Shown: one piece after another, positions 1-64,000 of the stretch
Layout of the letters: the number at the start of each line of letters is the position of its first letter
Position numbering within the stretch: the stretch's first letter is position 1
The notes under the pieces: generated by a model
Told to the model about the DNA's origin: nothing
Databases searched by the model: none
Seen by the model: only the letters and a program-made list of their open reading frames with translations
Translations under genes and position numbers: made by a program
Assembly: GCA_022836915.1 (NCBI GenBank)
Contig: CP094668.1
Span: forward strand, 5,270,001-5,334,000
Direction: 5' to 3'
Origin: Paenibacillus sp. OVF10
Lineage (GTDB): Bacteria; Bacillota; Bacilli; Paenibacillales; Paenibacillaceae
Length of the DNA: 64,000 nucleotides

Positions 1-516
1 TTGACCTGTGGAAATATATTCATGCGTATGGGCCTCAACACCAGGCGTCACACGAAGCAAAATGTTTACTTTACGATTTTTGTCCGCTGCTACAGCCTGC
101 AACAGATGTAGTTCATTGAAGTTATCAACAACAAAGCATCCGATCTCCGCATCAAGAGCCATTTCGATCTCTTCCAGCGTTTTGTTGTTACCGTGGAAGT
201 GAATGCGCTCAGCCGGGAATCCTGCTTGCAGTGCAGTAAACAGTTCACCGTCAGATACAACATCCAGGGAAAGTCCTTCTTCAGCTGCAAGGGCACACAT
301 CGCCATTACACAGAATGCTTTACTTGCGTATGCAACCTGGAAGCCCAATCCGGAAGCACGGAATGCTTCCATATACTCTCTGCAACGCTCGCGAACCAAT
401 TGCTCGTCCACAACGTACAGGGGAGTTCCAAATTGTTCTTTCAGATCTGTTGCATCAACTCCGCCAATCTCCAGATGCCCTTGCGCGTTTATTTTACTTG
501 TACCATGTAAATACAT
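1..516 (-). CDS. lysA: diaminopimelate decarboxylase, N-terminal part (cut by window edge)
   Basis: PLP-dependent enzyme that decarboxylates meso-diaminopimelate to lysine, the last step of the DAP pathway. The frame is open to the window edge, so only about 172 N-terminal residues are present. The alanine-racemase-type barrel start is visible, including the PLP-lysine motif VAYASKAF and the segment FHGNNK. The ATG at 516 follows GTGAGGA at good spacing. It lies downstream of spoVAF on the same strand, the order known from B. subtilis spoVA-lysA. Identity is confident from motifs and synteny. Confidence 0.93.
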   Translation of the reverse strand, partial: MYLHGTSKINAQGHLEIGGVDATDLKEQFGTPLYVVDEQLVRERCREYMEAFRASGLGFQVAYASKAFCVMAMCALAAEEGLSLDVVSDGELFTALQAGFPAERIHFHGNNKTLEEIEMALDAEIGCFVVDNFNELHLLQAVAADKNRKVNILLRVTPGVEAHTHEYISTGQ

Positions 517-620
517 AATCTGCATTCCTCACTTTTTTATATACTGGAACAGTTGCTATTCCAATGATTTTACACCAGTATATCAAATTAGGCAGCGAGA
601 TGAATGGATTTTTCGGAAGA

Positions 621-2288
621 TCATTTGTGTTTTTTACTTTTTCGCAGTTCACCGTCTGGATCATCAGACATTTTGGTGTTGTCACGGGTTTTGTTGAATG
701 ATGGACGTTTTTTATTTTCCAGCAACGGAAGCCGGAATAAAAAGTTGCCCAGGGCCTTTGCATTAAACGGTATAAAAGGCCAGAGATACGAAGAATTGTA
801 CGACCGGTGAATGGTGAGCGCCAATATGAGCAATGTACTGCCCACCACCAATCCCGGAACCTTGAATATCGCAACAGCGATTAACAGAACCAACCTGACC
901 AGCCTGTTGGCAAGTCCAAGCTCGTAACTCGGCGTGGCAAACATGCCGATGGCTGCGATCGCCATATAAAGTACAACCTCATTGACAAAATATCCTGTTT
1001 TGACGGCGATATCCCCGACTAGAATTGCCGCGATTAAGCCCATTGCCGATGCCAATGGTGTAGGCGTATGGACCGCTGCCATCCGTAATAAATCGACGCC
1101 AAGTTCGATCAATAGAAACTGTAGAATCAGCGGTAGCTTTACATTTTCCTGCGGACCGATGAAGTCAAGTCCCATCGGTTTAATCGAAGGGTCAATAACC
1201 ATGAGAAGCCATAGCGGTAGCAAAAACAACGATATGAGAATCCCTGCAAAACGCACCCATCGTAAATACGTCCCCATCAATGCTGTCTGTCTGTTCTCCT
1301 CCGCATGCTCACACAGATCGAAGAAAGTCGTAGGCAGAATCATCACACTGGGGGAAGTGTCTACGAAAATGACAACACGTCCTTCCAGCAAATGGGAAGC
1401 TGTAACATCCGGTCGTTCGGAATACCGGACGAGTGGAAACGGATTCCAACCCTTGTTGATAATCGCTTCTTCCAGCTGTTTATCGGCGGAGGGAATACCA
1501 TCAATATCCACTCGCTGAATTTTTTCACGAACGGAATCCACCTGCACTTTATCCACAATATCGTCAATGTACACCACGCAGACATCGGTTTGTGTTCTCC
1601 GCCCCACCTGCATGATCTCAAATTTCAGTCCTGGGTCGCGAATTCTACGGCGGACCAAGGTTACATTGGTTAGGAGTGTTTCGGTAAAGCCGTCTCTGGA
1701 ACCCCGGACTACCCTTTCCAATGAAGGTTCTTCGGGTGAACGTACCGGATAACTCCGGGTATCCATAATTAAGACCGAGCGGTCCCCTTCAACGAACATT
1801 GCACTCATACCGGTAAGAACCTTGTTGATGACCGCACTCATCTTCTCGACTTTTTCCACCTGAATATGGGGAATGTAACATTCAAAATAAGATTTGAGTG
1901 CATGTCCGGACACGTCATCCGGCGTGAGATAGGTGAGTCTTTTCAACACTTCAAGCAAAATCTCATCCTTGGCGAAGCCGGTGATCATCAGCAATCCAAC
2001 GTGCTTGCCACCCAGGACCATTTCTCTCATATTCACGTCAAACGATTCTCCGAGCCCCAGTACCTGTTGCAGTGTATATCTATTCTCACTCATGCGTGGG
2101 GAGATATCATCGTTTTCCTGCCAATATTGCACGGATTCCTCAATGCTGTCGGACATCTCATTTTGTTTTTTCTTACTGTACGCTTTCTCCTCTTCTTCCT
2201 TCTGAATCTCATAAGCAGACTTGTGTAACATCTCTTCCGTTATACCTTCACTATTTTCCTGGCCTGTGTGCTCTGTTTGTTCATCCAT
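621..2288 (-). CDS. spoVAF: SpoVAF, GerA-family spore germination protein
   Basis: Spore membrane protein of the GerA A-subunit family, encoded at the end of spoVA operons. About 555 residues: a long hydrophilic N-terminal region with the GerA-type soluble domain, then a membrane region from about residue 370 onward (hydrophobic stretches near FAGILISLFLLPLWLLMVI and LVRLVLLIAVAIF), then a basic tail rich in K and D. The frame could open at 2309, but the ATG at 2288 (MDEQTEH) is preceded by AGGAGG at the usual distance, so I chose it. It follows spoVAB with a short gap and precedes lysA. Confidence 0.93.
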   Translation of the reverse strand: MDEQTEHTGQENSEGITEEMLHKSAYEIQKEEEEKAYSKKKQNEMSDSIEESVQYWQENDDISPRMSENRYTLQQVLGLGESFDVNMREMVLGGKHVGLLMITGFAKDEILLEVLKRLTYLTPDDVSGHALKSYFECYIPHIQVEKVEKMSAVINKVLTGMSAMFVEGDRSVLIMDTRSYPVRSPEEPSLERVVRGSRDGFTETLLTNVTLVRRRIRDPGLKFEIMQVGRRTQTDVCVVYIDDIVDKVQVDSVREKIQRVDIDGIPSADKQLEEAIINKGWNPFPLVRYSERPDVTASHLLEGRVVIFVDTSPSVMILPTTFFDLCEHAEENRQTALMGTYLRWVRFAGILISLFLLPLWLLMVIDPSIKPMGLDFIGPQENVKLPLILQFLLIELGVDLLRMAAVHTPTPLASAMGLIAAILVGDIAVKTGYFVNEVVLYMAIAAIGMFATPSYELGLANRLVRLVLLIAVAIFKVPGLVVGSTLLILALTIHRSYNSSYLWPFIPFNAKALGNFLFRLPLLENKKRPSFNKTRDNTKMSDDPDGELRKSKKHK

Positions 2289-2312
2289 CTTCCATCCTCC
2301 TATGGCCACGAG

Positions 2313-2734
2313 TTACCGCTGATATATGAAAAAATCAAACAGGGAACCTGTCATTTTGCCCAAAATCATGGCGAGCAGTAATCCAAACAAATAAGGTTTC
2401 ATGCCCAATCGTTTGGCTAGTACGGGCAGTACATTAAGCACCTCAGTGAGCGCTGCGGCCAGCAGACCGATGAACACCCCACAGAACAAACCAACGATTG
2501 GACTGAGCAGCAGCACCCCATGCATTTTCCAGTGCCAGAAATCCGCCACCGTCCCGAGCAGTGAACCACCGATCAGCGCCCCTTCGTACCAGTGAGTCTT
2601 GTCATACGATTGCGTAAGTTGGGCCAACCTGGGAATCATATCGAGCACCAGAATGAGCGCAATTACGCCGCTCCCTACGGCAATTCCCCTGCAATACCCA
2701 ATACAATGCTGATTGCTCCATTAAGAACGCTCAT
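2313..2734 (-). CDS. spoVAB: SpoVAB, stage V sporulation protein AB (frameshifted in this sequence)
   Basis: Small integral membrane protein of the spoVA operon, linked to dipicolinic acid handling in the forespore. The start ATG at 2734 overlaps the end of spoVAA and has GGGAGATG upstream. The frame then breaks near 2686-2689: reading MSVLNGAISIVLGIAG it hits TAG unless one G is restored to the GGGG run, after which it reads GIAVGSGVIALILVLDM and continues intact to 2313. Repaired, it is about 140 residues, the usual family length. The break looks like a sequencing deletion rather than true decay because the rest of the frame is undamaged. Confidence 0.85.
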
Positions 2735-3377
2735 CCGCATTCATCTCCCTGCGTTCCTGCTCGTGCATCCGTTCGCTTTCTTCAATCACCACATATTTAT
2801 CTACATTTTGCTGGTATAGGAACATCTCCACTTCCAGCGGGGTAGGTTCCTCATTCCACTTTTTCTTGAACAAATGATTAAAAAATACTGCCATTCCGAA
2901 TCCAATGCCAATGGAATACGCCACTTGGAACAGATAGGGATGTTCGTCCCGATGCCCAGTGAGCATCTCCACAATTCGAATCTGTACTTCCTGCATGTTC
3001 ACATCGGCATGAAAATTCATAATGGTTAAGGCTGATCCAAAAAACAGCAGCAGCCAAACCAGAATGAACAGGGACTTGGAAGGTTGACCATTTCCCGCAA
3101 TGACTTCAACCAACGTATGACCTGATCCCATCAGTTCCACACTTACCTCCGGCAAGACGTGCCGAATTCGGGGAATAATTTGCAATATATCAATGAGGAT
3201 CAGATTGCCATCCTCCGGTCCAGGGCGCAGCAGTTCAAGCTCCAGTAGCCTGCCCTCCTGGTCTTCAGAAGAGGTCAGTACATGTGCAATGTCTCCAAGC
3301 TTGACTGCTCTGCCCCTCTGGATGCGAATACGGCTGCGCAGACGAATATAGACCATTGGAGTGGGTGTCTGGGACAT
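2721..3377 (-). CDS. spoVAA: SpoVAA, stage V sporulation protein AA
   Basis: First gene of the spoVA group. About 218 residues: an N-terminal soluble region (YIRLRSRIRIQRGRAVKLGD) followed by two hydrophobic segments (SLFILVWLLLFFGSALTIMN and VAYSIGIGFGMAVFFNHLF) and an acidic C-terminus, matching the family pattern. A GTG at 3386 also opens the frame, but the ATG at 3377 sits 8 bases after AGGAG and is preferred. It overlaps spoVAB by 14 bases. In B. subtilis AA and AB are followed by AC, AD and AE; here AF follows AB directly. Confidence 0.9.
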   Translation of the reverse strand: MSQTPTPMVYIRLRSRIRIQRGRAVKLGDIAHVLTSSEDQEGRLLELELLRPGPEDGNLILIDILQIIPRIRHVLPEVSVELMGSGHTLVEVIAGNGQPSKSLFILVWLLLFFGSALTIMNFHADVNMQEVQIRIVEMLTGHRDEHPYLFQVAYSIGIGFGMAVFFNHLFKKKWNEEPTPLEVEMFLYQQNVDKYVVIEESERMHEQERREMNADERS

Positions 3378-3408
3378 CCATAGCACTCCTTTACTGCGTA
3401 ATTTAGGT

Positions 3409-3438
3409 TAGTATTTGAAGAATGTGCAAATTTATTAC
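3409..3438 (-). promoter_or_regulatory. candidate sigma-G/F promoter for spoVAA
   Basis: On the minus strand a GTAATA hexamer (3433-3438) lies 17 bases before AATACTA (3409-3415), close to the forespore sigma-G pattern TGAATA-N17/18-CATACTA. It lies about 30 bases upstream of the spoVAA start. B. subtilis spoVA is transcribed by sigma-G. Matched by eye only. Confidence 0.45.
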
Positions 3439-3539
3439 AAATTGGTTGGAAAAAGATCGGGAGGTGGGTGGTGGCGCTGCGGGATGGATCGGTCATTGGT
3501 CGCTGTTGCTCGGGGAGGATACACGCAGACACTCCGACG

Positions 3540-3648
3540 GCAGACCAACCTTCTGATCGCTGTTGTCTCCAATTTCTTTTGATTGATTTCTAAGTGTTAG
3601 AAATTTGGAGACAAAGGCGAACGCTTCGCTTCTTCAGGTCTAATCTGC
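3540..3648. repeat. dispersed intergenic repeat A, copy 1 (MITE-like)
   Basis: About 109 bases bounded by short imperfect inverted ends (GCAGACCAA at 3540, ...TCTGC ending 3648). It has an internal stem TGTCTCCAATTTC (3564-3576) against GAAATTTGGAGACA (3600-3613) and the block AAGGCGAACGCTTCGCTTCT. A second copy with the same ends and the same block lies at 59363-59469. No open reading frame is carried. Confidence 0.7.
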
Positions 3649-3934
3649 CGCCTGCGTTGCTTATGTATCCTTAGATGAACCCTCACGCTTCGCTCCTTTT
3701 GACCGATTCCATCCCTCCGCTACCCATCGTCCCCCGTTTCCAAACGTTTGAAATAAATATGCTGGGGGAGTAGGCAGGAAGGGAATTGAAAGATGAGCTT
3801 TTTGGGGTTATTTTGCTCAAAATTCTATGACTCTTGAAGTTGTCTTCTGGAACCGTCTTAGACTACAGCCTTTTATACGCTCTCCTTGTGATCGGTTTGA
3901 GGCGTAACTAAGTGTGAAACATTATTTTACATAT

Positions 3935-3960
3935 CAAAAAAGTCGCCGTATGGGCGACTC
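3935..3960 (-). terminator. terminator of the AraC regulator gene
   Basis: Minus-strand stem AGTCGCC / GGCGACT with a short loop, followed by a run of six T. It lies 40 bases after the stop of the AraC-family gene. Confidence 0.8.
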
Positions 3961-4000
3961 TTGGTACTGGTAAATAGGTTCACGGATCATGTACAATAAC

Positions 4001-4918
4001 TCAAAAATTATGTTCTTTTTCTCTTTCGTTCAATTCCCTTCTAAATCGTAAAGGGGTTGATTTCATTGTTTTGCGGAATTGGTTAATGTAATAACTCGTG
4101 CTGTTAAAACCGACCTCATAGGCAATTTCGGTGATGCTACGCTCGGAGAGTTGCAATAGTTCAATGCTTCTTTGGATGCGGTACTCAATCACATATTGCA
4201 TGGGTGTGGTTTTCAGAATTTGCTTGAAATAACGGCATGTCTCCGATCGACTTAACTGTCCGGCCTTTGCAATATCTTCCAGCTTAATTGGATCGGTATA
4301 GTTGAGATTAATCCATTGCAACATGTCTTTCATTCGCTTGTTTCTGCTCATCTCTGATGGATCATGTTCCAGGGAATATCCGTTCATAATCAGCAGTTTC
4401 CACATATTCAGCACCGAAGAAGCAACATTCACTTCGTAAAAAGGAACTTGTTGCACTAGCTCCTTTCTAATCTGTGCAATGGCACTCAGGATCTGTTCTC
4501 CCCAAGCGTTAGCTCTTTCGATATACAGAAAAGGCAAATTAGTTGCTGTTACATATGGATGTACGTACTTTATATACAAATCCGAAGGCATGATAACATG
4601 CGGGGACAAATTCAGACATAAATAAATGCAGTTCTCGCTCACACCATGATCTTCGGCCATATGCATTATTCCACTGTTGATAAAAATCCCGTCACCTTTG
4701 GACAAAATCATCTTTTGATCGTTGATATGGAACAACGCCGTACCCTGAAGAACGGTAACAAACTGCAATTCATCATGCCAGTGGAGAGGAATATGTCCGT
4801 GAACATTTTGAACAATGGTTGTCTCATAACAGGCTATAGATAATGTATCGGTACGGTGTTGCGTCATTTCTTTCAATTGTTGATCAATGATAAATTCGAT
4901 TTTCCGCATGGCCCTCAT
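4001..4918 (-). CDS. AraC-family transcriptional regulator with cupin sensor
   Basis: About 305 residues. The N-terminal cupin-like sensor domain (HIPLHWHDELQF, then KGDGIFINSGIMH) is followed by a C-terminal pair of helix-turn-helix motifs (IKLEDIAKAGQLSRSETCRYFKQ; ITEIAYEVGFNSTSYYINQFRK), the usual AraC/XylS order. Two ATG codons are possible (4918 and 4909) and neither has a clean ribosome site. It is divergent from the EamA exporter gene at 5018, so it probably controls that gene; the effector is unknown. The pair sits between sigF and spoVAA, which are neighbours in many Bacillales. Confidence 0.88.
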   Translation of the reverse strand: MRAMRKIEFIIDQQLKEMTQHRTDTLSIACYETTIVQNVHGHIPLHWHDELQFVTVLQGTALFHINDQKMILSKGDGIFINSGIMHMAEDHGVSENCIYLCLNLSPHVIMPSDLYIKYVHPYVTATNLPFLYIERANAWGEQILSAIAQIRKELVQQVPFYEVNVASSVLNMWKLLIMNGYSLEHDPSEMSRNKRMKDMLQWINLNYTDPIKLEDIAKAGQLSRSETCRYFKQILKTTPMQYVIEYRIQRSIELLQLSERSITEIAYEVGFNSTSYYINQFRKTMKSTPLRFRRELNEREKEHNF

Positions 4919-5017
4919 CTCAATATATTTATATTTTTAAGTGTAATATTGATATTAATGTACCGCATTTCTCCTTAATATAACACTATTCTTATATTTA
5001 AGGTGAGGCGAACAAGA

Positions 5018-5947
5018 ATGACAACTTCTGCAAAATCCAAAATTTCAGGCATCGTACTCGTTCTGACCGGAGCCATCTGTTGGGGCATTGGGGGTACGGT
5101 ATCTCAAAAACTGTTTCAACTGGATGGAATTGAGGTCAATTGGTATGTCACGGTACGATTGTTGATCGCTGGGTTACTATTACTGGTTATTCAATCGTTT
5201 ACTAATGGACGATTTCAGATTTTTGATGTGTGGAGAAATAAAAAAACGGCTGGACAGCTGATCATCTTTGGATTGGTCGGTATGCTTACCGTCCAGTATA
5301 CGTACATGGCATCCATTAAACACGGTAATTCAGCGGTAGCTACACTCCTGCAGTACCTGTCCCCTGTCATGATCATGATTTACATCGCACTCCGTAAGCA
5401 GTCTGTCCTTACACGCAATGACCTTGCATGCGCCGTTCTGGCTCTCGGTGGGTGTTTTCTCCTACTGACGAACGGCTCACTCACGCAGTTATCTGTCTCC
5501 TGGCTCGCAGTGATGTGGGGCATATTATCCGGGGTTTCAGCTGCATTTTATACGCTGTATGCCGTGCAACTGATTAAAAAGTTCGATTCACTTGTTGTGG
5601 TCGGCTGGGCTATGATCATCGCTGGTTTGGGAATGAGTTTTATTCACCCGCCCTGGAAAATGAATTTTGCTAGCATCACGCTGGAAACCTACGGTTATTT
5701 GATATTTACAATCCTTTTTGGAACCATGATTGCTTTTTGGTTTTATATTGCGAGTCTCAAAAGTCTTACACCCAAGGAAACTAGCCTGCTCGGGAGCGCA
5801 GAGCCCCTAGCTGCTGTCGGAACAACCGTTATATGGCTCCATGAACCTTTTGGCCTCTATCAATGGATTGGTATGGCATGTATTCTTGGCATGATGCTGG
5901 TCATGCAGTCCAATCGTTCGAGATCTCCCCGGAGTAACAACAAATAA
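5018..5947 (+). CDS. EamA/DMT-family transporter
   Basis: About 309 residues, almost entirely membrane: ten hydrophobic helices arranged as two EamA repeats, as in drug/metabolite exporters (for example [14 protein letters not shown] at the start and [11 protein letters not shown] at the end). The frame opens at a GTG at 5003, but the ATG at 5018 (MTTSAKS) after GGTGAGG is preferred. Substrate cannot be predicted. It is divergent from an AraC regulator, a common local-control arrangement. Its end converges with sigF; a loose hairpin (about 5937-5990) lies between them. Confidence 0.88.
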
Positions 5948-6034
5948 CCTCCCTCGCCATAATGCGCGATAGAAGGTTGTTAGTTGTCGTAAATTGGTGC
6001 ATAAGCGCCAATATTGTTGTTGCACTCCACAAAA

Positions 6035-6786
6035 TCACTGCGCGATCTGGTCGCGGATGGATTGCAGTATTTTTTCTCCAGACGCGATACCTGCACCTGA
6101 GATATACCCAGCCTACTGGCAACCTCGGACTGGGTCTGATCCCGGTAATACCGAAGATACACGATTAACCGCTCCCGCTCACTGAGACCACCGATGGCTT
6201 CGTTCAGGGCCAGTTTGTCAAACCAACGTTCCTGAGACTCGTCGGCAATCTGATCCATTAAGGTGATGGGATCACCGTCATTCTCGAATACCGTCTCATG
6301 AATGGAGGTGGGTGGTTTGTTCGCTTCCTGGGCAAATACGACTTCCTCAGGGGTTACCCCAGCTCTGCGGCAACTTCCTTAATCGTTGGCAGACGATCCA
6401 GATGTTTAGACAGTTCGTCCCTTTTTTACGGACTTTATTCGCCATCTCTTTTAGTGAACGACTGACCTTCAGGGTACCGTCATCCCGCAGGAATCGCTGG
6501 ATTTCTCCGATGATCATCGGTACCGCGTAGGTTGAGAACTTCACGTCATAACTGAGATCGAATTTGTCCACTGACTTGAGCAGACCGATACAACCAATCT
6601 GGAACAGATCTTCCGGATCATATCCCTGTTCATAAAACGCTGTACGACGGACCAGACGAGTCTGATGTTGCAGTTCACCAGCGTATCCCGTGAGACATGG
6701 TCACCCGACTGACTGAGCGCAATCAGCCGTTTGACCTCGGCATCGTCCAAATAGGTCTGTGAAGATGGTTTCACTTCAGCATCCAT
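6035..6786 (-). CDS. sigF: RNA polymerase sigma-F, forespore-specific (four frameshifts in this sequence)
   Basis: First forespore sigma factor. Read across frames it gives a complete sigma-70-type protein of about 250 residues: [20 protein letters not shown], then the region-2 core ([40 protein letters not shown]), then region 4 ([34 protein letters not shown]). Four single-base losses are needed, at about 6624-6626 (G run), 6419-6427 (G/A run), 6357-6360 (G run) and 6070-6075 (A run). Four separate breaks in an essential sporulation gene beside intact partners point to sequencing error. The stop TGA is at 6035-6037. It follows spoIIAB by 14 bases. Confidence 0.9.
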
Positions 6787-6800
6787 AAGAACACCAACCC

Positions 6801-7255
6801 CTAATTATACAATGCTTTCTTGGATTCAATCCTTTTTTCATCTTGATGGAGGTGCCTCTGCCGGGCTCACTGCTGACTTCGAATTCATCCATAAAGTTTT
6901 CCATAATGGTGAAGCCCATGCCCGACCGCTCAAGTTCGGGTTTGGACGTATATAGCGGCTGCTTGGCGAGTTCAAGATCTTCGATTCCTTCACCGCGGTC
7001 TTCCACGATGATTGTGATCATGTCTTCCCGAATCTCGGCCTGGATAGACACAACACCTTCGGAGTTGTTGTTGTATCCGTGGATGATGCTGTTGGTCACG
7101 GCTTCCGAAATGACCGTCTTCAGGTCACTGAGCTCGTCCATCGTTGGATCAAGCTGGGAGATAAACGCAGCAACGGTTACCCGTGCAAACGACTCATTCT
7201 CTGACTTGGCCGCGAATTGCAGATTCATGAAATTTGTCCCTGTTCCTTCATTCAT
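6801..7255 (-). CDS. spoIIAB: SpoIIAB, anti-sigma-F factor and serine kinase
   Basis: Holds sigma-F inactive and phosphorylates SpoIIAA. A GHKL-type ATPase fold is visible: N box ([20 protein letters not shown]), G1 box ([11 protein letters not shown]) and G2 region ([17 protein letters not shown]). The ATG at 7255 overlaps the stop of spoIIAA (ATGA). As given, the frame runs past the normal end into sigF. Restoring one A in the run at 6833-6838 gives the family ending [14 protein letters not shown] followed by TAG at 6801-6803, so I use that end. Confidence 0.92.
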
Positions 7256-7605
7256 GAGACGACCTCCAGACCTGAGAGAGCAGTTCCCTCATTTTCGTAT
7301 ATCGGCATAATCTTGAACAGACCCGACATTTCCAGCAATCGGTACACTGGCGAATTGACGTCACAGACCACCATCTTGCCACCTTTATTCTTAATGAGCT
7401 TGTATCTTCCCAAAATGACACCCAGACCCGAACTGTCCATAAATTGCAGATCTTTCAGGCTGAGTACGAGATGCTCGCTTTGTCTCCGCTGGATGGCTTC
7501 ATCCATCTGCATCCGTACCATGTCAGCTGTATGGTGATCCAGCTCCCCGGATAATCGTACAATCAGAATCCCGCGATGGTGTTCCATTTCCACATGCAAG
7601 TTCAC
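7252..7605 (-). CDS. spoIIAA: SpoIIAA, anti-anti-sigma-F factor
   Basis: STAS-domain protein of 117 residues. Unphosphorylated, it binds SpoIIAB and frees sigma-F; SpoIIE dephosphorylates it. The motif [15 protein letters not shown] carries the phosphorylated serine at position 58, the same place as in B. subtilis. Start is GTG at 7605 after GGGAGGAGAG. First gene of the spoIIAA-spoIIAB-sigF operon, preceded by a sigma-H type promoter. Confidence 0.95.
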
Positions 7606-7640
7606 GTTTGCTCACTCTCCTCCCTGTCTTAGAACAAGGA

Positions 7641-7668
7641 TTTCTACGCTTCCGAAGGCTTTTCCTGC
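7641..7668 (-). promoter_or_regulatory. sigma-H promoter of the spoIIA operon
   Basis: Minus strand: GCAGGAAAA (7660-7668) fits the sigma-H -35 consensus RnAGGAwWW. Twelve bases later GTAGAAA (7641-7647) fits the -10 consensus RnnGAAT apart from the last base. It lies 35 bases before the GTG start of spoIIAA. Just upstream TTTTGTCGGG resembles a weak Spo0A box. B. subtilis spoIIA is driven by sigma-H with Spo0A~P. Confidence 0.7.
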
Positions 7669-7748
7669 CCCCGACAAAACTAGAAGAAAACCCCTATTTA
7701 ACTACAAAATATGTTCGAAGGATGCGTGCAACTCGCAGAAATCGCCGT

Positions 7749-8924
7749 TTAGTCAAACAGGTTGGACGTTGTCCGCTTGAACAGCTTCCACCAGCCAGCC
7801 TTATTCACATCCTGCGGGGCCTGAATATCGAACTCCTTAATCACGTCATTGCCCTGGTAAACCACAAGTTTACCTATACTTTGCCCAGCCTTGATCGGAG
7901 CTTTCAATTCTTTGGCAACCAACAATTCATGTCGGATGTCGTTGGATTTGGCTCCTTTGCGCATCAGTACACTATAATTTTGCGTGGCATTTAGAGGCAA
8001 TTCGGCAACTTCACCTTTTTCGATCTTCAGACTGCCCAGCAGATCCCCTGCCTTGTAGAGCGCCTTCATCGTATATTGGCTAAACGCATAGTCAAACATC
8101 GAAGATACCTCACTGTTCCGTGTTTTGGTATTTGGTTCACCAAGTACCACGGAAACGACACGCAATCCATCTTTGGACGCCGTTGCAGACAAGCAGAATT
8201 TCGCTTCGGAAGTGTAACCTGTTTTCAAACCGTCTGCCCCTTGATAAAAACGAACCAGCTTGTTGGTGTTAACCAGCCAGAATGGCTTTTCCGTATCTTT
8301 GCGAAGGTAATCCTGATATGCACCGGTGTACTTCGTAATCCCGGAATGTTTCAACAGTTCACGGCTCATGACGGCAATATCATGGGCGGAAGAATAATGA
8401 TTATCGACCGGCAGACCGTTACAGTTGGCAAAATGAGTATCCTTCATGCCAAGCTCCTTCGCACGCTCATTCATCAGCTGTACAAAGGCTTCTTCCGAGC
8501 CAGCGATCTTCTCAGCCATAGCTACCGAGGCATCATTGCCCGAAGCCATCGCGATCCCTTTTAACATATCATCAACTGTCATTTCTTCCCCAGGCTCCAG
8601 GAAGATCTGCGAACCGCCCATCGAAGCTGCATATTCGCTCGCTCTTACTTTGTCCGTCAGCTTCAGCTTGCCTGAGTCGATCGCTTCGATCGTAAGCAGC
8701 ATGGTCATAATTTTTGTAATGCTCGCCGGAGGCAGCTGATCATGACTGTTTTTCTCATAAATGACCGTTCCCGTGTCTGCATCCATTAAGATCGCAGAGC
8801 GCGCCGACGGGGCCAGATCAGTTCCTTCCGCTGCCTTCGGTGTTTCTTCAGCTAATGCCGTTGATGCCAAAAGGGACAGCAGGATACAAAGGGTCATGAA
8901 CGATGCCATTATTCTTTTCTTCAC
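7749..8924 (-). CDS. dacF: D-alanyl-D-alanine carboxypeptidase, DacF type
   Basis: Penicillin-binding carboxypeptidase that trims peptide side chains of spore peptidoglycan. 391 residues: signal peptide (MKKRIMASFMTLCILLSLLA, cleavage near ALAEE), peptidase S11 domain with the three active-site motifs SITK (68-71), SGN (128-130) and KTG (234-236), then a C-terminal beta domain ending in an amphipathic KLFKRTTSNLFD tail. Start is GTG at 8924 after GAGGAGG. It lies directly upstream of spoIIAA, the B. subtilis dacF order. Confidence 0.93.
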   Translation of the reverse strand: MKKRIMASFMTLCILLSLLASTALAEETPKAAEGTDLAPSARSAILMDADTGTVIYEKNSHDQLPPASITKIMTMLLTIEAIDSGKLKLTDKVRASEYAASMGGSQIFLEPGEEMTVDDMLKGIAMASGNDASVAMAEKIAGSEEAFVQLMNERAKELGMKDTHFANCNGLPVDNHYSSAHDIAVMSRELLKHSGITKYTGAYQDYLRKDTEKPFWLVNTNKLVRFYQGADGLKTGYTSEAKFCLSATASKDGLRVVSVVLGEPNTKTRNSEVSSMFDYAFSQYTMKALYKAGDLLGSLKIEKGEVAELPLNATQNYSVLMRKGAKSNDIRHELLVAKELKAPIKAGQSIGKLVVYQGNDVIKEFDIQAPQDVNKAGWWKLFKRTTSNLFD

Positions 8925-9062
8925 AAGTTTACCTCCTCAAATGACTTGCTTACTGCATGTTCCATGCATGTACTGCTAATCATTGTCGGCCCGTTTCCAG
9001 TAAATTATTCCATGTAAAGCATGATTTCCCGAACTTTTATTGAAAAAATGTGGTCAAAGCAA

Positions 9063-9155
9063 AAAAACGTACTGCACTCAACAAACGAGTAAGCGTACGT
9101 CCAACACAACAAAAAAGGTTACCCCCGATGATTTCTCATTCGAACAGGTAACCTT
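9063..9155 (-). terminator. two tandem terminators after punA
   Basis: Minus strand: AAGGTTACC (9147-9155) pairs with GGTAACCTT (9115-9123) and is followed by TTTTTT. About 20 bases further, ACGTACGC...GTACGT (9068-9099) is a second stem followed by seven T. Both lie just after the punA stop. Confidence 0.8.
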
Positions 9156-9172
9156 CTCTACTCAAATCTTGC

Positions 9173-9997
9173 TTACATTTGCGGAATAACAGCCAATACC
9201 AGCGCCAGGAACGACTCACGCACACGCTCCGTCGTTTCCATCACCTCATCATGTGACAGCGGCTGGTCCAGAATTCCGGCAGCCATGTTGCTGATACAGG
9301 AAATACCGAGTACTTCCAGGCCTGCGTGTCGTGCCACGATCACTTCAGATACAGTGGACATGCCCACTGCGTCTGCGCCCAATGTACGCAGCATTCTGAT
9401 CTCTGCCGGTGTCTCGTAGTTCGGACCAAGCATACCTGCGTATACCCCTTCACGTACGTTAAAACCTTGTGATGCGGCCGTATCCTTCGCCAGCGCACGC
9501 AAACGGCGGCTATATGCTTCGGACAGATCCGGGAAACGCACGCCCAGTGCAGCGTCATTTGGTCCAATCAGTGGATTTTTGCCTGTGAGATTCAAGTGGT
9601 CAGAGATCAGCATCAAGTCTCCAGCTTCATACGACGTATTCACACCGCCTGCAGCATTGGTTACAAGCAAGCTACTTACACCCAGTTCTTTCATAACCCG
9701 TACCGGGAAAGCTGTCAATTCCGGACCATATCCTTCGTACATATGGAAACGGCCTTTCATCATCACGACTGGACGACCTTTAATGGTTCCGACCAATAGT
9801 TCACCTTCATGTCCTTCTACTGTGGACACCGGAAAATGTGGAATATCCTGATAAGCGATACTTACGCCATCTTCAATCAGTTCTGCCAGTACGCCAAGAC
9901 CCGAACCCAAAATCAAACCGACTTCCGGCTTGATGGAGCTTTTGCTTTGAATATAAGATGCTGCTTCCGAAATCATTTGTTGGTTTAATGCTGTCAT
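9173..9997 (-). CDS. punA: purine-nucleoside phosphorylase
   Basis: Cleaves purine (deoxy)nucleosides with phosphate for salvage. 274 residues, the size of trimeric inosine/guanosine-type enzymes. Visible motifs: phosphate loop GLILGSGLGVLAE (about 28-40), the FHMYEGYGP histidine region, VTNAAGGVN, and the base-binding stretch GPNYETPAEIRML with GMSTVSEVIVA. Start is ATG at 9997 after AAGGAGG. It lies between xerD and dacF, as in B. subtilis, but the usual phosphopentomutase gene (drm/deoB) between xerD and this gene is absent. Confidence 0.94.
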   Translation of the reverse strand: MTALNQQMISEAASYIQSKSSIKPEVGLILGSGLGVLAELIEDGVSIAYQDIPHFPVSTVEGHEGELLVGTIKGRPVVMMKGRFHMYEGYGPELTAFPVRVMKELGVSSLLVTNAAGGVNTSYEAGDLMLISDHLNLTGKNPLIGPNDAALGVRFPDLSEAYSRRLRALAKDTAASQGFNVREGVYAGMLGPNYETPAEIRMLRTLGADAVGMSTVSEVIVARHAGLEVLGISCISNMAAGILDQPLSHDEVMETTERVRESFLALVLAVIPQM

Positions 9998-10126
9998 GCG
10001 TTGTATGTTCCTCCTTGAGTTGAAACGATCCGTCTTATGTATAACGGCGTTTGGATGTATTCAATTTATTTTATCCTAAATCGGCCCAATGTTCCGCATT
10101 TATTTGTGAATGCCATGCGTCAAAAT

Positions 10127-11023
10127 CTATCTTGCCCTCGGATGATGGGTTTCATAGATTTCTTTCATGGTTTTGCGACCATGATTGCCATATTGTTGTC
10201 CAGGTTGCTCCACGTGACCCAGCATGTCTTGAACCGCACGTGTATCCGCCCCATTGGCAATCAGGTGTGCTGCAAAGGAATGACGCAGCGTATGCGGCGT
10301 TATTTCTTCCGAGATTCCCGCGTCCACCGCCGCTTTTTTGAGCAGCTTCCAGAAGCCCTGCCGGGTTAAACGTCTGCCAGATACATTCACGAATAGTGCC
10401 TGCTCGTCCGAATCGGTTTTGAGTAACTTATTGCGGAATTCCTCCACATATACACTCGCCCAATGTGCAGCTGGTGCACCGATGGGAAGGATGCGTTCCT
10501 TGCCCGCGCCACCGCATCGTATAAAGCGCATGCCTGGCTGTACATCCCGAATGTCAAGCGCAATCAGTTCAGAGACCCGAATGCCTGTAGCATATAATAG
10601 TTCAAGCATCGCTCGATCTCTCACACCCTGCGGTGAACGAATATCAGGCGCTGTCAGCAGTTGTTCGATCTCCTGGATACTTAACACCTGTGGTGGCGTC
10701 TTATCCGCCTTGGGAGCTTCCACATCAAACGTAGGGTCCTGTATAATCTCACCCCGCCGCATCAAAAAATGAAAGTAGGAGCGCAGAGATACGATGCTGC
10801 GGGCAATGGTTGCATTGGCACGTCCTGCCTGTTTGAGCTGACCTGCAAACAGGACGACATGTGTGCGTCTGACCTGATCGGCTTCGCGTATGCCATATTC
10901 CTTCTCTGCAAATTCAATGAACTTGTCCACGTCTCGGAGATACGATTCAAGCGTGCTGCTCGACATCCCTTTATCATCTTCCAAGTATAAGGCATAGGCA
11001 TGTATCGTCTGTTTCATGTACAA
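10127..11023 (-). CDS. xerD: tyrosine recombinase XerD
   Basis: Site-specific recombinase that resolves chromosome dimers at dif. 298 residues: a SAM-like core-binding N-domain (to about 105) and a catalytic domain with GIRVSELIALD (Arg), HTLRHSFAAHLIANG (HxxR) and MLGHV (His). The end ETHHPRAR is family-typical. The segment around the catalytic Tyr reads EQPGQQYGNHGRK instead of the usual DxxTTQIYTHV type, and the His-to-Tyr spacing is one residue short; a pair of compensating indels is possible. Neighbours fur and punA match the B. subtilis position. Confidence 0.9.
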   Translation of the reverse strand: MYMKQTIHAYALYLEDDKGMSSSTLESYLRDVDKFIEFAEKEYGIREADQVRRTHVVLFAGQLKQAGRANATIARSIVSLRSYFHFLMRRGEIIQDPTFDVEAPKADKTPPQVLSIQEIEQLLTAPDIRSPQGVRDRAMLELLYATGIRVSELIALDIRDVQPGMRFIRCGGAGKERILPIGAPAAHWASVYVEEFRNKLLKTDSDEQALFVNVSGRRLTRQGFWKLLKKAAVDAGISEEITPHTLRHSFAAHLIANGADTRAVQDMLGHVEQPGQQYGNHGRKTMKEIYETHHPRAR

Positions 11024-11092
11024 CGCTCCTCAACTGACAGATCTGCCGCTCTGGCAGACTGCTCCCGTATTTGCATCCCTGGCTGTTTGAAG

Positions 11093-11335
11093 CTACTCCC
11101 CGTACCAATAGAACAAACGGAGACGCTCTGCCATCGTAGGACGTCCTTCTCCATTACCCGGCCAATCCGTTTCCTGAAAAACTTTGATTGCATTGCCAGT
11201 CGGCATCTGATACTGATCCACAGGTGAGATCCAGCCATTAAACAGATCCAGAACATGATAGAACAGATAAACTAATGCGGCAAAAAATATAATAAATCGA
11301 ATAAAACGGAGCCCTCTCCGCACTGATATAATCAT
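11093..11335 (-). CDS. small membrane protein, DUF4227 (YqzK-like)
   Basis: 80 residues with a basic N-terminus (MIISVRRGLRF), one hydrophobic helix (about 12-27, IRFIIFFAALVYLFYHVL) and a hydrophilic tail. It matches in size, layout and position (between fur and xerD) the uncharacterised YqzK/DUF4227 family. Function is unknown. It ends about 70 bases upstream of xerD on the same strand. Confidence 0.75.
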   Translation of the reverse strand: MIISVRRGLRFIRFIIFFAALVYLFYHVLDLFNGWISPVDQYQMPTGNAIKVFQETDWPGNGEGRPTMAERLRLFYWYGE

Positions 11336-11442
11336 GGGCGTGTCCCCTCCTGATTCGAATCCGGTAATGTCCTTGAATCAGGGTATGTCCATAAACACAG
11401 ATTTATGCCATTCGGAGGAAACTCCAGATCATGTCCGGTGCC

Positions 11443-11480
11443 AAAAAAGCTCTCCCGTCAAAACCGCCGGTGAGAGCTTG
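11443..11480 (-). terminator. terminator of fur
   Basis: Minus strand AAGCTCTC ... GAGAGCTT stem followed by TTTTTT, 14 bases after the fur stop. Confidence 0.8.
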
Positions 11481-11493
11481 AAGATATGCTATG

Positions 11494-11961
11494 TTATTCT
11501 TCATCTTTGGGTTTCTGTTCATTTTTAGCTTTGCAACGATAACAAATTCCATGAAAGTCCAGTCGGTGATCTACTACCGAAAAGTTGAATTCCCGCTCCA
11601 AACGCTCTTCAAGCGGTCCAAGCCAGTCTTCACGTATTTCATCCATACTTCCGCATTGAACACAGATTAAGTGATGATGGTGATGCTTGGATGTATCTCC
11701 GCGCAGATCATAACGCGCTACACCGTCGCCGAAGTTGATTTTCTCTACAACATGCAGCTCACTCAGCAGTTCGAGGGTACGGTACACGGTTGCCAGACCG
11801 ATTTCGGGAGCCTTTTCTTTAACGAGCATGAATACGTCTTCTGCACTCAGATGATCTTCTTCATTCTCAAGAAGTACTCTTAAAGTGGCTTCCCGCTGGG
11901 GCGTTAATTTATATCCTTGGGACTGTAGTTGCTGCTTAATTTTATCAATCCGTGCTTCCAT
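11494..11961 (-). CDS. fur: ferric uptake regulator Fur
   Basis: Fe(II)-dependent repressor. 155 residues: N-terminal winged helix (YKLTPQREATLRVLLENEED, IGLATVYRTLELLSELHVV), then the metal/dimerisation domain with a KHHHHHLICVQC histidine cluster and two CxxC pairs (CVQC, CYRC) for the structural zinc. Its position beside spoIIM and DUF4227 is that of B. subtilis fur, so I prefer Fur over PerR or Zur. Five Fur-box-like sites at 27.5-31.8 kb in this window are likely targets. Confidence 0.92.
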   Translation of the reverse strand: MEARIDKIKQQLQSQGYKLTPQREATLRVLLENEEDHLSAEDVFMLVKEKAPEIGLATVYRTLELLSELHVVEKINFGDGVARYDLRGDTSKHHHHHLICVQCGSMDEIREDWLGPLEERLEREFNFSVVDHRLDFHGICYRCKAKNEQKPKDEE

Positions 11962-12014
11962 TTTCTCCCTCCCCTAGGAAATCACTGCACACTGCAACTT
12001 AACCCACTCTTTTC

Positions 12015-12043
12015 ATTATAGGGGAGTGCGTAATTAAAGTCAA
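12015..12043 (-). promoter_or_regulatory. sigma-A promoter of fur
   Basis: Minus strand TTGACT (12038-12043), 17-base spacer, TATAAT (12015-12020): a near-perfect vegetative promoter about 55 bases before the fur start. No clear Fur or PerR box overlaps it. Confidence 0.85.
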
Positions 12044-12066
12044 CATTTTACACTATACGGTGCACG

Positions 12067-12696
12067 TTAGGCCGGTAGTAACATTGGCGTGACCCAACGC
12101 ATCATCGCAGGTGTAACCCATGTTTCAAAAGACGCCACGCCGAGCAGCAATGCAGCCATAACCAAAGTTAACACTATATATGAAGCAAAAGGCCTTTGTC
12201 GACCAGGTGTTCGCTGCATCAAAACACGATTGCGAATGATGTATAACGAGAACGTCATCGCCGCCACACTGCAGATCAGAAGGATCGGAATGACAAATAG
12301 ATTATGTGGTGCCACGGACACCAGTGCAAACAGCAGCCCTTTCCAGGAATACTGCCCAACAAGGTACCCTACTGTGAATCCAATGAGCACACCTTTCAAA
12401 AAATCCAGAACCAGTATACCGGGCAGTCCAACAACGGATAAACCCAGAATAAAGATCAGACCCACCCATTTCAGATGGAGCGTGGCAATGTCCCAATATG
12501 CCCCGGTCTCAGTCACTTGTGCGCTGTGCTGCACGGTCATGAAGAAATTGCCGAGATAACCCTCCAGATCCTGACGTTGCTCAAGAGACAATGCGTTCAC
12601 CATGAGCGCACCAAAAATGACGCCGACCAGAAACAAGACAGCCACAAATACATATAACGAAGTCTGACCTTTAAATGTAAAGTAGGAAGAGCGCAT
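12067..12696 (-). CDS. spoIIM: SpoIIM, engulfment membrane protein
   Basis: Part of the SpoIIDMP engulfment machine that remodels septal peptidoglycan. About 209 residues with several transmembrane helices: TSLYVFVAVLFLVGVIFGAL, HLKWVGLIFILGLSVVGLPG, GILVLDFLKGVLIGFTVGYL and SYIVLTLVMAALLLGVASF. The motif SVAPHNLFVIP is typical. The frame opens at an ATG at 12732, but the ATG at 12696 (MRSSYFTFKGQ) aligns with the family start and has AAGGGGA upstream. It is followed by fur and preceded by the endonuclease Q-like gene. Confidence 0.92.
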   Translation of the reverse strand: MRSSYFTFKGQTSLYVFVAVLFLVGVIFGALMVNALSLEQRQDLEGYLGNFFMTVQHSAQVTETGAYWDIATLHLKWVGLIFILGLSVVGLPGILVLDFLKGVLIGFTVGYLVGQYSWKGLLFALVSVAPHNLFVIPILLICSVAAMTFSLYIIRNRVLMQRTPGRQRPFASYIVLTLVMAALLLGVASFETWVTPAMMRWVTPMLLPA

Positions 12697-12856
12697 ACAG
12701 GTACGAGTCCCCTTTCCGGTATCATGCTGCAAGGATTCTCAGTTACATCCTCATAGTCATTCTTATGAACCGGAACGCACCTGTATGACTTCTTGTCCAG
12801 ATTGGCTCTACGTGAAGTGAAGCTTTATCAGTTGAACCTAGGAGTAATTACACGGG

Positions 12857-14075
12857 TCACTCCGAAGCTTTCACCTGAACAGCAACTTTACCGTACGTGC
12901 CGCCACCTCCGGAGGACAGCTCCAGTTGTCCGTTCCGTGCAGCCACAATTAAGCCTGCTAGCACAGGTCCAACAACCGCAGCAAGCTCTTCCTCACGCGT
13001 GCGATGAAGTACATTCATTTCTGTACCAAAATGGTCCAGTAGCTGGCGCAGTTTGGCTTTGCCAAGTCCGGGGATGAACTCCAGTGGTACCTGATAATGA
13101 TAGGCCGGTCTGTTTGCAGGGACATGAGGACTCTCCCGATCAGAGATCGCCAGAATGCGGTCCAGCACCCCTGAACCAGCTTCAGACTGCCACAGTGCGG
13201 ACAACGCTCTGCTGACATCGCTCGCTCATCCATAATGCTGCCACATGCTGCACAGTAAGTACGGTGATACTTGCCCAGCCTTGGATTCAGTCCATAATTG
13301 GCCGCAATTTTCCTGTTGGCTTCTCCTTGAAGTGCCATACGGAATTCATCAAAAGAAGGGCAGCAACTTGCAGTTCGTTATACTCCCGTCCAATCTTACC
13401 GAGTGAATGAGCATCCGAGTTGGTGAGAAACGGTACATGATCCAACTCCCGAATATAACTGGCCATGGATGAATCAGAGCTTAACCCCAACTCGACAGCA
13501 TCCACAAGACGGGTATCCAATACATCGCCCATACGGGGCGCAGTACTGCCATAGATGCCTTTATGCGGTGTAAATACATGTGCAGGCACAATAAGCCCAC
13601 CAAGTGCCTTAATCTCAGCCTGCATCTCTAGAGCGGGCACGTACACCCGCTGAGAACTGAGGTTCACATTTTTCATATAACGTTTCATCCAGTCCGTGAA
13701 AGACTTCATCGTTTTCAGATCACGGAAGTACGCCAGCATATGAAACTCACGCATTCCAGGCTCGCGCAGCTCAATCTCTGTACCCAGCAGAATGGTAGTG
13801 TCCTGGTAGGCAATACCGCCGCCCTCAATCTCGGACATGGTACCACTCTCCAGCAATTGCTCAATATCCATCTGTACAACCGGAGAATGACAATCAATAA
13901 CACCAAGCAAATGAATTCCTTTGCGATCCGATGCTTCCCGAGCGATATTCTCAAATGTCAGATCGCGACTGCCACTGATTTTCACGGCCTCACCCCGAGA
14001 GGTTCGTCCGATGTGAATATGCAGGTCTGTATAACAGGGCTCCCACATCGTGGACGTTTTCAGTTGGTCTTGCAT
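12857..14075 (-). CDS. endonuclease Q-like PHP-domain protein (two frameshifts in this sequence)
   Basis: Metal-dependent nuclease-type protein of the endonuclease Q family (YqxK-like). A PHP-type metal site begins CYTDLHIHIG, followed by VIDCHSP, GTEIEL and FLTNSDAHSLGK. A four-cysteine zinc site (YCAACGS, CPHCGS) and a helix-hairpin-helix-like end (LEFIPGLGKAKLRQLL) complete it, about 406 residues. Frames break at about 13351-13360 (AALSFDEFRMALQ is split) and at the G run 13168-13171 (LVQGVLDRILAISDRE is split). The ATG at 14075 after AGGACGG is chosen; it almost abuts nudF. Confidence 0.85.
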
Positions 14076-14077
14076 GC

Positions 14078-14671
14078 CTAGAACCGTCCTGTCGTTCTGT
14101 AAAGGTCCCACGCGTACACAGCCATCATCGTTTTGGCATCGCTAATACGGTTCTCGTCCATAAGCGCATAGGCTTCCTCCAGAGTTATTTCGGCAACTTC
14201 AAGGAATTCATCTTCGTCCAGCGCCATGTCCCCTGCTTCCAACTCTTCAGCGATGTAAAGATGAATGATCTCATCTGCGAACCCCGGTGACGTGTAGAAC
14301 GAACGCAAATGACGCAGCGACTTCGCCACATATCCTGTCTCTTCTCGCAATTCACGTGCTGCTGCAACCTCTGGTTCTTCACCCGGGTCCAGTTTCCCCG
14401 CAGGAATCTCCACTTCGGTGCGCCCCATTGCCTGACGATACTGATCTACAACAAGCATGCGATCCCCGTTTAGAGCTAGTACCGCTACAGCGCCAGGGTG
14501 CCGGATTATCTCACGTGTAGCCGTCTGGCCGTTTGGCAATTTAACGGTATCGACCTGAAGTGAAATCACTTTGCCCTCGAAGATTGGCTTGGTGGATACG
14601 GTCACTTCATCCAGTTTTGGATTGGCAGGTTGTGCTGCATGGATGGATTGGGCAGATTGGTTTGGTTTCAT
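14078..14671 (-). CDS. nudF: ADP-ribose pyrophosphatase, Nudix family
   Basis: Hydrolyses ADP-ribose to AMP and ribose 5-phosphate. 197 residues with a complete Nudix box at about 92-114 (GKLDPGEEPEVAAARELREE plus TGY), preceded by VEIPAG as in NudF enzymes. The N-terminal 20 residues are an unusual Q/A/P-rich extension. It lies upstream of the endonuclease Q-like gene, as in B. subtilis. Confidence 0.93.
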   Translation of the reverse strand: MKPNQSAQSIHAAQPANPKLDEVTVSTKPIFEGKVISLQVDTVKLPNGQTATREIIRHPGAVAVLALNGDRMLVVDQYRQAMGRTEVEIPAGKLDPGEEPEVAAARELREETGYVAKSLRHLRSFYTSPGFADEIIHLYIAEELEAGDMALDEDEFLEVAEITLEEAYALMDENRISDAKTMMAVYAWDLYRTTGRF

Positions 14672-14793
14672 TTGTTCTTCAACTCCATATCGTAGGATTA
14701 AATATTCGCTTAATGTATATATTTCTGATTTTGGGCATATGGTGAGCGTATAGAATTCTCACAGCAAATATAAACGAATCAGGGGGACTTTCG

Positions 14794-14928
14794 ATGAACA
14801 GTTATATGACGCCTCAATCCGTACACGTGGTAGGACAAGCCCGGCAAGTGCAGCTCATACTCAAGCAATGGTTGCGCGAGTGGGGCCCGGATGCCAAGTT
14901 AGTCGATCTGCTCGCTGGTCGTAAATGA
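14794..14928 (+). CDS. mciZ: MciZ, mother-cell inhibitor of FtsZ
   Basis: A 44-residue protein: MNSYMTPQSVHVVGQARQVQ, continuing LILKQWLREWGPDAKLVDLL and ending AGRK. B. subtilis MciZ is a 40-residue peptide that caps FtsZ filaments in the mother cell; its core (VVLVGKAWEIRAKLKEY) aligns with VHVVGQARQVQLILKQW here, and it sits next to nudF there too. The start ATG follows AGGGGG. It is divergent from nudF. Identification rests on a short alignment plus synteny. Confidence 0.75.
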   Translation: MNSYMTPQSVHVVGQARQVQLILKQWLREWGPDAKLVDLLAGRK

Positions 14929-15011
14929 ATGGGTCATCGATCCATTCATCCATTGATTCCTTTTGACCCTAAATTAACGAGTCTTCTCCTTGAAATATAA
15001 CATGAATTCGC

Positions 15012-15050
15012 AAAAAGTCCGAATCCGATACAGACCGGGTTCGGACTTTT
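15012..15050. terminator. bidirectional terminator between mciZ and the M20 peptidase
   Basis: AAAAGTCCGAA (15013-15023) pairs with TTCGGACTTTT (15040-15050). T runs follow on both strands between converging genes. Confidence 0.85.
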
Positions 15051-15084
15051 GTCTAACAACATGTGACGTAACATGCGCTCTATA

Positions 15085-16218
15085 TTATTTCTTGTCAGCT
15101 GCCGTTTCCTGAATAATAGCTACGACTACCTGAGACAACTTCACAATGTCTTCGGCACGAATGCGTTCTTTGGTCGTATGAATATCCTCATACCCTACCG
15201 CCAAGTTCACTGTTGGAATGTCGAATCCGTTAAAGATATTGGCATCACTGCCACCACCGGAAGCAAACGTACTGGTCTCCAGCCCAATACTGCGGATGGC
15301 ACGCTGTGCAAGCTGTACAACTTCGTGTTCATCATGGAAGCCAAATGCAGGGTAGAGGATCTCACTTCTGAATTCAGCCGTTGCACCGTATTTGCGACAT
15401 GTCGTTTCCAGCGCGTCACGCATCTGTGCAACCTGCAATTCAACTTTCTCCTGCACAATACTGCGGGCTTCCGCTTCAAGCTGTACAAAGTCACATACCA
15501 CGTTGAGTGGTGATCCACCCTGGAATTTGCCAATGTTTGCTGTCGTTTCATCATCAATTCTGCCCAGTGTCATCGCTGCAATTGCTTTGGCTGCTACCTG
15601 AATGGCGCTGATCCCGTCTTCCGGGTTCACGCCCGCATGTGCGGACTTACCATAGATGCTCATTTGAATTTCAGCTCTGGCTGGTGCAGCTACACAGATC
15701 GTGCCTACAGCTCCATTAGAGTCAAGCGCATAACCGAACTCGGCATCGATATCCTTCGGATTCATCGCACGTGCGCCCACCAGGCCAGACTCTTCGCCAA
15801 CTGTAATGACAAATTGAATTTTACCATGAGGAATCTTGTTTTCCTGGATCACACGAATCGCTTCGAACAATGCCGCAATTCCTGCTTTATCATCTGCTCC
15901 CAGGATCGTTGTTCCATCACTGCGAATCCAGCCATCTTCACCCAGTTCAGGCTTGATTCCCTGTCCCGGCGTTACGGTGTCCATATGACATGTGAAAAAG
16001 ATCGGTGCAACTCCATCTGTTCCTTCGGCTTCCCAGGTAATAACGAGGTTTCCGGCGCCATGTCCGGTTTGCTCCATCGTGTCGTCCTCATAGACATGAA
16101 GACCAAGCTCTGTAAACTGTTCTTTTAACACCTTCGAGATGTTCTGTTCATTTTTCGTTTCACTATCAATCTGCACCAGTTCCATAAACTGATCGATAAC
16201 GCGTTGTTGTTTAATCAT
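15085..16218 (-). CDS. M20-family metallopeptidase, PepT/YqjE-like
   Basis: Di-zinc exopeptidase of about 377 residues, tripeptidase-T-like. Metal and catalytic motifs: FFTCHMDTVTPGQ (His, Asp), ILGADDKAG (bridging Asp), VITVGEESGLVGA (catalytic and metal Glu), YALDSNGAVG (Asp), and FASGGGSDANIF. The dimerisation domain contains SIYGKSAHAG. The frame is open back to 16293, but the ATG at 16218 (MIKQQRV) after GGGAGGAAAG is the start. It matches YqjE, a neighbour of the B. subtilis bkd region. Exact peptide substrate is unknown. Confidence 0.87.
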   Translation of the reverse strand: MIKQQRVIDQFMELVQIDSETKNEQNISKVLKEQFTELGLHVYEDDTMEQTGHGAGNLVITWEAEGTDGVAPIFFTCHMDTVTPGQGIKPELGEDGWIRSDGTTILGADDKAGIAALFEAIRVIQENKIPHGKIQFVITVGEESGLVGARAMNPKDIDAEFGYALDSNGAVGTICVAAPARAEIQMSIYGKSAHAGVNPEDGISAIQVAAKAIAAMTLGRIDDETTANIGKFQGGSPLNVVCDFVQLEAEARSIVQEKVELQVAQMRDALETTCRKYGATAEFRSEILYPAFGFHDEHEVVQLAQRAIRSIGLETSTFASGGGSDANIFNGFDIPTVNLAVGYEDIHTTKERIRAEDIVKLSQVVVAIIQETAADKK

Positions 16219-16281
16219 AGGACTTTCCTCCCTCTCGTGGATACGGTACAATACAATTACTATGGCTTGTTTACTTTTTAT

Positions 16282-16455
16282 GAGGTTGTTCAAAAAGTCC
16301 GCTTTTGATTACGAAGGATGCCTAGCGGCATCATCAGCATCGAATATGGAATTCAGCCGAAATGTCCGTTGCTCACGTAGTTTTCCTACGCTCCGCTACT
16401 CCATTTCTAGCTTCATCCCATCTTCTTGGTACTGAAAACCAGTCTTTTTGAACAC
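16282..16455. repeat. dispersed intergenic repeat B, long copy
   Basis: About 174 bases starting GAGGTTGTTCAAAAAGTCCG and ending with the inverted CTTTTTGAACAC. It shares GCTTTTGATTACGAAGGAT and ACTGAAAACC with a 62-base copy at 46053-46114. The long copy carries about 110 extra internal bases. No ORF is present. It separates the M20 peptidase promoter region from prli42. Confidence 0.75.
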
Positions 16456-16485
16456 ACACTTTATGTTGAAAGGAGTTCTCTCATC

Positions 16486-16586
16486 ATGCAAAAAAGAAAT
16501 GGTTCAAAATCATCATCTATCTCATGCTGATCGCCATGATCGGGTCCACCCTTTTCATAGCTCTCGAACCGTTGCTGTTCGGATAG
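16486..16586 (+). CDS. prli42: Prli42-like stressosome-associated mini-protein (frameshifted in this sequence)
   Basis: A tiny gene. With one A restored in the A run at 16490-16495 the ATG at 16486 reads MQKKKWFKIIIYLMLIAMIG and then STLFIALEPLLFG before TAG at 16584. It is a 33-residue basic-start, single-helix protein of the Prli42 type, which in Listeria tethers the stressosome to the membrane. AAAGGAG lies 10 bases upstream. Without the repair it stops after 14 codons. The family call rests on size, lysine-rich start and the IYLMLIAM helix. Confidence 0.7.
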
Positions 16587-16612
16587 CAACCTAAAGCCTT
16601 TCGACGAACTGT

Positions 16613-17320
16613 TTACAGACGTTGAAGGGCTTCTTTTTCCGTGACCCAATTAATCTCATATGGAAAAATACGATTAAAGTACGGAACAATCTCCTGCGCT
16701 ACCTGCTCCACCGCATAAGACTTGCCCGTTATATCCTCCAGTGAGGTAACGCCATACTGCTCAATCCCACAAGGAACAATCCCCTGAAATCCTGCATGTT
16801 GAATGCCTGAGCTGATGTTAAAAGCAAAGCCGTGACTGGTCACAAAACCGCGGCGGTGTTTGCAACGATTAAACTTGATGCCAATTGCAGCGATCTTCAT
16901 ATCGCCAATCCACACACCCGTGTAACCCTCTTTGCGTCCGGCTTCAATGCCCTGGTCTCCGAGATAATCCATAAGCACCTGCTCAAGTTTCCGTAAATAG
17001 CCGTGCAGATCCAGGTCTTCATCCCGACCAAGAATCAATAACGGGTAACCTACCAACTGGCCCGGGCCATGATAAGTAATATCACCGCCGCGGTCAATTT
17101 GAAACAAAGAAATCCCTTGCTCACGCAACTCTTCCGGACTGAGAAGCAGATGCTCCGGATGATTTTGTGAGCCGATCGTATACGTAGGCGGGTGTTGTAA
17201 AAGCAGCATCTGCTCCGCTCCCTCGCCCTCGTCCAATCGCTGCACAATCGCTTTCTGGCGGTTCCAAGCCTCTTCATAATCAAGCATTGGTATGTATGCA
17301 ACATCCAGCGGCTTGCTCAT
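16613..17320 (-). CDS. lipB: octanoyltransferase LipB
   Basis: Transfers octanoyl from acyl carrier protein to lipoyl domains, the first step of lipoate synthesis. About 235 residues. Family motifs: LLLQHPPTYTIGSQ, RGGDITYHGPGQLVGYP, KIAAIGIKFNR (catalytic Lys) and GIVPCGI (catalytic Cys). A GTG at 17332 is in frame, but the ATG at 17320 after AAGGGTGTGGGG is better placed. It lies right after bkdB, whose lipoyl domain is a natural substrate. Bacillus itself uses LipM instead. Confidence 0.94.
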   Translation of the reverse strand: MSKPLDVAYIPMLDYEEAWNRQKAIVQRLDEGEGAEQMLLLQHPPTYTIGSQNHPEHLLLSPEELREQGISLFQIDRGGDITYHGPGQLVGYPLLILGRDEDLDLHGYLRKLEQVLMDYLGDQGIEAGRKEGYTGVWIGDMKIAAIGIKFNRCKHRRGFVTSHGFAFNISSGIQHAGFQGIVPCGIEQYGVTSLEDITGKSYAVEQVAQEIVPYFNRIFPYEINWVTEKEALQRL

Positions 17321-17431
17321 GATTCCCCACACCCTTCTGCTTCAGGTTCAGTGTACAATTGAGCACCTGTCCGTAGACAGCAGGAAAAGTGCACGGCCTG
17401 CGGCACATACACTTCCCCGACAACTATTTAC

Positions 17432-18877
17432 TTAATACACCTTGCTCTCCATGGTATATCCTTCAAGGTTTTCTTTGACACGTTGCAAGAAACGTCCGCT
17501 GATTACACCATCCAGGATTCGGTGATCCAGTGATAGACACAGGTTAGCCATCGAACGAACAGCGATCATATCATTAATAACCACTGGTTTCTTGACAATT
17601 GACTCAAATGTAAGAATCGCTGCCTGCGGGTAGTTAATGATTGGCTGGGACAGGATCGAACCAAATGAACCTGTGTTGTTTACCGTGAACGTACCACCTT
17701 GCATATGGTCCAGCTTCAACGTACCTTCACGTGTTTTGCGAGCCAGTTCATCCACTTCACGGGCCAGACCTGCAATATTTCGCTGATCGGCATGTTTGAT
17801 TACGGGTGTAAGTACGGAATCTTCGGTTCCTACCGCCATGGACAGGTTAATGTCCCGTTTGACGATAATTTTGTCCACTGCCCATACCGAGTTCATGATT
17901 GGGTAGTCTTTAATCGCGTTAACGACTCCCTTCATCATGAAGGACAGATATGTCAGATTGATGCCTTCCTTACGCTTGAACTCATCCTTAAGTTTATTGC
18001 GCAGCATCACAAGATTTGTTACGTCCACTTCGATCATTGTCCATGCATGCGGGATTTCCGATACGCTTTGACGCATATTCCGGGCAATGGCATTACGCAC
18101 AGGGGTAACATCGATGAAATACTCCGATCTTCCCTGGCCGCCACCTTCCACTTCGATCTGTGGAATTTTCGGGCTTTCGGTTAGATGAATGCCTGAATGT
18201 CTCACAGGAACACCTGCATCGGACGCTGAGATCGCTTCTCCAGCGGTTAAACCCATTTCTCCATTTCCACGATTCACTCCGCTGAAAGGAGAAGCAGACG
18301 GCACACCAGAAGGTGTATGCTGTGCTGCTGCAGATGATGCTTGTGCAGACGTTCCAGCCGCGTTACCTCCCTGTGCAACAAATGCCAGCACATCTTTGCG
18401 GGTAATACGACCACCGGCTCCAGTGCCTTGGATGCTTTGCAAGTTCAAGCCATGCTCTGCTGCCAAGGATTGCACTGCCGGGGAATACCGATTGCGCATC
18501 GGCTGGTTGGGGTCATGTACTGCTGTATTTGAGGCGGCAACAGGAGTGTGGCTGACATGTTGCTCCACTTGCTCCTGTTGCTGCGATACTTGTGTTACTT
18601 GCTCGGCCACTTCTTCGTCAGAAGCTGCGACCTGCATGCGGCAGATTGCTTCACCAACAGCAATCGTTGTACCCTCTTCCACCAAAAGGTCACCCATAAT
18701 TCCATCCACAGTGGATGGAATCTCGGCATTAACTTTATCAGTGATTACTTCACAGATCGGCTCGTACTGTTCCACACGGTCGCCCGGTTTTTTCAACCAT
18801 TTGCCTATGGTAGCCGAGACCAGCGATTCCGCCAATTGCGGCATAATGACCTCGATCCATTTCATACGTTCAGCCAT
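17432..18877 (-). CDS. bkdB: branched-chain 2-oxoacid dehydrogenase E2 (dihydrolipoyl acyltransferase)
   Basis: Core of the Bkd complex, which makes branched acyl-CoA primers from valine, leucine and isoleucine keto acids. About 481 residues: one lipoyl domain with the modified Lys at about 48 (EVITDKVNAEIPS), a Q/V/A-rich linker, an E3/E1-binding domain (RYSPAVQSLAAEHGLNLQSI), an A/G/S-rich linker, and the acyltransferase domain ending with the catalytic HRILDG. The ATG at 18877 (MAERMKW) after TTTGGAGTGAT is preferred to 18937. It follows bkdAB. Confidence 0.92.
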   Translation of the reverse strand: MAERMKWIEVIMPQLAESLVSATIGKWLKKPGDRVEQYEPICEVITDKVNAEIPSTVDGIMGDLLVEEGTTIAVGEAICRMQVAASDEEVAEQVTQVSQQQEQVEQHVSHTPVAASNTAVHDPNQPMRNRYSPAVQSLAAEHGLNLQSIQGTGAGGRITRKDVLAFVAQGGNAAGTSAQASSAAAQHTPSGVPSASPFSGVNRGNGEMGLTAGEAISASDAGVPVRHSGIHLTESPKIPQIEVEGGGQGRSEYFIDVTPVRNAIARNMRQSVSEIPHAWTMIEVDVTNLVMLRNKLKDEFKRKEGINLTYLSFMMKGVVNAIKDYPIMNSVWAVDKIIVKRDINLSMAVGTEDSVLTPVIKHADQRNIAGLAREVDELARKTREGTLKLDHMQGGTFTVNNTGSFGSILSQPIINYPQAAILTFESIVKKPVVINDMIAVRSMANLCLSLDHRILDGVISGRFLQRVKENLEGYTMESKVY

Positions 18878-18923
18878 TTGATTATCACTCCAAACTTTAC
18901 TTTTAAACGATCCAAAAACGAAA

Positions 18924-19910
18924 TTAAAACTCGGCAAGTGTACGCATTGCTGCTTTGGCTTTGTCTTTGCTCAGCATGTAGAATTTCTCCAATGTTGGGC
19001 TAATTGGCATGGCCGGCACGTCAGGTCCGCAGAGACGCTGAATCGGTGCATCCAGTTCAAATAGACATTCCTCACTAATAATAGCGGCAACTTCGGCACC
19101 TACACCACCGGTTTTGTTATCTTCGTGTACAATCAGCACCTTGCCTGTCAGACGAGCGGAAGCGATAATGGCTTCACGATCCAACGGCTGCAATGTGCGC
19201 AGATCCAGAACGTGTGCAGTAATGCCTTCTTCCCGTTCCAGCTCCTCAGCAGCCTGCATTACAAAATGCAGCGGCTGACTGTAACCGATCACCGTAATAT
19301 CCGCACCCTCACGAAGTACGTTGGCTTTACCAATCGGAACGATGTAATCATCTTCAGGCACATCTTCCTTGATAAGCTTGTAGCATTTTTTATTTTCAAA
19401 AAAGAGTACCGGGTCCGGGTCGCGAATAGCGGCCTTGAGCAGTCCCTTGGCATCGTATGCCGAGTAGGGTGCTATAATTTTCAGACCAGGTGTACCAAAG
19501 AAAATCGATTCCGGACATTGGGAGTGATACAACCCACCGAAGATCCCGCCACCAATCGGCGCGCGGATAACAATCGGGCAGCTCCAGTCATTGTTGGAAC
19601 GATAGCGGATCTTCGCCGCTTCACTAATGATCTGGTTGGTTGCCGGCAACATGAAGTCCGAATATTGCATTTCGGCAATTGGCTTCATGCCATACATCGC
19701 TGCACCAATGGCAACACCTGCAATAGCCGATTCAGACAAAGGTGTGTCCATCACTCGCATTTCGCCAAACTGATCTTGCAGCCCTTTAGTTGTGGTAAAC
19801 ACACCACCTTTGAGACCTACGTCTTCACCAAGGATAAAAACATTCTCATCCCGTTCCATCTCTTCTTTCATCGCGAGACGGATTGCATCAATATATTCCA
19901 TCACTGCCAT
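18924..19910 (-). CDS. bkdAB: branched-chain 2-oxoacid dehydrogenase E1 beta
   Basis: Transketolase-type subunit of 328 residues that forms the thiamine-diphosphate site with E1 alpha. Motifs: FILGEDVGLKGGVF, VMDTPLSESAIAGVAIGAA, QYSDFMLPATNQI and the C-terminal transketolase domain (ADITVIGYSQPLHFVMQAAE, VLIVHEDNKTGGVGAEVAA). It starts 2 bases after the end of bkdAA, so the two are translationally linked. Confidence 0.93.
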   Translation of the reverse strand: MAVMEYIDAIRLAMKEEMERDENVFILGEDVGLKGGVFTTTKGLQDQFGEMRVMDTPLSESAIAGVAIGAAMYGMKPIAEMQYSDFMLPATNQIISEAAKIRYRSNNDWSCPIVIRAPIGGGIFGGLYHSQCPESIFFGTPGLKIIAPYSAYDAKGLLKAAIRDPDPVLFFENKKCYKLIKEDVPEDDYIVPIGKANVLREGADITVIGYSQPLHFVMQAAEELEREEGITAHVLDLRTLQPLDREAIIASARLTGKVLIVHEDNKTGGVGAEVAAIISEECLFELDAPIQRLCGPDVPAMPISPTLEKFYMLSKDKAKAAMRTLAEF

Positions 19911-19912
19911 AC

Positions 19913-20940
19913 TTACCGTCCCCCTTCTTCGCTGTCCGCATAAACGTGCGTCAGAGTGTCCTCAGGTTTAGGATATGGCGCGTTGTCTGCATATTCAGTT
20001 GCTTCTTTCATTTCCATCGCAAGCTGCGAAGCCAGATCCGCATCCCGGGCTTCGTCCCAGATGCCGCAATCGATCAAGTAGTTCTTCATGCGAGGAACGC
20101 CATCTTTCTTCCAGTTCTCCTCAACTTCCTCTTTGGTCCGATAAGCCAGATCATTATCGGAGGTGGAGTGAGGTGACAACCGATACATCATCGCTTCAAT
20201 CAGTGTCGGGCCTTCTCCGGCTATGGCACGGCGACGCGCTTCCTTCACTGCAGCGTATACTTCTAAAGCATCGTTACCATCTACACGTAGTCCGGGAACC
20301 CGTATCCTTGTGCTCGATCGGATATTTTGCCGCTCAACTGTTTGTGAATCGGTACCGAAATTGCATATTGATTGTTCTCACACATAATAATGACAGGCAA
20401 TTTATGCACACCTGCAAAGTTGGCTCCCTCGTGGAAGTCACCCTGGTTGCTTGATCCTTCACCAAACGTAACAAAAGAAACAAATTCTTGCTTCTTCATT
20501 TTGGCAGCCAGCGCAAACCCAACAGCGTGCGGAACCTGTGTTGTAACCGGGCTGGAGCCCGTCACAATCCGCAGCTTTTTGTGACCGAAGTGACCCGGCA
20601 TTTGCCGACCGCCACTATTCGGATCTTCCGCTTTTGCAAAAGCAGACAGCATCAACTCACGCGGAGTCATGCCTACCGCCAGTACAAAGCCATAATCGCG
20701 GTAATAAGGTAAATAATAATCGTGATCCCGATCCAGACCAAAAGCAGCGCCTACTTGCGCAGCTTCCTGTCCTACACCGGATACGTGAAAGTTAATTTTG
20801 CCAGCCCGTTGCAAGAGCAAGCAACGCTCGTCAAACTTGCGTGCGAGCAGCATGTATTTGTACATATCCAATACTTCACCATCGCTAAGTCCCAGCTGTT
20901 GATGCCGATGGACCGCGTCTGCAGTACCTTGTGAACTCAT
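19913..20940 (-). CDS. bkdAA: branched-chain 2-oxoacid dehydrogenase E1 alpha (frameshifted in this sequence)
   Basis: Thiamine-diphosphate-binding subunit, about 342 residues after repair. N-terminal part: YKYMLLARKFDERCLLLQRA, FHVSGVGQEAAQVG, PGHFGHKKLRIVTG. ThDP motif: FVTFGEGSSNQGDFHEGANF with CENNQYAISV. The frame breaks at the G run 20299-20301; one added G joins SDRAQGYG to VPGLRVDGNDALEVYAAVKE and continues to 19913. RBS AAAAGGAGG precedes the ATG at 20940. I read this as a sequencing deletion. Confidence 0.92.
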
Positions 20941-21036
20941 ATGAGGTACCTCCTTTTAATCAGAGCCTGTGCCACTCTTACTACCCGATCTTATAACCTG
21001 GTACTAAGACTTGGCTTAACCTTATTATAATCCCTT

Positions 21037-21079
21037 TTACCCAAAAAAGGAAAGAACCTTTCTCATAAGCCTGTTTGGC
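21037..21079 (-). terminator. possible terminator after lpdV
   Basis: Minus strand TAAGCC/GGCTTA hairpin overlapping the lpdV stop, then AGAAAGgttCTTTCC followed by TTTTTT. If active, bkdAA has its own promoter in the remaining 96 bases. Weak stems. Confidence 0.4.
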
Positions 21080-22502
21080 TTACATTCCAATGGCCTTTCC
21101 ATCGACCGCCAGCATGGCTTCACCCATGATTTCCGACAGAGAAGGGTGCGGATGAATGGTTTGTCCAACTTCCCAAGGTGTGGCATCCAGCATCTGAGCC
21201 AGAGAAGCCTCAGCGATCAATTCCGTCACATGGGTGCCAATCATATGTACTCCCAATATATCATTCGTCTTGGCATCTGCGATCACCTTCACGAATCCAT
21301 CACGACTTCCATGAATGAGCGATTTACCAATCGCCGAAAATGGGAACTTCCCTGTTTTAATGTCATAGCCACGTTCTTTGGCTTCACGCTCGGTGAATCC
21401 GATGCTTGCTGCTTCCGGACGTGTATACACACAGCGCGGGATGCGATGGGATTCTACGGCATGTACCGTTTCGCCCGCCAGATGATCGACAGCGAGAATG
21501 CCTTCATGACTTGCGGCATGTGCAAGCTGCAAACCGCCGATGCAGTCACCAATGGCGTAGATGTGACCTTCACCGGTTTGTAACTGTTTGTTCACAGCGA
21601 TGAATCCACGCTCCAGTTTGATATCTGTATTTTCGAGTCCGATATTTTCGACATTAGCCTGACGTCCAACCGACACGAGCATTTTCTCCGCTCTCAGCGT
21701 TTCCTGCTTATCGTCACCAAGCTGCACATCAATCTGGATGCCCTCTTGATCCGTGTTATATGTTTCCGTTAGAACAGTGGCACCTGTCAGGAAACGAACA
21801 CCTCGTTTGCTTAGCAATCGCTGCATTTCTTTGGCAACATCCTCATCCTCGGCAGGCAACACGTGAGCAGCTGCTTCTACTACTGTGATGTCTACGCCAA
21901 AGTCATTCAGCATGGATGCCCACTCCAGTCCAATCACACCCCCACCGACAATGATGAGTGATGCAGGAAGTTCATCCATACGCAGGGCTTCGTCACTGCT
22001 CATAATAAACTTGCCGTCCGGTTCCAGGCCCGGCAACACACGTGGACGCGAACCAGTCGCAATGATGAGATTGGTTGGAACTACCGTATCCATCTCGCCA
22101 TCTTCAAACTCCACAGCGACTGCTCCGCTCTGCGGTGAGAAGATGGATGGTCCGATGACGCGACCTTTCGCGTGTACAACCTGGATTTTATTTTTTCATC
22201 AAATATTGAACGCCCTGATGGAGCTGTTCGACAATTGCATCCTTGCGCGCCTGTACTTTGGGAAATACAAGTGTAGCTCCAGCTGTCTCGATACCATACG
22301 TCTCGCTCTCCTGGATCTCGGCGTATACTTCCGCACTTTTCAGCAAAGCCTTACTCGGAATACAGCCACGATGCAGACAGGTACCGCCAAGCTTGTCCTT
22401 CTCAATGATAACGACCTGTTTTCCCAGCTGTGCAGCCCGGATCGCAGCTACATATCCACCAGTTCCTCCTCCAAGAATTGCAACATCACATGTAATTGGC
22501 AT
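21080..22502 (-). CDS. lpdV: dihydrolipoyl dehydrogenase E3 (frameshifted in this sequence)
   Basis: FAD enzyme that reoxidises the E2 lipoyl group with NAD+. N-terminal FAD site [20 protein letters not shown], redox disulfide [19 protein letters not shown] site [18 protein letters not shown], second FAD motif [20 protein letters not shown] and C-terminal base region [12 protein letters not shown]. The frame breaks at the A run 22191-22196; one more A joins [20 protein letters not shown] to the rest. Repaired length is about 474 residues. First gene of the bkd cluster here; B. subtilis lpdV also precedes bkdAA. Confidence 0.93.
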
Positions 22503-22732
22503 CTCTCATGCTCTCCTCTATGAATCAAATTTCAATATAATTTATGATGGCTTAAATCATGGTTTAGCTTATACCCTCTATATGCCATTGTACTCTCCTT
22601 AAGCGGTCAACTCAAAGTTTGAAGCAATCACACATGGACAGCCCATGCATTCCAAGCTATGATGGAATCAGGTATGATCTGTAAGCGTAACCTTTATTTA
22701 ATGTCGACTTTGGCAGAAAGGGTATAATGCTC

Positions 22733-23044
22733 ATGAATACAAGATTGGTCTTTGCGCGATTTTTGGCAATTGTTGTTCTGGTCATCCCCGGTTTAATGGC
22801 AATGAAGGGTTTTCTGATGATGAAAGATGCCCTGTTCCTATATTATGCCGAGCACGGGAACGAACTGATTTCACCAGGGTTCCAGTGGCTTTCCTTTGGC
22901 GGTGGACTTGTTCTTTTTGCCGCAGGTATGAGTTTTCTGGGAGGCTGGATCTTGTTCCGTGACCGCAAGCGTAATTATGTAGGTCCCCGTTTCCGGTCCA
23001 AAAGTGTACCCGAAAAAGCAGAGACGCCCGGAAGGACTCCATGA
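22733..23044 (+). CDS. DUF2627 small membrane protein (YqzF-like)
   Basis: About 103 residues with three hydrophobic segments (FARFLAIVVLVIPGLMAMKG, FQWLSFGGGLVLFAAGMSFL, LGGWILF) and a basic tail. It matches the uncharacterised DUF2627 family and its usual position beside the bkd genes. An in-frame ATG at 22727 is only 4 bases from AAAGGG, so I prefer 22733. The gene ends inside its own terminator hairpin. Function is unknown. Confidence 0.75.
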   Translation: MNTRLVFARFLAIVVLVIPGLMAMKGFLMMKDALFLYYAEHGNELISPGFQWLSFGGGLVLFAAGMSFLGGWILFRDRKRNYVGPRFRSKSVPEKAETPGRTP

Positions 23045-23060
23045 GTCCGGGCTTTTTTGT
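23026..23060 (+). terminator. terminator overlapping the DUF2627 stop codon
   Basis: GCCCGG (23026-23031) pairs with CCGGGC (23047-23052), with an inner GGACTC/GAGTCC, followed by TTTTTTGTGTG. Confidence 0.85.
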
Positions 23061-23106
23061 GTGTATACAACACACCGCCTACTTTACATAGACAGGATGG
23101 ATCATC

Positions 23107-23454
23107 ATGGTATCATTTCTAATCACGTTACAACGATTGCTCAAAGGCATTTTCCATGCGTTCAAAGACCCCAAGTTTCTGGCTCTGTTCGCGTTAACAG
23201 CAGCAACGTTGCTGTCAGGCACTTTGTTTTACACTCGTGTTGAAGGTCTGCACTGGATCGATGCGTTATACTTCTGTGCAGTTACCCTGACTACAGTGGG
23301 ACATCCTGAATTTGTGCCATCCACCGGATTCAGCAAAGCCTTTACCGTAATCTACATGTTTGCAGGCATTGGTCTCACCTTTGCCATGATTGCCAGAATT
23401 ACAGCAGGTATTCTATTCCCTCGCAAATTAAAGACAGAAGAGGACCCCGAGTAA
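23107..23454 (+). CDS. two-TM potassium channel-like protein with atypical filter
   Basis: 115 residues: TM1 (FLALFALTAATLLSGTLFY), a pore helix (HWIDALYFCAVTLTTVG), the filter position reading TVGHPE at 63-68, then TM2 (FTVIYMFAGIGLTFAMIARI). This is the minimal pore layout of prokaryotic K+ channels, with no ligand domain. The canonical filter is TVGYGD, so the filter is changed and ion selectivity is uncertain. Start ATG is at 23107 with only a weak upstream site. Confidence 0.75.
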   Translation: MVSFLITLQRLLKGIFHAFKDPKFLALFALTAATLLSGTLFYTRVEGLHWIDALYFCAVTLTTVGHPEFVPSTGFSKAFTVIYMFAGIGLTFAMIARITAGILFPRKLKTEEDPE

Positions 23455-23462
23455 TCTCCGGG

Positions 23463-23675
23463 TCATTCGTATAGAGCATCCCGCAGTTTGGTAGACATAC
23501 GTGATTCTTTGGAAGAAGACTTCAAAATCGTTCTACGCAAGGTAAGGTTACTTGCCTGCAGTCTCTCCGCTTCTGCGAACAGTTCTGCAAATAATGCCTG
23601 CGCCGCTTCATCTAGAGATCCCTGTTCTTTCAGGCTTTCATATTGCGCTTGCAGTGATGTTAATGCTTCACTCAT
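23463..23675 (-). CDS. small helical protein of unknown function
   Basis: 70 residues, charged and probably all helix/coiled coil (SEALTSLQAQYESLKEQGSL, LFAELFAEAERLQASNLTLR). ATG at 23675 follows AGAGGTG; the GTG at 23684 is less likely. No family recognised. Its end converges with the channel gene across a GACCCGGAG-type hairpin. Confidence 0.6.
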   Translation of the reverse strand: MSEALTSLQAQYESLKEQGSLDEAAQALFAELFAEAERLQASNLTLRRTILKSSSKESRMSTKLRDALYE

Positions 23676-23850
23676 ACTAAACACCTCTTTTCACAACTCC
23701 TGTTAATTAGCTGCCGTAACCAATACCTTAACAATCCATATAGTAACACAAAGCTGCGCAGATTAGTTCTGGCTCTTTCCAAAGATTTTGTGGTACTCTG
23801 TAAAGGTCGCTTTTTTGTTGAATCCCGTATGTGAGAGGAGTAGCAGCACC

Positions 23851-24450
23851 GTGCAAACAGGACGTATTACCGTAATTACTGGACCCATGTTCAGTGAAAA
23901 ATCCGGTGAACTCATTCGCCGTTGTCAGAAATTAATACAATTTGGCCGTAAAAAGGTTGTGGCCTACAAACCAGCCGAGGATGATCGGTTTGCCCAGGAC
24001 GAGATCGTAAGCCGAATTGGTTATCGACTCCCTGCCCATTCCATTCCCCGGCAATTAACCCCGGAATCCGTAGAAATGATCTTGAACCAAACCATAGATG
24101 CTGATGTTGTTGCATTTGATGAAGTACAATTTTTCAGCAGTGCCATTATGGAACTTGTCTCGGAGTTAGCGTATTGTGGCAAACATGTCATTGTGGACGG
24201 ACTTAATATGGATTACCGTGGTAAGGAATTCGGATATGTCGGCGGTTTGCTTGCCATGGCAGACGACATTGAGAAACTCTCGGCTTTCTGTGCGGTATGT
24301 GGCAGCCCGGATGCAGCCTTTACGCAACGTATCGTCAATGGGGAGCCTGTTACCTTGGGTCCGGTTGTCATGATTGGCGATTCAGAAGCTTACGAGCCAC
24401 GCTGTCGTTGCTGCTTCATTCCTCCTCACAAAGTTGAATGCTCATCATAA
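23851..24450 (+). CDS. tdk: thymidine kinase
   Basis: Type II thymidine kinase, about 199 residues, for dTMP salvage. Start is GTG at 23851 after AGAGGAG. Motifs: phosphate-binding loop region TGPMFSEKSGELIRRCQK, catalytic VVAFDEVQFF, lasso/thymidine region GLNMDYRGKEFGYVG, zinc site CAVCGSPDAAFTQR and a CRCC pair near the end. The P loop has Glu16 where the family has Gly (GPMFSGKS). The frame upstream to 23788 is not needed. Confidence 0.9.
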   Translation: MQTGRITVITGPMFSEKSGELIRRCQKLIQFGRKKVVAYKPAEDDRFAQDEIVSRIGYRLPAHSIPRQLTPESVEMILNQTIDADVVAFDEVQFFSSAIMELVSELAYCGKHVIVDGLNMDYRGKEFGYVGGLLAMADDIEKLSAFCAVCGSPDAAFTQRIVNGEPVTLGPVVMIGDSEAYEPRCRCCFIPPHKVECSS

Positions 24451-24476
24451 TTGCTAAAAGATTTTTGATTTCTTCC

Positions 24477-24502
24477 AAAAAGGCCCCTTGGGGCTTTTTT
24501 TG
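24477..24502 (+). terminator. terminator of tdk
   Basis: AAAAAGGCCCC tt GGGGCTTTTTTT stem with T run, about 25 bases after the tdk stop. Confidence 0.9.
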
Positions 24503-24567
24503 TTATAGAGCAAACATTCGCACAAAAAAGCACCGCTTCGCAGCGATGCTTCCAGAGTCGCTTCCCG

Positions 24568-25044
24568 CTAGTCACGGGAAACAAAATATTTGTTGGTCAT
24601 GTAGTAAGCGTCACCACGCGACGTTTCCACCATTCCTTTTTTGGCATCCAAAAATACAATCTCTTTACACTTTGTACAGTACCATTTTGTGCGCTTGTAT
24701 GGGGATTCCGTCACATAAGCCGTGCCACATTTACAATCAATCTTCATTAATAACTCGGTTGATTTATAGGCACTGGACAAGCGTTCCAGGTTATCCTGCT
24801 GCTGTGTAGGCATAATGGTCTGCTGATAATCCGATAAATGATTTTGAACCTTGAAGTCTGCTACCAATCCTGCATTCAATCCAAAAAACTCCTTGCCGAT
24901 TTCGGTCACGAAGCGCTTCTCATTTCTGTAGCAATCCAGCCACTCAATAATCTGCTTATTAGACAGTGGAACCGTACCCTTGATACCGCTGTTTAAGGTG
25001 TAGGTCATGATGTATAAAGTATCGTCTTGTCTACCTGAGTACAT
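24568..25044 (-). CDS. hypothetical protein with C-terminal zinc ribbon
   Basis: 158 residues. The N-terminal two thirds is soluble and unrecognised (GTVPLSNKQIIEWLDCYRNE, FFGLNAGLVADFKVQNHLSD). From about 105 a zinc-ribbon-like unit CKCG...WYCTKCKEIVFLDA appears. ATG at 25044 follows AAGGAGG at good spacing. No function can be assigned; DNA or RNA contact via the ribbon is only a guess. Confidence 0.7.
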   Translation of the reverse strand: MYSGRQDDTLYIMTYTLNSGIKGTVPLSNKQIIEWLDCYRNEKRFVTEIGKEFFGLNAGLVADFKVQNHLSDYQQTIMPTQQQDNLERLSSAYKSTELLMKIDCKCGTAYVTESPYKRTKWYCTKCKEIVFLDAKKGMVETSRGDAYYMTNKYFVSRD

Positions 25045-25133
25045 TAGAATCCTCCTTCGAATACATTTGCTAATGTACTACAAAAACGCGCATAAATCAA
25101 AGAATTGTTATTTCCTGAGCGCATCTCTTCTTA

Positions 25134-25349
25134 TTAAATGGGAAACATTCCACGTTCATCCGCCAAAGACTTACAAGAACTGCATACACCTGAAACATTT
25201 CCCTGTGGCGCCGCATAATGCACGACCGATTCAACGTTTTTCTTGCATATGGAACAGTAGTGCCTCCTTTCCTTTTTTGGGATATAGTCCGATAGCTTAA
25301 CCACGTTTTTGTTCGGTCGGAATCGTTGTAAGAAACCCGGCCATTTCAT
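25134..25349 (-). CDS. small zinc-ribbon hypothetical protein
   Basis: 71 residues with a basic start (MKWPGFLQRFRPNKN) and two CxxC pairs (CSICKK, CSSCKS) about 25 residues apart, a zinc-knuckle layout. Ribosome site is weak (AGAGTGAAGCGAG). It lies upstream of the other zinc-ribbon gene on the same strand. Function is unknown. Confidence 0.55.
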   Translation of the reverse strand: MKWPGFLQRFRPNKNVVKLSDYIPKKERRHYCSICKKNVESVVHYAAPQGNVSGVCSSCKSLADERGMFPI

Positions 25350-25514
25350 CTCGCTTCACTCTTTCTTGTTCGTCTACTTCGTAGTCATTTTTTTACTCTG
25401 GGCTAAAAATCATCTCGTCTTTTTTTATGTATACGATTCCAAGTTGTGCATGCCTATCTCATAATCTATTCGACGTTTTGAACGTTTTTCCTGTTTTTAA
25501 TCTCTACACATACA

Positions 25515-25570
25515 AAAAAACCGACAGAACCTGCTCTCCTTATTTTCGGAAGAACAGTATTTTAGTCGGT
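25515..25570 (-). terminator. terminator after the papain-like hydrolase gene
   Basis: Minus strand AACCGAC ... GTCGGTT followed by a T run, with an inner TCTTCC/GGAGA stem. The inner TTCTTCCGAAAATA also occurs in the terminator at 46721-46800. Confidence 0.75.
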
Positions 25571-25577
25571 TCCAGCC

Positions 25578-26226
25578 TTATTTATAAAAAGTTCCCAGAA
25601 CGTCCAGCTCTGAAGAGCGCTCAATTCGAAATGGATAGATATAACCCTGATTCATTCGGGTAAATTTGCGGCTCCACAGGTCCAGTCCCGATGTGAACTG
25701 ATAGGCCTGATATATAAACTTGGAGCAGTAATTGCGCTCAATACTGCGCAGGTTGGTCTGCAAACGGTAGAATTTTACCTGCTTGTAATGGTCATGTACC
25801 CACCCGGCTGCTTTCATGCCTGCCTCATTCAGTCTGGAACGGAATACAATGAAACGATCTCCTTCATAAAACCGCGTAAGATACCACTCTAATGAATCAG
25901 CAAATACAGGCCCATAAGGGTGCACATGATACACCTTGCCGTCGAGACCAATAATGCCCATATGCCCGGCGTAATACGTCGATTCCGAGCTTGGCGTGTA
26001 CACAATATCCCCTGGCTCTAGCTTCATCTCACCCAACACGTTAATAGGCAAGTCCTGATGCAGCCGTTTGGCTGCTGAACGTTCACGCCGCCCTTCAACC
26101 AACAAGCGATGAAGCGCGCCAGCCAGTGCGAGATACATTTCAGACCATTTGATCTTTTTTATCAGATCGTTTGAACCACCGCTGGATGAAGGTGAAACCT
26201 CGTTGTGGCTGTGATCCCTTTTTCAT
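25578..26226 (-). CDS. YiiX/YebB-type papain-like hydrolase (probable N-terminal frameshift)
   Basis: The 186-residue main frame has the permuted papain-like layout: LEPGDIVYTPS early, GHMGIIGLDGKVYHVHPYG with the histidine, and NYCSKFIYQAY with the candidate catalytic Cys late. Proteins of this type (NlpC/P60-related, C92-like) cleave amide or ester bonds, in many cases at the envelope. The frame opens without a good start; an ATG at 26226 with GGAGTG upstream reads MKKGSQPQRGFTFIQRWFK and can be joined near 26165-26175 to DLIKKIKWSEMYLAL by one indel. I take that as the likely full gene. Confidence 0.65.
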
Positions 26227-26372
26227 ACGCTGCACTCCACTCTGATCTAATTATTGTGTCTTGATGTCATTCTAATGTTTCTCAGGCTTATTATAGACAT
26301 TTGGTAGTGTATATACAATTCGGCAGCCTTTGCTTCTCGTAAAATTATGCCTTCTTATTACCCATTTTATGC

Positions 26373-26410
26373 AAAAAAGATGACTTCGGAATGAACCCGA
26401 AGTCATCTTA
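26373..26410 (-). terminator. terminator of the ferredoxin-NADP reductase gene
   Basis: Perfect stem AAGATGACTTCGG (26377-26389) / CCGAAGTCATCTT (26397-26409). On the minus strand it is followed by TTTTTT. Confidence 0.9.
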
Positions 26411-26430
26411 ATATAACCGATCGCAGACCT

Positions 26431-27468
26431 TTATTCTTCTACAACACCAAGAGCTTTATTTTTCTCCTTAAAGCGACTGTTATGGGAAGAAACATAAGCC
26501 ACTTTTTCCGCTTCAGGGTCCATGTAAAGCTTTGCACTGTTTACCGCTAGGGCTGCATCAGTAAAAGTACCCGCAATCAGATACAGTTTGCTACCATAAT
26601 CTACAAAGTCACCCGCGGCAAAAACACCAGGAATATTGGTCTGTAATCTCTCCGTTGTAGTGACATGCCATTCGCCAAGATCAAGTCCCCAATCCCGGAT
26701 TGGACCAAAGTCACTCTTCATGCCGTGGTTTACAATGACAGCATCGACTTCAAGCAGTTCAGTTTCACCTGTGTCCACGTGTGAGATGGTCACCTGTTCA
26801 ATCACATCACCACTCATACTATGCAGTGTCTCTACCGCGTAAGGTGTACGAACATCTACAGAGGATTCTCTCATACGCAGTACATTACGCTCCAACCCGC
26901 CAAAGCGGTCACGACGATGCACAACCGTAACTTGCTCTGCCAGAGCTTCCAATTCATTCGCCCAGTCCACAGCAGAGTCGCCTCCACCCGAGATCAGCAC
27001 GCGTTTACCGCGGAATGGTTCTAGTTCCTGCACGGTATAGTGCAGATTGCTAACCTCGTAACGGTCTGCACCTTCAAGCTCCAGCTTGGCCATTTTATAT
27101 ATACCATATCCGATTGCCATAATGACGGTACGTGTCCAGTGTTGCTCACCTGTTGCAGAAGTTAACAGAATTGTGCCATCAGGTTGACGCTCGAATCCTT
27201 CGATCTGTTGTTCAAATACGAGGGTAGGCTCAAAAGTTCTTGCCTGTTCTTCCAATTGTTTGATCAGATCTTCACACAGAATTGGCGTCACACCCCCGAC
27301 ATCCCAGATCATTTTCTCCGGATAAAAGAGCATGCGACCTCCCAATCTGTCACGTGCCTCAATCAACTTGGTCTTCATATCTCGCATGCCGCTATAAAAG
27401 GCAGAGTACATACCCGCAGGGCCACCGCCGATAATGGTTACATCATAAAGTTCCAACTGCTGATTCAT
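26431..27468 (-). CDS. ferredoxin/flavodoxin-NADP+ reductase, YumC/YcgT type
   Basis: 345-residue thioredoxin-reductase-like flavoprotein: FAD site [25 protein letters not shown] site [20 protein letters not shown] and [10 protein letters not shown], second FAD motif [20 protein letters not shown]. The thioredoxin-reductase CxxC is absent, which fits this reductase family. A Fur-box-like site lies 44 bases upstream and the next genes are siderophore-related, so a role in supplying electrons for iron release is likely (B. subtilis ycgT is also Fur-regulated). Confidence 0.85.
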
Positions 27469-27511
27469 ATTAAAAATACCTCCGTTAATTCGATCCAGAA
27501 CATCGAGTATT

Positions 27512-27532
27512 TGATATCGATTCTCATTATCA
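27512..27532. promoter_or_regulatory. Fur box upstream of the reductase gene
   Basis: TGATATCGATTCTCATTATC plus A fits the inverted TGATAAT-ATTATCA pattern; the right half (CATTATCA) is exact and the left half is imperfect. Confidence 0.65.
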
Positions 27533-27627
27533 CTTAAATCCTAGTGTAATGGTAATCTTATCAAAATACAATGGCTAAAAAACAAACATTTCTTGTACAA
27601 AAATTCTACGAACACATCTGTTCTTTA

Positions 27628-28650
27628 CTATTGCGCTCTTGGAGCCGCCAACAGCTTTTCAACGACAAAATCAAGTTGTTTATTAATTGAATAGATATCC
27701 GAATAGTAGAAGAAATCAAAATCAATCTCAATTAGGCGACCTTCTTTAACAGCCGGGATGCTACTCCATATTGGATCATCCGTAAGGTTATCTGCCCCTT
27801 CATACACCGAACGAAACACGTAGTCACCGATATATTCAGGCAGTACTTCCATGGATAGATTGGAGCCTCCAGCTTCCGAAACTACATCAATTTTCTTTTG
27901 TACCACTTCAGGTGCTTTCATCCCCAAGTATTCATATAGTGCCTGAGATCCTCGGCCATATTGCTTGCTCTCTACAACGACCATACCTTTCAAACCGCCC
28001 TCAACAATGGAAACCGTTTTGTCCAATATGCCTGCATCTGCTAGTGTTTGCTTACTCTCTTCGACTTTGCTATTGAGATTATTGATTAATGTCTCAGCTT
28101 CCTGCTCTTTGCCAAAAATACTCGCTATACTCTGGAGTCTTTCTTCTGTTGTCATTTTCTCGTATGGAATATATACCGTAGGTGCGATATCCTTTAACAA
28201 CGTATACGTCTCTTCTGAAGGAACAATGATCAGATCCGGATCAAGGTCAATGACAGCTTCAGGATTCGGTTCGAACCAGGTGCCTAGTGAATTTACACCT
28301 TCAAGCTCACTCTTGTAGGCAGCCCCGTTGAATACTTCAGATGTAGCAATTGGCTTAATTCCAAGCGCAACGACGTCTCCCTGGAGATATAGTACAACAA
28401 CCCGTTTAGGATTTGCTGGAACAACTACGTCACCCTTAACCGTGGAGACCGTGCGTGTTTCATTGTCTTTGTTCGTCTGGCTTCCTGTGTCTGATGATAC
28501 TGCCGTACTGCTGTTATTGTTGGAACTGGCACCCGTTCCTTCGCCAGCTGCTGGTGTTGTTGCTGTACCTGAAGAGCAGGCTGCGAGGAGCATCGTTATG
28601 CTCAATAATGCAACCATAATCATACTGGAACTTGTTTTTCTTCTTTTCAT
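27628..28650 (-). CDS. iron-siderophore ABC transporter substrate-binding lipoprotein (copy 1, nested frame)
   Basis: Internal ATG at 28650, 9 bases after GGAGGG. 340 residues: lipoprotein signal MKRRKTSSSMIMVALLSITM with lipobox LLAAC (Cys25), an S/T/N/G-rich linker, then a FecB/FeuA-type binding domain (VVVPANPKRVVVLYLQGDVV, DLIIVPSEETYTLLKDIAPT, GRGSQALYEYLGMKAPE). It would capture ferric siderophore outside the membrane. It has its own Fur box (28676-28696), so it is probably expressed as a separate lipoprotein as well. No permease or ATPase gene is adjacent. Confidence 0.8.
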   Translation of the reverse strand: MKRRKTSSSMIMVALLSITMLLAACSSGTATTPAAGEGTGASSNNNSSTAVSSDTGSQTNKDNETRTVSTVKGDVVVPANPKRVVVLYLQGDVVALGIKPIATSEVFNGAAYKSELEGVNSLGTWFEPNPEAVIDLDPDLIIVPSEETYTLLKDIAPTVYIPYEKMTTEERLQSIASIFGKEQEAETLINNLNSKVEESKQTLADAGILDKTVSIVEGGLKGMVVVESKQYGRGSQALYEYLGMKAPEVVQKKIDVVSEAGGSNLSMEVLPEYIGDYVFRSVYEGADNLTDDPIWSSIPAVKEGRLIEIDFDFFYYSDIYSINKQLDFVVEKLLAAPRAQ

Positions 28651-29604
28651 TGGTGTAGACCCTCCGTCTATATATTGATAATGATTCTCATAATCAATAT
28701 ATCCCGACTTCCATCTTCGGCCAATGGACGATTCAGAGATTACCAATGGACGATCCTCTGTTCTCGCTTCTTCTCTCATCTTTCGTTGATACTGTATCGG
28801 AGAGATCCCCACATGTTTTTTGAAGATACGACTAAAATAATACACATCCGAATAACCCACTTCTGCTGCAATTTCACTCAGCGTTGCATCAGATCGGACA
28901 AGCAGATTGCGAGCCTTAGCGATTCGGGTCTGAATTAAATAATCAATGGGACTGTGACCCGTCTGTCGTTTGAATTGCATGGATAAATGACGGGAGCTGT
29001 AGTTGAATTGTTCAGCCAGGAAATCAAGCGTGACCTGTTCCCTATAATGGTTCTGTATATAACGAAGTGTTTGTTTCACCGGGTCAGCAAGCTCTGTTTT
29101 GATCTCCTGCTCTGCCAACTGAACCATCATTTCATGAATGAATTGGTAAAATAAACTTTTGGTATGAAGCAGATCCAGACTCCCAGATTGAATCCATGCA
29201 CCCTCAAGCTCATCAAGGTAACGTAACAACCCCAGCGGACTGCCCGGTGCAAATCCATATTGCAAAGAGAACGGCGCAACTTCCGGCTGTGCCAATAACC
29301 ACTTTTTACGAGAACTAGGAAAGGCAAGGAATGCTCTGTAATAGAGCAGAATATATTCGAAATCTTCGTTGGTTTGGATATCCAGTGAAGATCCTTTCGC
29401 CCCATGAAGCATGTAAAACCGCTCTGCCTTGTATGTTTGTCCATCCAACTGAAGCACAGCCGATCCTCGAATCGTATATATAAAACCATTTGCCGGAAGT
29501 ATGTAGGAACTCATTTGTGCCCCTGCCTCCATAACGATTCGGCGTATATCCAGAACCTTAACAGCGGCATGATTCCAGCATTTCATCTGTTCGTCTAATT
29601 GCAT
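27628..29604 (-). CDS. AraC-family regulator in frame with a siderophore-binding lipoprotein (copy 1)
   Basis: One 658-codon frame. Residues 1-318 are an AraC regulator: sensor domain (NGFIYTIRGSAVLQLDG), then helix-turn-helix pairs (VTLDFLAEQFNYSSRHLSMQ; LSEIAAEVGYSDVYYFSRIF). Without a stop the frame passes through IDYENHYQYIDGGSTP, which is encoded by a Fur box and a GGAGGG ribosome site, into a complete lipoprotein starting at 28650. B. subtilis Btr (YbbB) is a known AraC plus bacillibactin-binding fusion, but it lacks an export signal. The ORF could make a fusion, or the stop may have been lost. ATG at 29604 follows GGAGAG. Confidence 0.75.
   Translation of the reverse strand: MQLDEQMKCWNHAAVKVLDIRRIVMEAGAQMSSYILPANGFIYTIRGSAVLQLDGQTYKAERFYMLHGAKGSSLDIQTNEDFEYILLYYRAFLAFPSSRKKWLLAQPEVAPFSLQYGFAPGSPLGLLRYLDELEGAWIQSGSLDLLHTKSLFYQFIHEMMVQLAEQEIKTELADPVKQTLRYIQNHYREQVTLDFLAEQFNYSSRHLSMQFKRQTGHSPIDYLIQTRIAKARNLLVRSDATLSEIAAEVGYSDVYYFSRIFKKHVGISPIQYQRKMREEARTEDRPLVISESSIGRRWKSGYIDYENHYQYIDGGSTPMKRRKTSSSMIMVALLSITMLLAACSSGTATTPAAGEGTGASSNNNSSTAVSSDTGSQTNKDNETRTVSTVKGDVVVPANPKRVVVLYLQGDVVALGIKPIATSEVFNGAAYKSELEGVNSLGTWFEPNPEAVIDLDPDLIIVPSEETYTLLKDIAPTVYIPYEKMTTEERLQSIASIFGKEQEAETLINNLNSKVEESKQTLADAGILDKTVSIVEGGLKGMVVVESKQYGRGSQALYEYLGMKAPEVVQKKIDVVSEAGGSNLSMEVLPEYIGDYVFRSVYEGADNLTDDPIWSSIPAVKEGRLIEIDFDFFYYSDIYSINKQLDFVVEKLLAAPRAQ
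28676..28696. promoter_or_regulatory. Fur box inside the AraC/lipoprotein frame (copy 1)
   Basis: TGATAATGATTCTCATAATC plus A is an almost perfect inverted repeat, 26 bases before the internal lipoprotein ATG. A weak sigma-A pair TTGGCC-N17-TATATT on the minus strand lies just upstream. Confidence 0.75.
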
Positions 29605-29720
29605 CGATTACTCTCCAATCCCAACCTCACCCGGAATAAAGGCCTTACAAGGTCATCATTCTGCCACACATCCGATAACATATGCGTAGCAGAGGTTCAC
29701 TAATGTACCTATATTATAAA

Positions 29721-29741
29721 TGATAATAATTTTCATTATCA
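29721..29741. promoter_or_regulatory. Fur box upstream of AraC/lipoprotein copy 1
   Basis: TGATAATAATTTTCATTATC plus A, an inverted repeat of TGATAAT type, about 117 bases before the ATG at 29604. Confidence 0.7.
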
Positions 29742-29792
29742 ACTGTAATTTAGAGTGGAATTGGATTTCATCTCATCCATCACTTGTTACGC

Positions 29793-30797
29793 TTATTTTG
29801 GTTCAGAAATCTTCGTAAACCACGCGGCCAATTCCTCTGTTTGATCCAATGTTGCAATCGGGTCAAAGTACCATGAACGATCCGGGCTCCAGATAAACAC
29901 ACGATCATTTTTAACCGCATCCAGTGAACTCCAGACCGGTTTCGATTTCAACTCTTCCAGGGTCAGATTATCTGCTGTTAGAATGATGTAGTCTCCGGCA
30001 AATTCAGGAATCGCTTCCGATGAAACTTCAACCAGTTGATCCTTCATTAAAATCTCTTTTTTATCTGCAGGAGGATTCAAACCAAGCGCGCTATAGACTG
30101 CCTGACCTCCCCGACCAAAATTATCACCAAAGGCCAACGGTGCTTTATCATAGAACTGCATGACCGACACCTCGGCCTGCGAATCAATCGCCTCATGAAC
30201 GCGCTTCTTGGCATCTGCAATTCTTGCGTCATAATCGGCTAACCATGCCTCAGATTCTTTTTCTTTATTTAGCACTTCACCGAAATAGGCAATTTCTTCG
30301 TGGGTGTTTTTCAATTCACCATAAGGTACAACCAAGGTAGGTGCAATTTTGCTAAAGGAATCAAATAAATCAGGATTACCTGTCACAATGAGATCCGGTT
30401 CAAGTTCCAACACCTTTTCGAGAGAAATGGTTTCATATTCGCCAATATTTTGCACACCATCAAGTGATTCGATAAAATAAGGATTTTTCAGGTTCATCTC
30501 CGGTGTACCCACAGGTTTGATTCCCAGGGCGATCAGACTTCCCAAATACAAGTCAACCACAATCCGTTTAGGTTCAGCAGGGATTGTAATATCTCCCTTC
30601 ACCGTTGAAATTGTACGTGGTTCAGATGTTTTGGTTTGATTATCCGCTGTTACTGTGTTTGTGGAACTTGATGCACTTTTGCTTCCCGATGCATCCCCGC
30701 TTGAATTGCTGGCAACACCTGTAGAGCAGGCACTCAGCAGTAACGTAAGACTTAATAGAATACTAAGCAACATTCCCGTTCTTGTCTGTCTGTTCAT
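29793..30797 (-). CDS. iron-siderophore ABC transporter substrate-binding lipoprotein (copy 2, nested frame)
   Basis: Internal ATG at 30797 after GGAGGG. 334 residues: signal MNRQTRTGMLLSILLSLTLL with lipobox LLSAC (Cys24), S/T-rich linker, then a FecB-type domain (ITIPAEPKRIVVDLYLGSLI, DLIVTGNPDLFDSFSKIAPT, GRGGQAVYSALGLNPP). It resembles the copy 1 lipoprotein but is clearly diverged, so the two probably bind different ferric siderophores. The permease partner is not in the window. Confidence 0.8.
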   Translation of the reverse strand: MNRQTRTGMLLSILLSLTLLLSACSTGVASNSSGDASGSKSASSSTNTVTADNQTKTSEPRTISTVKGDITIPAEPKRIVVDLYLGSLIALGIKPVGTPEMNLKNPYFIESLDGVQNIGEYETISLEKVLELEPDLIVTGNPDLFDSFSKIAPTLVVPYGELKNTHEEIAYFGEVLNKEKESEAWLADYDARIADAKKRVHEAIDSQAEVSVMQFYDKAPLAFGDNFGRGGQAVYSALGLNPPADKKEILMKDQLVEVSSEAIPEFAGDYIILTADNLTLEELKSKPVWSSLDAVKNDRVFIWSPDRSWYFDPIATLDQTEELAAWFTKISEPK

Positions 30798-31754
30798 ATT
30801 TATTGACCCTCCGTGTTTATATTGATAATGATTATCACCATCAGTATAAACATACCTTTCACTTCCACCTCTGAAAATGTCATTTCGCGCCACACCTGAT
30901 GTCAGATCAGGCCAATTTAGGGGTGCTGAGGTCTTTTCTTTAAATTGCAGAGGAGAAAGACCTGTATGTTTCTTGAACAAACGCCCCAAATAATATCCAT
31001 CCGGATAACCGATTCCTACGGCGATCTCATCCAACGTGGCGTCCGTTTGCAGCAACATCTCCTTGGCTTTGAACAAACGAAACTGAATCAGATAATCGAT
31101 GGGACTGGTTCCAGTCGACTGTTTGAACTTGCGTGACAAACTTCTTGGGCTGGTGCCGATCATTTCTGCCAAAACATGAAGTGTAAGTGGCTGGGTGTAG
31201 GAAGACTCTACAATTTCAATGACTTTGCTGACCTGATCCTTGATACTTGGATAACGATTGGATATACGAGGAATCTGTGATGAGATCTGCTCCACAAATG
31301 CATAGAACAAACTCTTGGCCTGAAAGTGCTGGATAGGGTTCTTTTGATCCCACAAAAAGTGCATCTGTTTCAATTGCTCATATAGAATGGTTGGCATATC
31401 GGGGGTAAAGCCATAGTTCATTTGGAACGGATTGATACGCTCCATTAACCTTCCCAGATCGTTTCTCCCTCCACTAGGCAGGTTTGCTTTGTACATCAAG
31501 TAATATAGGCGCAATCCGGATTCACCTGCTTGAATCACCAACTTACTCCCTTTTCCCCCATGGAAAATATAAAAGCGACTCACTTCATATGTTTGGTTGT
31601 CAATCGTTACTTCAGCGTCACCCTGAATGGTGAGTACAAAGGTACTTGTCGGAAATTTGTATTTCATCTTTTCATATGCCTCTAATTCCATGTAACGGAT
31701 ATCTGTTATGCTCACCGCAGCATAGTTCCAGAGGATATAATAATCATTCCACAT
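29793..31754 (-). CDS. AraC-family regulator in frame with a siderophore-binding lipoprotein (copy 2)
   Basis: Same layout as copy 1. About 653 codons from the ATG at 31754 (MWNDYYILWNY): AraC part (LTLHVLAEMIGTSPRSLSRK; LDEIAVGIGYPDGYYLGRLF), then TDGDNHYQYKHGGSIN, encoded by a Fur box and GGAGGG, then a lipoprotein beginning at 30797. The AraC part is again about 319 codons. Caution: at the C run 30920-30923 one extra C would create a TGA five codons later, giving a normal separate AraC protein; that error type is common in this window. The frame is open to 31823, but that region overlaps a Fur box. Confidence 0.72.
   Translation of the reverse strand: MWNDYYILWNYAAVSITDIRYMELEAYEKMKYKFPTSTFVLTIQGDAEVTIDNQTYEVSRFYIFHGGKGSKLVIQAGESGLRLYYLMYKANLPSGGRNDLGRLMERINPFQMNYGFTPDMPTILYEQLKQMHFLWDQKNPIQHFQAKSLFYAFVEQISSQIPRISNRYPSIKDQVSKVIEIVESSYTQPLTLHVLAEMIGTSPRSLSRKFKQSTGTSPIDYLIQFRLFKAKEMLLQTDATLDEIAVGIGYPDGYYLGRLFKKHTGLSPLQFKEKTSAPLNWPDLTSGVARNDIFRGGSERYVYTDGDNHYQYKHGGSINMNRQTRTGMLLSILLSLTLLLSACSTGVASNSSGDASGSKSASSSTNTVTADNQTKTSEPRTISTVKGDITIPAEPKRIVVDLYLGSLIALGIKPVGTPEMNLKNPYFIESLDGVQNIGEYETISLEKVLELEPDLIVTGNPDLFDSFSKIAPTLVVPYGELKNTHEEIAYFGEVLNKEKESEAWLADYDARIADAKKRVHEAIDSQAEVSVMQFYDKAPLAFGDNFGRGGQAVYSALGLNPPADKKEILMKDQLVEVSSEAIPEFAGDYIILTADNLTLEELKSKPVWSSLDAVKNDRVFIWSPDRSWYFDPIATLDQTEELAAWFTKISEPK
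30823..30837. promoter_or_regulatory. consensus Fur box inside the AraC/lipoprotein frame (copy 2)
   Basis: TGATAATGATTATCA, an exact 7-1-7 inverted repeat, 25 bases before the internal lipoprotein ATG at 30797. Confidence 0.85.
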
Positions 31755-31807
31755 TTTACTAACCCATCTCCGTCTACATAAATTGTGTCTGTACTCTACG
31801 CACTTAT

Positions 31808-31822
31808 TGATAACCATTATCA
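31808..31822. promoter_or_regulatory. Fur box upstream of AraC/lipoprotein copy 2
   Basis: TGATAACCATTATCA, a 7-1-7 inverted repeat with one mismatch, 53 bases before the ATG at 31754. Confidence 0.75.
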
Positions 31823-31958
31823 ATTATTATGATGAAGTACGCAATACAACCGATGTAAATGAATCCATTCAGACAAAAAAAGAGCTATTCAAATCCTTCT
31901 CTTAACATCCGATATATGTAAATAGAACCATGATAAAGAAAGAAGGAGAACAGAGGAT

Positions 31959-32771
31959 ATGAATTCAATCTCATCTGCAACCAAAAGCAGTTTCACTCCC
32001 GGGAATCAGGTCTCCAGTCGGGATAAAGAAATTCAGGGACTCATGCAGCAGAAGATCCGGCTCAATGAAGAAATGCAAGGTGTAAAAACCAATGACGAGT
32101 TGGATACCAAAACCAAGGCTCAGCGAATTAAATCCTTAACAAGCTCCATATCACAGATCGATAGCCAGATTGCCCAAATTAAAGCTGAAGAATTGCAAGA
32201 AAAGAACAAATTAAGACAGCCCGAAAAGACTCAACAGCAACAACCCCAACCAACCGACGAGACACAAGCCCCTTCACTGGATCACCTGATCAAACATAGT
32301 CAGACTTATGATCAATTGGGTAAGCTGGTCGGCTTGCGTGATCGCATGCAGGGCTCCATTCAGACCACTGAAGGAGAGACGCGATTCGACCGACTCGTCC
32401 TGGAGATTAATCCTCCTACAAATGATCTCGATCTCGGCAAATCAATGATGTTGGAAAACTCAGAGCGCACCGTCTTTCAGGCAAAACGAGAGGTTGTTCA
32501 GGACATCAATTCTCAGCTCAGCAAGGTCAATCAAAAGATTGGGGATTTGGTGAAAGAGATCCATCAGCCCGCACCTAAAGAGGCAGCACAAACTCCTATC
32601 TCTGCAACATCTGGAGAAGAAGATCAGGAAATAAACGAAGGAAAGAAAACGGAAAGTAAAGAGAATCCATCAGATGGCGGAACCACAGACCAGAAATCCG
32701 GAAACGGCCCGCAAACTCCGGCTTCTGCATCTCCTGCTGCTTCATATCCATCCGTCGATATTCGAATCTGA
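31959..32771 (+). CDS. coiled-coil protein, possibly FlxA-like
   Basis: 270 residues, hydrophilic, no signal peptide or membrane helix. Residues 20-85 are a strong coiled coil ([40 protein letters not shown]), then a Q/P-rich linker, a second helical region (125-200) and a low-complexity S/T/P/G tail. The first coiled coil resembles FlxA-like proteins, but I am not certain. ATG at 31959 follows AAGGAGAACAGAGG. It has its own terminator. Confidence 0.65.
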
Positions 32772-32861
32772 GTACCCTTTGCTCAAACATACTTATATGT
32801 ATACATAATGAGGTTGAAGTGTTTTCACAACACAGCACTCGACTCGCATCCATTGATAGAA

Positions 32862-32908
32862 AAACCGCTATTACAGGTGACTAACTCCTGATAAGTAGCG
32901 GTTTTTTC
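32862..32908 (+). terminator. terminator of the coiled-coil gene
   Basis: AAACCGCTA ... TAGCGGTTT stem with TTTTTTCTT after it. Confidence 0.85.
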
Positions 32909-32957
32909 TTGTATCTTTAACGTAAGTAGTTGTAGCTACTATGAGTATTTCTTATGT

Positions 32958-33913
32958 CTAACACGGAGTAATGGCGGTATCATTTGCACAGATGATGCTG
33001 CCGGCAATCGCTTTACAACCTTTTTTGATCCGTGTGGCCTCATCAATAATCTGATCTATGTTTTCATATTTTTGCTTGCTGTTGGTTACAACGGCGATAG
33101 ATACCGACACGAGAGGGATCGGCCGATTCAGCCCGGAACGTCCTTCCCCAGAACATATTGATTATGCCAATCATGTTCGTTGTAAAATATCTTTTTCATT
33201 TCCTCAAAACCTGAGATGACTTCCTCACTAATATGTTTGTAATCATGGTGATTCAGGATTGTAATAAAATCATCACCACCAATATGTCCAAGAAACGCTT
33301 CAGGAAGAACAAATAGCTTGCGAAGCAAGTTAGCTGTCGCCTGAATAAGCTGATCCCCCATTTTGAAGCCGTAGCTATCATTGTAGGATTTGAATTGATC
33401 GAGATCAACGTACAGTACGCTAAAATGGTCCATCTGAAGAGCCTGAGACAGCCTTTCATTTATGATATGGTTCCCTGGAAGCCCTGTCAGCGGGTTCATA
33501 AAAATCGCCATTTCAGCCCGTACATCAGCAACAGCAAGCAGCAAACGGCGAATACTCACAGCTCCAAAGAAACTTTCCCCTGACGTGACCAACACAAGAT
33601 CATATATTTCCCCTTCATCTCGGTCCATGGCTAGAACACTGACATCTGTAATCTGTTCCGAATAATCCACGACCAGTGCCTGCGTGTTCATCACCAGTTC
33701 TACAGGACGTCCCATATACAGATTATAGCCATACTGGGTGCCAATCTGCTGAAAGAATCGGGGCCGCATCATTAATGACACACCCTTCTCCCCCATAACA
33801 GCTATACCTTCCAAACTAGGATTGGACTTGAAAAGATGATAGACGATATCACATTTTGTATCAGATTGTACTACAGGAATCGGTTCAGCAATCTTGCCTA
33901 TTTGCGTAAACAT
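32958..33913 (-). CDS. CBS-domain GGDEF protein (frameshifted in this sequence)
   Basis: About 318 residues after repair. N-terminal CBS-like pair (10-130: GIAVMGEKGVSLMMRPRFFQ, LVTSGESFFGAVSIRRLLLA), then a GGDEF domain (NPLTGLPGNHIINERL, LYVDLDQFKSYNDSYGFKMG, GHIGGDDFITIL). The signature is GGDDF rather than GGDEF, so diguanylate cyclase activity is possible but not certain. The frame breaks at the G run 33146-33149; one more G gives VLGEGRSGLNRPIPLVSVSI and a stop at 32958. Confidence 0.82.
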
Positions 33914-34082
33914 ACTATTCTACTCCTCTGTTCGTAGCATCTAATCCGTACTTTTCAAATATATATGTAGGTCTTTGTCAATGGTCACATCGTACCACTT
34001 TCTACTTGAAAAAGCGTTAACTGAAAGTAAAAGTTTATGAAATAAAATTTTTATCCCTATGTTCTGTGTTATTTCGTTATGC

Positions 34083-34132
34083 AAAAATACCGTCATTTAC
34101 TGGATATCTTAAATCCAATAATTGACGGTATT
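34083..34132 (-). terminator. terminator of spo0A, within a 346-base gene-free stretch
   Basis: Minus strand AATACCGTCA ... TGACGGTATT with inner GGATTT/AAATCC pairing and a following T run. The stretch 33914-34259 otherwise shows only the AT-rich upstream region of the GGDEF gene. Confidence 0.8.
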
Positions 34133-34259
34133 CGTTGGCATATATTACAGAAGTTTATCGACCTGAAATGAACGAATTCAGACATTGACCCCAAAATTCA
34201 TTTGGCTAGAATCTAATCTGAATCCAAAATTTCTTCTCCAATCATTACTCCTGACCCTT

Positions 34260-35066
34260 TCAGCTTACCTTATGCTCAATTCTCAGCTTGTCAGCAACCA
34301 TCGCAATGAACTCACTATTTGTTGGTTTCGACTTACTGATGTTGATCGTGTAACCAAACAAGTGACTGATGCTGTCGATGTTACCGCGAGTCCATGCCAC
34401 TTCAATGGCATGACGAATCGCACGTTCGACGCGGGACGGCGTCGTTTTGAATTTTTCGGCAATCGCCGGATACAGTGTTTTGGTGATGGCTCCCAAAATT
34501 TCGATATTGTTATACACCATCGTAATGGCTTCGCGCAAATACTGATATCCCTTAATATGCGCAGGTACACCGATTTCATGTATGATGGACGTAATGCTTG
34601 CATCCAGATTTTTGTGTTTGCCCATTGGCACAACATTGGATTTCATGAACATGGATGAACCGCTGCTTGTGGACATCGCGGTCTGTGTTCCAACCAGTTG
34701 ACGCACACGATTCGCAAGCACTTCCATGTCAAATGGCTTGAGAATATAATAAGAAGCTCCGAGTTGCACGGCACGCTGTGTGATATTCTCTTGTCCGAAT
34801 GCCGTAAGCATAATGACTTTAGGCTGTGGAGACAGGTTCAGGTTGCGCAAGCGCTCAAGCACACCCAGACCGTCCAGATGCGGCATGATAATATCCAGAA
34901 TCAATACATCCGGCACATCCCGAGTTTGCTCCAGCAATTGCAGTACTTCTTCTCCATTGTATGCAATACCGGTTACTTCCATATCTTCCTGCTCAGATAT
35001 ATATTCGGCAAGCAAATTCGTAAATTCACGATTATCATCGGCCAGCAATACCTCAATTTTTTGCAA
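34260..35066 (-). CDS. spo0A: Spo0A, master regulator of sporulation
   Basis: Response regulator at the end of the sporulation phosphorelay. 268 residues: receiver domain with acidic pair ADDN (10-12), phosphorylated Asp58 ([13 protein letters not shown]), conserved Thr (VIMLTAFGQ) and Lys (YYILKPFD), then the DNA-binding effector domain ([41 protein letters not shown]). The frame is open to 35105, but the TTG at 35066, 8 bases after AAAGGAGG, gives the family start ([11 protein letters not shown]). It follows spoIVB, as in B. subtilis. Confidence 0.95.
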
Positions 35067-35123
35067 AACGGTATCCTCCTTTAAATTAAACATCGTTTCG
35101 TACATTTCCTTACAGGTTAAATT

Positions 35124-35240
35124 TTCGACACAGCAAGTTAAATTCCTCCTGTCGAAAATTATTTTTCTTTATTTTTTTTCTTGATCCTATATAATAAATA
35201 ATTTATTTCATTATCCGATATATTATGTTTGCTTTCGACA
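35124..35240. promoter_or_regulatory. three Spo0A boxes upstream of spo0A
   Basis: Exact TGTCGAA heptamers occur at 35150-35156 (plus) and as TTCGACA at 35124-35130 and 35234-35240 (minus). This fits autoregulation by Spo0A~P, known in B. subtilis. No clear sigma-H promoter could be assigned between them. Confidence 0.7.
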
Positions 35241-35281
35241 AAAAAGAACCTCAGGGCTGTTTAACCAGCCTTGAGGTTCTT
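35240..35281 (-). terminator. terminator overlapping the 3' end of spoIVB
   Basis: AAGAACCTCAGGGCTG (35244-35259) pairs with CAGCCTTGAGGTTCTT (35266-35281); minus-strand T run follows. The spoIVB stop codon lies in the loop. The T run merges with a Spo0A box at 35234-35240. Confidence 0.9.
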
Positions 35282-36597
35282 ATCGTTTTCCTTTTTCATC
35301 ATCACACCAGCATCTTGTAACATCCATTCAATGAAGCAACCGTAACCCGATTTTGGATCATTCACGAATACATGAGTAACTGCACCGATCAACTTACCAT
35401 TTTGTACAATGGGGCTGCCACTCATCCCTTGAACGATACCTCCGGTCTTATCCAGCAGTTTCGGGTCCGTGATTCGAAGTACAAGACCTTTTGTTGCTGG
35501 CTCGGTTTGATCTGCCACATGAACAATGTCAATCGAGAAGCGTTCAACTTGTTGGCCGTCAACCACGGTAAGTATTTCGGCCGGTCCTTCTTTGACTTCA
35601 TGAGAAAAAGCGACGGGAATACCTTTCGAATACAGACTGTGCTCAGGATTTCCGGACATTTTACCAAAGATGCCAAAAGCCGTATTACGTTCAATATTGC
35701 CCAGAATTTTGCTTTCCTTGAGGAAATGAGCACGTTTTTCACCCGGATCACCGGTCTCACTTTTAGAAATGGACGTCACATTAGACTGAACAATCTGACC
35801 ACTACCTACAACAATAGATGTTTGTGTGTTCATATCTGTAATGACATGGCCCAGTGCGCCGTATACGCCCTGATCTGGAGCATAGAAGGTAAGTGTGCCA
35901 ACACCGGCTGCAGAATCACGAATGTACAATCCAAGCCTCCACGCTTGATCCTCGGAGTCATACGCCGGAGTTAATCGTGTCTTCACCGTTTCCTTACCAC
36001 GTTTCAAAACAACATCAATACCTTTTTTACTTTTCCCTGCAAGTTCAACGGCCTCAGAGACACCCGCCACACCATCAAGGCGTTTACCATCCATATGCGT
36101 AATCAGATCTCCGAGCTTAATGCCTGCTGTTTCTCCTGGCGATACACGCTCATCCTGCCCAGAGTGGACCAGATGATGACCTACAACCAGAATGCCTGCC
36201 GATTTAACTTTGACGCCAATCGTTTGACCCCGGGTACAACACGCAAATCCGGTATCACATTCACATGGACTGTTTTGACCGGAATTTTACCCCACAACTT
36301 CAACGTTAATTTGGCATGTCCCGTCTGTTGAGGGTGAAGATGCAAAGGTTGTTGCCTGGTAACATGCATCGCTGCCTGATCATCCAAACCAACGATATCA
36401 GGACGATCTACAACGGCGCTTGAAGCAGCAGGTACAGCGAGCCGGACATCCGCTTGCCTGCCAGCAAACACTTGCAATTCATCCGGCAGTGAAGCATAAC
36501 TTTGCACAGGCTGAATGGCCTGGCTAATCACACAAAGAAAGAAGGCAAATAAAAGACCTAGCAATTTCTTCCTGAGGGGGAATTCAATGGCTGTCAC
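35261..36597 (-). CDS. spoIVB: SpoIVB, forespore serine peptidase (frameshifted in this sequence)
   Basis: S55 peptidase secreted from the forespore that triggers pro-sigma-K processing. Hydrophobic N-terminal helix (KKLLGLLFAFFLCVISQAI), a PDZ region (VSPGETAGIKLGDLITHMDG) and the peptidase domain with GALGHVITDM (His) and GIVQGMSGSPIVQNG (Ser). The frame breaks at the G run 36228-36231; one G restores RVVPGGQTIGVKVKSAGILV. The start is uncertain: GTG at 36597 is downstream of a candidate promoter, while ATG codons at 36690 and 36711 overlap recN. It lies between recN and spo0A. Confidence 0.9.
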
Positions 36598-36649
36598 ACT
36601 CCCTTTGCTTCTTTCGCTTGACGAAAGGTGGTCGCCAATTGCGTACCTA

Positions 36650-36680
36650 TAAGATAACCTCGCCCCCAGGCTTTTATTAC
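36650..36680 (-). promoter_or_regulatory. candidate sigma-F/G promoter for spoIVB
   Basis: Minus strand GTAATA (36675-36680), 15-base spacer, GGTTATCTTA (36650-36659), which resembles forespore -35 and GGnnAnnnT -10 elements. The same GTAATA appears before spoVAA. It supports a start downstream of 36650. Confidence 0.4.
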
Positions 36681-36682
36681 TG

Positions 36683-38425
36683 TCAATCATTACGCCAGCC
36701 GTCCGTTTCACCCTTTTTGGCTTCCGCCAAATTCAGCATTTCCTGTGCGTGATGCAGCGTTTTTTCTGTAATTTCCACGCCGCCCAGCATACGTGCCAAT
36801 TCCTTCACTCTGCCTTCGTCTGACAGCGATTCCACCTGCGTCATCGTCCGTCCATCGTAGACATGTTTCTCAATGAGATACTGATGATCTGCCATACAAG
36901 CCACTTGTGGTAAGTGAGTTATTGAGAAAACCTGACAAGTTGAAGACAAGCGGAACAGTTTTTCCGCAATGGATTGAGCTGCTCTACCACTAACTCCGGT
37001 ATCAACTTCATCAAAAATCAACACAGGTATCCGGTCATGTCGCGCAAAGATACTCTTCATCGCCAGCATCATTCTCGACAACTCACCACCTGAAGCAATC
37101 TTGCCAAGTGGTCGTAATGGCTCGCCCGGGTTAGGTGAGATCAGGAATTCCGCATTGTCCGCACCCTGACGATTCAGACGAATACGGCGTCCATTCCATT
37201 CAATGCCCTTCGGATCTTCGAAAGGAGTAATCTGAACACGAAGCGTAGTCCGTTCCATTTGCAGATCCTTGAGCTCGCTTTCCACCTGTGCAGCAAGTTC
37301 CTCAGCGCATTGTTTACGAACCTTGCTGAGTTCTTCAGCAGATTCCATCACAAGGTTAAGCATTTTGTCACGTTCAGCTCGCAATTTCTCCAGCCGTTCG
37401 TCTTTGTTCTCCAGTTGGTCGGTTTCATGGCTAATCTGATCATAATAACTCAGAATAAGTTCAACACTGTCCCCGTATTTCCGTCTGAGGCCAGAAATCA
37501 GATTCAGCCTTTGCTCCACTTCTTCCAGCCTTGCCGGATTAAATTCAATCTTCTCCCGGTAATCCCTTAACTGAAATGTTGCATCTTCCAATTGATAAAA
37601 TGCGGATTGCAGCTGTTCTACGATTGGTTGCAGTCCTTTGCTATCATATCCAGAAATGTCTTCAATTCTTGAAAGGGCAATGCTCACAGCTTCAAGTCCG
37701 CGTTGACCACTGAGCAGATCATATGCACCAGCAACACTGTCCATCATTTTCTCACTATGGGATAGTTTGACCCGTTCTTCCCCGAGTAATTCATCCTCGC
37801 CTCGTGTAAGGCTTGCTGCTGCGATCTCCTCAAGCTGAAAGCGATACATGTCCAAGAGTTGATATGCCCGCTGACTGGACTCCTGAAGCGCACGCAGTTC
37901 TTTTTCAGCCGTGATAAACTTGCTGTAACGCTCCTGATACTTCGCTTTGACAGGTCCTATTACTTCCGAGCCATAAGTATCGAGAAGCCCCAGATGGCTC
38001 TCTGCACGCAGCAAACTCTGATGTTCATGTTGTCCATGAATATTGATCAGCTTCTCGCCTACTTCCCGCAGCATGGTCAGATTGACCAATTGCCCATTAA
38101 TGCGGGACGTACTTTTCCCCTGTGTGTTCAGTTCACGTCGAATGACCAGATGCTCTTCCGGCTCACAGTGGATACCGAGCTTCTCTAATGTCTGCCAGAC
38201 CGGATGACTTGGTTCCATCTCGAACAAGGCTTCCATCTCTGCCTTCTCACATCCGTACCGGATCAGATCAGCTGAACTTCGTCCACCAGCAATTAAGCCA
38301 AGTGCATCTATAATAATCGACTTTCCTGCACCCGTTTCACCTGAGAGTACATGGAATCCCGGATGGAATACAACGTCCACTTCTTCCACCACAGCCAGAT
38401 TACGAATCGATAACGTAACTAACAT
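36683..38425 (-). CDS. recN: DNA repair ATPase RecN
   Basis: SMC-like protein of double-strand break repair. About 580 residues: Walker A FHVLSGETGAGKSIIIDALG at the N-terminus, central coiled coils, RINGQLVNL/DTYG regions, and the C-terminal ABC signature GKIASGGELSRMMLAMK followed by Walker B IPVLIFDEVDTGVSGRAAQ. ATG at 38425 (MLVTLSIRN) after GGAGGTG is chosen over GTG at 38437. It lies between argR and spoIVB, the usual order. Confidence 0.95.
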   Translation of the reverse strand: MLVTLSIRNLAVVEEVDVVFHPGFHVLSGETGAGKSIIIDALGLIAGGRSSADLIRYGCEKAEMEALFEMEPSHPVWQTLEKLGIHCEPEEHLVIRRELNTQGKSTSRINGQLVNLTMLREVGEKLINIHGQHEHQSLLRAESHLGLLDTYGSEVIGPVKAKYQERYSKFITAEKELRALQESSQRAYQLLDMYRFQLEEIAAASLTRGEDELLGEERVKLSHSEKMMDSVAGAYDLLSGQRGLEAVSIALSRIEDISGYDSKGLQPIVEQLQSAFYQLEDATFQLRDYREKIEFNPARLEEVEQRLNLISGLRRKYGDSVELILSYYDQISHETDQLENKDERLEKLRAERDKMLNLVMESAEELSKVRKQCAEELAAQVESELKDLQMERTTLRVQITPFEDPKGIEWNGRRIRLNRQGADNAEFLISPNPGEPLRPLGKIASGGELSRMMLAMKSIFARHDRIPVLIFDEVDTGVSGRAAQSIAEKLFRLSSTCQVFSITHLPQVACMADHQYLIEKHVYDGRTMTQVESLSDEGRVKELARMLGGVEITEKTLHHAQEMLNLAEAKKGETDGWRND

Positions 38426-38480
38426 CTGCAAAAACACCTCCGGATGACTAACTCAGAAATTATGTTTTTGAACCATTGCT

Positions 38481-38930
38481 TTAAGCAATATAACCCATGA
38501 TGCGTTCAATAACGGTCACGCTGTTACCTTCAGTCCGGCAGATAATCAGAATGGTATCATCTCCACAGATCGTCCCCATGACTTCATTCCATTCAATATT
38601 ATCAAGCAAAGCTGCAATGGAGTTTGCTGTTCCCGGCAAACATTTCATCACAACCAGATTGTTTGTGTGATCAATGTGCAAGAAGTTGTCAACGAGTGCA
38701 CGCTTCAACTTTTGAATCGGATTGTATCGTTGATCTGTTGGCAAAGAGTACTTATATCTGCCATCATCCATCGGAATCTTGATTAACAGAAGTTCCTTGA
38801 TATCTCGGGATACCGTCGCCTGAGTCACCTGAAAACCTGATTTGCGTAGTGCTTCAACCAGATCATCCTGGGTCTCAATTTCATTTTGACTAATGATTTC
38901 ACGAATCTTGATGTGCCTTTGTCCTTTCAT
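38481..38930 (-). CDS. argR: arginine repressor ArgR/AhrC
   Basis: 149 residues: N-terminal winged helix ([38 protein letters not shown]) and C-terminal hexamer/arginine domain with [14 protein letters not shown] and [17 protein letters not shown] at 38930 follows ACTGGAGG. It lies between tlyA and recN, matching B. subtilis ahrC. Confidence 0.95.
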
Positions 38931-39014
38931 ACATGCCTCCAGTTAAATGTATTGCAATAAAGCAGCATTTGTAATTCGCCGCAGACTTTGCCCTGCAATG
39001 TTTATTCTTTTATA

Positions 39015-39500
39015 TTAGTCCAGATCATCCCCATCATACACATCTTCCTGATAGTCCATGAGCCTGATTAACTTAATATCGGAATCCTCCACGTCAACAT
39101 ACAGCAATCCTTCACAGCCAGGATATAACAACAGATAATTGAGGAAGCGATCCCTTAGCGCAGGGCCGGTCATTTCAATTGGCTGCCTGCGACGAGACGT
39201 TTTCACCAGGTATCTGAGATCCTCACGTTCTGCAACATAATCAATGAATAATCTGCTGTAATAAACGGATTCATTGGCCTCAAAAGCCAAAGGAACTTTC
39301 ATTTTGCCACCGATGACTTCGTAACCCTGTGCTTCAAGCAACTCCAAGGCCGGGGAATCCTGAATCTTCACGTTCAGTTGCATTCCAGACAAGCTTACCG
39401 GTATCGGTCGGTTCACCCAATTACGTAAGCCAAAGAACAGCCACAAGATCAAACAGACAGCAAGTATACCTATAACGATTGTGTCATATTGACCATCCAT
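39015..39500 (-). CDS. single-pass membrane protein of unknown function
   Basis: 161 residues: one N-terminal transmembrane helix (about 9-26, VIGILAVCLILWLFFGLRNW) and a soluble domain (MQLNVKIQDSPALELLEAQG; RDRFLNYLLLYPGCEGLLYV) with an acidic end (YDGDDLD). No family recognised. It lies between tlyA and argR in a same-strand run, so it is probably co-transcribed with them. Confidence 0.75.
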   Translation of the reverse strand: MDGQYDTIVIGILAVCLILWLFFGLRNWVNRPIPVSLSGMQLNVKIQDSPALELLEAQGYEVIGGKMKVPLAFEANESVYYSRLFIDYVAEREDLRYLVKTSRRRQPIEMTGPALRDRFLNYLLLYPGCEGLLYVDVEDSDIKLIRLMDYQEDVYDGDDLD

Positions 39501-39584
39501 TATCGCTCACCTCGAAGACATATTCGAGGTTCAGTAACGATTTCCCTTTACGTCAATCACCTTTCCAGCGAAAAGAAACCCATC

Positions 39585-40430
39585 TTATGATGAGTTTCCC
39601 GTAAATGTATGAGCTGCTTCCTTTGCAACTTGCTCTGCAAGTGCATCAAGTGAAGCTGGATCGTTCTCTGGTTGTGTTGCCTCTGGTTCTTCCAGACGCC
39701 AATGAGCGAGAAATTCTATATTACCTTCTCCACCGGTTATCGGGGAGAAAGTTAAACTCTGCAAATGCAAACCAAGTTGACTGGCAAAATGAAGCATCGT
39801 CTGCAATACATCCTTGTGTACTTTCGTATCACGTACTACACCGGACTTGCCTACTTTTTCACGTCCTGCCTCAAATTGAGGTTTAATCAATGCAACGATA
39901 TCTGCAGGTTGTTTCAAAAGAGCCAGGAGTGGCGGTAATATGATTCGCAGTGAAATGAACGACACATCAATGCTCGCAAAGTTCGGCACTGGTCCCGTTA
40001 GATCTTCCGGAGTCACATAGCGAAAGTTGGTTCGTTCCATAACAGTAACCCGCTCATCATTACGCAAAGACCAGTCGAGCTGATTATAACCCACATCAAT
40101 CGCGTAGACGTGAGACGCGCCATGCTGTAGTGCACAATCCGTAAATCCACCGGTGGATGAACCAATGTCGAGCATGACAAGTCCATTCATATCAAGGCCG
40201 AAATGGCGGATCGCTTTTTCGAGCTTCAATCCGCCTCTGCCGACATAGGGATGTACCGAGCCTTTAACTTTCAGCTCGGCTTCCCTTGGAATTTTCATGC
40301 CCGCCTTTTCGATCGGCTCATTATTGGCATACACCAGTCCAGCCATGATTGCGGCTTTTGCCTTCTCACGACTTTCATAATAGCCCTGCTCAACCAGCAG
40401 AACATCAATTCGTTCTTTCGGGAGTGACAT
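39585..40430 (-). CDS. tlyA: TlyA-family rRNA methyltransferase (YqxC)
   Basis: 281 residues: N-terminal S4 RNA-binding domain (ERIDVLLVEQGYYESREKAK, AIMAGLVYANN) and an FtsJ-like SAM methyltransferase domain (YVGRGGLKLEKAIRHFGLDM; MLDIGSSTGGFTDCALQHGA). TlyA proteins are 2'-O-methyltransferases of rRNA in Mycobacterium; the Bacillales homologue has the same fold. The acidic C-terminal extension of about 40 residues is unusual but ordinary in composition. It lies downstream of dxs. Confidence 0.9.
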   Translation of the reverse strand: MSLPKERIDVLLVEQGYYESREKAKAAIMAGLVYANNEPIEKAGMKIPREAELKVKGSVHPYVGRGGLKLEKAIRHFGLDMNGLVMLDIGSSTGGFTDCALQHGASHVYAIDVGYNQLDWSLRNDERVTVMERTNFRYVTPEDLTGPVPNFASIDVSFISLRIILPPLLALLKQPADIVALIKPQFEAGREKVGKSGVVRDTKVHKDVLQTMLHFASQLGLHLQSLTFSPITGGEGNIEFLAHWRLEEPEATQPENDPASLDALAEQVAKEAAHTFTGNSS

Positions 40431-40452
40431 GTCTGTCTCCTATCATGTAAAT

Positions 40453-42359
40453 TTACGAAGGAAAACGTGTTTTGGGGATGCCGTAAGATGATTGAACAGC
40501 CATCTTGCGTAGTTCAGCACATACATTCTCAACGGTAAGACCCACTTCCTCACGTTGTTCCTTAATACTGCCATGCTCGATGAAGCGATCCGGAATCCCC
40601 ATCAATTGTACATGAACATCATGTAGTCCCTGCTCTGCATAAAACTCCAGCACTGCACTACCCATGCTACCTGCTTGGGATGTTTCTTCAAGTACAATCA
40701 ATTTGGTGCCTCGAACAGCTAATTCACGCAACATCTGCTCATCAAGAGGTTTCAGGAAGCGAGCGTTGATTACGCCTGCTGTGATACCTTCCCGCTTCAC
40801 CATCTCTGCTGCTTCTTCTGCAAGCTGCACCATCGATCCTGAAGCGATGACAGCATATCCTTCCGATGGACGCAGTTGCTCCCATGATCCAATCGGAATC
40901 GGAACAAGTACATCATCCAGAGGTACACCCACCACATTGTTTCGTGGATAACGGTAAGCAATTGGACCTTCATTATAATCAAGCGCCGTTTTCATCATAT
41001 GACGCAATTCATTTTCGTCTTTTGGCATCATCAGAACGATATTTGGAATATGGCGCATAAATGCCACATCGTATACCCCTTGATGTGTTTCCCCATCCGG
41101 ACCAACAAACCCGGCACGGTCAATAGCAAACATCACGTTAGCATTATGACGGCAAATATCATGTACAATCTGATCATATGCACGTTGCATAAACGTAGAA
41201 TACACGGCAAAGACCGGTTTCAAGCCTTCCATAGCCAGCGCAGCACACATGGTTGCCGCATGTTGTTCTGCGATCCCTACGTCAATCATGCGGTCCGGAA
41301 ATTCCTTACTAAATGGAATAAGACCTGATCCTGTAGGCATTGCTGGCGTTACAGCTACGATCCGCTTATCCTGCTTAGCAAGATCAATTAACGTTTGACC
41401 AAACACTTCCGTGTACATCGGTTTTCCGACTGCCTTCAGCACTTGACCGGATTCAATTTTGTACGGAGAAATCCCGTGCCACTTGTGCGAATCGGCTTCT
41501 GCTGGCTGATAACCTTTGCCTTTGGTCGTGAGCACATGAACGAGCACAGGACCATCAACGTTATCTGCCTGTTTGAAGGTTTCAATCAATTTGGGAATAT
41601 CGTGCCCATCAATCGGTCCCAAATACGTGAAGCCCAGTTCTTCGAAAAGAACACCTGGTACCATCATATATTTGACACTATCTTTGATCCAGCTTGCCGA
41701 TTTGGCCAAACGATCCCCAATAGCTGGGATTTTTTGAGCATCCCCTCGACATCATCTTTCGCTTTCAGATAATGACGATCCGAACGAATCTTGCTCAAAT
41801 ATTTATGCATGGCCCCAACGTTTGGAGCAATGGACATTTCATTATCATTCAGAATAACCATCAGTTTTCTCTGCTCATGACCAATATGATTGAGAGCCTC
41901 AAAAGCCATACCACCTGTAAGCGCTCCATCACCAATCATCGCGATAACTTGGTTGTCCTCACCCTTCAGATCACGTGCAAGGGCCATCCCCATCGCAGCG
42001 GACAATGAAGTACTGCTGTGTCCAGCTTCCCATACATCATGTTCGCTTTCGTTGCGTTTGACAAATCCGCACAGGCCATTATGTTGACGCAATGTATCAA
42101 AACGATCCATACGCCCTGTCAGGACTTTATGCACATAAGCCTGATGCCCTACATCAAAAATCATTTTATCTGCTGGACTGTTATAGCAGTAATGCAGGGC
42201 TACCGTGAGCTCAACCACGCCTAAGTTGGGTGCGAGATGCCCACCTGTAACAGACAGTTTCTCAATCAGAAACTGCCGGATCTCTGCCGATAAAAGGGCA
42301 AGATCATCCTGAGACATCGACTTTAGATCACTGGGTTGTTTAATTTGTGGAAGCAGCAC
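40453..42359 (-). CDS. dxs: 1-deoxy-D-xylulose-5-phosphate synthase (frameshifted in this sequence)
   Basis: First enzyme of the MEP isoprenoid pathway. About 635 residues after repair: thiamine site [51 protein letters not shown] with ILNDNEMSI, then the pyrimidine-binding domain ([40 protein letters not shown]) and transketolase C domain. The frame breaks at the A run 41730-41735; adding A gives [20 protein letters not shown]. As an essential gene this is very likely a sequencing deletion. It follows ispA. Confidence 0.94.
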
Positions 42360-42641
42360 GAGAATCTCCCGCTTTCCTAGATTGTTTAGTTATTGTTGTA
42401 AATCGATATATACATTATGAATCAAATGACATTAAATCATTATAACATAAAAGAACAAGAATCATAATTTACTGCACTATACTCCCGATAACGAGCATTC
42501 TCGCCAGCAAGTTATTTAAAATTCTTCTCCATATGTATTCCCGCATCCACTCGGGACAGACTTTTTCCATCTACTCGGAAAAAGGACATTACATTCATTA
42601 CACGGTTATACAGATTTTGAAACAGCACTTTTTATCAGAAT

Positions 42642-43544
42642 CTAATGGTCTCGACGCATCAGGTAATCTGCAATTTCCAGCAATCTGGATGCATCAGGTA
42701 ACTCAGCTCTTTCGAGTGCGTCTTTTGCAGATTGGGTAAGGGATTTCACCTCAGCTACAGAAGCCTCCATGCCAATAAAATAAGGATATGTTACCTTCTG
42801 CTGATTCACATCGCTCTGTGTTTTCTTGCCCATCTTCTGCTCGTCGCCCGTCAGGTCGAGAATATCATCCTGAATCTGGAACGCCAGCCCCAGATCACGG
42901 CCAAACACACGTAAGGCTTCCAATTGTCCTTCCGTTGCTCCACCGATTCGTGCTCCAGCAATGAGTGAGAAAACAATCAGGTCACCTGTTTTGTGCAAAT
43001 GAATATATTGAAGCTGTGAAAGATCGGTCATGCCTTGCTCGCCTTCCATATCCGCAACTTGGCCGCCGACCATGCCTCTTGCTCCAGCAAGTTCGGACAT
43101 GTCCTCTACGATGGACAGCAATGCATCTGCCGTCACACCGCTGCGACGACCCGCTTGAACTATGCTATAAAAAGCATGGGTTAGCAACGCATCGCCCGCC
43201 AATATGGCTGTTGCTTCACCATATACCTTATGATTCGTTAATTTTCCCCTGCGGTAATCATCATTATCCATAGCAGGCAGGTCGTCGTGGATCAGTGAAT
43301 AGGTATGAACCATCTCCACGGCGCAGGCTACCGGCATTGCAGCTGTACGCTGTGCACCGAAGGCTTCCGCCGCAGCAACGACCAGAAGAGGACGAAGGCG
43401 TTTGCCTCCGGCCATGAGTGAGTACTGCATCGCATCCGTCAACGATTGGGGTACATCCCAATGATCGGGAAGCGTGTGTTTCAACGCTTCTGTCACCTCA
43501 GCTGTGACCTCTTCGAGATATGCTTGAAACGAAGGACGATTACT
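42642..43544 (-). CDS. ispA: farnesyl diphosphate synthase-type polyprenyl synthetase
   Basis: 300 residues. It has both aspartate-rich motifs, DDLPAMDND and DDILDLTGDE, plus MAGGKRLRPLLVVAAAEAFG and HKTGDLIVFSLIAG. It builds C15 farnesyl diphosphate from DMAPP and IPP. ATG at 43544 (MSNRPSFQ) overlaps the xseB stop and is preferred to 43604. Order xseA-xseB-ispA-dxs is the normal Bacillales one. Confidence 0.93.
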   Translation of the reverse strand, partial: SNRPSFQAYLEEVTAEVTEALKHTLPDHWDVPQSLTDAMQYSLMAGGKRLRPLLVVAAAEAFGAQRTAAMPVACAVEMVHTYSLIHDDLPAMDNDDYRRGKLTNHKVYGEATAILAGDALLTHAFYSIVQAGRRSGVTADALLSIVEDMSELAGARGMVGGQVADMEGEQGMTDLSQLQYIHLHKTGDLIVFSLIAGARIGGATEGQLEALRVFGRDLGLAFQIQDDILDLTGDEQKMGKKTQSDVNQQKVTYPYFIGMEASVAEVKSLTQSAKDALERAELPDASRLLEIADYLMRRDH

Positions 43545-43797
43545 CATGGACTTCACCGCTCTCATCGTCAGCAGTTCCGAAAGGCTTCTTGCGAAGCTCT
43601 CCATCTTCTTCTACGATCATCTCGATCTTACGTTCCACTTGTTCCAGCTTCAGACCGCAAAGTTGCGAAAGTTTCATCCCGCGTTGAAACAGATCGATGG
43701 CCTGTTCCAACGGAACATCACCATGTTCCAGCTGACCTACGATGTCTTCCAATGCCGCCATTGCCTCTTCAAAATTCAATTCCGGTTCATTCGCCAT
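43540..43797 (-). CDS. xseB: exodeoxyribonuclease VII small subunit
   Basis: 85 residues with the family helix pattern FEEAMAALEDIVGQLEHGDV and LEQAIDLFQRGMKLSQLCGL, plus an acidic tail. Partner of XseA, with which it overlaps by 11 bases, and overlapping ispA at the other end, so all three are translationally coupled. Confidence 0.95.
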   Translation of the reverse strand: MANEPELNFEEAMAALEDIVGQLEHGDVPLEQAIDLFQRGMKLSQLCGLKLEQVERKIEMIVEEDGELRKKPFGTADDESGEVHE

Positions 43798-45151
43798 GGG
43801 TATTGTCGTCCTCCTTCATTCCCCAAACCTGACAGTCCAGCTGTCCGTCTGTTAATTTAATCTTAATTGAATCTCCAGGCTGTACATCCTTCGTGGACTT
43901 GATTAATCGCTGTTCCTGCTCGTCATAGACAAGGCTGTATCCCCGTGACATGACTTTAAGCGGGCTAAGCGCATCCAGATGCCGCACAGATGATTTCCAC
44001 TGTTGCTGCTTCGATCTGGTTATAGACCTGATCGCAAGTTCCAGTTGTCTGCGTGCTGCCGCATTCTCACGGCGTGCTGCATTGACCTGCTCACGAGGAT
44101 TGAATCGTTGCAGTGCTGCCCGCAAACGCTCTTGCTTCTCTCCTGTCCATTTCATACGCGTATCCACTGTTCTCAAAAGCCGTTGGTGCATCATATCCAG
44201 TCGTTCGGTGTGTTGCATCAAGGTACGTCTTGGATGAACCAGCACCGGCGAACGCTGTAATCTTGCTAGCCGTTCGCGATTATGTACAGCACGCTGACGC
44301 AAGCTATGCTGTAACTGGCGCTGACGTTGTCCGATCTGATCAAGCAACTCAGCTCGATTAGGTACAGCTAATTCAGCAGCTGCTGTAGGTGTAGCCGCAC
44401 GCAAATCGGCTGCAAAATCAGCAATAGTGAAGTCCGTTTCGTGCCCAACCGCAGAAATGACAGGAATATCCGAAGCAACTATTGCTCTTGCCACAATCTC
44501 CTCATTGAACGCCCACAATTCCTCCAGTGAACCGCCTCCACGTCCAACGATAAGTACATCGGCTTCTCCCATCCGATTCAGGTTGCCAATCGCTTTGACG
44601 ATGGAAGGTGCTGCACCCTTGCCTTGAACCAGAACAGGATACAAAACAACTTTGGCAGAAGGGTATCTGCGCTGGAGTGTGATCATGATGTCCCGCACCG
44701 CCGCTCCCGTCGGTGAAGTTACAACCCCGATGGTCTGTGGATAACAAGGGATCTGTCTTTTTCGAGAAGGTGAAAACAATCCTTCTTCCTCGAGCTTTTT
44801 CTTCAGCTGTTCGTATGCCAGATACAGACTTCCAATCCCGTCCGGCTGCATATGGGTAGCGTAGAATTGATACTGCCCATCCCGTTCATACACCGAGACA
44901 TTACCACGAGCAATAACCCTTGCACCCTCCTTCGGTACAAAGGGTAATCGCTGGTTATGGGACGCAAACATAATCGACTTAATCCGGCTGTCCTTGTCCT
45001 TCAATGTAAAATACATATGGCCGCTGGAGTGATGTGTGAAGTTCGAAATCTCCCCGCGTAGCCAAACGTCCGACAGGACCTGATCCGATTCTAGTTTCAT
45101 TCGTATATATCGGTTCAGGTCTTTGATGGAGTAGATCTTTTGATCTGCCAC
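43787..45151 (-). CDS. xseA: exodeoxyribonuclease VII large subunit
   Basis: About 454 residues: N-terminal OB fold (VWLRGEISNFTHHSSGHMYF), central catalytic domain with TSPTGAAVRDIMITLQRRYP, VGRGGGSLEELWAFNEE, AVGHETDFTIADFAADLRAA, then a long basic coiled coil. GTG at 45151 is 8 bases after AGGG and preferred; the TTG at 45157 is also possible. It follows folD almost directly. Confidence 0.94.
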   Translation of the reverse strand: MADQKIYSIKDLNRYIRMKLESDQVLSDVWLRGEISNFTHHSSGHMYFTLKDKDSRIKSIMFASHNQRLPFVPKEGARVIARGNVSVYERDGQYQFYATHMQPDGIGSLYLAYEQLKKKLEEEGLFSPSRKRQIPCYPQTIGVVTSPTGAAVRDIMITLQRRYPSAKVVLYPVLVQGKGAAPSIVKAIGNLNRMGEADVLIVGRGGGSLEELWAFNEEIVARAIVASDIPVISAVGHETDFTIADFAADLRAATPTAAAELAVPNRAELLDQIGQRQRQLQHSLRQRAVHNRERLARLQRSPVLVHPRRTLMQHTERLDMMHQRLLRTVDTRMKWTGEKQERLRAALQRFNPREQVNAARRENAAARRQLELAIRSITRSKQQQWKSSVRHLDALSPLKVMSRGYSLVYDEQEQRLIKSTKDVQPGDSIKIKLTDGQLDCQVWGMKEDDNTHGE

Positions 45152-45161
45152 AGACAAAACC

Positions 45162-46018
45162 CTAGGCCAATCCGTGAGCGCGCTTGGCAGCGATCAATGT
45201 ATTTTGCATCAGCATTGTGATTGTCATCGGGCCAACACCACCAGGAACCGGTGTAATTGGACCAGAAACTTCTTTCACACTCTCAAAATCAACGTCTCCT
45301 GCCAGTTTGCCATTCTCCAAACGGTTCATGCCGACATCAATAACAACAGCACCCGGTTTCACAAAATCAGCATCCACAAAATTGGCACGGCCGATGGCTA
45401 CAACTAGAATGTCCGCCTGGCGTGTAATTTCTTTCATGTTGGCTGTACGGGAATGACACATCGTTACCGTTGCATTCTCACGTTGGAGCAACAGGGATAC
45501 CGGTTTGCCGACAATATTGCTTCTTCCGATGACTACCGCATGTTTACCGGACATTTCCAGTCCAGTACGCTTGATAAGTTCGATTACACCAGCAGGGGTA
45601 CATGGAAGCAGACTATCGTCTCCAATAACAAGATTACCAACATTGACTGGATGGAATCCGTCTACGTCTTTATCTACGGCAATTGCATCAATGACCGCTT
45701 TCTCTTCGATATGTTTCGGTAGTGGGAGTTGAACCAAAATTCCGTTTATGGATTGTTGATTGTTCAGCTTGTCCACCAGCGCAAGCAGATCTTCTTGGGA
45801 CGTATCTGCATCCAAGCGATGCACTTCGGAGTAGAAACCGAGGTCGTGACATGCTTTTTCTTTATTACGCACATAGACTTGGGATGCCGGATCTTCCCCG
45901 ACGAGCACAACAGCCAGACCAGGTACTACCCCTGTTCGCTAAGCTGTTTCACTTCTGTTGTCATGCTTGCGCGGATCTCTTGGGATACTTCTTTACCGTT
46001 AATAATAGATGCTGTCAT
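45162..46018 (-). CDS. folD: methylenetetrahydrofolate dehydrogenase/cyclohydrolase FolD (frameshifted in this sequence)
   Basis: Bifunctional folate enzyme, about 285 residues after repair. ATG at 46018 after AAGGGAGAGAG reads [20 protein letters not shown] and then breaks at the G run 45929-45932; one G gives [20 protein letters not shown]. Other motifs: [13 protein letters not shown] (catalytic Lys), [32 protein letters not shown] (NADP site), [16 protein letters not shown]. Essential function argues for a sequencing deletion. Confidence 0.93.
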
Positions 46019-46052
46019 TGTACTCTCTCTCCCTTATGTGAATATAAATTTA

Positions 46053-46114
46053 GAGGTTGTTCAAAAAAACCGCTTTTGATTACGAAGGATACTGAAAACC
46101 GGTCCTTTTGAACA
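46053..46114. repeat. dispersed intergenic repeat B, short copy
   Basis: 62 bases from GAGGTTGTTCAAAAAAACCG to CCTTTTGAACA, sharing GCTTTTGATTACGAAGGAT and ACTGAAAACC with the long copy at 16282-16455 but lacking its internal part. Ends are inverted relative to each other, so the RNA can fold into a hairpin. Confidence 0.75.
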
Positions 46115-46135
46115 TGCTCCATAGTTAATCATAAC

Positions 46136-46588
46136 TTAAGATAATTTTGCTTTAATCGCGTCAACTTCCTGAATCATGCGTCCAAGTACACCATTGACAA
46201 ACTTGCCGGATTCTTCTGTACCAAAATATTTGGACAGTTCAATCGCTTCATTGACCGATACCTTTGCCGGGATGTCATCACGGAATACCATTTCATACGT
46301 TGACAGTCGTAGAATCTGGCGATCTACACGTGACAGACGGCTAATCTGCCATCCTTTCAAATAATCCACAAGCAGCCCGTCAATTGCTTCCTTATTATTC
46401 CAGGCTCCTTGTACAATCTCAGTAACATAAGTACGCATTACATCTGCATCGCGGATAACTACTTCGGTTTCATTATCTTCAGCAGCTTCATTGATCAACA
46501 TGTTTACAGCTTCTGCTGCGCCTACCTCATTCATTTCCATCTGATACAGACTTTGTACTGCAATTTCCCTTGCCAAACGTCTTTTCAT
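46136..46588 (-). CDS. nusB: transcription antitermination factor NusB
   Basis: 150 residues, all helical: MKRRLAREIAVQSLYQMEMN, DYLKGWQISRLSRVDRQILR and SVNEAIELSKYFGTEESGKF VNGVLG are family signatures. It binds boxA RNA with NusE during rRNA transcription. The frame opens at 46645, but the ATG at 46588 follows AGGAGG and fits family length. Confidence 0.95.
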   Translation of the reverse strand: MKRRLAREIAVQSLYQMEMNEVGAAEAVNMLINEAAEDNETEVVIRDADVMRTYVTEIVQGAWNNKEAIDGLLVDYLKGWQISRLSRVDRQILRLSTYEMVFRDDIPAKVSVNEAIELSKYFGTEESGKFVNGVLGRMIQEVDAIKAKLS

Positions 46589-46720
46589 GTCCTGCCTCCT
46601 GCAGCGCTCCGTCTGGAGCGTCATCATGCTTATTTTATAATCCATGCATCCATCTCATCAAATCCTGTATCGGTTAGATCGATGGCTTACACGGTATTGT
46701 TATTGTTATCCCTTTTCACA

Positions 46721-46800
46721 AAAAAACCTGCAATACGTTTCCTCCAAAAAACGGGCAACCTAAACTACAGCTCTATTTTCGGAAGAAACATATTGCAGGG
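46721..46800 (-). terminator. long terminator of the asp23-amaP-DUF2273 group
   Basis: Minus strand CCTGCAATATGTTTCTTCC pairs with GGAGGAAACGTATTGCAGG, with a few mismatches, followed by a seven-T run. It lies 10 bases after the DUF2273 stop and uncouples nusB. Confidence 0.8.
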
Positions 46801-46810
46801 TTCAGGTAGG

Positions 46811-47043
46811 TCACTTAAACGGACGCCAGCGATCGCCAAGCCATTGTCCCCACTCCTCCAGGGAATGGACGAACCCAGCTTCGAATCGCTCCGTCTGCCT
46901 AACGTATAACCGATGAACACCAAGAGTGCAAAGAACAACATATCCCAAAAACCGATCCATACATAAAGAAATCCAAAAAAGATGCCGCCGATAATTCCGG
47001 TAATTCGGCCTCTGTGACTATCCCAAATCTCTTTCCACAGCAT
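46811..47043 (-). CDS. DUF2273 small membrane protein (frameshifted in this sequence)
   Basis: About 77 residues: two helices (ITGIIGGIFFGFLYVWIGFW, MLFFALLVFIGYTLGR). With one G restored at 46891-46892 the tail reads ERFEAGFVHSLEEWGQWLGD and RWRPFK before TGA at 46811. DUF2273 proteins accompany Asp23 and AmaP in Firmicutes, as here. Exact function is unknown; an envelope-stress or acyl-lipid link is only suggested by the neighbours. Confidence 0.82.
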
Positions 47044-47057
47044 CAGTGAAACTCACC

Positions 47058-47606
47058 TCATTCCACTCGACTCTTGTAGTTAGGCGACTGGGTTACATTA
47101 GCGATATACACCGTGACAAAAGAAACCGGGATGCCCGTAATCTCTTGTACATGATCATGAATCGCCTTTTGCAGATCAGAAGTCAGCGCAGGAATAGGGG
47201 TCTCACCATCCACTACCGCTCGAATCATAATCTCCAGTCCTGACTCAACCACACGTATGCGTGCCTTGACATCACGTACTCCCCGGAAACGGGAAGTTGC
47301 CTTCAAACAGAGATTCTCAATCGTCTCCATCGAAATCTGTACATCACCAAACTCAGTACGTTGATCTACAGACGGCAACGATGCACGCTCACGCCGAACC
47401 GAGATGTAGAAAAATCGCAAACTCAGGATAAACAAAATCGCTGCTGCAATAACCGACGCAACAATAACGTTTTGTTCCTGCTGGTAATTCAATTCGTAAG
47501 GCAGCACACCGCTAATCAGAAGAATGACGGCTGCCGATATTGCTCCAACGCTTATGCTGTATATAAACAACAGAAGCCGATCCAGTATTTTAGCCACGAA
47601 CTGCAC
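47058..47606 (-). CDS. amaP: alkaline shock response membrane anchor AmaP
   Basis: 182 residues: two N-terminal transmembrane helices (ILDRLLLFIYSISVGAISAA; VIVASVIAAAILFILSLRFF) followed by a soluble Asp23-like domain (VQISMETIENLCLKATSRFR; HDHVQEITGIPVSFVTVYIA). In Staphylococcus AmaP tethers Asp23 to the membrane. It lies between asp23 and DUF2273. Confidence 0.88.
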   Translation of the reverse strand: MQFVAKILDRLLLFIYSISVGAISAAVILLISGVLPYELNYQQEQNVIVASVIAAAILFILSLRFFYISVRRERASLPSVDQRTEFGDVQISMETIENLCLKATSRFRGVRDVKARIRVVESGLEIMIRAVVDGETPIPALTSDLQKAIHDHVQEITGIPVSFVTVYIANVTQSPNYKSRVE

Positions 47607-47708
47607 AGCCTCCCTTGCTCACTAACATGACTTAACCTTTTCACTAGCAAAAAATCAGATCCTCATCTAGCTTTCGCTATAATGAAGACCTGTCCAAGAC
47701 GGGATAAC

Positions 47709-47729
47709 CCCGGCAGATGATGCCGGGGA
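47709..47729 (-). other. intercistronic stem-loop between asp23 and amaP
   Basis: CCCCGGCA gatga TGCCGGGG, an 8-bp perfect GC stem in the 135-base gap, without a T run on the minus strand. It may be an RNA-processing or stability element rather than a terminator. Confidence 0.55.
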
Positions 47730-47741
47730 ATCTGTCTTCTT

Positions 47742-48152
47742 TTATTTTACGCGCTGACTGTTCAGGTCGATCTCTTCCACTTTCTCGGTGCTCTTGAACT
47801 GAACGTCATGAATGTGCACATTCACTTCATTCACATTCAATCCTGTCATATTCTCGATGGAACGTTTCACGTTCTGTTGAATCTCCGTAGCTACTTGTGG
47901 CAAACGGTATCCGTACTCGATAATTACGGAAACATCAACTGCAGCTTCACGTTGGCCCACTTCAACTTTAACACCTTTGGAAAGGTTTTTGCGACCAAGC
48001 AATTCAGCAAATCCGCCAGCGAATCCGCCACTCATGCCTGCAACACCTTTCACTTCAAGGGTTGCCAATCCAGCAATCACTTCAATAACTTCAGGTGCGA
48101 TCTGGATTTCACCGATATCCGTTCGTTCAAATTCAGTCGGTAGTGTACTCAT
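47742..48152 (-). CDS. Asp23/Gls24-family protein (YqhY)
   Basis: 136 residues with the family core: GEIQIAPEVIEVIAGLATLE, VKGVAGMSGGFAGGFAELLG, VDVSVIIEYGYRLPQVATEI, GLNVNEVNVHIHDVQF. In B. subtilis yqhY lies beside accBC and has been linked genetically to acetyl-CoA carboxylase control. Here it follows accC, with a structured 218-base leader between. Confidence 0.9.
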   Translation of the reverse strand: MSTLPTEFERTDIGEIQIAPEVIEVIAGLATLEVKGVAGMSGGFAGGFAELLGRKNLSKGVKVEVGQREAAVDVSVIIEYGYRLPQVATEIQQNVKRSIENMTGLNVNEVNVHIHDVQFKSTEKVEEIDLNSQRVK

Positions 48153-48208
48153 AACTGTTCAACACACCTTTCGCGAGATAAGTTTGCGGCCATCCGTCAG
48201 GGCGCTGG

Positions 48209-48301
48209 ACTCAGGTTAATCAACCTTCAGAACCCTTCCGGTCCGGCTTTACCGGAACTCCTGCAAACATCCGCGAGGTGCGGGCTTATCCTTTGCAGGA
48301 G
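48209..48301 (-). ncRNA. candidate structured leader RNA upstream of asp23
   Basis: Three adjoining hairpins with no T run. CTCCTGCAAA (48258-48267) pairs with TTTGCAGGAG (48292-48301), with an inner CCGC/GCGG. TTCCGGT (48236-48242) pairs with ACCGGAA (48251-48257). AGGTT/AACCT lies at 48213-48226. The first two abut exactly. They lie in the gap between accC and asp23 on the transcribed strand. I recognise no known riboswitch class. Confidence 0.5.
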
Positions 48302-48370
48302 ACATGCGCTCTTATTATTACATACTATATCATTTGGGCTACATTATGACAAACAAGCCCAATATACCTT

Positions 48371-49714
48371 TTAAATCTCGTTTTCCTCAAGAAATTTGAT
48401 ATCAAAGTCCCCACGAATGAACGTTGGGTGCTCCAGCAATTTCTGATGGAAAGGAATAGTTGTAGATATGCCTTCAATCGCAAATTCCCCAAGCGCACGT
48501 TTCATCTTGGCAATCGCCTCTTCACGATTCGCTCCCCACACAATCAATTTTGCGATCATGGAGTCATAGAAAGGTGAAATGGTATAACCCGGATAAGCAG
48601 CACTATCTACACGAACGCCAGGTCCTCCCGGTGCAAGGTAGAATCCGATTTTGCCTGGTGATGGCATAAAGTTACGGTCCGGATCTTCTGCATTGATACG
48701 ACATTCAATGGACCAGCCATTGATAACCACGTCTTCCTGACGGAATGAAAGTGGGTTGCCTTCAGCTACCGAGATCATCTCACGGATCAGATCCACGCCA
48801 GTAACCATCTCAGTAACCGGGTGCTCTACCTGAATACGCGTATTCATTTCCATGAAATAGAACTCGCCATTCGGGCTGAGCAGGAATTCCAATGTACCCG
48901 CTCCCGAGTAATCCACAGCAAGGGCAGCCCGTACCGCAGCTTCGCCCATCAGTGTACGCACATCTTCGGAGAGAATCGGACACGGAGCTTCCTCTACCAA
49001 TTTCTGGCGACGACGCTGAACCGAGCAATCACGCTCTCCCAAATGTGCTGCATTTCCGTGTTTATCAGCAATGATCTGAATTTCCACGTGTTTCATACCT
49101 GTCAGGAATTTCTCCAGATATACACCTGCATTGCCAAATGCCTTTTGTGCTTCCTGCTGAGCAGCAGTAATCTGCTTAATCAGCGTTTCTTCATCTTCGG
49201 CAATACGAATTCCCTTACCTCCGCCACCAGCAGTAGCTTTGATAATGATAGGATATCCGATATCTCTAGCAATCATGATGGCTTCATCCATATTTTCAAC
49301 AAGGCCGTCTGATCCAGGAATAACAGGTACTCCTGCATCTTTCATCGTCTGTTTGGCAACAGCCTTGTCACCCATTTTGGTGATGGCTTCAGGAGAAGGT
49401 CCAATAAACGTAATATTGCAAGACTCACAAATTTCCGCAAAATCAGCATTCTCCGCCAAAAAACCGTAACCAGGGTGGATTGCATCACATTCCGTCAGTG
49501 TGGCTACACTCATCAGGTTTGTGAAGTTGAGGTAACTGTCCTTAGACAGTGTCGGTCCGATACAATAAGCCTCATCTGCAAGACGAACATGCAGAGAATC
49601 CTTGTCCGCTTCGGAATAGACGGCTACCGTTGAGATGCCGATTTCACGGCAGGCACGAATAATACGTACCGCAATCTCTCCACGGTTCGCAATCAGTATT
49701 TTTTGAAATTTCAT
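48371..49714 (-). CDS. accC: biotin carboxylase subunit of acetyl-CoA carboxylase
   Basis: 447 residues, ATP-grasp enzyme that carboxylates biotin on AccB. Motifs: [75 protein letters not shown] and [19 protein letters not shown]. The frame is open to 49741, but the ATG at 49714 follows GAAGGAGGAC. accB lies just upstream. First committed step of fatty acid synthesis. Confidence 0.96.
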
Positions 49715-49769
49715 TTCGTTTTGTCCTCCTTCGAAGCTCATGCGGTTAGCTGTTTACCAGCTATAACGG

Positions 49770-50239
49770 TTATTCCGGTTTCACCAGGAAAAGGGGCTGC
49801 CCATACTCGACCAGCTGTCCGTTCTCAACCAGCACTTCAACGATTTCTCCCTTGATGTCCGCATCAAGCTCGTTCATCAGCTTCATAGCTTCGATGATAC
49901 ATACCGTTGTTTTCTCAACAACTTTATCACCAGCGCTCACAAAAGGACCCGCTTCCGGCGAGGAAGCTCTGTAAAAGTACCTACCATCGGAGATACAATT
50001 TTATGTAAATGACTTGTAGTATCGACCTGCGGTGCAGCTTCACTTACCACTGCGGCCGGCTGTACTTGCGGAGCAGCAATCATTTGTGGTTGCACAGCAG
50101 CTGCTTGAACATACTCCGTTTTGCCCGGTTTGCGGATCGATAACCGTGATCCTTCATTTTCAATTTCCAACTCTTGAACGGAACTTTCATCTACCAGTTT
50201 AATCAGTTCTTTGATTTCACTCAATTTAAACATTTCCAT
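49770..50239 (-). CDS. accB: biotin carboxyl carrier protein (frameshifted in this sequence)
   Basis: About 156 residues after repair. [20 protein letters not shown], then the A/V/P/Q-rich hinge, then the biotinyl domain. The frame breaks at the T run 49973-49976 (plus-strand AAAA): one base gives [20 protein letters not shown] and [20 protein letters not shown], with the biotin Lys in EAMKLMNE. Stop TAA is at 49770. ATG at 50239 after AAGGAG. Essential, so the break is very likely technical. Confidence 0.93.
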
Positions 50240-50319
50240 TATTCACTCCTTCGGCATCATGCCAGTCTCACTAGGACGGTCATATGGCTTTATGTATTAT
50301 ATCATAATCATTAAAAATG

Positions 50320-50352
50320 GAAAGAGCCCGAGAGTACAACCAGCTCCCGGGA
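50320..50352 (-). terminator. terminator between spoIIIAH and accB
   Basis: Minus strand CCCGGGAG ... CTCTCGGG stem followed by CTCTTTCCATTTTTA. The T run is interrupted, so strength is uncertain. Confidence 0.55.
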
Positions 50353-50372
50353 CTGCTTTTCCATGATTTGGA

Positions 50373-51203
50373 TTACTGTTCTGTGACGTATTGCACGCTG
50401 ATTTTGTTCTGTGAAACCGCCAATTCTTTCATGACCAGATCGACAATGGATACCGCCTGTTTTACATCCAGTTTGTCACTGAGGACCACAACTTTATACT
50501 TGTCGGCATCTTCTTGAACGATCGCATTAGCGTACTGTTGAGAGAGCGTCTCTTCAATGCCAGTGATTTTGGCTTCTTTTTCTTCCAGTGTACGGAGTTG
50601 CTCCGTTGCTTTGGCATTCTCCTCTGGTGTTTTGCTCAGATCACCTGCCACGGTCATCAGTTCCTCATACTTGCGATTGTTGCTTTCTTCACGTTGCCAC
50701 TGGTAGTTCTGGAACTGGCTGCTCGCAGATGCTGTCGTATTCTGCTCTTCCATTTCCTTGAGGACTTCCTCATCTGTCTTGGTTGCAGTGCCGCCTGCCT
50801 GACCATCTGTCTCCGGTGTAGTTGTTGCGCCTTTGTCGGTCTCTTTGTTGGTTTCTTTGCCTGCCTCACCCTTATTCTCGCCTGGTTCGACAGCAGGTGT
50901 TTTCTCTGTATTTCCAGCTTCTTTACCTTCCGTAGCCGCCGGTTCTTCCACAGCGCCAGCCGCACTTGGATCACTTTCAACTTCGCCGCTATTCACCACT
51001 TCATTCACAACCAAACCTTCTGTAGGATCAAGAATGCCTGCCGTCTCCTTTGCTTCCCCTTGCTTGATTCCATCCACTTGCTGACTGTCAGCCACCGGCG
51101 CGTTGATTGGACCGGAATCCTCAGTGAACAGATAATACGCGGACAAAATGACCATCAGACTCAGCATGGAAACGAGCCATACTGTTTGACGTTTGTTATT
51201 CAT
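50373..51203 (-). CDS. spoIIIAH: SpoIIIAH, mother-cell channel protein
   Basis: 276 residues: N-terminal membrane helix (VWLVSMLSLMVILSAYYLF), a very long E/K/T/G-rich linker (about 30-150), then the ring-forming domain (QWQREESNNRKYEELMTVAG; LSDKLDVKQAVSIVDLVMKE). It pairs with forespore SpoIIQ across the intermembrane space. Last gene of the spoIIIA operon. The linker is longer than in B. subtilis (whole protein about 218 residues there). Confidence 0.93.
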   Translation of the reverse strand: MNNKRQTVWLVSMLSLMVILSAYYLFTEDSGPINAPVADSQQVDGIKQGEAKETAGILDPTEGLVVNEVVNSGEVESDPSAAGAVEEPAATEGKEAGNTEKTPAVEPGENKGEAGKETNKETDKGATTTPETDGQAGGTATKTDEEVLKEMEEQNTTASASSQFQNYQWQREESNNRKYEELMTVAGDLSKTPEENAKATEQLRTLEEKEAKITGIEETLSQQYANAIVQEDADKYKVVVLSDKLDVKQAVSIVDLVMKELAVSQNKISVQYVTEQ

Positions 51204-51269
51204 TAGAACTTCCTCCTCAAATTGGCTTCAATCTTATGAGAATTGAATCTTGTGATTCAACACATCAGA

Positions 51270-51908
51270 TTAGTCTTGTTTGCGCGGTACAACCGAGATC
51301 CGGTAGGCTGCCACATTCAGTCCTTTTTCCACAGCATCGGTTATCAGGTCCTTCACAACCTTGTTCTCTGCACCCCTCGCAACCACAAGCACCCCACGGA
51401 TCTGCGGTTTGAGCTTTTTGGTCACTATAGGTGTCTGATCCCCTGATATTTCGTACGTAATAATCTCGCCATCACGGGTATATTGCGTCATATGTCGCTT
51501 GCCCCCGCTAGCATCGGTTTCTTCGGTAAGTTGCTGAGAATCCTTCACGTTCCGCTGAACGACCAATTCTTCTGTGGAATCCACGGTAACCATCACATCA
51601 ACCGTTCCCACACCAACAATGTTTTCCAGCACACCTTTGATTTTGTCTTCAAATGCAATTTCGATCGCCTGAAAAGGATTCTGTTCTGACGGATCACTCT
51701 GTATGGATGCCATGGATGTTGCCGGGTCCGGTGGTTCCCGACCGATATTTTCGGAATCAATTTTTTTGACATTAACGAAGGAATTGAACAGCATGATTCC
51801 CACCCCGATCAAACCAAGGATAATCAGCCAGCGGAAGGTTTGACTTCGCCTTGCCCCACCCTCTCCGCCACCCATCCAGGTTTCCATCTTTTTGAACCAT
51901 TGTTTCAT
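51270..51908 (-). CDS. spoIIIAG: SpoIIIAG, feeding-channel ring protein
   Basis: 212 residues: one helix (FRWLIILGLIGVGIMLFNSF) and a ring-building domain (FEDKIKGVLENIVGVGTVDV; KLKPQIRGVLVVARGAENKV). It follows spoIIIAF by 15 bases. Part of the SpoIIIA-SpoIIQ channel. Confidence 0.94.
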   Translation of the reverse strand: MKQWFKKMETWMGGGEGGARRSQTFRWLIILGLIGVGIMLFNSFVNVKKIDSENIGREPPDPATSMASIQSDPSEQNPFQAIEIAFEDKIKGVLENIVGVGTVDVMVTVDSTEELVVQRNVKDSQQLTEETDASGGKRHMTQYTRDGEIITYEISGDQTPIVTKKLKPQIRGVLVVARGAENKVVKDLITDAVEKGLNVAAYRISVVPRKQD

Positions 51909-51923
51909 CGGACACCCTCCTTC

Positions 51924-52754
51924 TCAGAGCACTCCAGCACTTTTTGGTTCTGTCACTTGAACGTTGTTTGCATCAACATCCCACTTTTCAGTCAACAATG
52001 TAATAATCTGCACTGCATGTTCGGACCTTGTGGATGTCTCACCTTGCTGCTTCGTCTCATCTGGCTGATCACGTATAACAGGCTCGGAAGACGCTTCATT
52101 TTCATCACTTTGCCCTCTACTCACATCAATCTGAACATCAGGCACTTCAATCTGACCAACCCGGATGGGCTGCTGTATTTGATGTGTTTCATCCTTCTCG
52201 GATTCTGTGTTTGTTCCAAATATGGGTTGTGTATTTGCAGCGACTTCTTGCTTCCCTGCCTTCACTTCTTTTCCTGCACCCTCTCCGGCCATCTCGACCA
52301 ATACACGCTGGATTACAGGCAGTTCGACTGATGAGGCAGCTTCCATCTCGGTTTCATATTTACTCATGGTTAGCTGTACCTCTACGGACCGCACCTTGGC
52401 ACCTGTTGTTTCTTCAATCTGACCTTTCATGACATTAGCCAGTTCTTTGGCTGTCCATTGTAAGGATTGTTCCTGTTCATTGGATTGCAGCCGCTTGCCC
52501 TGAGCTAATATCTGTTCGAGTGTTGCATTCCCATCCGATGGAGCATCCATTGCCGACATTGCCCGTTTCAGTTCGCCAACCGGATCACTTTTGAGGAGCT
52601 TGGTTATGGGTGATAAAAGGGTCAGCAGGATGAGAAGGCTCAGCACAAGCTTGACATAACGTTCCATGGATCGATTCGGCAACAGCATATCCACAAAAGT
52701 CGCCAGCAGAACGATCATAATCAATTCCTGGAGCCAGTTGCTCAGCCACCCCAT
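51924..52754 (-). CDS. spoIIIAF: SpoIIIAF
   Basis: About 276 residues: two membrane helices (LQELIMIVLLATFVDMLLPN; KLVLSLLILLTLLSPITKLL) and a soluble ring-building-like region (GAKVRSVEVQLTMSKYETEM), ending with a serine/acid-rich tail. The C-terminal part is longer than the B. subtilis protein (about 206 residues). ATG at 52754 (MGWLSNW) follows GGGGATGGAAAGG. Confidence 0.9.
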   Translation of the reverse strand: MGWLSNWLQELIMIVLLATFVDMLLPNRSMERYVKLVLSLLILLTLLSPITKLLKSDPVGELKRAMSAMDAPSDGNATLEQILAQGKRLQSNEQEQSLQWTAKELANVMKGQIEETTGAKVRSVEVQLTMSKYETEMEAASSVELPVIQRVLVEMAGEGAGKEVKAGKQEVAANTQPIFGTNTESEKDETHQIQQPIRVGQIEVPDVQIDVSRGQSDENEASSEPVIRDQPDETKQQGETSTRSEHAVQIITLLTEKWDVDANNVQVTEPKSAGVL

Positions 52755-52785
52755 CCTTTCCATCCCCTTTCTTGCCAACATACAT

Positions 52786-53976
52786 TCAGCGCATCATGAC
52801 AGTCATATTGCCCGCGGTCAGCAAGATGGTAATTGCCAGGAAAAACATGAGCCCGACGGCTGCGAGCGCCGCAAATACGTAGATCATGCTCTTGCCGATG
52901 GCCTGCAGGCATCCTACAATTGGGGTGTCTCCGAGCGGTTGCATAATGGCACCAGTTACGTTGTATATCAAGGCAAGAGCCAGGATCTTGAGTGCCGGAA
53001 AGGCACATAGGAACAAAATGATGATCACCCCGGTGAGTCCAATTGCATTTTTGACAAGTAAAGAAGCTGTAATTACCGTATCCGTCGCATCCGCAAATGT
53101 TCTGCCCACGACAGGGACAAAGTTGCCTGCGATATATTTGGCGGCCTTCAGGCTGACTCCATCCGCTACCGATCCCGATGCTCCCTGAACCGAGATTACA
53201 CCCAAAAACATCGTCAGCAGGATACCCAGCAGTGCCACACTAATATTGCGCAGGAGGTCTGCCAGCTGTGTCAGCTTGTACTTGTCAGACAATGAACTGA
53301 CGAGATGCAGAACAGCTGAGAAGAAGAGTAACGGGAATACCAGCAAATGAATCAAAGTACTCACCAGATGAATCATGAAAATGATGAGTGGATGTGTCAC
53401 CGAGACGGTGATGACATTACCCATGGACGCAAGCAGTGTGAATAACAAGGGAACCATGGCCATCATAAAGTTGATCATGCCGGTTATGGCATCCTTGGCG
53501 TATCCAATCGCCACACTGAAGCTGTTGATTGCAATGATGATGATGACCATATAACAGATGGAATAGGCGATTTTACTAATATTATTTTTCTCAAATGCGG
53601 TCTGAAGCGTCTCCAGAATCATGCTGAGTACACTTAACATCACAATCGTGACCAGAAGCTTGCCATTATATAAAATTTCATGCAGCATGAAGGTTCCGAT
53701 CGCCACAAACACCGATTTCAGGCTGAACCCTTCATTGCCGGGGATTAACATATCCATGAAGGAAGGGGTCTTCCCATCCGGGAAGAAACCACCGTATTGT
53801 TGCATCAGTTGATCCCAGTATTTCTCCACCTGATCCTTGGGAAGCTGATCGGCCTGCTGCTCCATCCACTCACCGGAAGGCGAGGTTGCAGTAACCTGTC
53901 CCAGGATACCAAACAGAAAACAGAGCATCAGCACAACCGTAAGGCGCCACTGCGGCTTATGATGCATTGATTTCAT
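52786..53976 (-). CDS. spoIIIAE: SpoIIIAE, polytopic channel subunit
   Basis: 396 residues: signal-like N-terminus (LTVVLMLCFLFGILGQVTA), an extracytoplasmic stretch (PKDQVEKYWDQLMQQYGGFF), then about eight helices, with KYIAGNFVPVVGRTFADATD typical of the family. ABC-permease-like core of the SpoIIIA complex. Confidence 0.94.
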   Translation of the reverse strand: MKSMHHKPQWRLTVVLMLCFLFGILGQVTATSPSGEWMEQQADQLPKDQVEKYWDQLMQQYGGFFPDGKTPSFMDMLIPGNEGFSLKSVFVAIGTFMLHEILYNGKLLVTIVMLSVLSMILETLQTAFEKNNISKIAYSICYMVIIIIAINSFSVAIGYAKDAITGMINFMMAMVPLLFTLLASMGNVITVSVTHPLIIFMIHLVSTLIHLLVFPLLFFSAVLHLVSSLSDKYKLTQLADLLRNISVALLGILLTMFLGVISVQGASGSVADGVSLKAAKYIAGNFVPVVGRTFADATDTVITASLLVKNAIGLTGVIIILFLCAFPALKILALALIYNVTGAIMQPLGDTPIVGCLQAIGKSMIYVFAALAAVGLMFFLAITILLTAGNMTVMMR

Positions 53977-53996
53977 ATGAAGTCCGCACGCCCTTT

Positions 53997-54386
53997 CTAC
54001 ACCGGCATCAGCTTCATGACGGTTTCGATAATAATGCTGATGATCGGTATAGCAAGTACAAGGATCAATACCTTACCAGCCAGTTCAATCTTGGACGCAA
54101 TGCTCTCCTGACCTGCATCCCTGACAATCTGTGCGCCAAATTCTGCGATGTACGCTATGCCAATAATTTTCAGCACTGTTTTCAGATAAATACTTTCCAT
54201 GCCTGAATTCTCGGCGAGCCGCTTCAACACTTCGATGACTGCACCGATTTTGCCAATCAACAACATGAAGATGACAATGCCAGTCGCGGCAGCAATCAGA
54301 AAGGCAAACATCGGTTTCTGTTCCTTAATGACCAGAATGAGCACTGTTGCGATGAGCGCCAAACCTACAACTTGGATAATTTCCAC
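53997..54386 (-). CDS. spoIIIAD: SpoIIIAD
   Basis: 129 residues, four hydrophobic helices with FGAQIVRDAGQESIASKIEL between them, a family signature. It lies between spoIIIAC and spoIIIAE. Confidence 0.94.
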   Translation of the reverse strand: MEIIQVVGLALIATVLILVIKEQKPMFAFLIAAATGIVIFMLLIGKIGAVIEVLKRLAENSGMESIYLKTVLKIIGIAYIAEFGAQIVRDAGQESIASKIELAGKVLILVLAIPIISIIIETVMKLMPV

Positions 54387-54418
54387 AGGTCACCACCATC
54401 CGGCTTCATGACCGTTTT

Positions 54419-54622
54419 TCATTGAAAAAGAAATATCGATTTGATCTCTTGTAGCAGGCTGTCCAGCATACGGACCACCATGAACAATACAACGACAAAT
54501 CCGATTACGGTCACCCAGTGAGCCATATCTTCCTTTCCCATTTGTTTCAGTACCGTGTGAATCATGGCGATGATGATTCCGATACCCGCAATTTGAAAGA
54601 TTGCGTTCACTTCTAGATTCAT
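54419..54622 (-). CDS. spoIIIAC: SpoIIIAC
   Basis: 67 residues with two helices (AIFQIAGIGIIIAMIHTVLK; WVTVIGFVVVLFMVVRMLDS). Small membrane subunit of the spoIIIA operon, 29 bases after spoIIIAB. Confidence 0.95.
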   Translation of the reverse strand: MNLEVNAIFQIAGIGIIIAMIHTVLKQMGKEDMAHWVTVIGFVVVLFMVVRMLDSLLQEIKSIFLFQ

Positions 54623-54651
54623 GACCTTGGCACCTCACTATCCCGGCTATT

Positions 54652-55170
54652 TCAGAAGATCAGAATGACGATTAACGCTCCGACAAGCATCCCGAGGCTT
54701 CGGCTCATTCGTTCATATTTCATTTGATCGGCCTGGGCACGGGATTCCTCATGCATTAGTTGTTGAATGGCTAACGATATATGTTTGGTCTGATCCTGAC
54801 GGTCACTTGTGCCAAGGCTGAAGCTTAATTGCAGCATCACTTCCTTCTCGTCAGCCTTCATGGCTGATCTTCCCCACGCCAGATCCACGCCTGACTGCAG
54901 ACTTTCCCGGGCAGTGAGTCCATGAGGAGGTTCCATCTGTGTAGCTGCATGAAGAAACAGCGTCTTTACAGGTTCTTTGGTCTGTGCTCCCATCTTGCCC
55001 ATGGCATCGGGAAGTGGAGTGAGCCCATAGTTAATCTCCGTCATTAGTCGCTGGAGGGCTGCAATGAGTTCTCGCAACTGTCTCGGTCTTAATGCATACT
55101 GTCTGGCCTTGTAAAATCCGGCGAGGGTGCTGGCTAACAAAATAATTACCGCACCAAACATGTTAACCAA
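54652..55170 (-). CDS. spoIIIAB: SpoIIIAB
   Basis: About 172 residues: N-terminal and C-terminal hydrophobic helices flanking a type-II-secretion-F-like helical domain (RPRQLRELIAALQRLMTEIN; EKEVMLQLSFSLGTSDRQDQ). The TTG at 55170 lies 8 bases after AGGAGG and overlaps the spoIIIAA stop; the ATG at 55161 is 17 bases from it, so TTG is preferred. Coupled to spoIIIAA. Confidence 0.92.
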   Translation of the reverse strand: MVNMFGAVIILLASTLAGFYKARQYALRPRQLRELIAALQRLMTEINYGLTPLPDAMGKMGAQTKEPVKTLFLHAATQMEPPHGLTARESLQSGVDLAWGRSAMKADEKEVMLQLSFSLGTSDRQDQTKHISLAIQQLMHEESRAQADQMKYERMSRSLGMLVGALIVILIF

Positions 55171-56194
55171 AGGCTTCACCTCCTGCCCCGGTCTGCTGCA
55201 ACCCACGCATTTTGCCATCAGCCAGCCGAAAGGTCATGCCCCGGCTCGTCCGTTGCAGCTGGACATAACGTTGAAACATCTGCTCCGTAATTAAGGTTCT
55301 GAGGGCAGGTCTGGCCGACAGCTCCGATAGGTCACGGCCATGCGCAGTCGCAATCACTGAGACTCCTGCATGCAGGGCTTCCATCACCGCCTCGGCATCC
55401 TCCGGACGACCGATCTCGTCCACAATCAGGACATCGGGCGACATGGAGCGAAGCATCATCATCATGCCCTCAGCCTTCGGACAACCGTCCATCACATCTG
55501 TTCGGGGACCTACGTCGAAGCCAGGTACTCCTTTGTAGCTACCAGCGATTTCGGACCTTTCATCCACAATGCCCACTTTCAGACGTGGGCGTATTCCCTG
55601 AACCAGTTCAGTTCCCGCTGTAAGCTTTGTACCACTGCTAATTTGTCTCGCCAGATCTCGTAACAACGTCGTTTTCCCTTGTTGTGGTGGTGATAGGATC
55701 AACGTGTGCAGGACCTGTCCGCTCTTCATATCGAGAAGATAAGGAAGGATACGATCAGCCACTCCATGTACCTCACGGGCTACCCGAACGTTAAACCCGT
55801 TGATATCACGCAGGTATTCGACACGCCCACCGCTTAGTACCGTTCGTCCAGCAAGCCCGATTCGATGTCCCCCAGGTATGGTGATGAACCCTTTGCGCAG
55901 TTCCTCTTCCAATGTATAAAGTGAATGGTTACTGATCAGGTCCAGCAACCTGTGCGTCACTTCTTTCTGAGGAACATACGCTTCTTCAGGATTCCCGGTC
56001 GGACAACCTTGAGGTGTCAGGAAGTGGTATGTGTTGCCTGCATTAATCTCCAGGGGTCTGCCTTCACGAATACGTACTTCCTCCACTTGTTCCAATAGAG
56101 CGGGTGGCATTCTTCCAAGAATGGTTCGGATCGGTTCCGGAAAAAGTTCCTCCAGTTCACCTTCATGAGTAGGCTCCTCCAACCTTGAGATCAT
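55163..56194 (-). CDS. spoIIIAA: SpoIIIAA, ATPase of the feeding channel
   Basis: AAA/secretion-type ATPase, about 343 residues. Walker A ILSPPQQGKTTLLRDLARQI, Walker B DVLIVDEIGRPEDAEAVMEA, and HRIGLAGRTV / DVGPRTDVMDGCPKAEGMM between. The GTG at 56203 and the ATG at 56194 are both possible; AGAAGTG precedes the latter. First gene of the eight-gene spoIIIA operon. A 225-base gap before comB holds its promoter, which I could not place. Confidence 0.94.
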   Translation of the reverse strand: MISRLEEPTHEGELEELFPEPIRTILGRMPPALLEQVEEVRIREGRPLEINAGNTYHFLTPQGCPTGNPEEAYVPQKEVTHRLLDLISNHSLYTLEEELRKGFITIPGGHRIGLAGRTVLSGGRVEYLRDINGFNVRVAREVHGVADRILPYLLDMKSGQVLHTLILSPPQQGKTTLLRDLARQISSGTKLTAGTELVQGIRPRLKVGIVDERSEIAGSYKGVPGFDVGPRTDVMDGCPKAEGMMMMLRSMSPDVLIVDEIGRPEDAEAVMEALHAGVSVIATAHGRDLSELSARPALRTLITEQMFQRYVQLQRTSRGMTFRLADGKMRGLQQTGAGGEAFG

Positions 56195-56428
56195 TTGGTT
56201 CACACTTCTGGCGCTTGTTCATATCTCAAGTTTATGCCTGTACATTTAATTTATGACGCTGAAATCTATCAATTCTTCAGAATACGGTTGAGAGTTGAAA
56301 GCATAGATGCACCTTCTGTTATAGGCACCCGTCTAGATGTGCATGCATATAGTAATTGCAGATAGGTAAGTTCCATTTCGGTTCAAAACAGAACTACCGA
56401 TCCCCAGATAAGAAAGGAGTTGTGGGGA

Positions 56429-57171
56429 GTGCGAGTTGATGTCGTTGGCAATGTGAATGAAGTACGTACTATTGATATCGCAGGGCGAAGTGCAGTTGTC
56501 ATTGATGTATTGTGTACGACCAGTACGATTATTACGGCTCTGGCGTATGACGCTTCCGCTGTGATTGCTGTAGAGACCGTTCCACAAGCCAAACAAATGG
56601 AAGTGAAAGATTGCATTCGAGGCGGGGAACGTTTTGACAAAAAAATCACCGGATTCGAGGTGGGGAATTCCCCTATGAATATATGACTGAGGACATTGCA
56701 GATAAAACAATCATACTGACCACAACCGATGGAACCCGCGCCTTGATCAAAGCTTCCAGGGCGAAACATGTACTAGCTGGATCATTTCTCAATGTCAGGG
56801 CTGTCGCAGCAGTTCTTTGCCAACTTCAACGAGATGTATTGCTGTTATGTGCGGGGAATCAGGATGAATTTGCACTGGAGGACGCCTTGTGTGCTGGATG
56901 TATCATCGACGAACTGCACCGTCAATCCTGTTCTCCCCTCCAACTAAACGATCTCGGCATAGTACTTCATCAGGCGGTATCCCAATGTCAAGAGAGCATC
57001 CCCGAGATGGTGCAGGGATCTGTTAGCGGGCGTAGGCTTGAAAAGCTAGGCAGGGTTCATGACATTTCATATTGTTCTCAATTAAACTTGCTGGATTGTG
57101 TTCCCGAGATGGGGAGGGGAACCTCATGCAACCTTATAAAGGCATACGCGGGGGAAAGATGTTCAAGTTGA
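56429..57171 (+). CDS. comB: 2-phosphosulfolactate phosphatase, ComB family (frameshifted in this sequence)
   Basis: About 247 residues after repair. Start GTG at 56429 lies 9 bases after AAAGGAG (VRVDVVGNVNEVRTIDIAGR). Then SAVVIDVLCTTSTIITALAY, the break at the C run 56670-56673 (GFEVGNSPYEYMTEDIADKT when repaired), TTTDGTRALIKASRAKHVLA and AGNQDEFALEDALCAGCII. The family usually has DVLRATST; here it is DVLCTTST. In B. subtilis the homologue YitC serves spore sulfolactate synthesis. Confidence 0.82.
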
Positions 57172-57193
57172 TGTGAGAATTGCCATGAGAAAA

Positions 57194-57236
57194 ACAAAAA
57201 GGTGTACTGCTGCCCGTTGGCAACAGTACACCTTTG
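57194..57236. terminator. bidirectional terminator between comB and lysC
   Basis: AAGGTGTACTG (57199-57209) pairs with CAGTACACCTT (57224-57234); the minus strand continues with TTTTTG. Confidence 0.88.
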
Positions 57237-57260
57237 CTAATTTACACACACAGAAAATAC

Positions 57261-58514
57261 TTATCTGCGATCTTGAGGTCCACCGATAACGGCTTGCTCG
57301 GCAGTGTCGAGATCATATGCTGTATGCAATGCCTTAATGACGTCATGCAGCTTATCTCCGTCAATAACACAAGATACTTTGATCTCGGAAGTGCTCACCA
57401 TCTTGATGCTCACGCCTTCAGCGGAAATGACTTTGAACATCTTCGCAGCTACACCTGGGTGACTGACCATGCCTGCGCCAACAATGGAGATTTTAACGAG
57501 GTTCTCCTCAGATGTGACTTCACGGTAAGGCAAGCGGCTGTGAAGGCCTTCAATGACACGTAATGCGTTCTCACGATCAGACAGCGCCACAGAGAATGAG
57601 AAGTCCGCTTTGCCATCCATCACTCCGCTCTGAACGATAATGTCCACATCCAGCTGATTGGATGCAAGCGCACCAAATACTTCGGCCAGAACTCCTGGTA
57701 CATCCGGCACACCCAGAATACTGATGCGAGCCACGTTTTTGTCATAGGCAATACCACTAACCACTACGCCTTGTTCCATTGCTGCTTCCTCCTTCACAAC
57801 CGTTCCTTCATTATGGTTAAAGCTGGATCTTACAATTAAAGGTACACCGGAATGCTTCGCGTACTCTACTGCACGCGGATGCAGCACCGCTGCTCCCAAA
57901 TTAGCGAGTTCCAGCATTTCGTCATAGGATATTTCCTTCAGCTTGCGCGCAACCTTAACGATCCGCGGGTCAGTAGAATAGATTCCGTCTACATCCGTAT
58001 AGATCTCACACGCATCAGCCTTAATTGCTGCCGCCAGCGCTACAGCTGTTGTATCCGAGCCACCACGACCCAGCGTTGTGATCTCGCCGTCTTCCGTCAT
58101 GCCCTGGAAGCCTGCAACAATAACAATGTTGCCCTCGGCAAGTGCTGCATTCACGCGGTCAGGTTGAATATCATGAATACGTGCTTTTCCGTGAACCGGC
58201 TCTGTGCGGAATCCCGCCTGCCAGCCCGTAAACGATACTGCCTTACGTCCAAGTGCTTGAATAGCCATCGATAACAAAGAGATCGAAATCTGTTCTCCTG
58301 TCGTTAAGAGCATATCCATCTCACGAGCAGGCAGATCACTATTCAATTGTTTTGCCTGATCAATCAAATCATCTGTTGTATCCCCCATGGCCGAAACCAC
58401 GACTACACACCGATGTCCTTCATCAGCTTTTTCTACAACACGTCCGGCTACACGCTTCATGCGTTCTGTATCTCCGACCGAGCTGCCCCCAAATTTCATG
58501 ACGTACAATGACAA
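57261..58514 (-). CDS. lysC: aspartate kinase (lysine/threonine pathway)
   Basis: 417 residues: kinase domain (VMKFGGSSVGDTERMKRVAG; TTLGRGGSDTTAVALAAAIK) and two C-terminal ACT domains (ARISILGVPDVPGVLAEVFG; ISIVGAGMVSHPGVAAKMFK). It phosphorylates aspartate, feeding DAP, lysine, methionine and threonine synthesis. Start TTG at 58514 follows GGGAGTGG; the ATG at 58499 is six codons in. No lysine riboswitch was seen upstream. The protein type resembles B. subtilis LysC (aspartokinase II). Confidence 0.92.
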   Translation of the reverse strand: MSLYVMKFGGSSVGDTERMKRVAGRVVEKADEGHRCVVVVSAMGDTTDDLIDQAKQLNSDLPAREMDMLLTTGEQISISLLSMAIQALGRKAVSFTGWQAGFRTEPVHGKARIHDIQPDRVNAALAEGNIVIVAGFQGMTEDGEITTLGRGGSDTTAVALAAAIKADACEIYTDVDGIYSTDPRIVKVARKLKEISYDEMLELANLGAAVLHPRAVEYAKHSGVPLIVRSSFNHNEGTVVKEEAAMEQGVVVSGIAYDKNVARISILGVPDVPGVLAEVFGALASNQLDVDIIVQSGVMDGKADFSFSVALSDRENALRVIEGLHSRLPYREVTSEENLVKISIVGAGMVSHPGVAAKMFKVISAEGVSIKMVSTSEIKVSCVIDGDKLHDVIKALHTAYDLDTAEQAVIGGPQDRR

Positions 58515-58634
58515 CGCAAATCCACTCCCTACCTTGTGCAGTATGCATAATTAATGTCCATCGTCATTATTCTCTACGAGAAATGACTTTAACCCAGTAT
58601 ATTACGAAAGCGCCTGATAGGCTAATCTTTTTCG

Positions 58635-58668
58635 AAAAAACCCTCTGCCAAAGGAATGGCAAAGGGTT
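58635..58668 (-). terminator. terminator of efp
   Basis: Minus strand AACCCTTTGCCA ... TGGCAGAGGGTT stem followed by TTTTCG, 36 bases after the efp stop. Confidence 0.85.
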
Positions 58669-58703
58669 GTTAATACCGTTTATTAGCTTACAGCTTGTGA
58701 AAG

Positions 58704-59261
58704 TTACGCACGGGAAGAGTATTTACCTTCACGTGTGTCAATCAGGAGAACATCACCTTCGTTAATAAACAAAGGAACTTGTACGTTCAAGCCTGTTTCC
58801 ACTTTTGCATTTTTGGTAGCGCCTTGTGCAGTGTTACCTTTAACACTAGGCTCAGTCTCGATGACTTTCAACTCAACGCTTGTTGGCAAGTCAATTCCGA
58901 GGATTTCACCTTGGTAGCTAACAATCTTAACGACCATGTTTTCTTTCAGGAAGTTCAATTCCCATTCCAGTTGATCACTAGTCAATGTGAACTGATCATA
59001 AGTTTCGTTATCCATGAACGTGTGCTCTGTACCGCTTGCATACAGGTAGGATACGCCACGGTTTTCGATGATGGCACGACCAATAGTTTCGCCCGCACGG
59101 AATGTTTTTTCAACGGTGTTACCGTTACGCAGGTTTTTCAATTTGGAACGTACGAAGGCAGCGCCTTTACCTGGTTTAACGTGTTGGAAATCAAGCACGG
59201 TATAGATATCGTTATCTACTTGCACGGTCAAGCCTGTTTTAAAATCGTTTACTGAAATCAC
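58704..59261 (-). CDS. efp: elongation factor P
   Basis: 185 residues, three beta-barrel domains. It relieves ribosome stalling at polyproline. The loop [18 protein letters not shown] holds the modifiable Lys32. ATG at 59261 ([10 protein letters not shown]) follows AGGAGGG. Confidence 0.96.
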
Positions 59262-59362
59262 AAAAAATCCCTCCTGATATGGTTAAAAAGTAGGTGATAT
59301 AAGACGATGGGTTAATGTTATGTAAAATGAGCCCAAGAATGGCCACCTCGTTCACTTCGATT

Positions 59363-59469
59363 GCAGTACCATCCTCCGATCGCTGTTATCCCCAGATTTT
59401 TTGATCCCATTATCAATGGGAAAATCCGGTGATAAAGGCGAACGCTTCGCTTCTTCAGATTGGTTCTGC
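59363..59469. repeat. dispersed intergenic repeat A, copy 2
   Basis: 107 bases with the same ends (GCAGTACC ... TTCTGC) and the same block AAGGCGAACGCTTCGCTTCT as copy 1 at 3540-3648, plus GATCGCTGTT. Its inner hairpin (TCCCATT atc AATGGGA) differs from copy 1, so the stem is kept while the sequence changes. It lies between the M24 peptidase end and efp start in a 289-base gene-free gap. Confidence 0.7.
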
Positions 59470-59550
59470 ACTCTCCGATATGGTGAAATTTCTTATTTTT
59501 CATTTTAAATAACACATTAAAAATCGTCTTATATCCCTGGTGGCTGTAAT

Positions 59551-60624
59551 TTAGCCGATTACGGTGAACTTCTTGTCCGACTTCGTGAGAATATGAATAC
59601 CCGTCTCGGTAATCACTACGTCATCCTCGATACGCACGCCGCCAAGCCCGTCAATATATATACCCGGTTCAACGGTAACAACCATACCCGGTTTCAATAC
59701 ATCGTCGCTAAGCTTGGACAGGCGAGGAGCTTCGTGAACTTCCATACCCAGACCGTGGCCTGTGCTGTGTCCGAATTGATCTCCATATCCGTGACCTGCA
59801 ATGATATCACGAGCCAATGCATCTGCTTCCCGTCCGGTCATACCCGGTTTCAGGTTCTCCAGCGTATGTAACTGAGCTTCCAGTACAATGTCATAAATTT
59901 TGCGCAGTTCAGGTACAGGTGTACCTGTTGCAATGGTACGTGTCAGATCTGAACAGTATCCGTCCAAAAGTGCACCAAAGTCAAATGTAATTAACTCATT
60001 CTGTCCGATGACCTTACTGCTCGCTACACCGTGAGGCATAGCAGAACGTTCACCCGATGCTACAATGGTGTCAAACGAAGAGGACGTTGCTCCATGTTTG
60101 CGCATGAAAAACTCCATCTCCAGATCCACTTCACGCTCCGTCATACCTGGTTTTGCAAACTGCAAAACGTGGCTGAACGTGGCATCCGCTAGATCTGCTG
60201 CTCTCTGCATGACCGCGATCTCGTCTTCATCCTTGAACATACGAAGTTGTTCCACGATCCCGGATACAGCTTTCAGTTCAATAGACTGCAGTGCTTCAGC
60301 ATAAGCGGAATGCGTGCCAAATGTGACACTATCCTGTTCGAAGCCCACTTCTTTGATATTCGCGGATGTCAGCAATTCGCGCACCGTATCCATCGGCTTA
60401 GCTCCATGCTCCACAACGGTAAATCCTTTGGCTTGCTGAGGCGCTTGTGACATATAACGGAAATCAGTCAGCAGATATGCATCCTGTTCCGTAATCAGCA
60501 CATATCCCGCCGAGCCTGTAAAGCCCGTCATATAACGACGGTTAATCGGGTTTGTAATCAGCATTGCAGTGAGTTCATGCTCACGCATGGCTTCACGCAA
60601 CTTATTTACTCGTTTGTTTTCCAT
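59551..60624 (-). CDS. Xaa-Pro peptidase, M24 family (YqhT-like)
   Basis: 357 residues: N-terminal creatinase-like domain, then the metal-binding pita-bread fold with [18 protein letters not shown] (Asp ligands), [16 protein letters not shown] (His), [12 protein letters not shown] (Glu) and [10 protein letters not shown] (Glu). It releases N-terminal residues before proline. It lies between aroQ and efp, the position of B. subtilis papB/yqhT. ATG at 60624 follows AAGGG. Confidence 0.92.
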
Positions 60625-60663
60625 CGGTAACCCTTCTTTCTCTCACATTCCCGGGTTCCCGGC

Positions 60664-61107
60664 TCAGGTTTGTTTGTCCAGATGACGCACAAGAGCCAGC
60701 AATCCCAGTTCATAGCTTACTTCGCCAAATCCGGCAATCTGCCCGATTGTTTCCGCTGCAATCACTGAATGATGTCTGAACGCTTCGCGTGCATGAATGT
60801 TGGATAGATGTACTTCCACCGTAGGGACTTTTACAGCATTGATTGCATCACGTATAGCATAGCTATAATGGGTAAATGCTCCGGCATTCAGTATGATTCC
60901 GTCTGCCTCACCCATCGCTGCATGAATGCGGTCAATGATGTCCCCTTCATGGTTCGATTGATAAAAAGCGATGGAGACGCCAAGTTCATCAGCCTGTCTG
61001 CGAATTTTGTCTTCAATATCCTTCAGACTAAGCGTTCCATAGATGCCCGGTTCACGTACACCAAGCATGTTCAGGTTCGGACCATTGATCACAATAATTC
61101 GTTTCAT
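60664..61107 (-). CDS. aroQ: type II 3-dehydroquinate dehydratase
   Basis: 147 residues: MKRIIVINGPNLNMLGVREP (with the catalytic Tyr region IYGTLSLKDIE), ILNAGAFTHYSYAIRDAINA, VEVHLSNIHAREAFRHHSVI (His). Third step of the shikimate pathway. The frame is open to 61137, but the ATG at 61107 follows GGTGGAG. Confidence 0.95.
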   Translation of the reverse strand: MKRIIVINGPNLNMLGVREPGIYGTLSLKDIEDKIRRQADELGVSIAFYQSNHEGDIIDRIHAAMGEADGIILNAGAFTHYSYAIRDAINAVKVPTVEVHLSNIHAREAFRHHSVIAAETIGQIAGFGEVSYELGLLALVRHLDKQT

Positions 61108-61183
61108 CGCTGCTCCACCCTCTCTGCAAATAACCATCTGCTATTTTAACACAGCCATTGCCGGATTGAGAAGCTTTTTTGCG

Positions 61184-61761
61184 CTATGCCCCCGCTTGCT
61201 CCGGCTCGCGTTTGCGTTCGTCCGTGTACTCCATGGCTACCGTGTAACCAATGAACAGCCCCCATAACAAAAAGAAACAGAGTTCCGTGATGATTGAATC
61301 CCACGTTAAACCGTTCAAAGGTTTCATCATCCCCAGTTTTGGTCCGACCAGTATAAAGAGAATCAGCCACCAGACGATTCCATACACCATGCCGGGTAAC
61401 GGCCCTTTCAGTTTTCTAATCGTGAACGTGTAGAGTAAGGATGCCAAGATGGAAAAGACGATAAAAAACAGCCAGCCTGTCAAATGTCCTGCTGCGGTAT
61501 ATATATATTCATGTTTGAAAAAAGGCTCGGCCAGAAATCCGACAGGTACAATCGTAAAATGCAACAGATAGAATAGCCAATGTAGCCCGCCCCAGATAAA
61601 ACCGGCAAAAAAGCCAAGCTCTAACGCAAAGGAAAATGGATTCGTGTAGTAGTGTGCTTGACCTTGCCTCTGGGTAGGGCGTCTGCCCTGTCTTTTTGCT
61701 GCCGCTCATTGGGACGTTGACCTTCATCGTGTGATGTATCTTCATGCTTACGTTCTGTCAT
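61184..61761 (-). CDS. YqhR-like membrane protein (frameshifted in this sequence)
   Basis: About 190 residues after repair. ATG at 61761 after AAGGAG gives MTERKHEDTSHDEGQRPNER. One A restored near 61693-61697 leads into a Q/R/T-rich stretch, then NPFSFALELGFFAGFIWGGL and further helices (GWLFFIVFSILASLLYTFTI; ITELCFFLLWGLFIGYTVAM). Five helices are likely. The uncharacterised B. subtilis yqhR also sits beside aroQ and yqhQ. Function is unknown. Confidence 0.8.
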
Positions 61762-61974
61762 CGATATTCTCCTTCATTCAGTTGATAATCCCGCATTATG
61801 CCTCGAATTTCCGCTCTGATTCTACGAGGTAGTATGTTCAAAACAGGACAATCTTAACAACATCCTTCAAGGTTTGACTCACAAACTAGAAATTGGTCTT
61901 AAAATTCGATACAATAGGGTTATTAAACTGCCTTTGATCGCGAAGGCCTAGAACAGAATAGGAAGGTGAATAAT

Positions 61975-62966
61975 TTGCCTCAACAATCCAAGCCTGTCAG
62001 CTATGGGGGCAAGCTGTCATTGAAGGCGTAATGTTCGGTGGGAAACATGTCAACGTTACAGCTGTTCGTAGAAAAGACGGCGAAATTACGTATCTGGAAG
62101 TTCCCAAGCAAGACAAGTCCTGGGTCACGAAATTGCGGCGGATTCCTTTATTACGCGGAATTGTCAGCATTATAGATTCAAGTGTCAAAGGTAGCAGACA
62201 TCTCAATTATTCTGCTGACGCCTATGCTGATGATGAACTGGAACCGGAAGAGAAAGCCAAGCAAAAAGAGAAAGAAGGTTCGGGCTGGAGCCTAAGCATG
62301 ATCATTGGTGTGACTGCCGTAGCCATCCTTTCATTCCTTTTTGGTAAAGTTGTGCTCACATTGCTTCCTGTTGTTATCGAGAATTTTCTATTCAAAAATG
62401 CATTCGACAATCAGTTTTTGCATAATTTACTGGAAGGCGGCATTAAGCTGATCCTGTTACTCGCCTATCTGTGGTTAATCTCACAGACGCCGATGATTAA
62501 ACGTCTCTTCCAGTATCATGGAGCGGAACACAAAGTAATCAGCGCACATGAAGCTGGTGAAGAACTGACACCGGAGAACGTGCAAAAGTACAGCCGACTG
62601 CACTACCGCTGCGGAAGCAGTTTCATTATGTTGACTGTCATTATTGGAGTGTTTCTATACTCTCTCTTCACGTACGATAACCTCTGGGAACGGATGGGTC
62701 AGCGTCTGTTGTTATTGCCAGTTGTGCTAGGCATTTCTTTTGAACTGTTAAAGCTCACGAATTCAGTACGTGATATTCCTGTACTGCGTTATCTCGGATA
62801 CCCGGGATTGTGGCTGCAATTGCTGACAACAAAAGAACCGACCAACGAACAGGTAGAAGTATCCATTGCTTCGTTTAACCGTATGCGTGAGTTGGATGCC
62901 AAGCTTGCCAATGTCTCTGCTACGTCAGAAGTACCTGTTGCAACACTCGATCCTGTGAAAGGGTGA
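61975..62966 (+). CDS. YqhQ-like DUF1385 membrane protein (frameshifted in this sequence)
   Basis: About 330 residues after repair. TTG at 61975, 8 bases after GGAAGG, reads LPQQSKPVSYGG, then breaks at the G run 62005-62009; one base gives QAVIEGVMFGGKHVNVTAVR. Motif FQYHGAEHKVISAHEAGEEL and several helices (MIIGVTAVAILSFLFGKVVL; EGGIKLILLLAYLWLISQTP) are typical of DUF1385. Metal binding by the His/Glu motif is possible. The DUF1385 family is broadly conserved but uncharacterised. Confidence 0.85.
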
Positions 62967-63304
62967 ATGATATGAACAAGCAGGCAATCTTATTTTGGAC
63001 GTTCATCGCACTAGCTGCTGTTGGAGTCTTGACTTGGCTGGGGAACGCTAGTCCATCCAGGATCATTATTCCTCTGGTCGTGTTCGGAGCTGTATTCCTG
63101 CTGTACAAATATCCGCCTCGTCGCTGGGCAAGCAAAACCAAATCACCAAAGATCAAGCCATCGGCACGAACCATGGCAAAAGTCAATGCACAGTCCAGTG
63201 CCAGAAAGAGCAGCGGCTCTTCTAAGAAACGCAAGGATTATCCTTTCCAAGTGATTCAGGGACAAAAAGGTAAAAGCGATGAAGATATACCGAAATTTCA
63301 TTAA
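62963..63304 (+). CDS. small two-helix membrane protein (yqhP position)
   Basis: 113 residues: two helices (ILFWTFIALAAVGVLTWLG; IIIPLVVFGAVFLLYKYPP) and a strongly basic S/K/R-rich cytoplasmic tail (SSARKSSGSSKKRKDYPFQV). Start at 62963 overlaps the yqhQ stop, so the two are coupled. It occupies the place of B. subtilis yqhP, but I could not confirm homology. Function is unknown. Confidence 0.7.
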   Translation: MNDMNKQAILFWTFIALAAVGVLTWLGNASPSRIIIPLVVFGAVFLLYKYPPRRWASKTKSPKIKPSARTMAKVNAQSSARKSSGSSKKRKDYPFQVIQGQKGKSDEDIPKFH

Positions 63305-63317
63305 AAGTTACTGATAT

Positions 63318-63358
63318 ACAAAAAAGCAGTTCTCCCAATATACGGAGAATTGCTTTTT
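63318..63358. terminator. bidirectional terminator between the small membrane gene and yqhO
   Basis: AAAAAGCAGTTCTCC (63321-63335) pairs with GGAGAATTGCTTTTT (63344-63358), one mismatch, between converging genes. Confidence 0.9.
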
Positions 63359-63363
63359 CACGT

Positions 63364-64000
63364 TTACACAGGTATCAGAGGCGGAGCTTCTGCTTGTTTC
63401 TTACGTAATTCTTTTCTTTGTTTGTCCAGCTGCTCATCATACACTTTCATATTCCACCCGTTGAAAAATTCGCTCCCTGCGGTAGCACCTGATCGATATA
63501 AGGCCGTGCTGTCCTGTAACGATAAATGAAATTGCGTTGGTTTAATCCCAAGCGTTGGTATCTTCACTGTCCGAAACCGGTTAATCTGTTCGATGTAGCG
63601 TTCATCATGTGCTGTGAGCATCGTCTCCACAAGGGCCTGAAGCATGCTTAGCGGTCCTTTAATCCGAGCAGGTTCCACTTCCGTCTTGCCCACCATTTTG
63701 AATCCGACAACCGGAATAACGTCTCTTCCTCGTTCCGTACGATCCCCATCGAAGAGCCACAGCGGAAAATTGCTAAGCAATCCACCATCCACTACATAGA
63801 CGAACTGATCTTGAAAATGAAGTCCTTTGGAGAATACTGGTGATTTGCGTATGACTACCGGATCGAAAAAATACGGAATACTGCAACTCATGCGTACGGC
63901 TTTTGCCACATCCAGCTTGGCAGGATCAATGCCGAACCGCCGAATATCGTCCGGCAGCACCAGAATGGTTCCATTGGATATATCGGATGCCGTAATAAGC
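63364..64000 (-). CDS. patatin-like phospholipase YqhO, C-terminal part (cut by window edge)
   Basis: About 212 C-terminal residues, frame open to the edge. The patatin-type Asp motif is seen in VYVVDGGLLSNFPLWLFDGD (DGG), preceded by AVRMSCSIPYFFDPVVI. The catalytic GxSxG Ser lies outside the window. It is expected to hydrolyse lipid acyl esters. The last member of the yqhT-yqhS-yqhR-yqhQ-yqhP-yqhO set. Confidence 0.85.
   Translation of the reverse strand, partial: LITASDISNGTILVLPDDIRRFGIDPAKLDVAKAVRMSCSIPYFFDPVVIRKSPVFSKGLHFQDQFVYVVDGGLLSNFPLWLFDGDRTERGRDVIPVVGFKMVGKTEVEPARIKGPLSMLQALVETMLTAHDERYIEQINRFRTVKIPTLGIKPTQFHLSLQDSTALYRSGATAGSEFFNGWNMKVYDEQLDKQRKELRKKQAEAPPLIPV

Follow-up and report, generated by a model that had tools for sequence, protein, structure and literature searches.

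Membrane-spanning one-component regulators such as ToxR and CadC consist of a DNA-binding domain, one hydrophobic segment and a sensor domain. The AraC-type regulator Btr of B. subtilis (YbbB; NF049932), reportedly described by Gaballa and Helmann in 2007, carries a substrate-binding protein (SBP) domain without an export signal and acts in the cytoplasm on imported siderophore. In the relevant passage of PMC3896406, ybbB is presented as a Fur-regulated gene upstream of feuA that encodes an AraC protein with a putative FeuA-like substrate-binding domain. According to the main text of PMC13293324, 229 of 6,023 Peripla_BP_2 genes in siderophore clusters carry a second domain, with HTH_18 in 98.7% of the 229; exported and cytoplasmic kinds are not told apart in this count, and the term "signal peptide" is absent from that main text. 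The open-access literature that we searched contained no description of the joined arrangement presented here; subscription papers were mostly outside this search and a prior description is possible.

Soil Paenibacillus and some of their relatives appear to encode, in a single stretch of DNA, a surface protein for siderophore capture together with an AraC switch whose sensor would be that very capture domain. Two such genes lie in tandem in the window, a 64,000-nucleotide stretch of the genome of Paenibacillus sp. OVF10. Like Btr, their products have an AraC/HTH region followed by Peripla_BP_2 in one polypeptide, in a Fur-controlled iron setting, and an earlier note on this DNA had rightly named Btr as a precedent for AraC plus a binding domain, but one without an export signal. 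In Btr-type proteins the linker between HTH and SBP is nearly absent, there is no signal peptide, and a separate lipoprotein gene is usually found (28 of 31), whereas in the window proteins a promoter, a Fur box, a ribosome site, a signal peptide and a lipobox all lie within the linker. Membership of the Btr family was rejected, as the window proteins reached 116.7 and 84.2 bits against the NF049932 cut-off of 900, with the AraC part as the best-matching stretch. The binding domain, signal peptide and lipobox are common to FhuD/ferrichrome-type lipoproteins (PF01497), yet here the promoter and start are placed inside a longer frame that begins with an AraC regulator. With ToxR and CadC the window proteins share the order of domains only (DNA-binding domain, single hydrophobic segment, sensor); they differ in that their DNA-binding domain is of the AraC type, their lipobox is expected to be cleaved and their sensor can be started separately. 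We conclude that the joined genes are of the AraC-SBP kind, but a new variant and not Btr itself.

Anatomy of the joined genes

Both frames, on the minus strand, are open and run from an AraC regulator in frame into a complete siderophore-binding lipoprotein with no stop in between, as the earlier note had claimed, and the domains were confirmed by Pfam. The full joined ORF of copy 1 (27628–29604) has 658 aa and that of copy 2 (29793–31754) has 653 aa, counted from the ATG at 31754. HTH_18 was found at residues 196–274 of copy 1 (28783–29019; 86.4 bits; pN/pS 0.18) and residues 195–273 of copy 2 (30936–31172; 76.9 bits), both against a cut-off of 33.6, and Peripla_BP_2 at 27718–28326 (78.1 bits) and 29883–30548 (98.2 bits), both against 27.5. 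The solved chains nearest to the binding domain of copy 1 were 3hxp and 3g9q (FhuD/ferrichrome-binding protein). The two copies are only 34% identical to each other.

The joint of each copy holds a promoter-like site, a Fur box, a ribosome site, an ATG, a signal peptide and a lipobox. The internal start codon is Met319 in copy 1 (28648–28650) and Met320 in copy 2 (30795–30797); GGAGGG precedes each, and the Fur box begins 40 nt upstream of it. From the internal ATG to the lipobox Cys, which is residue 343 in both copies, the signal peptide spans 28576–28650 in copy 1 (pN/pS 0.18) and 30726–30797 in copy 2 (pN/pS 0.04); signal peptide and lipobox were assigned by reading the sequence behind the start codon and ribosome site. 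Outer sites on the same strand comprise a Fur-box-like repeat upstream of copy 1 (29721–29741), read by eye, and the Fur box TGATAACCATTATCA (31808–31822) upstream of copy 2, a gene whose best upstream box scored 13/14. A box of at least 11/14 was detected near the estimated start in 123 of 159 related genes.

Regulatory elements buried in the coding frame

A sigma-A-like promoter that is also read as protein lies upstream of the internal Fur box. In copy 1 it is made up of a −35-like TTGGCC (28719–28724), read within the linker I-G-R, and, 17 bp further on, a −10-like TATATT (28696–28701), read as Y-I with both codons identical in 38/38 sequences; this layout is common to related joints. The Fur box TGAGAATCATTATCA (28676–28690) is read as (Y)-E-N-H-Y-Q, and the ribosome site GGAGGG (28660–28665) as G-G, both Gly codons again being identical in 38/38. 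The promoter of copy 2 is weak, with a possible −10 TATGTT (30849–30854; alternatively TATACT, 30843–30848) and a possible weak −35 TTTTCA (30872–30877) found by eye; two copy 2 relatives reach a promoter score of 9. Its Fur box TGATAATCATTATCA (30823–30837) is read as (G)-D-N-H-Y-Q, with box codons identical in 22–23 of 23 sequences, and in its GGAGGG (30807–30812) the first Gly codon is kept in 23/23 and the second, GGG, in 21/23. All of these sites are on the minus strand. The overlap of operator, ribosome site and coding sequence that had been proposed was borne out in both copies.

Synonymous change collapses at the buried element of copy 1, where codons 302–315 have a pS of 0.024 vs. a median of 0.56, the lowest value among 643 windows; within the Fur box, pS is 0.00 for codons 305–309 and 0.06 for codons 310–314. 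The drop in copy 2 is smaller than in copy 1, and codons 310–314 are not lowered. Judged by these substitution patterns, DNA-level selection acts on the buried element.

The same layout was followed in 181 related joined ORFs, which are non-identical strings meeting a rule of AraC HMM, SBP HMM and lipobox, a few of them cut by locus ends. Ahead of the internal start, 180 of them have a Fur box scoring 11/14 or more, a frequency far above chance given that 3 of 3620 control windows taken from these genes reached that score; the joined gene L201 is without a recognisable internal Fur box. The internal start is ATG in 180/181, while in the range scanned no ribosome site was found in 7/181. Position −1 of the lipobox is Ala in all 181, though the selection rule also permitted Gly and Ser, and the n-region of the signal peptide is net positive in 176; three joints with Asn at lipobox −2 were reassigned by hand from signal-peptide-less to joined. 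The spacing from box to ATG takes eight values but a single phase in 180/180 joined ORFs, whereas standalone lipoproteins with a box fall into phases 18/8/7 and have a stop between box and ATG in 20/33, their start codons having been picked by a rule that may be wrong for some. Promoter scores of at least 10 were obtained for 42 of 55 nonredundant joints vs. 5% of 1650 control windows, with about a quarter of the joints below 10, and the offset from −10 to box keeps one phase in all 53 joints scoring at least 9. Thus promoter, operator and start move only by whole codons across related joints; since the relatives share ancestry, the constant phase does not stand for many independent events.

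Conservation of the joined frame

The joined frame is kept in 38 copy 1 sequences (70–100% identity) and 23 copy 2 sequences (78–100% identity), the window's own included in each, and no stop separates the AraC and lipoprotein parts in any of them. Many paralogues have it as well, both in the family to which the window belongs and in three further families of the same class. In a neutral simulation over 20 and 22 linker codons, stops were expected in 22.3 of 38 and 12.3 of 23 sequences, and none was observed. The AraC domains are under purifying selection, with pN/pS values of 0.14–0.31.

Being in frame and having a lipobox were conditions for inclusion among the 181 joined ORFs, which by themselves are thus no test of the frame; such a test is provided by a search with AraC only. 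In this census of 18 genomes, chosen because joined genes were known there, 105 of the 109 AraC-clade matches listed (218 bits or more; best 141 candidates scored in most genomes) lie in frames of at least 600 aa, with part of the linkers of these 105 read. Stops or frame breaks are present in the remaining four matches and in one of the 105. In L241 (G002) a TAA interrupts the AraC part, and the frame is broken in the joint itself, which has also lost the internal start and signal peptide; L106, L113 and L205, which are related to it, are intact. L242 (G324) has a stop near the AraC N-terminus and a frame that closes soon after the HTH, and the remainder of the retrieved sequence behind the AraC showed no SBP; we took this least certain of the non-joined cases for a remnant, a short stand-alone regulator being the alternative reading. 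In L243 and L244 (G002) the joint is in frame and the break falls in the SBP, and in L245 (G201) a TAA lies in the N-terminal part of the AraC with the joint in frame, this gene being counted in the 105 because frame scoring reads through stops. L246 (G506), at 204 bits and so under the cut of 218, has breaks in the AraC and before the SBP. In L247–L252 and L260, an AraC near the clade is joined to an SBP without a signal peptide.

The conservation of the frame that the earlier note had put up for checking therefore holds in the 38 and 23 sequences. Homologues that always have separate genes, which the note had named as an outcome that would speak against it, are not what the 18-genome census showed, where the few non-joined genes carry stops or breaks. 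It is also unlikely that the frame is kept only by DNA-level constraint, given that the linker is stop-free outside the box and that the frame persists in signal-peptide-less relatives. A role as a tail of the AraC part could, however, be what preserves the linker.

Ancestry and neighboring genes

The occurrence of the arrangement in tandem had been taken as a sign that an ancestral joined gene was duplicated. A single ancestral joined AraC is supported by the AraC tree, in which 33 joined and 3 signal-peptide-less representatives are split from 8 Btr-type ones by a 100/99 branch, the tree being unrooted and the Btr rows standing on long branches. The tandem pair, on the other hand, does not serve as evidence of duplication. 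A recent tandem duplication was ruled out by the 34% identity and by the placement of the SBP halves in different supported clades, copy 1 being represented in the SBP tree by its 97% relative L011, and on the same sequence grounds the copies are old paralogues. In the SBP tree, 15 changes of the joined label are needed and at least 11 are forced by well-supported branches, both counts being too high by at most about 3 because the standalone rows L005, L126 and L197 are pieces of split joined genes. L202 was moved by hand from Btr-type to signal-peptide-less in the trees. As to spread beyond the class, in a phylum-wide sample searched at a strict threshold with the best 8 candidates per genome scored, the AraC part was matched at ≤1e-55 in at least 3 of 299 genomes, all of the window's own family.

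A same-strand standalone SBP gene within 3.5 kb was detected for 1 of 15 joined genes vs. 28 of 31 Btr-type genes (Fisher p 3.9e-8), and on either strand for 2 of 15 joined genes. The count covers 141 of 142 rows (one 130-aa fragment was left out) in classes set by frame length; by hand, a broken joined gene and a signal-peptide-less row were set aside, and the two Btr rows of G428 represent a single locus that recurs at either end of the contig. Beside the window pair there is no other binding-protein match and there are no permease genes. At L237, L232 and L233 the joined gene stands ahead of same-strand permease genes, one or two of which in each case are FecCD by Pfam, and these stretches yielded no further SBP gene on that strand. 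L188, L198, L202 and L203 have lost the signal peptide and kept the joined frame, and each has a separate same-strand SBP gene (L227–L230).

One gene, probably two products

In the reading that we prefer, with a probability of roughly 70%, each joined gene would give two products that share one binding domain, a transport lipoprotein and a Btr-like AraC-SBP sensor. On expression from the outer promoter, under the control of Fur, reading from the AraC start through the SBP would yield an AraC-SBP regulator of ~655 aa that would act like Btr, sensing iron-siderophore by its SBP domain and activating uptake genes. The internal sigma-A promoter, Fur box, ribosome site and ATG within the linker would yield the SBP alone, as an exported lipoprotein serving FecCD-type permeases. 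Sensor and transporter would thereby never differ in ligand specificity. With no stop to separate the two parts, any translation of the AraC part must continue into the SBP part. The anatomy of the joint, its wide conservation, the selection on the buried element, the retention of the frame and the rarity of a partner lipoprotein are properties of the sequences themselves, and they lend support to the earlier suggestion that both a lipoprotein and a regulator equipped with a sensor domain could come from one gene. The reading further supposes that both products accumulate, that the regulator binds siderophore and that it controls certain promoters, and it assumes a location for the full-length protein. 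A hydrophobic signal peptide in mid-protein could draw the regulator into the membrane or be cut, so that a soluble, Btr-like mode is not assured.

The full-length protein may instead be a membrane-spanning sensor in the manner of ToxR and CadC, with AraC inside, the SBP outside and the signal peptide as single anchor, which would sense siderophore before import while the internal start continues to supply free lipoprotein. The order of DNA-binding domain, flexible linker, hydrophobic helix and binding domain fits such a protein, a predicted model has a low-confidence linker (283–330), a helix (327–342) and a folded SBP, and the positive n-region (176/181) favors an N-inside orientation. Yet the invariant Ala at lipobox −1 (181/181) should invite cleavage, and the signal-peptide-less relatives, which keep the AraC-SBP frame next to a separate SBP gene, indicate that the regulator can do without an anchor; we thus hold this alternative to be possible but tentative. 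It is doubtful, too, whether the same codons serve as binding protein and sensor-regulator in such a way that the full-length protein spans the membrane and lipoprotein processing decides between regulator and transport lipoprotein. A polyprotein, exported at full length and cleaved by signal peptidase II at the lipobox into an outside lipoprotein and an inside AraC fragment with a membrane tail, with cutting or its block by ligand as the signal, would agree with the retention of a lipobox behind a signal peptide across deeply diverged subfamilies of joined proteins. Such a mechanism has no need for the conserved internal promoter, Fur box and ribosome site and hence does not explain them, and the signal-peptide-less joined relatives would have lost it, which makes it unlikely.

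That the internal start signals are complete and conserved means that the lipoprotein needs no joined form, and the two genes might be functionally separate, the AraC gene simply having no stop before the next start and the full-length protein being a by-product. This is very improbable in view of the 105 of 109 census matches listed as joined in the 18 genomes, the complete lack of stops where neutrality expects them in about half or more of the sequences, the purifying selection on an AraC part that would be made only as a by-product, and a frame that outlives the loss of the signal peptide. In favor of a sequencing or assembly error that joined two genes, the assembly from which the window comes has a completeness of 89% and contains several split SBP genes resembling indel errors. 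The same frame is nevertheless found in 38 and 23 sequences from as many assemblies, and named records show full-length matches too; since relatives in other assemblies share the frame, error was ruled out as the cause of the join, the chance of it being negligible.

Implications

With two products from each joined gene, shared codons would offer a simple answer to a long-standing question of uptake regulation, namely how a sensor and a transporter keep one ligand specificity during evolution. If the membrane-spanning form were true, an AraC factor would read ligand capture outside the cell directly. The joined genes also keep a promoter, an operator, a ribosome site and a start codon inside a coding frame over deep divergence, a property open to measurement. 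By extension, ~650-aa database entries that combine AraC and Peripla_BP_2 domains may each hide two products. For Paenibacillus, PMC13293324 notes that the number of siderophore receptors per siderophore cluster is very high, and the joined genes may reveal which foreign siderophores a strain senses.

Organization of the Two Joined ORFs

The earlier note had described two ORFs in which an AraC regulator and a lipoprotein follow one another without an intervening stop, and the window sequence and Pfam searches bear this out for both copy 1 (27628-29604, minus strand, 658 aa) and copy 2 (29793-31754, minus strand, 653 aa). In each, the domain order is an AraC-type regulator (HTH_18 above cut-off), the linker, a lipoprotein-type signal peptide and a siderophore-binding part (SBP; Peripla_BP_2). 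The internal starts are Met319 in copy 1 (28648-28650, minus strand) and Met320 in copy 2 (30795-30797, minus strand); both are preceded by GGAGGG at a suitable distance and by a Fur box starting 40 nt upstream of the ATG. Among solved structures, the binding domain of copy 1 is closest to FhuD and a ferrichrome-binding protein.

At 5.27-5.33 Mb, the window is part of a single-contig genome of 7.24 Mb. Close relatives in named records are Paenibacillus, including P. amylolyticus, P. xylanexedens, P. taichungensis and P. pabuli. The siderophore pair presumably lies near sporulation genes: we take 34260-35105 (minus strand) to be a Spo0A-like response regulator and 35261-36094, near it, a SpoIVB-like peptidase. 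Downstream of copy 1 lies a pyridine-nucleotide oxidoreductase resembling ferredoxin-NADP reductase (26431-27468, minus strand; Pyr_redox_2, Pfam), by which a candidate Fur-box-like site was read by eye at about 27512-27526. One study places a ferredoxin-NADP reductase of B. pumilus among the genes listed under Fur (PMC3896406).

Conservation of the Joined Frame

As the window's assembly is 89% complete and several of its binding-protein genes are split, the joint had to be tested for error. Split SBP genes with overlapping frames occur in this genome at L119, L125, L126, L129, L132, L133 and L135, and some are whole in relatives (e.g., L111 for L126 and L097 for L129), which, together with the completeness value, suggests uncorrected assembly indels. 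Matches at 1e-60 or better were found in 62 of 75 genomes of the genus. The joined frame proved to be conserved: a single frame crosses the joint in 38 copy 1 sequences (70-100% identity) and 23 copy 2 sequences (78-100%), identical ones being removed and the window's own counted in each set. Paralogues at 31-48% identity to copy 1 show the same layout. Across 20 aligned sequences, some of them sharing a subfamily, the Ala-Cys of the lipobox is invariant and the internal Met is present in at least 90%.

We also used the AraC part alone (alignment A2) as query, so that the joined frame was not a selection criterion, in 18 genomes picked for already showing joined genes in prior searches. Among the matches listed, 105 of 109 at 218 bits or more lie in frames of at least 600 aa, including one with a stop inside the AraC part (L245) and some joined genes without a signal peptide (L203, L247, L252); ordinary-length AraC genes (277-293 aa) score at most 176 bits. 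The remaining four frames measure 370, 430, 273 and 549 aa. In two of them the SBP is broken and the joint still in frame, and in one the joint is broken and the AraC part carries a stop. The other one, L242, is interrupted by a stop close to its N-terminus, and its frame terminates past the HTH without an SBP following in the fetched stretch. Judging from the census frames and the state of the short ones, none of the matches listed in the 18 genomes is a clearly intact gene of this clade that stops short of a binding domain, L242 being uncertain.

A Control Element Within the Coding Linker

We examined 181 joined ORFs, of which three were included manually and the rest selected by rule. Internally, 180 of them start at ATG and one at GTG; a ribosome-site match of at least 4 bases is present in 174, and a predicted Fur box matching at least 11/14 of the consensus lies upstream of the start in 180, vs. 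3 of 3620 control windows of the same genes. Between box and ATG there are eight different spacings, ranging from 34 to 79 nt and sharing one phase (180/180). Standalone lipoproteins served as the control: 33 of 44 carry a box of this kind, their phases divide 18, 8 and 7, and in 20 of these 33 a stop separates the box from the ATG.

In 55 joints with linker identity below 70%, a sigma-A-like promoter immediately precedes the box, with a TTG-type -35, a spacer of mostly 17 bp, and a TATAYT-type -10. Scores of at least 10 were reached by 42 of these joints vs. 5% of 1650 control windows, and in the 53 scoring at least 9 the -10-to-box offset is -5, -11, -14, -17 or -20, again in one phase. Read as protein, the element gives approximately S-S-I-x(7-8)-Y-I, followed by D-N-H-Y-Q-Y and finally by G-G and M. 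Box and start are also kept in frame in a subfamily whose linker differs (e.g., VNSDNHYQQDTWRVNEM), at L158 (minus strand; a 478-aa frame truncated by the end of the locus), L166 and L254. In the outer region, a 250-nt window around the estimated start holds a Fur box of at least 11/14 in 123 of the 159 genes whose flank was long enough, vs. 23 of 181 windows placed at random in these loci; part of these random windows may include the internal box.

In copy 1 (38 sequences), the synonymous difference (pS) stands at 0.55-0.57 over the AraC and SBP domains and drops to 0.024 over codons 302-315, its minimum among 643 windows; reduced values extend from about codon 285 to codon 324, i.e., from the -35 region to just beyond the start. 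Copy 2, with a median of 0.45 and a minimum of 0.08 (codons 299-312), shows a weaker contrast, and its codons 310-314 show no reduction. The synonymous drop over the internal element in both copies thus places a DNA element under selection with the protein frame running through it. The pN/pS ratio is 0.14-0.31 in the AraC parts, 0.18 and 0.04 in the signal peptides, and 0.49 and 0.38 in the linkers. Neutral simulation of the linker on four-fold-site trees predicted stops in 22.3 sequences out of the 38 and in 12.3 out of the 23, vs. none observed in either set, although part of the linker might persist as an AraC tail.

Evolution and Relatives Without a Signal Peptide

Joined genes with a signal peptide were read in four families of the same class (f1, the window's own, f4, f20 and f23). 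In a phylum-wide sample, 3 of 299 genomes match the AraC part at 1e-55 or better among the best 8 candidates per genome, all of f1. In the AraC tree, which is unrooted, includes 8 long-branched Btr rows and leaves out near-clade genes such as L247 and L252, a 100/99 branch separates joined AraC halves from those of Btr-type genes (AraC-SBP with almost no linker and no signal peptide). In the SBP tree the joined halves are intermixed with standalone and Btr-type SBPs; well-supported branches force at least 11 label changes, an overcount by up to about three, since three rows counted as standalone are fragments of split joined genes. From this tree, SBP halves seem to have been exchanged repeatedly among the three kinds of gene. 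Either the AraC cassette captured various binding proteins, or many standalone genes lost their AraC half.

Four loci (L188, L198, L202, L203) have lost the signal peptide but retain the joined frame, together with a trace of the Fur-box peptide. The last three are nested within the joined group in the AraC tree (L188 was not placed), as is L198 in the SBP tree. A separate same-strand SBP gene is present at all four loci (stretches L227-L230; in the L230 listing an overlapping frame hides the AraC-SBP frame), and further genes resemble FecCD permeases by start and length only. One expects this pattern if the full-length protein functions in regulation and the signal peptide is there for the lipoprotein: once the lipoprotein comes from a different gene, the export signal can be lost from the regulator.

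L247 and L252 carry signal-peptide-less AraC-SBP genes and, on the opposite strand, standalone lipoproteins with an in-frame Fur-box peptide (NENCYQ, NENHYQ). These lipoproteins look like relics, and each pair like one joined gene split in two. At L071, L072, L073 and L077 (genomes G036, G003, G002 and G070) copy 1 is intact, and the fetched stretch holds only binding-domain fragments or nothing in the place of copy 2.

Likely Role of the Joined Genes

Neighbors were counted in four genomes (141 of 142 rows), taking frames of 500-620 aa as Btr-type and of at least 625 aa as joined. A same-strand standalone SBP lies within 3.5 kb of 28 of 31 Btr-type genes vs. 1 of 15 joined genes (Fisher p 3.9e-8), and in that single case a Btr-type gene stands in between; on either strand the joined count is 2 of 15. 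At L237 (the window's family) and at L232 and L233 (another family) a joined gene precedes permease genes on the same strand, FecCD being Pfam-confirmed for one or two genes each, with no further same-strand SBP gene in the fetched stretch; L232 has in addition a divergent Btr-type gene with its own lipoprotein. Counts and layout together indicate that the joined gene likely supplies the transporter's binding protein.

AraC-SBP regulators such as Btr are already known, as are internal starts. In the open-access literature searched, we found no description of a lipoprotein for transport that is encoded in frame within its own regulator, with the entire promoter-operator-start element lying in the coding linker. 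The long form may be soluble, membrane-spanning or cut at the lipobox. The structure model (mean pLDDT 79, pTM 0.45) has two well-modeled domains, a helix at 327-342 and a linker of low confidence, and favors none of these options.

Because no stop separates the halves, the AraC part is translatable only as the long form, and the complete Fur-type start inside the frame means that the lipoprotein can be made alone. With the outer Fur boxes, these features suggest two promoters and two products. Iron starvation would open both the outer and the internal promoters; the lipoprotein form would capture the siderophore, and the long form, sharing the specificity of the lipoprotein, would work as an activator in the manner of Btr.
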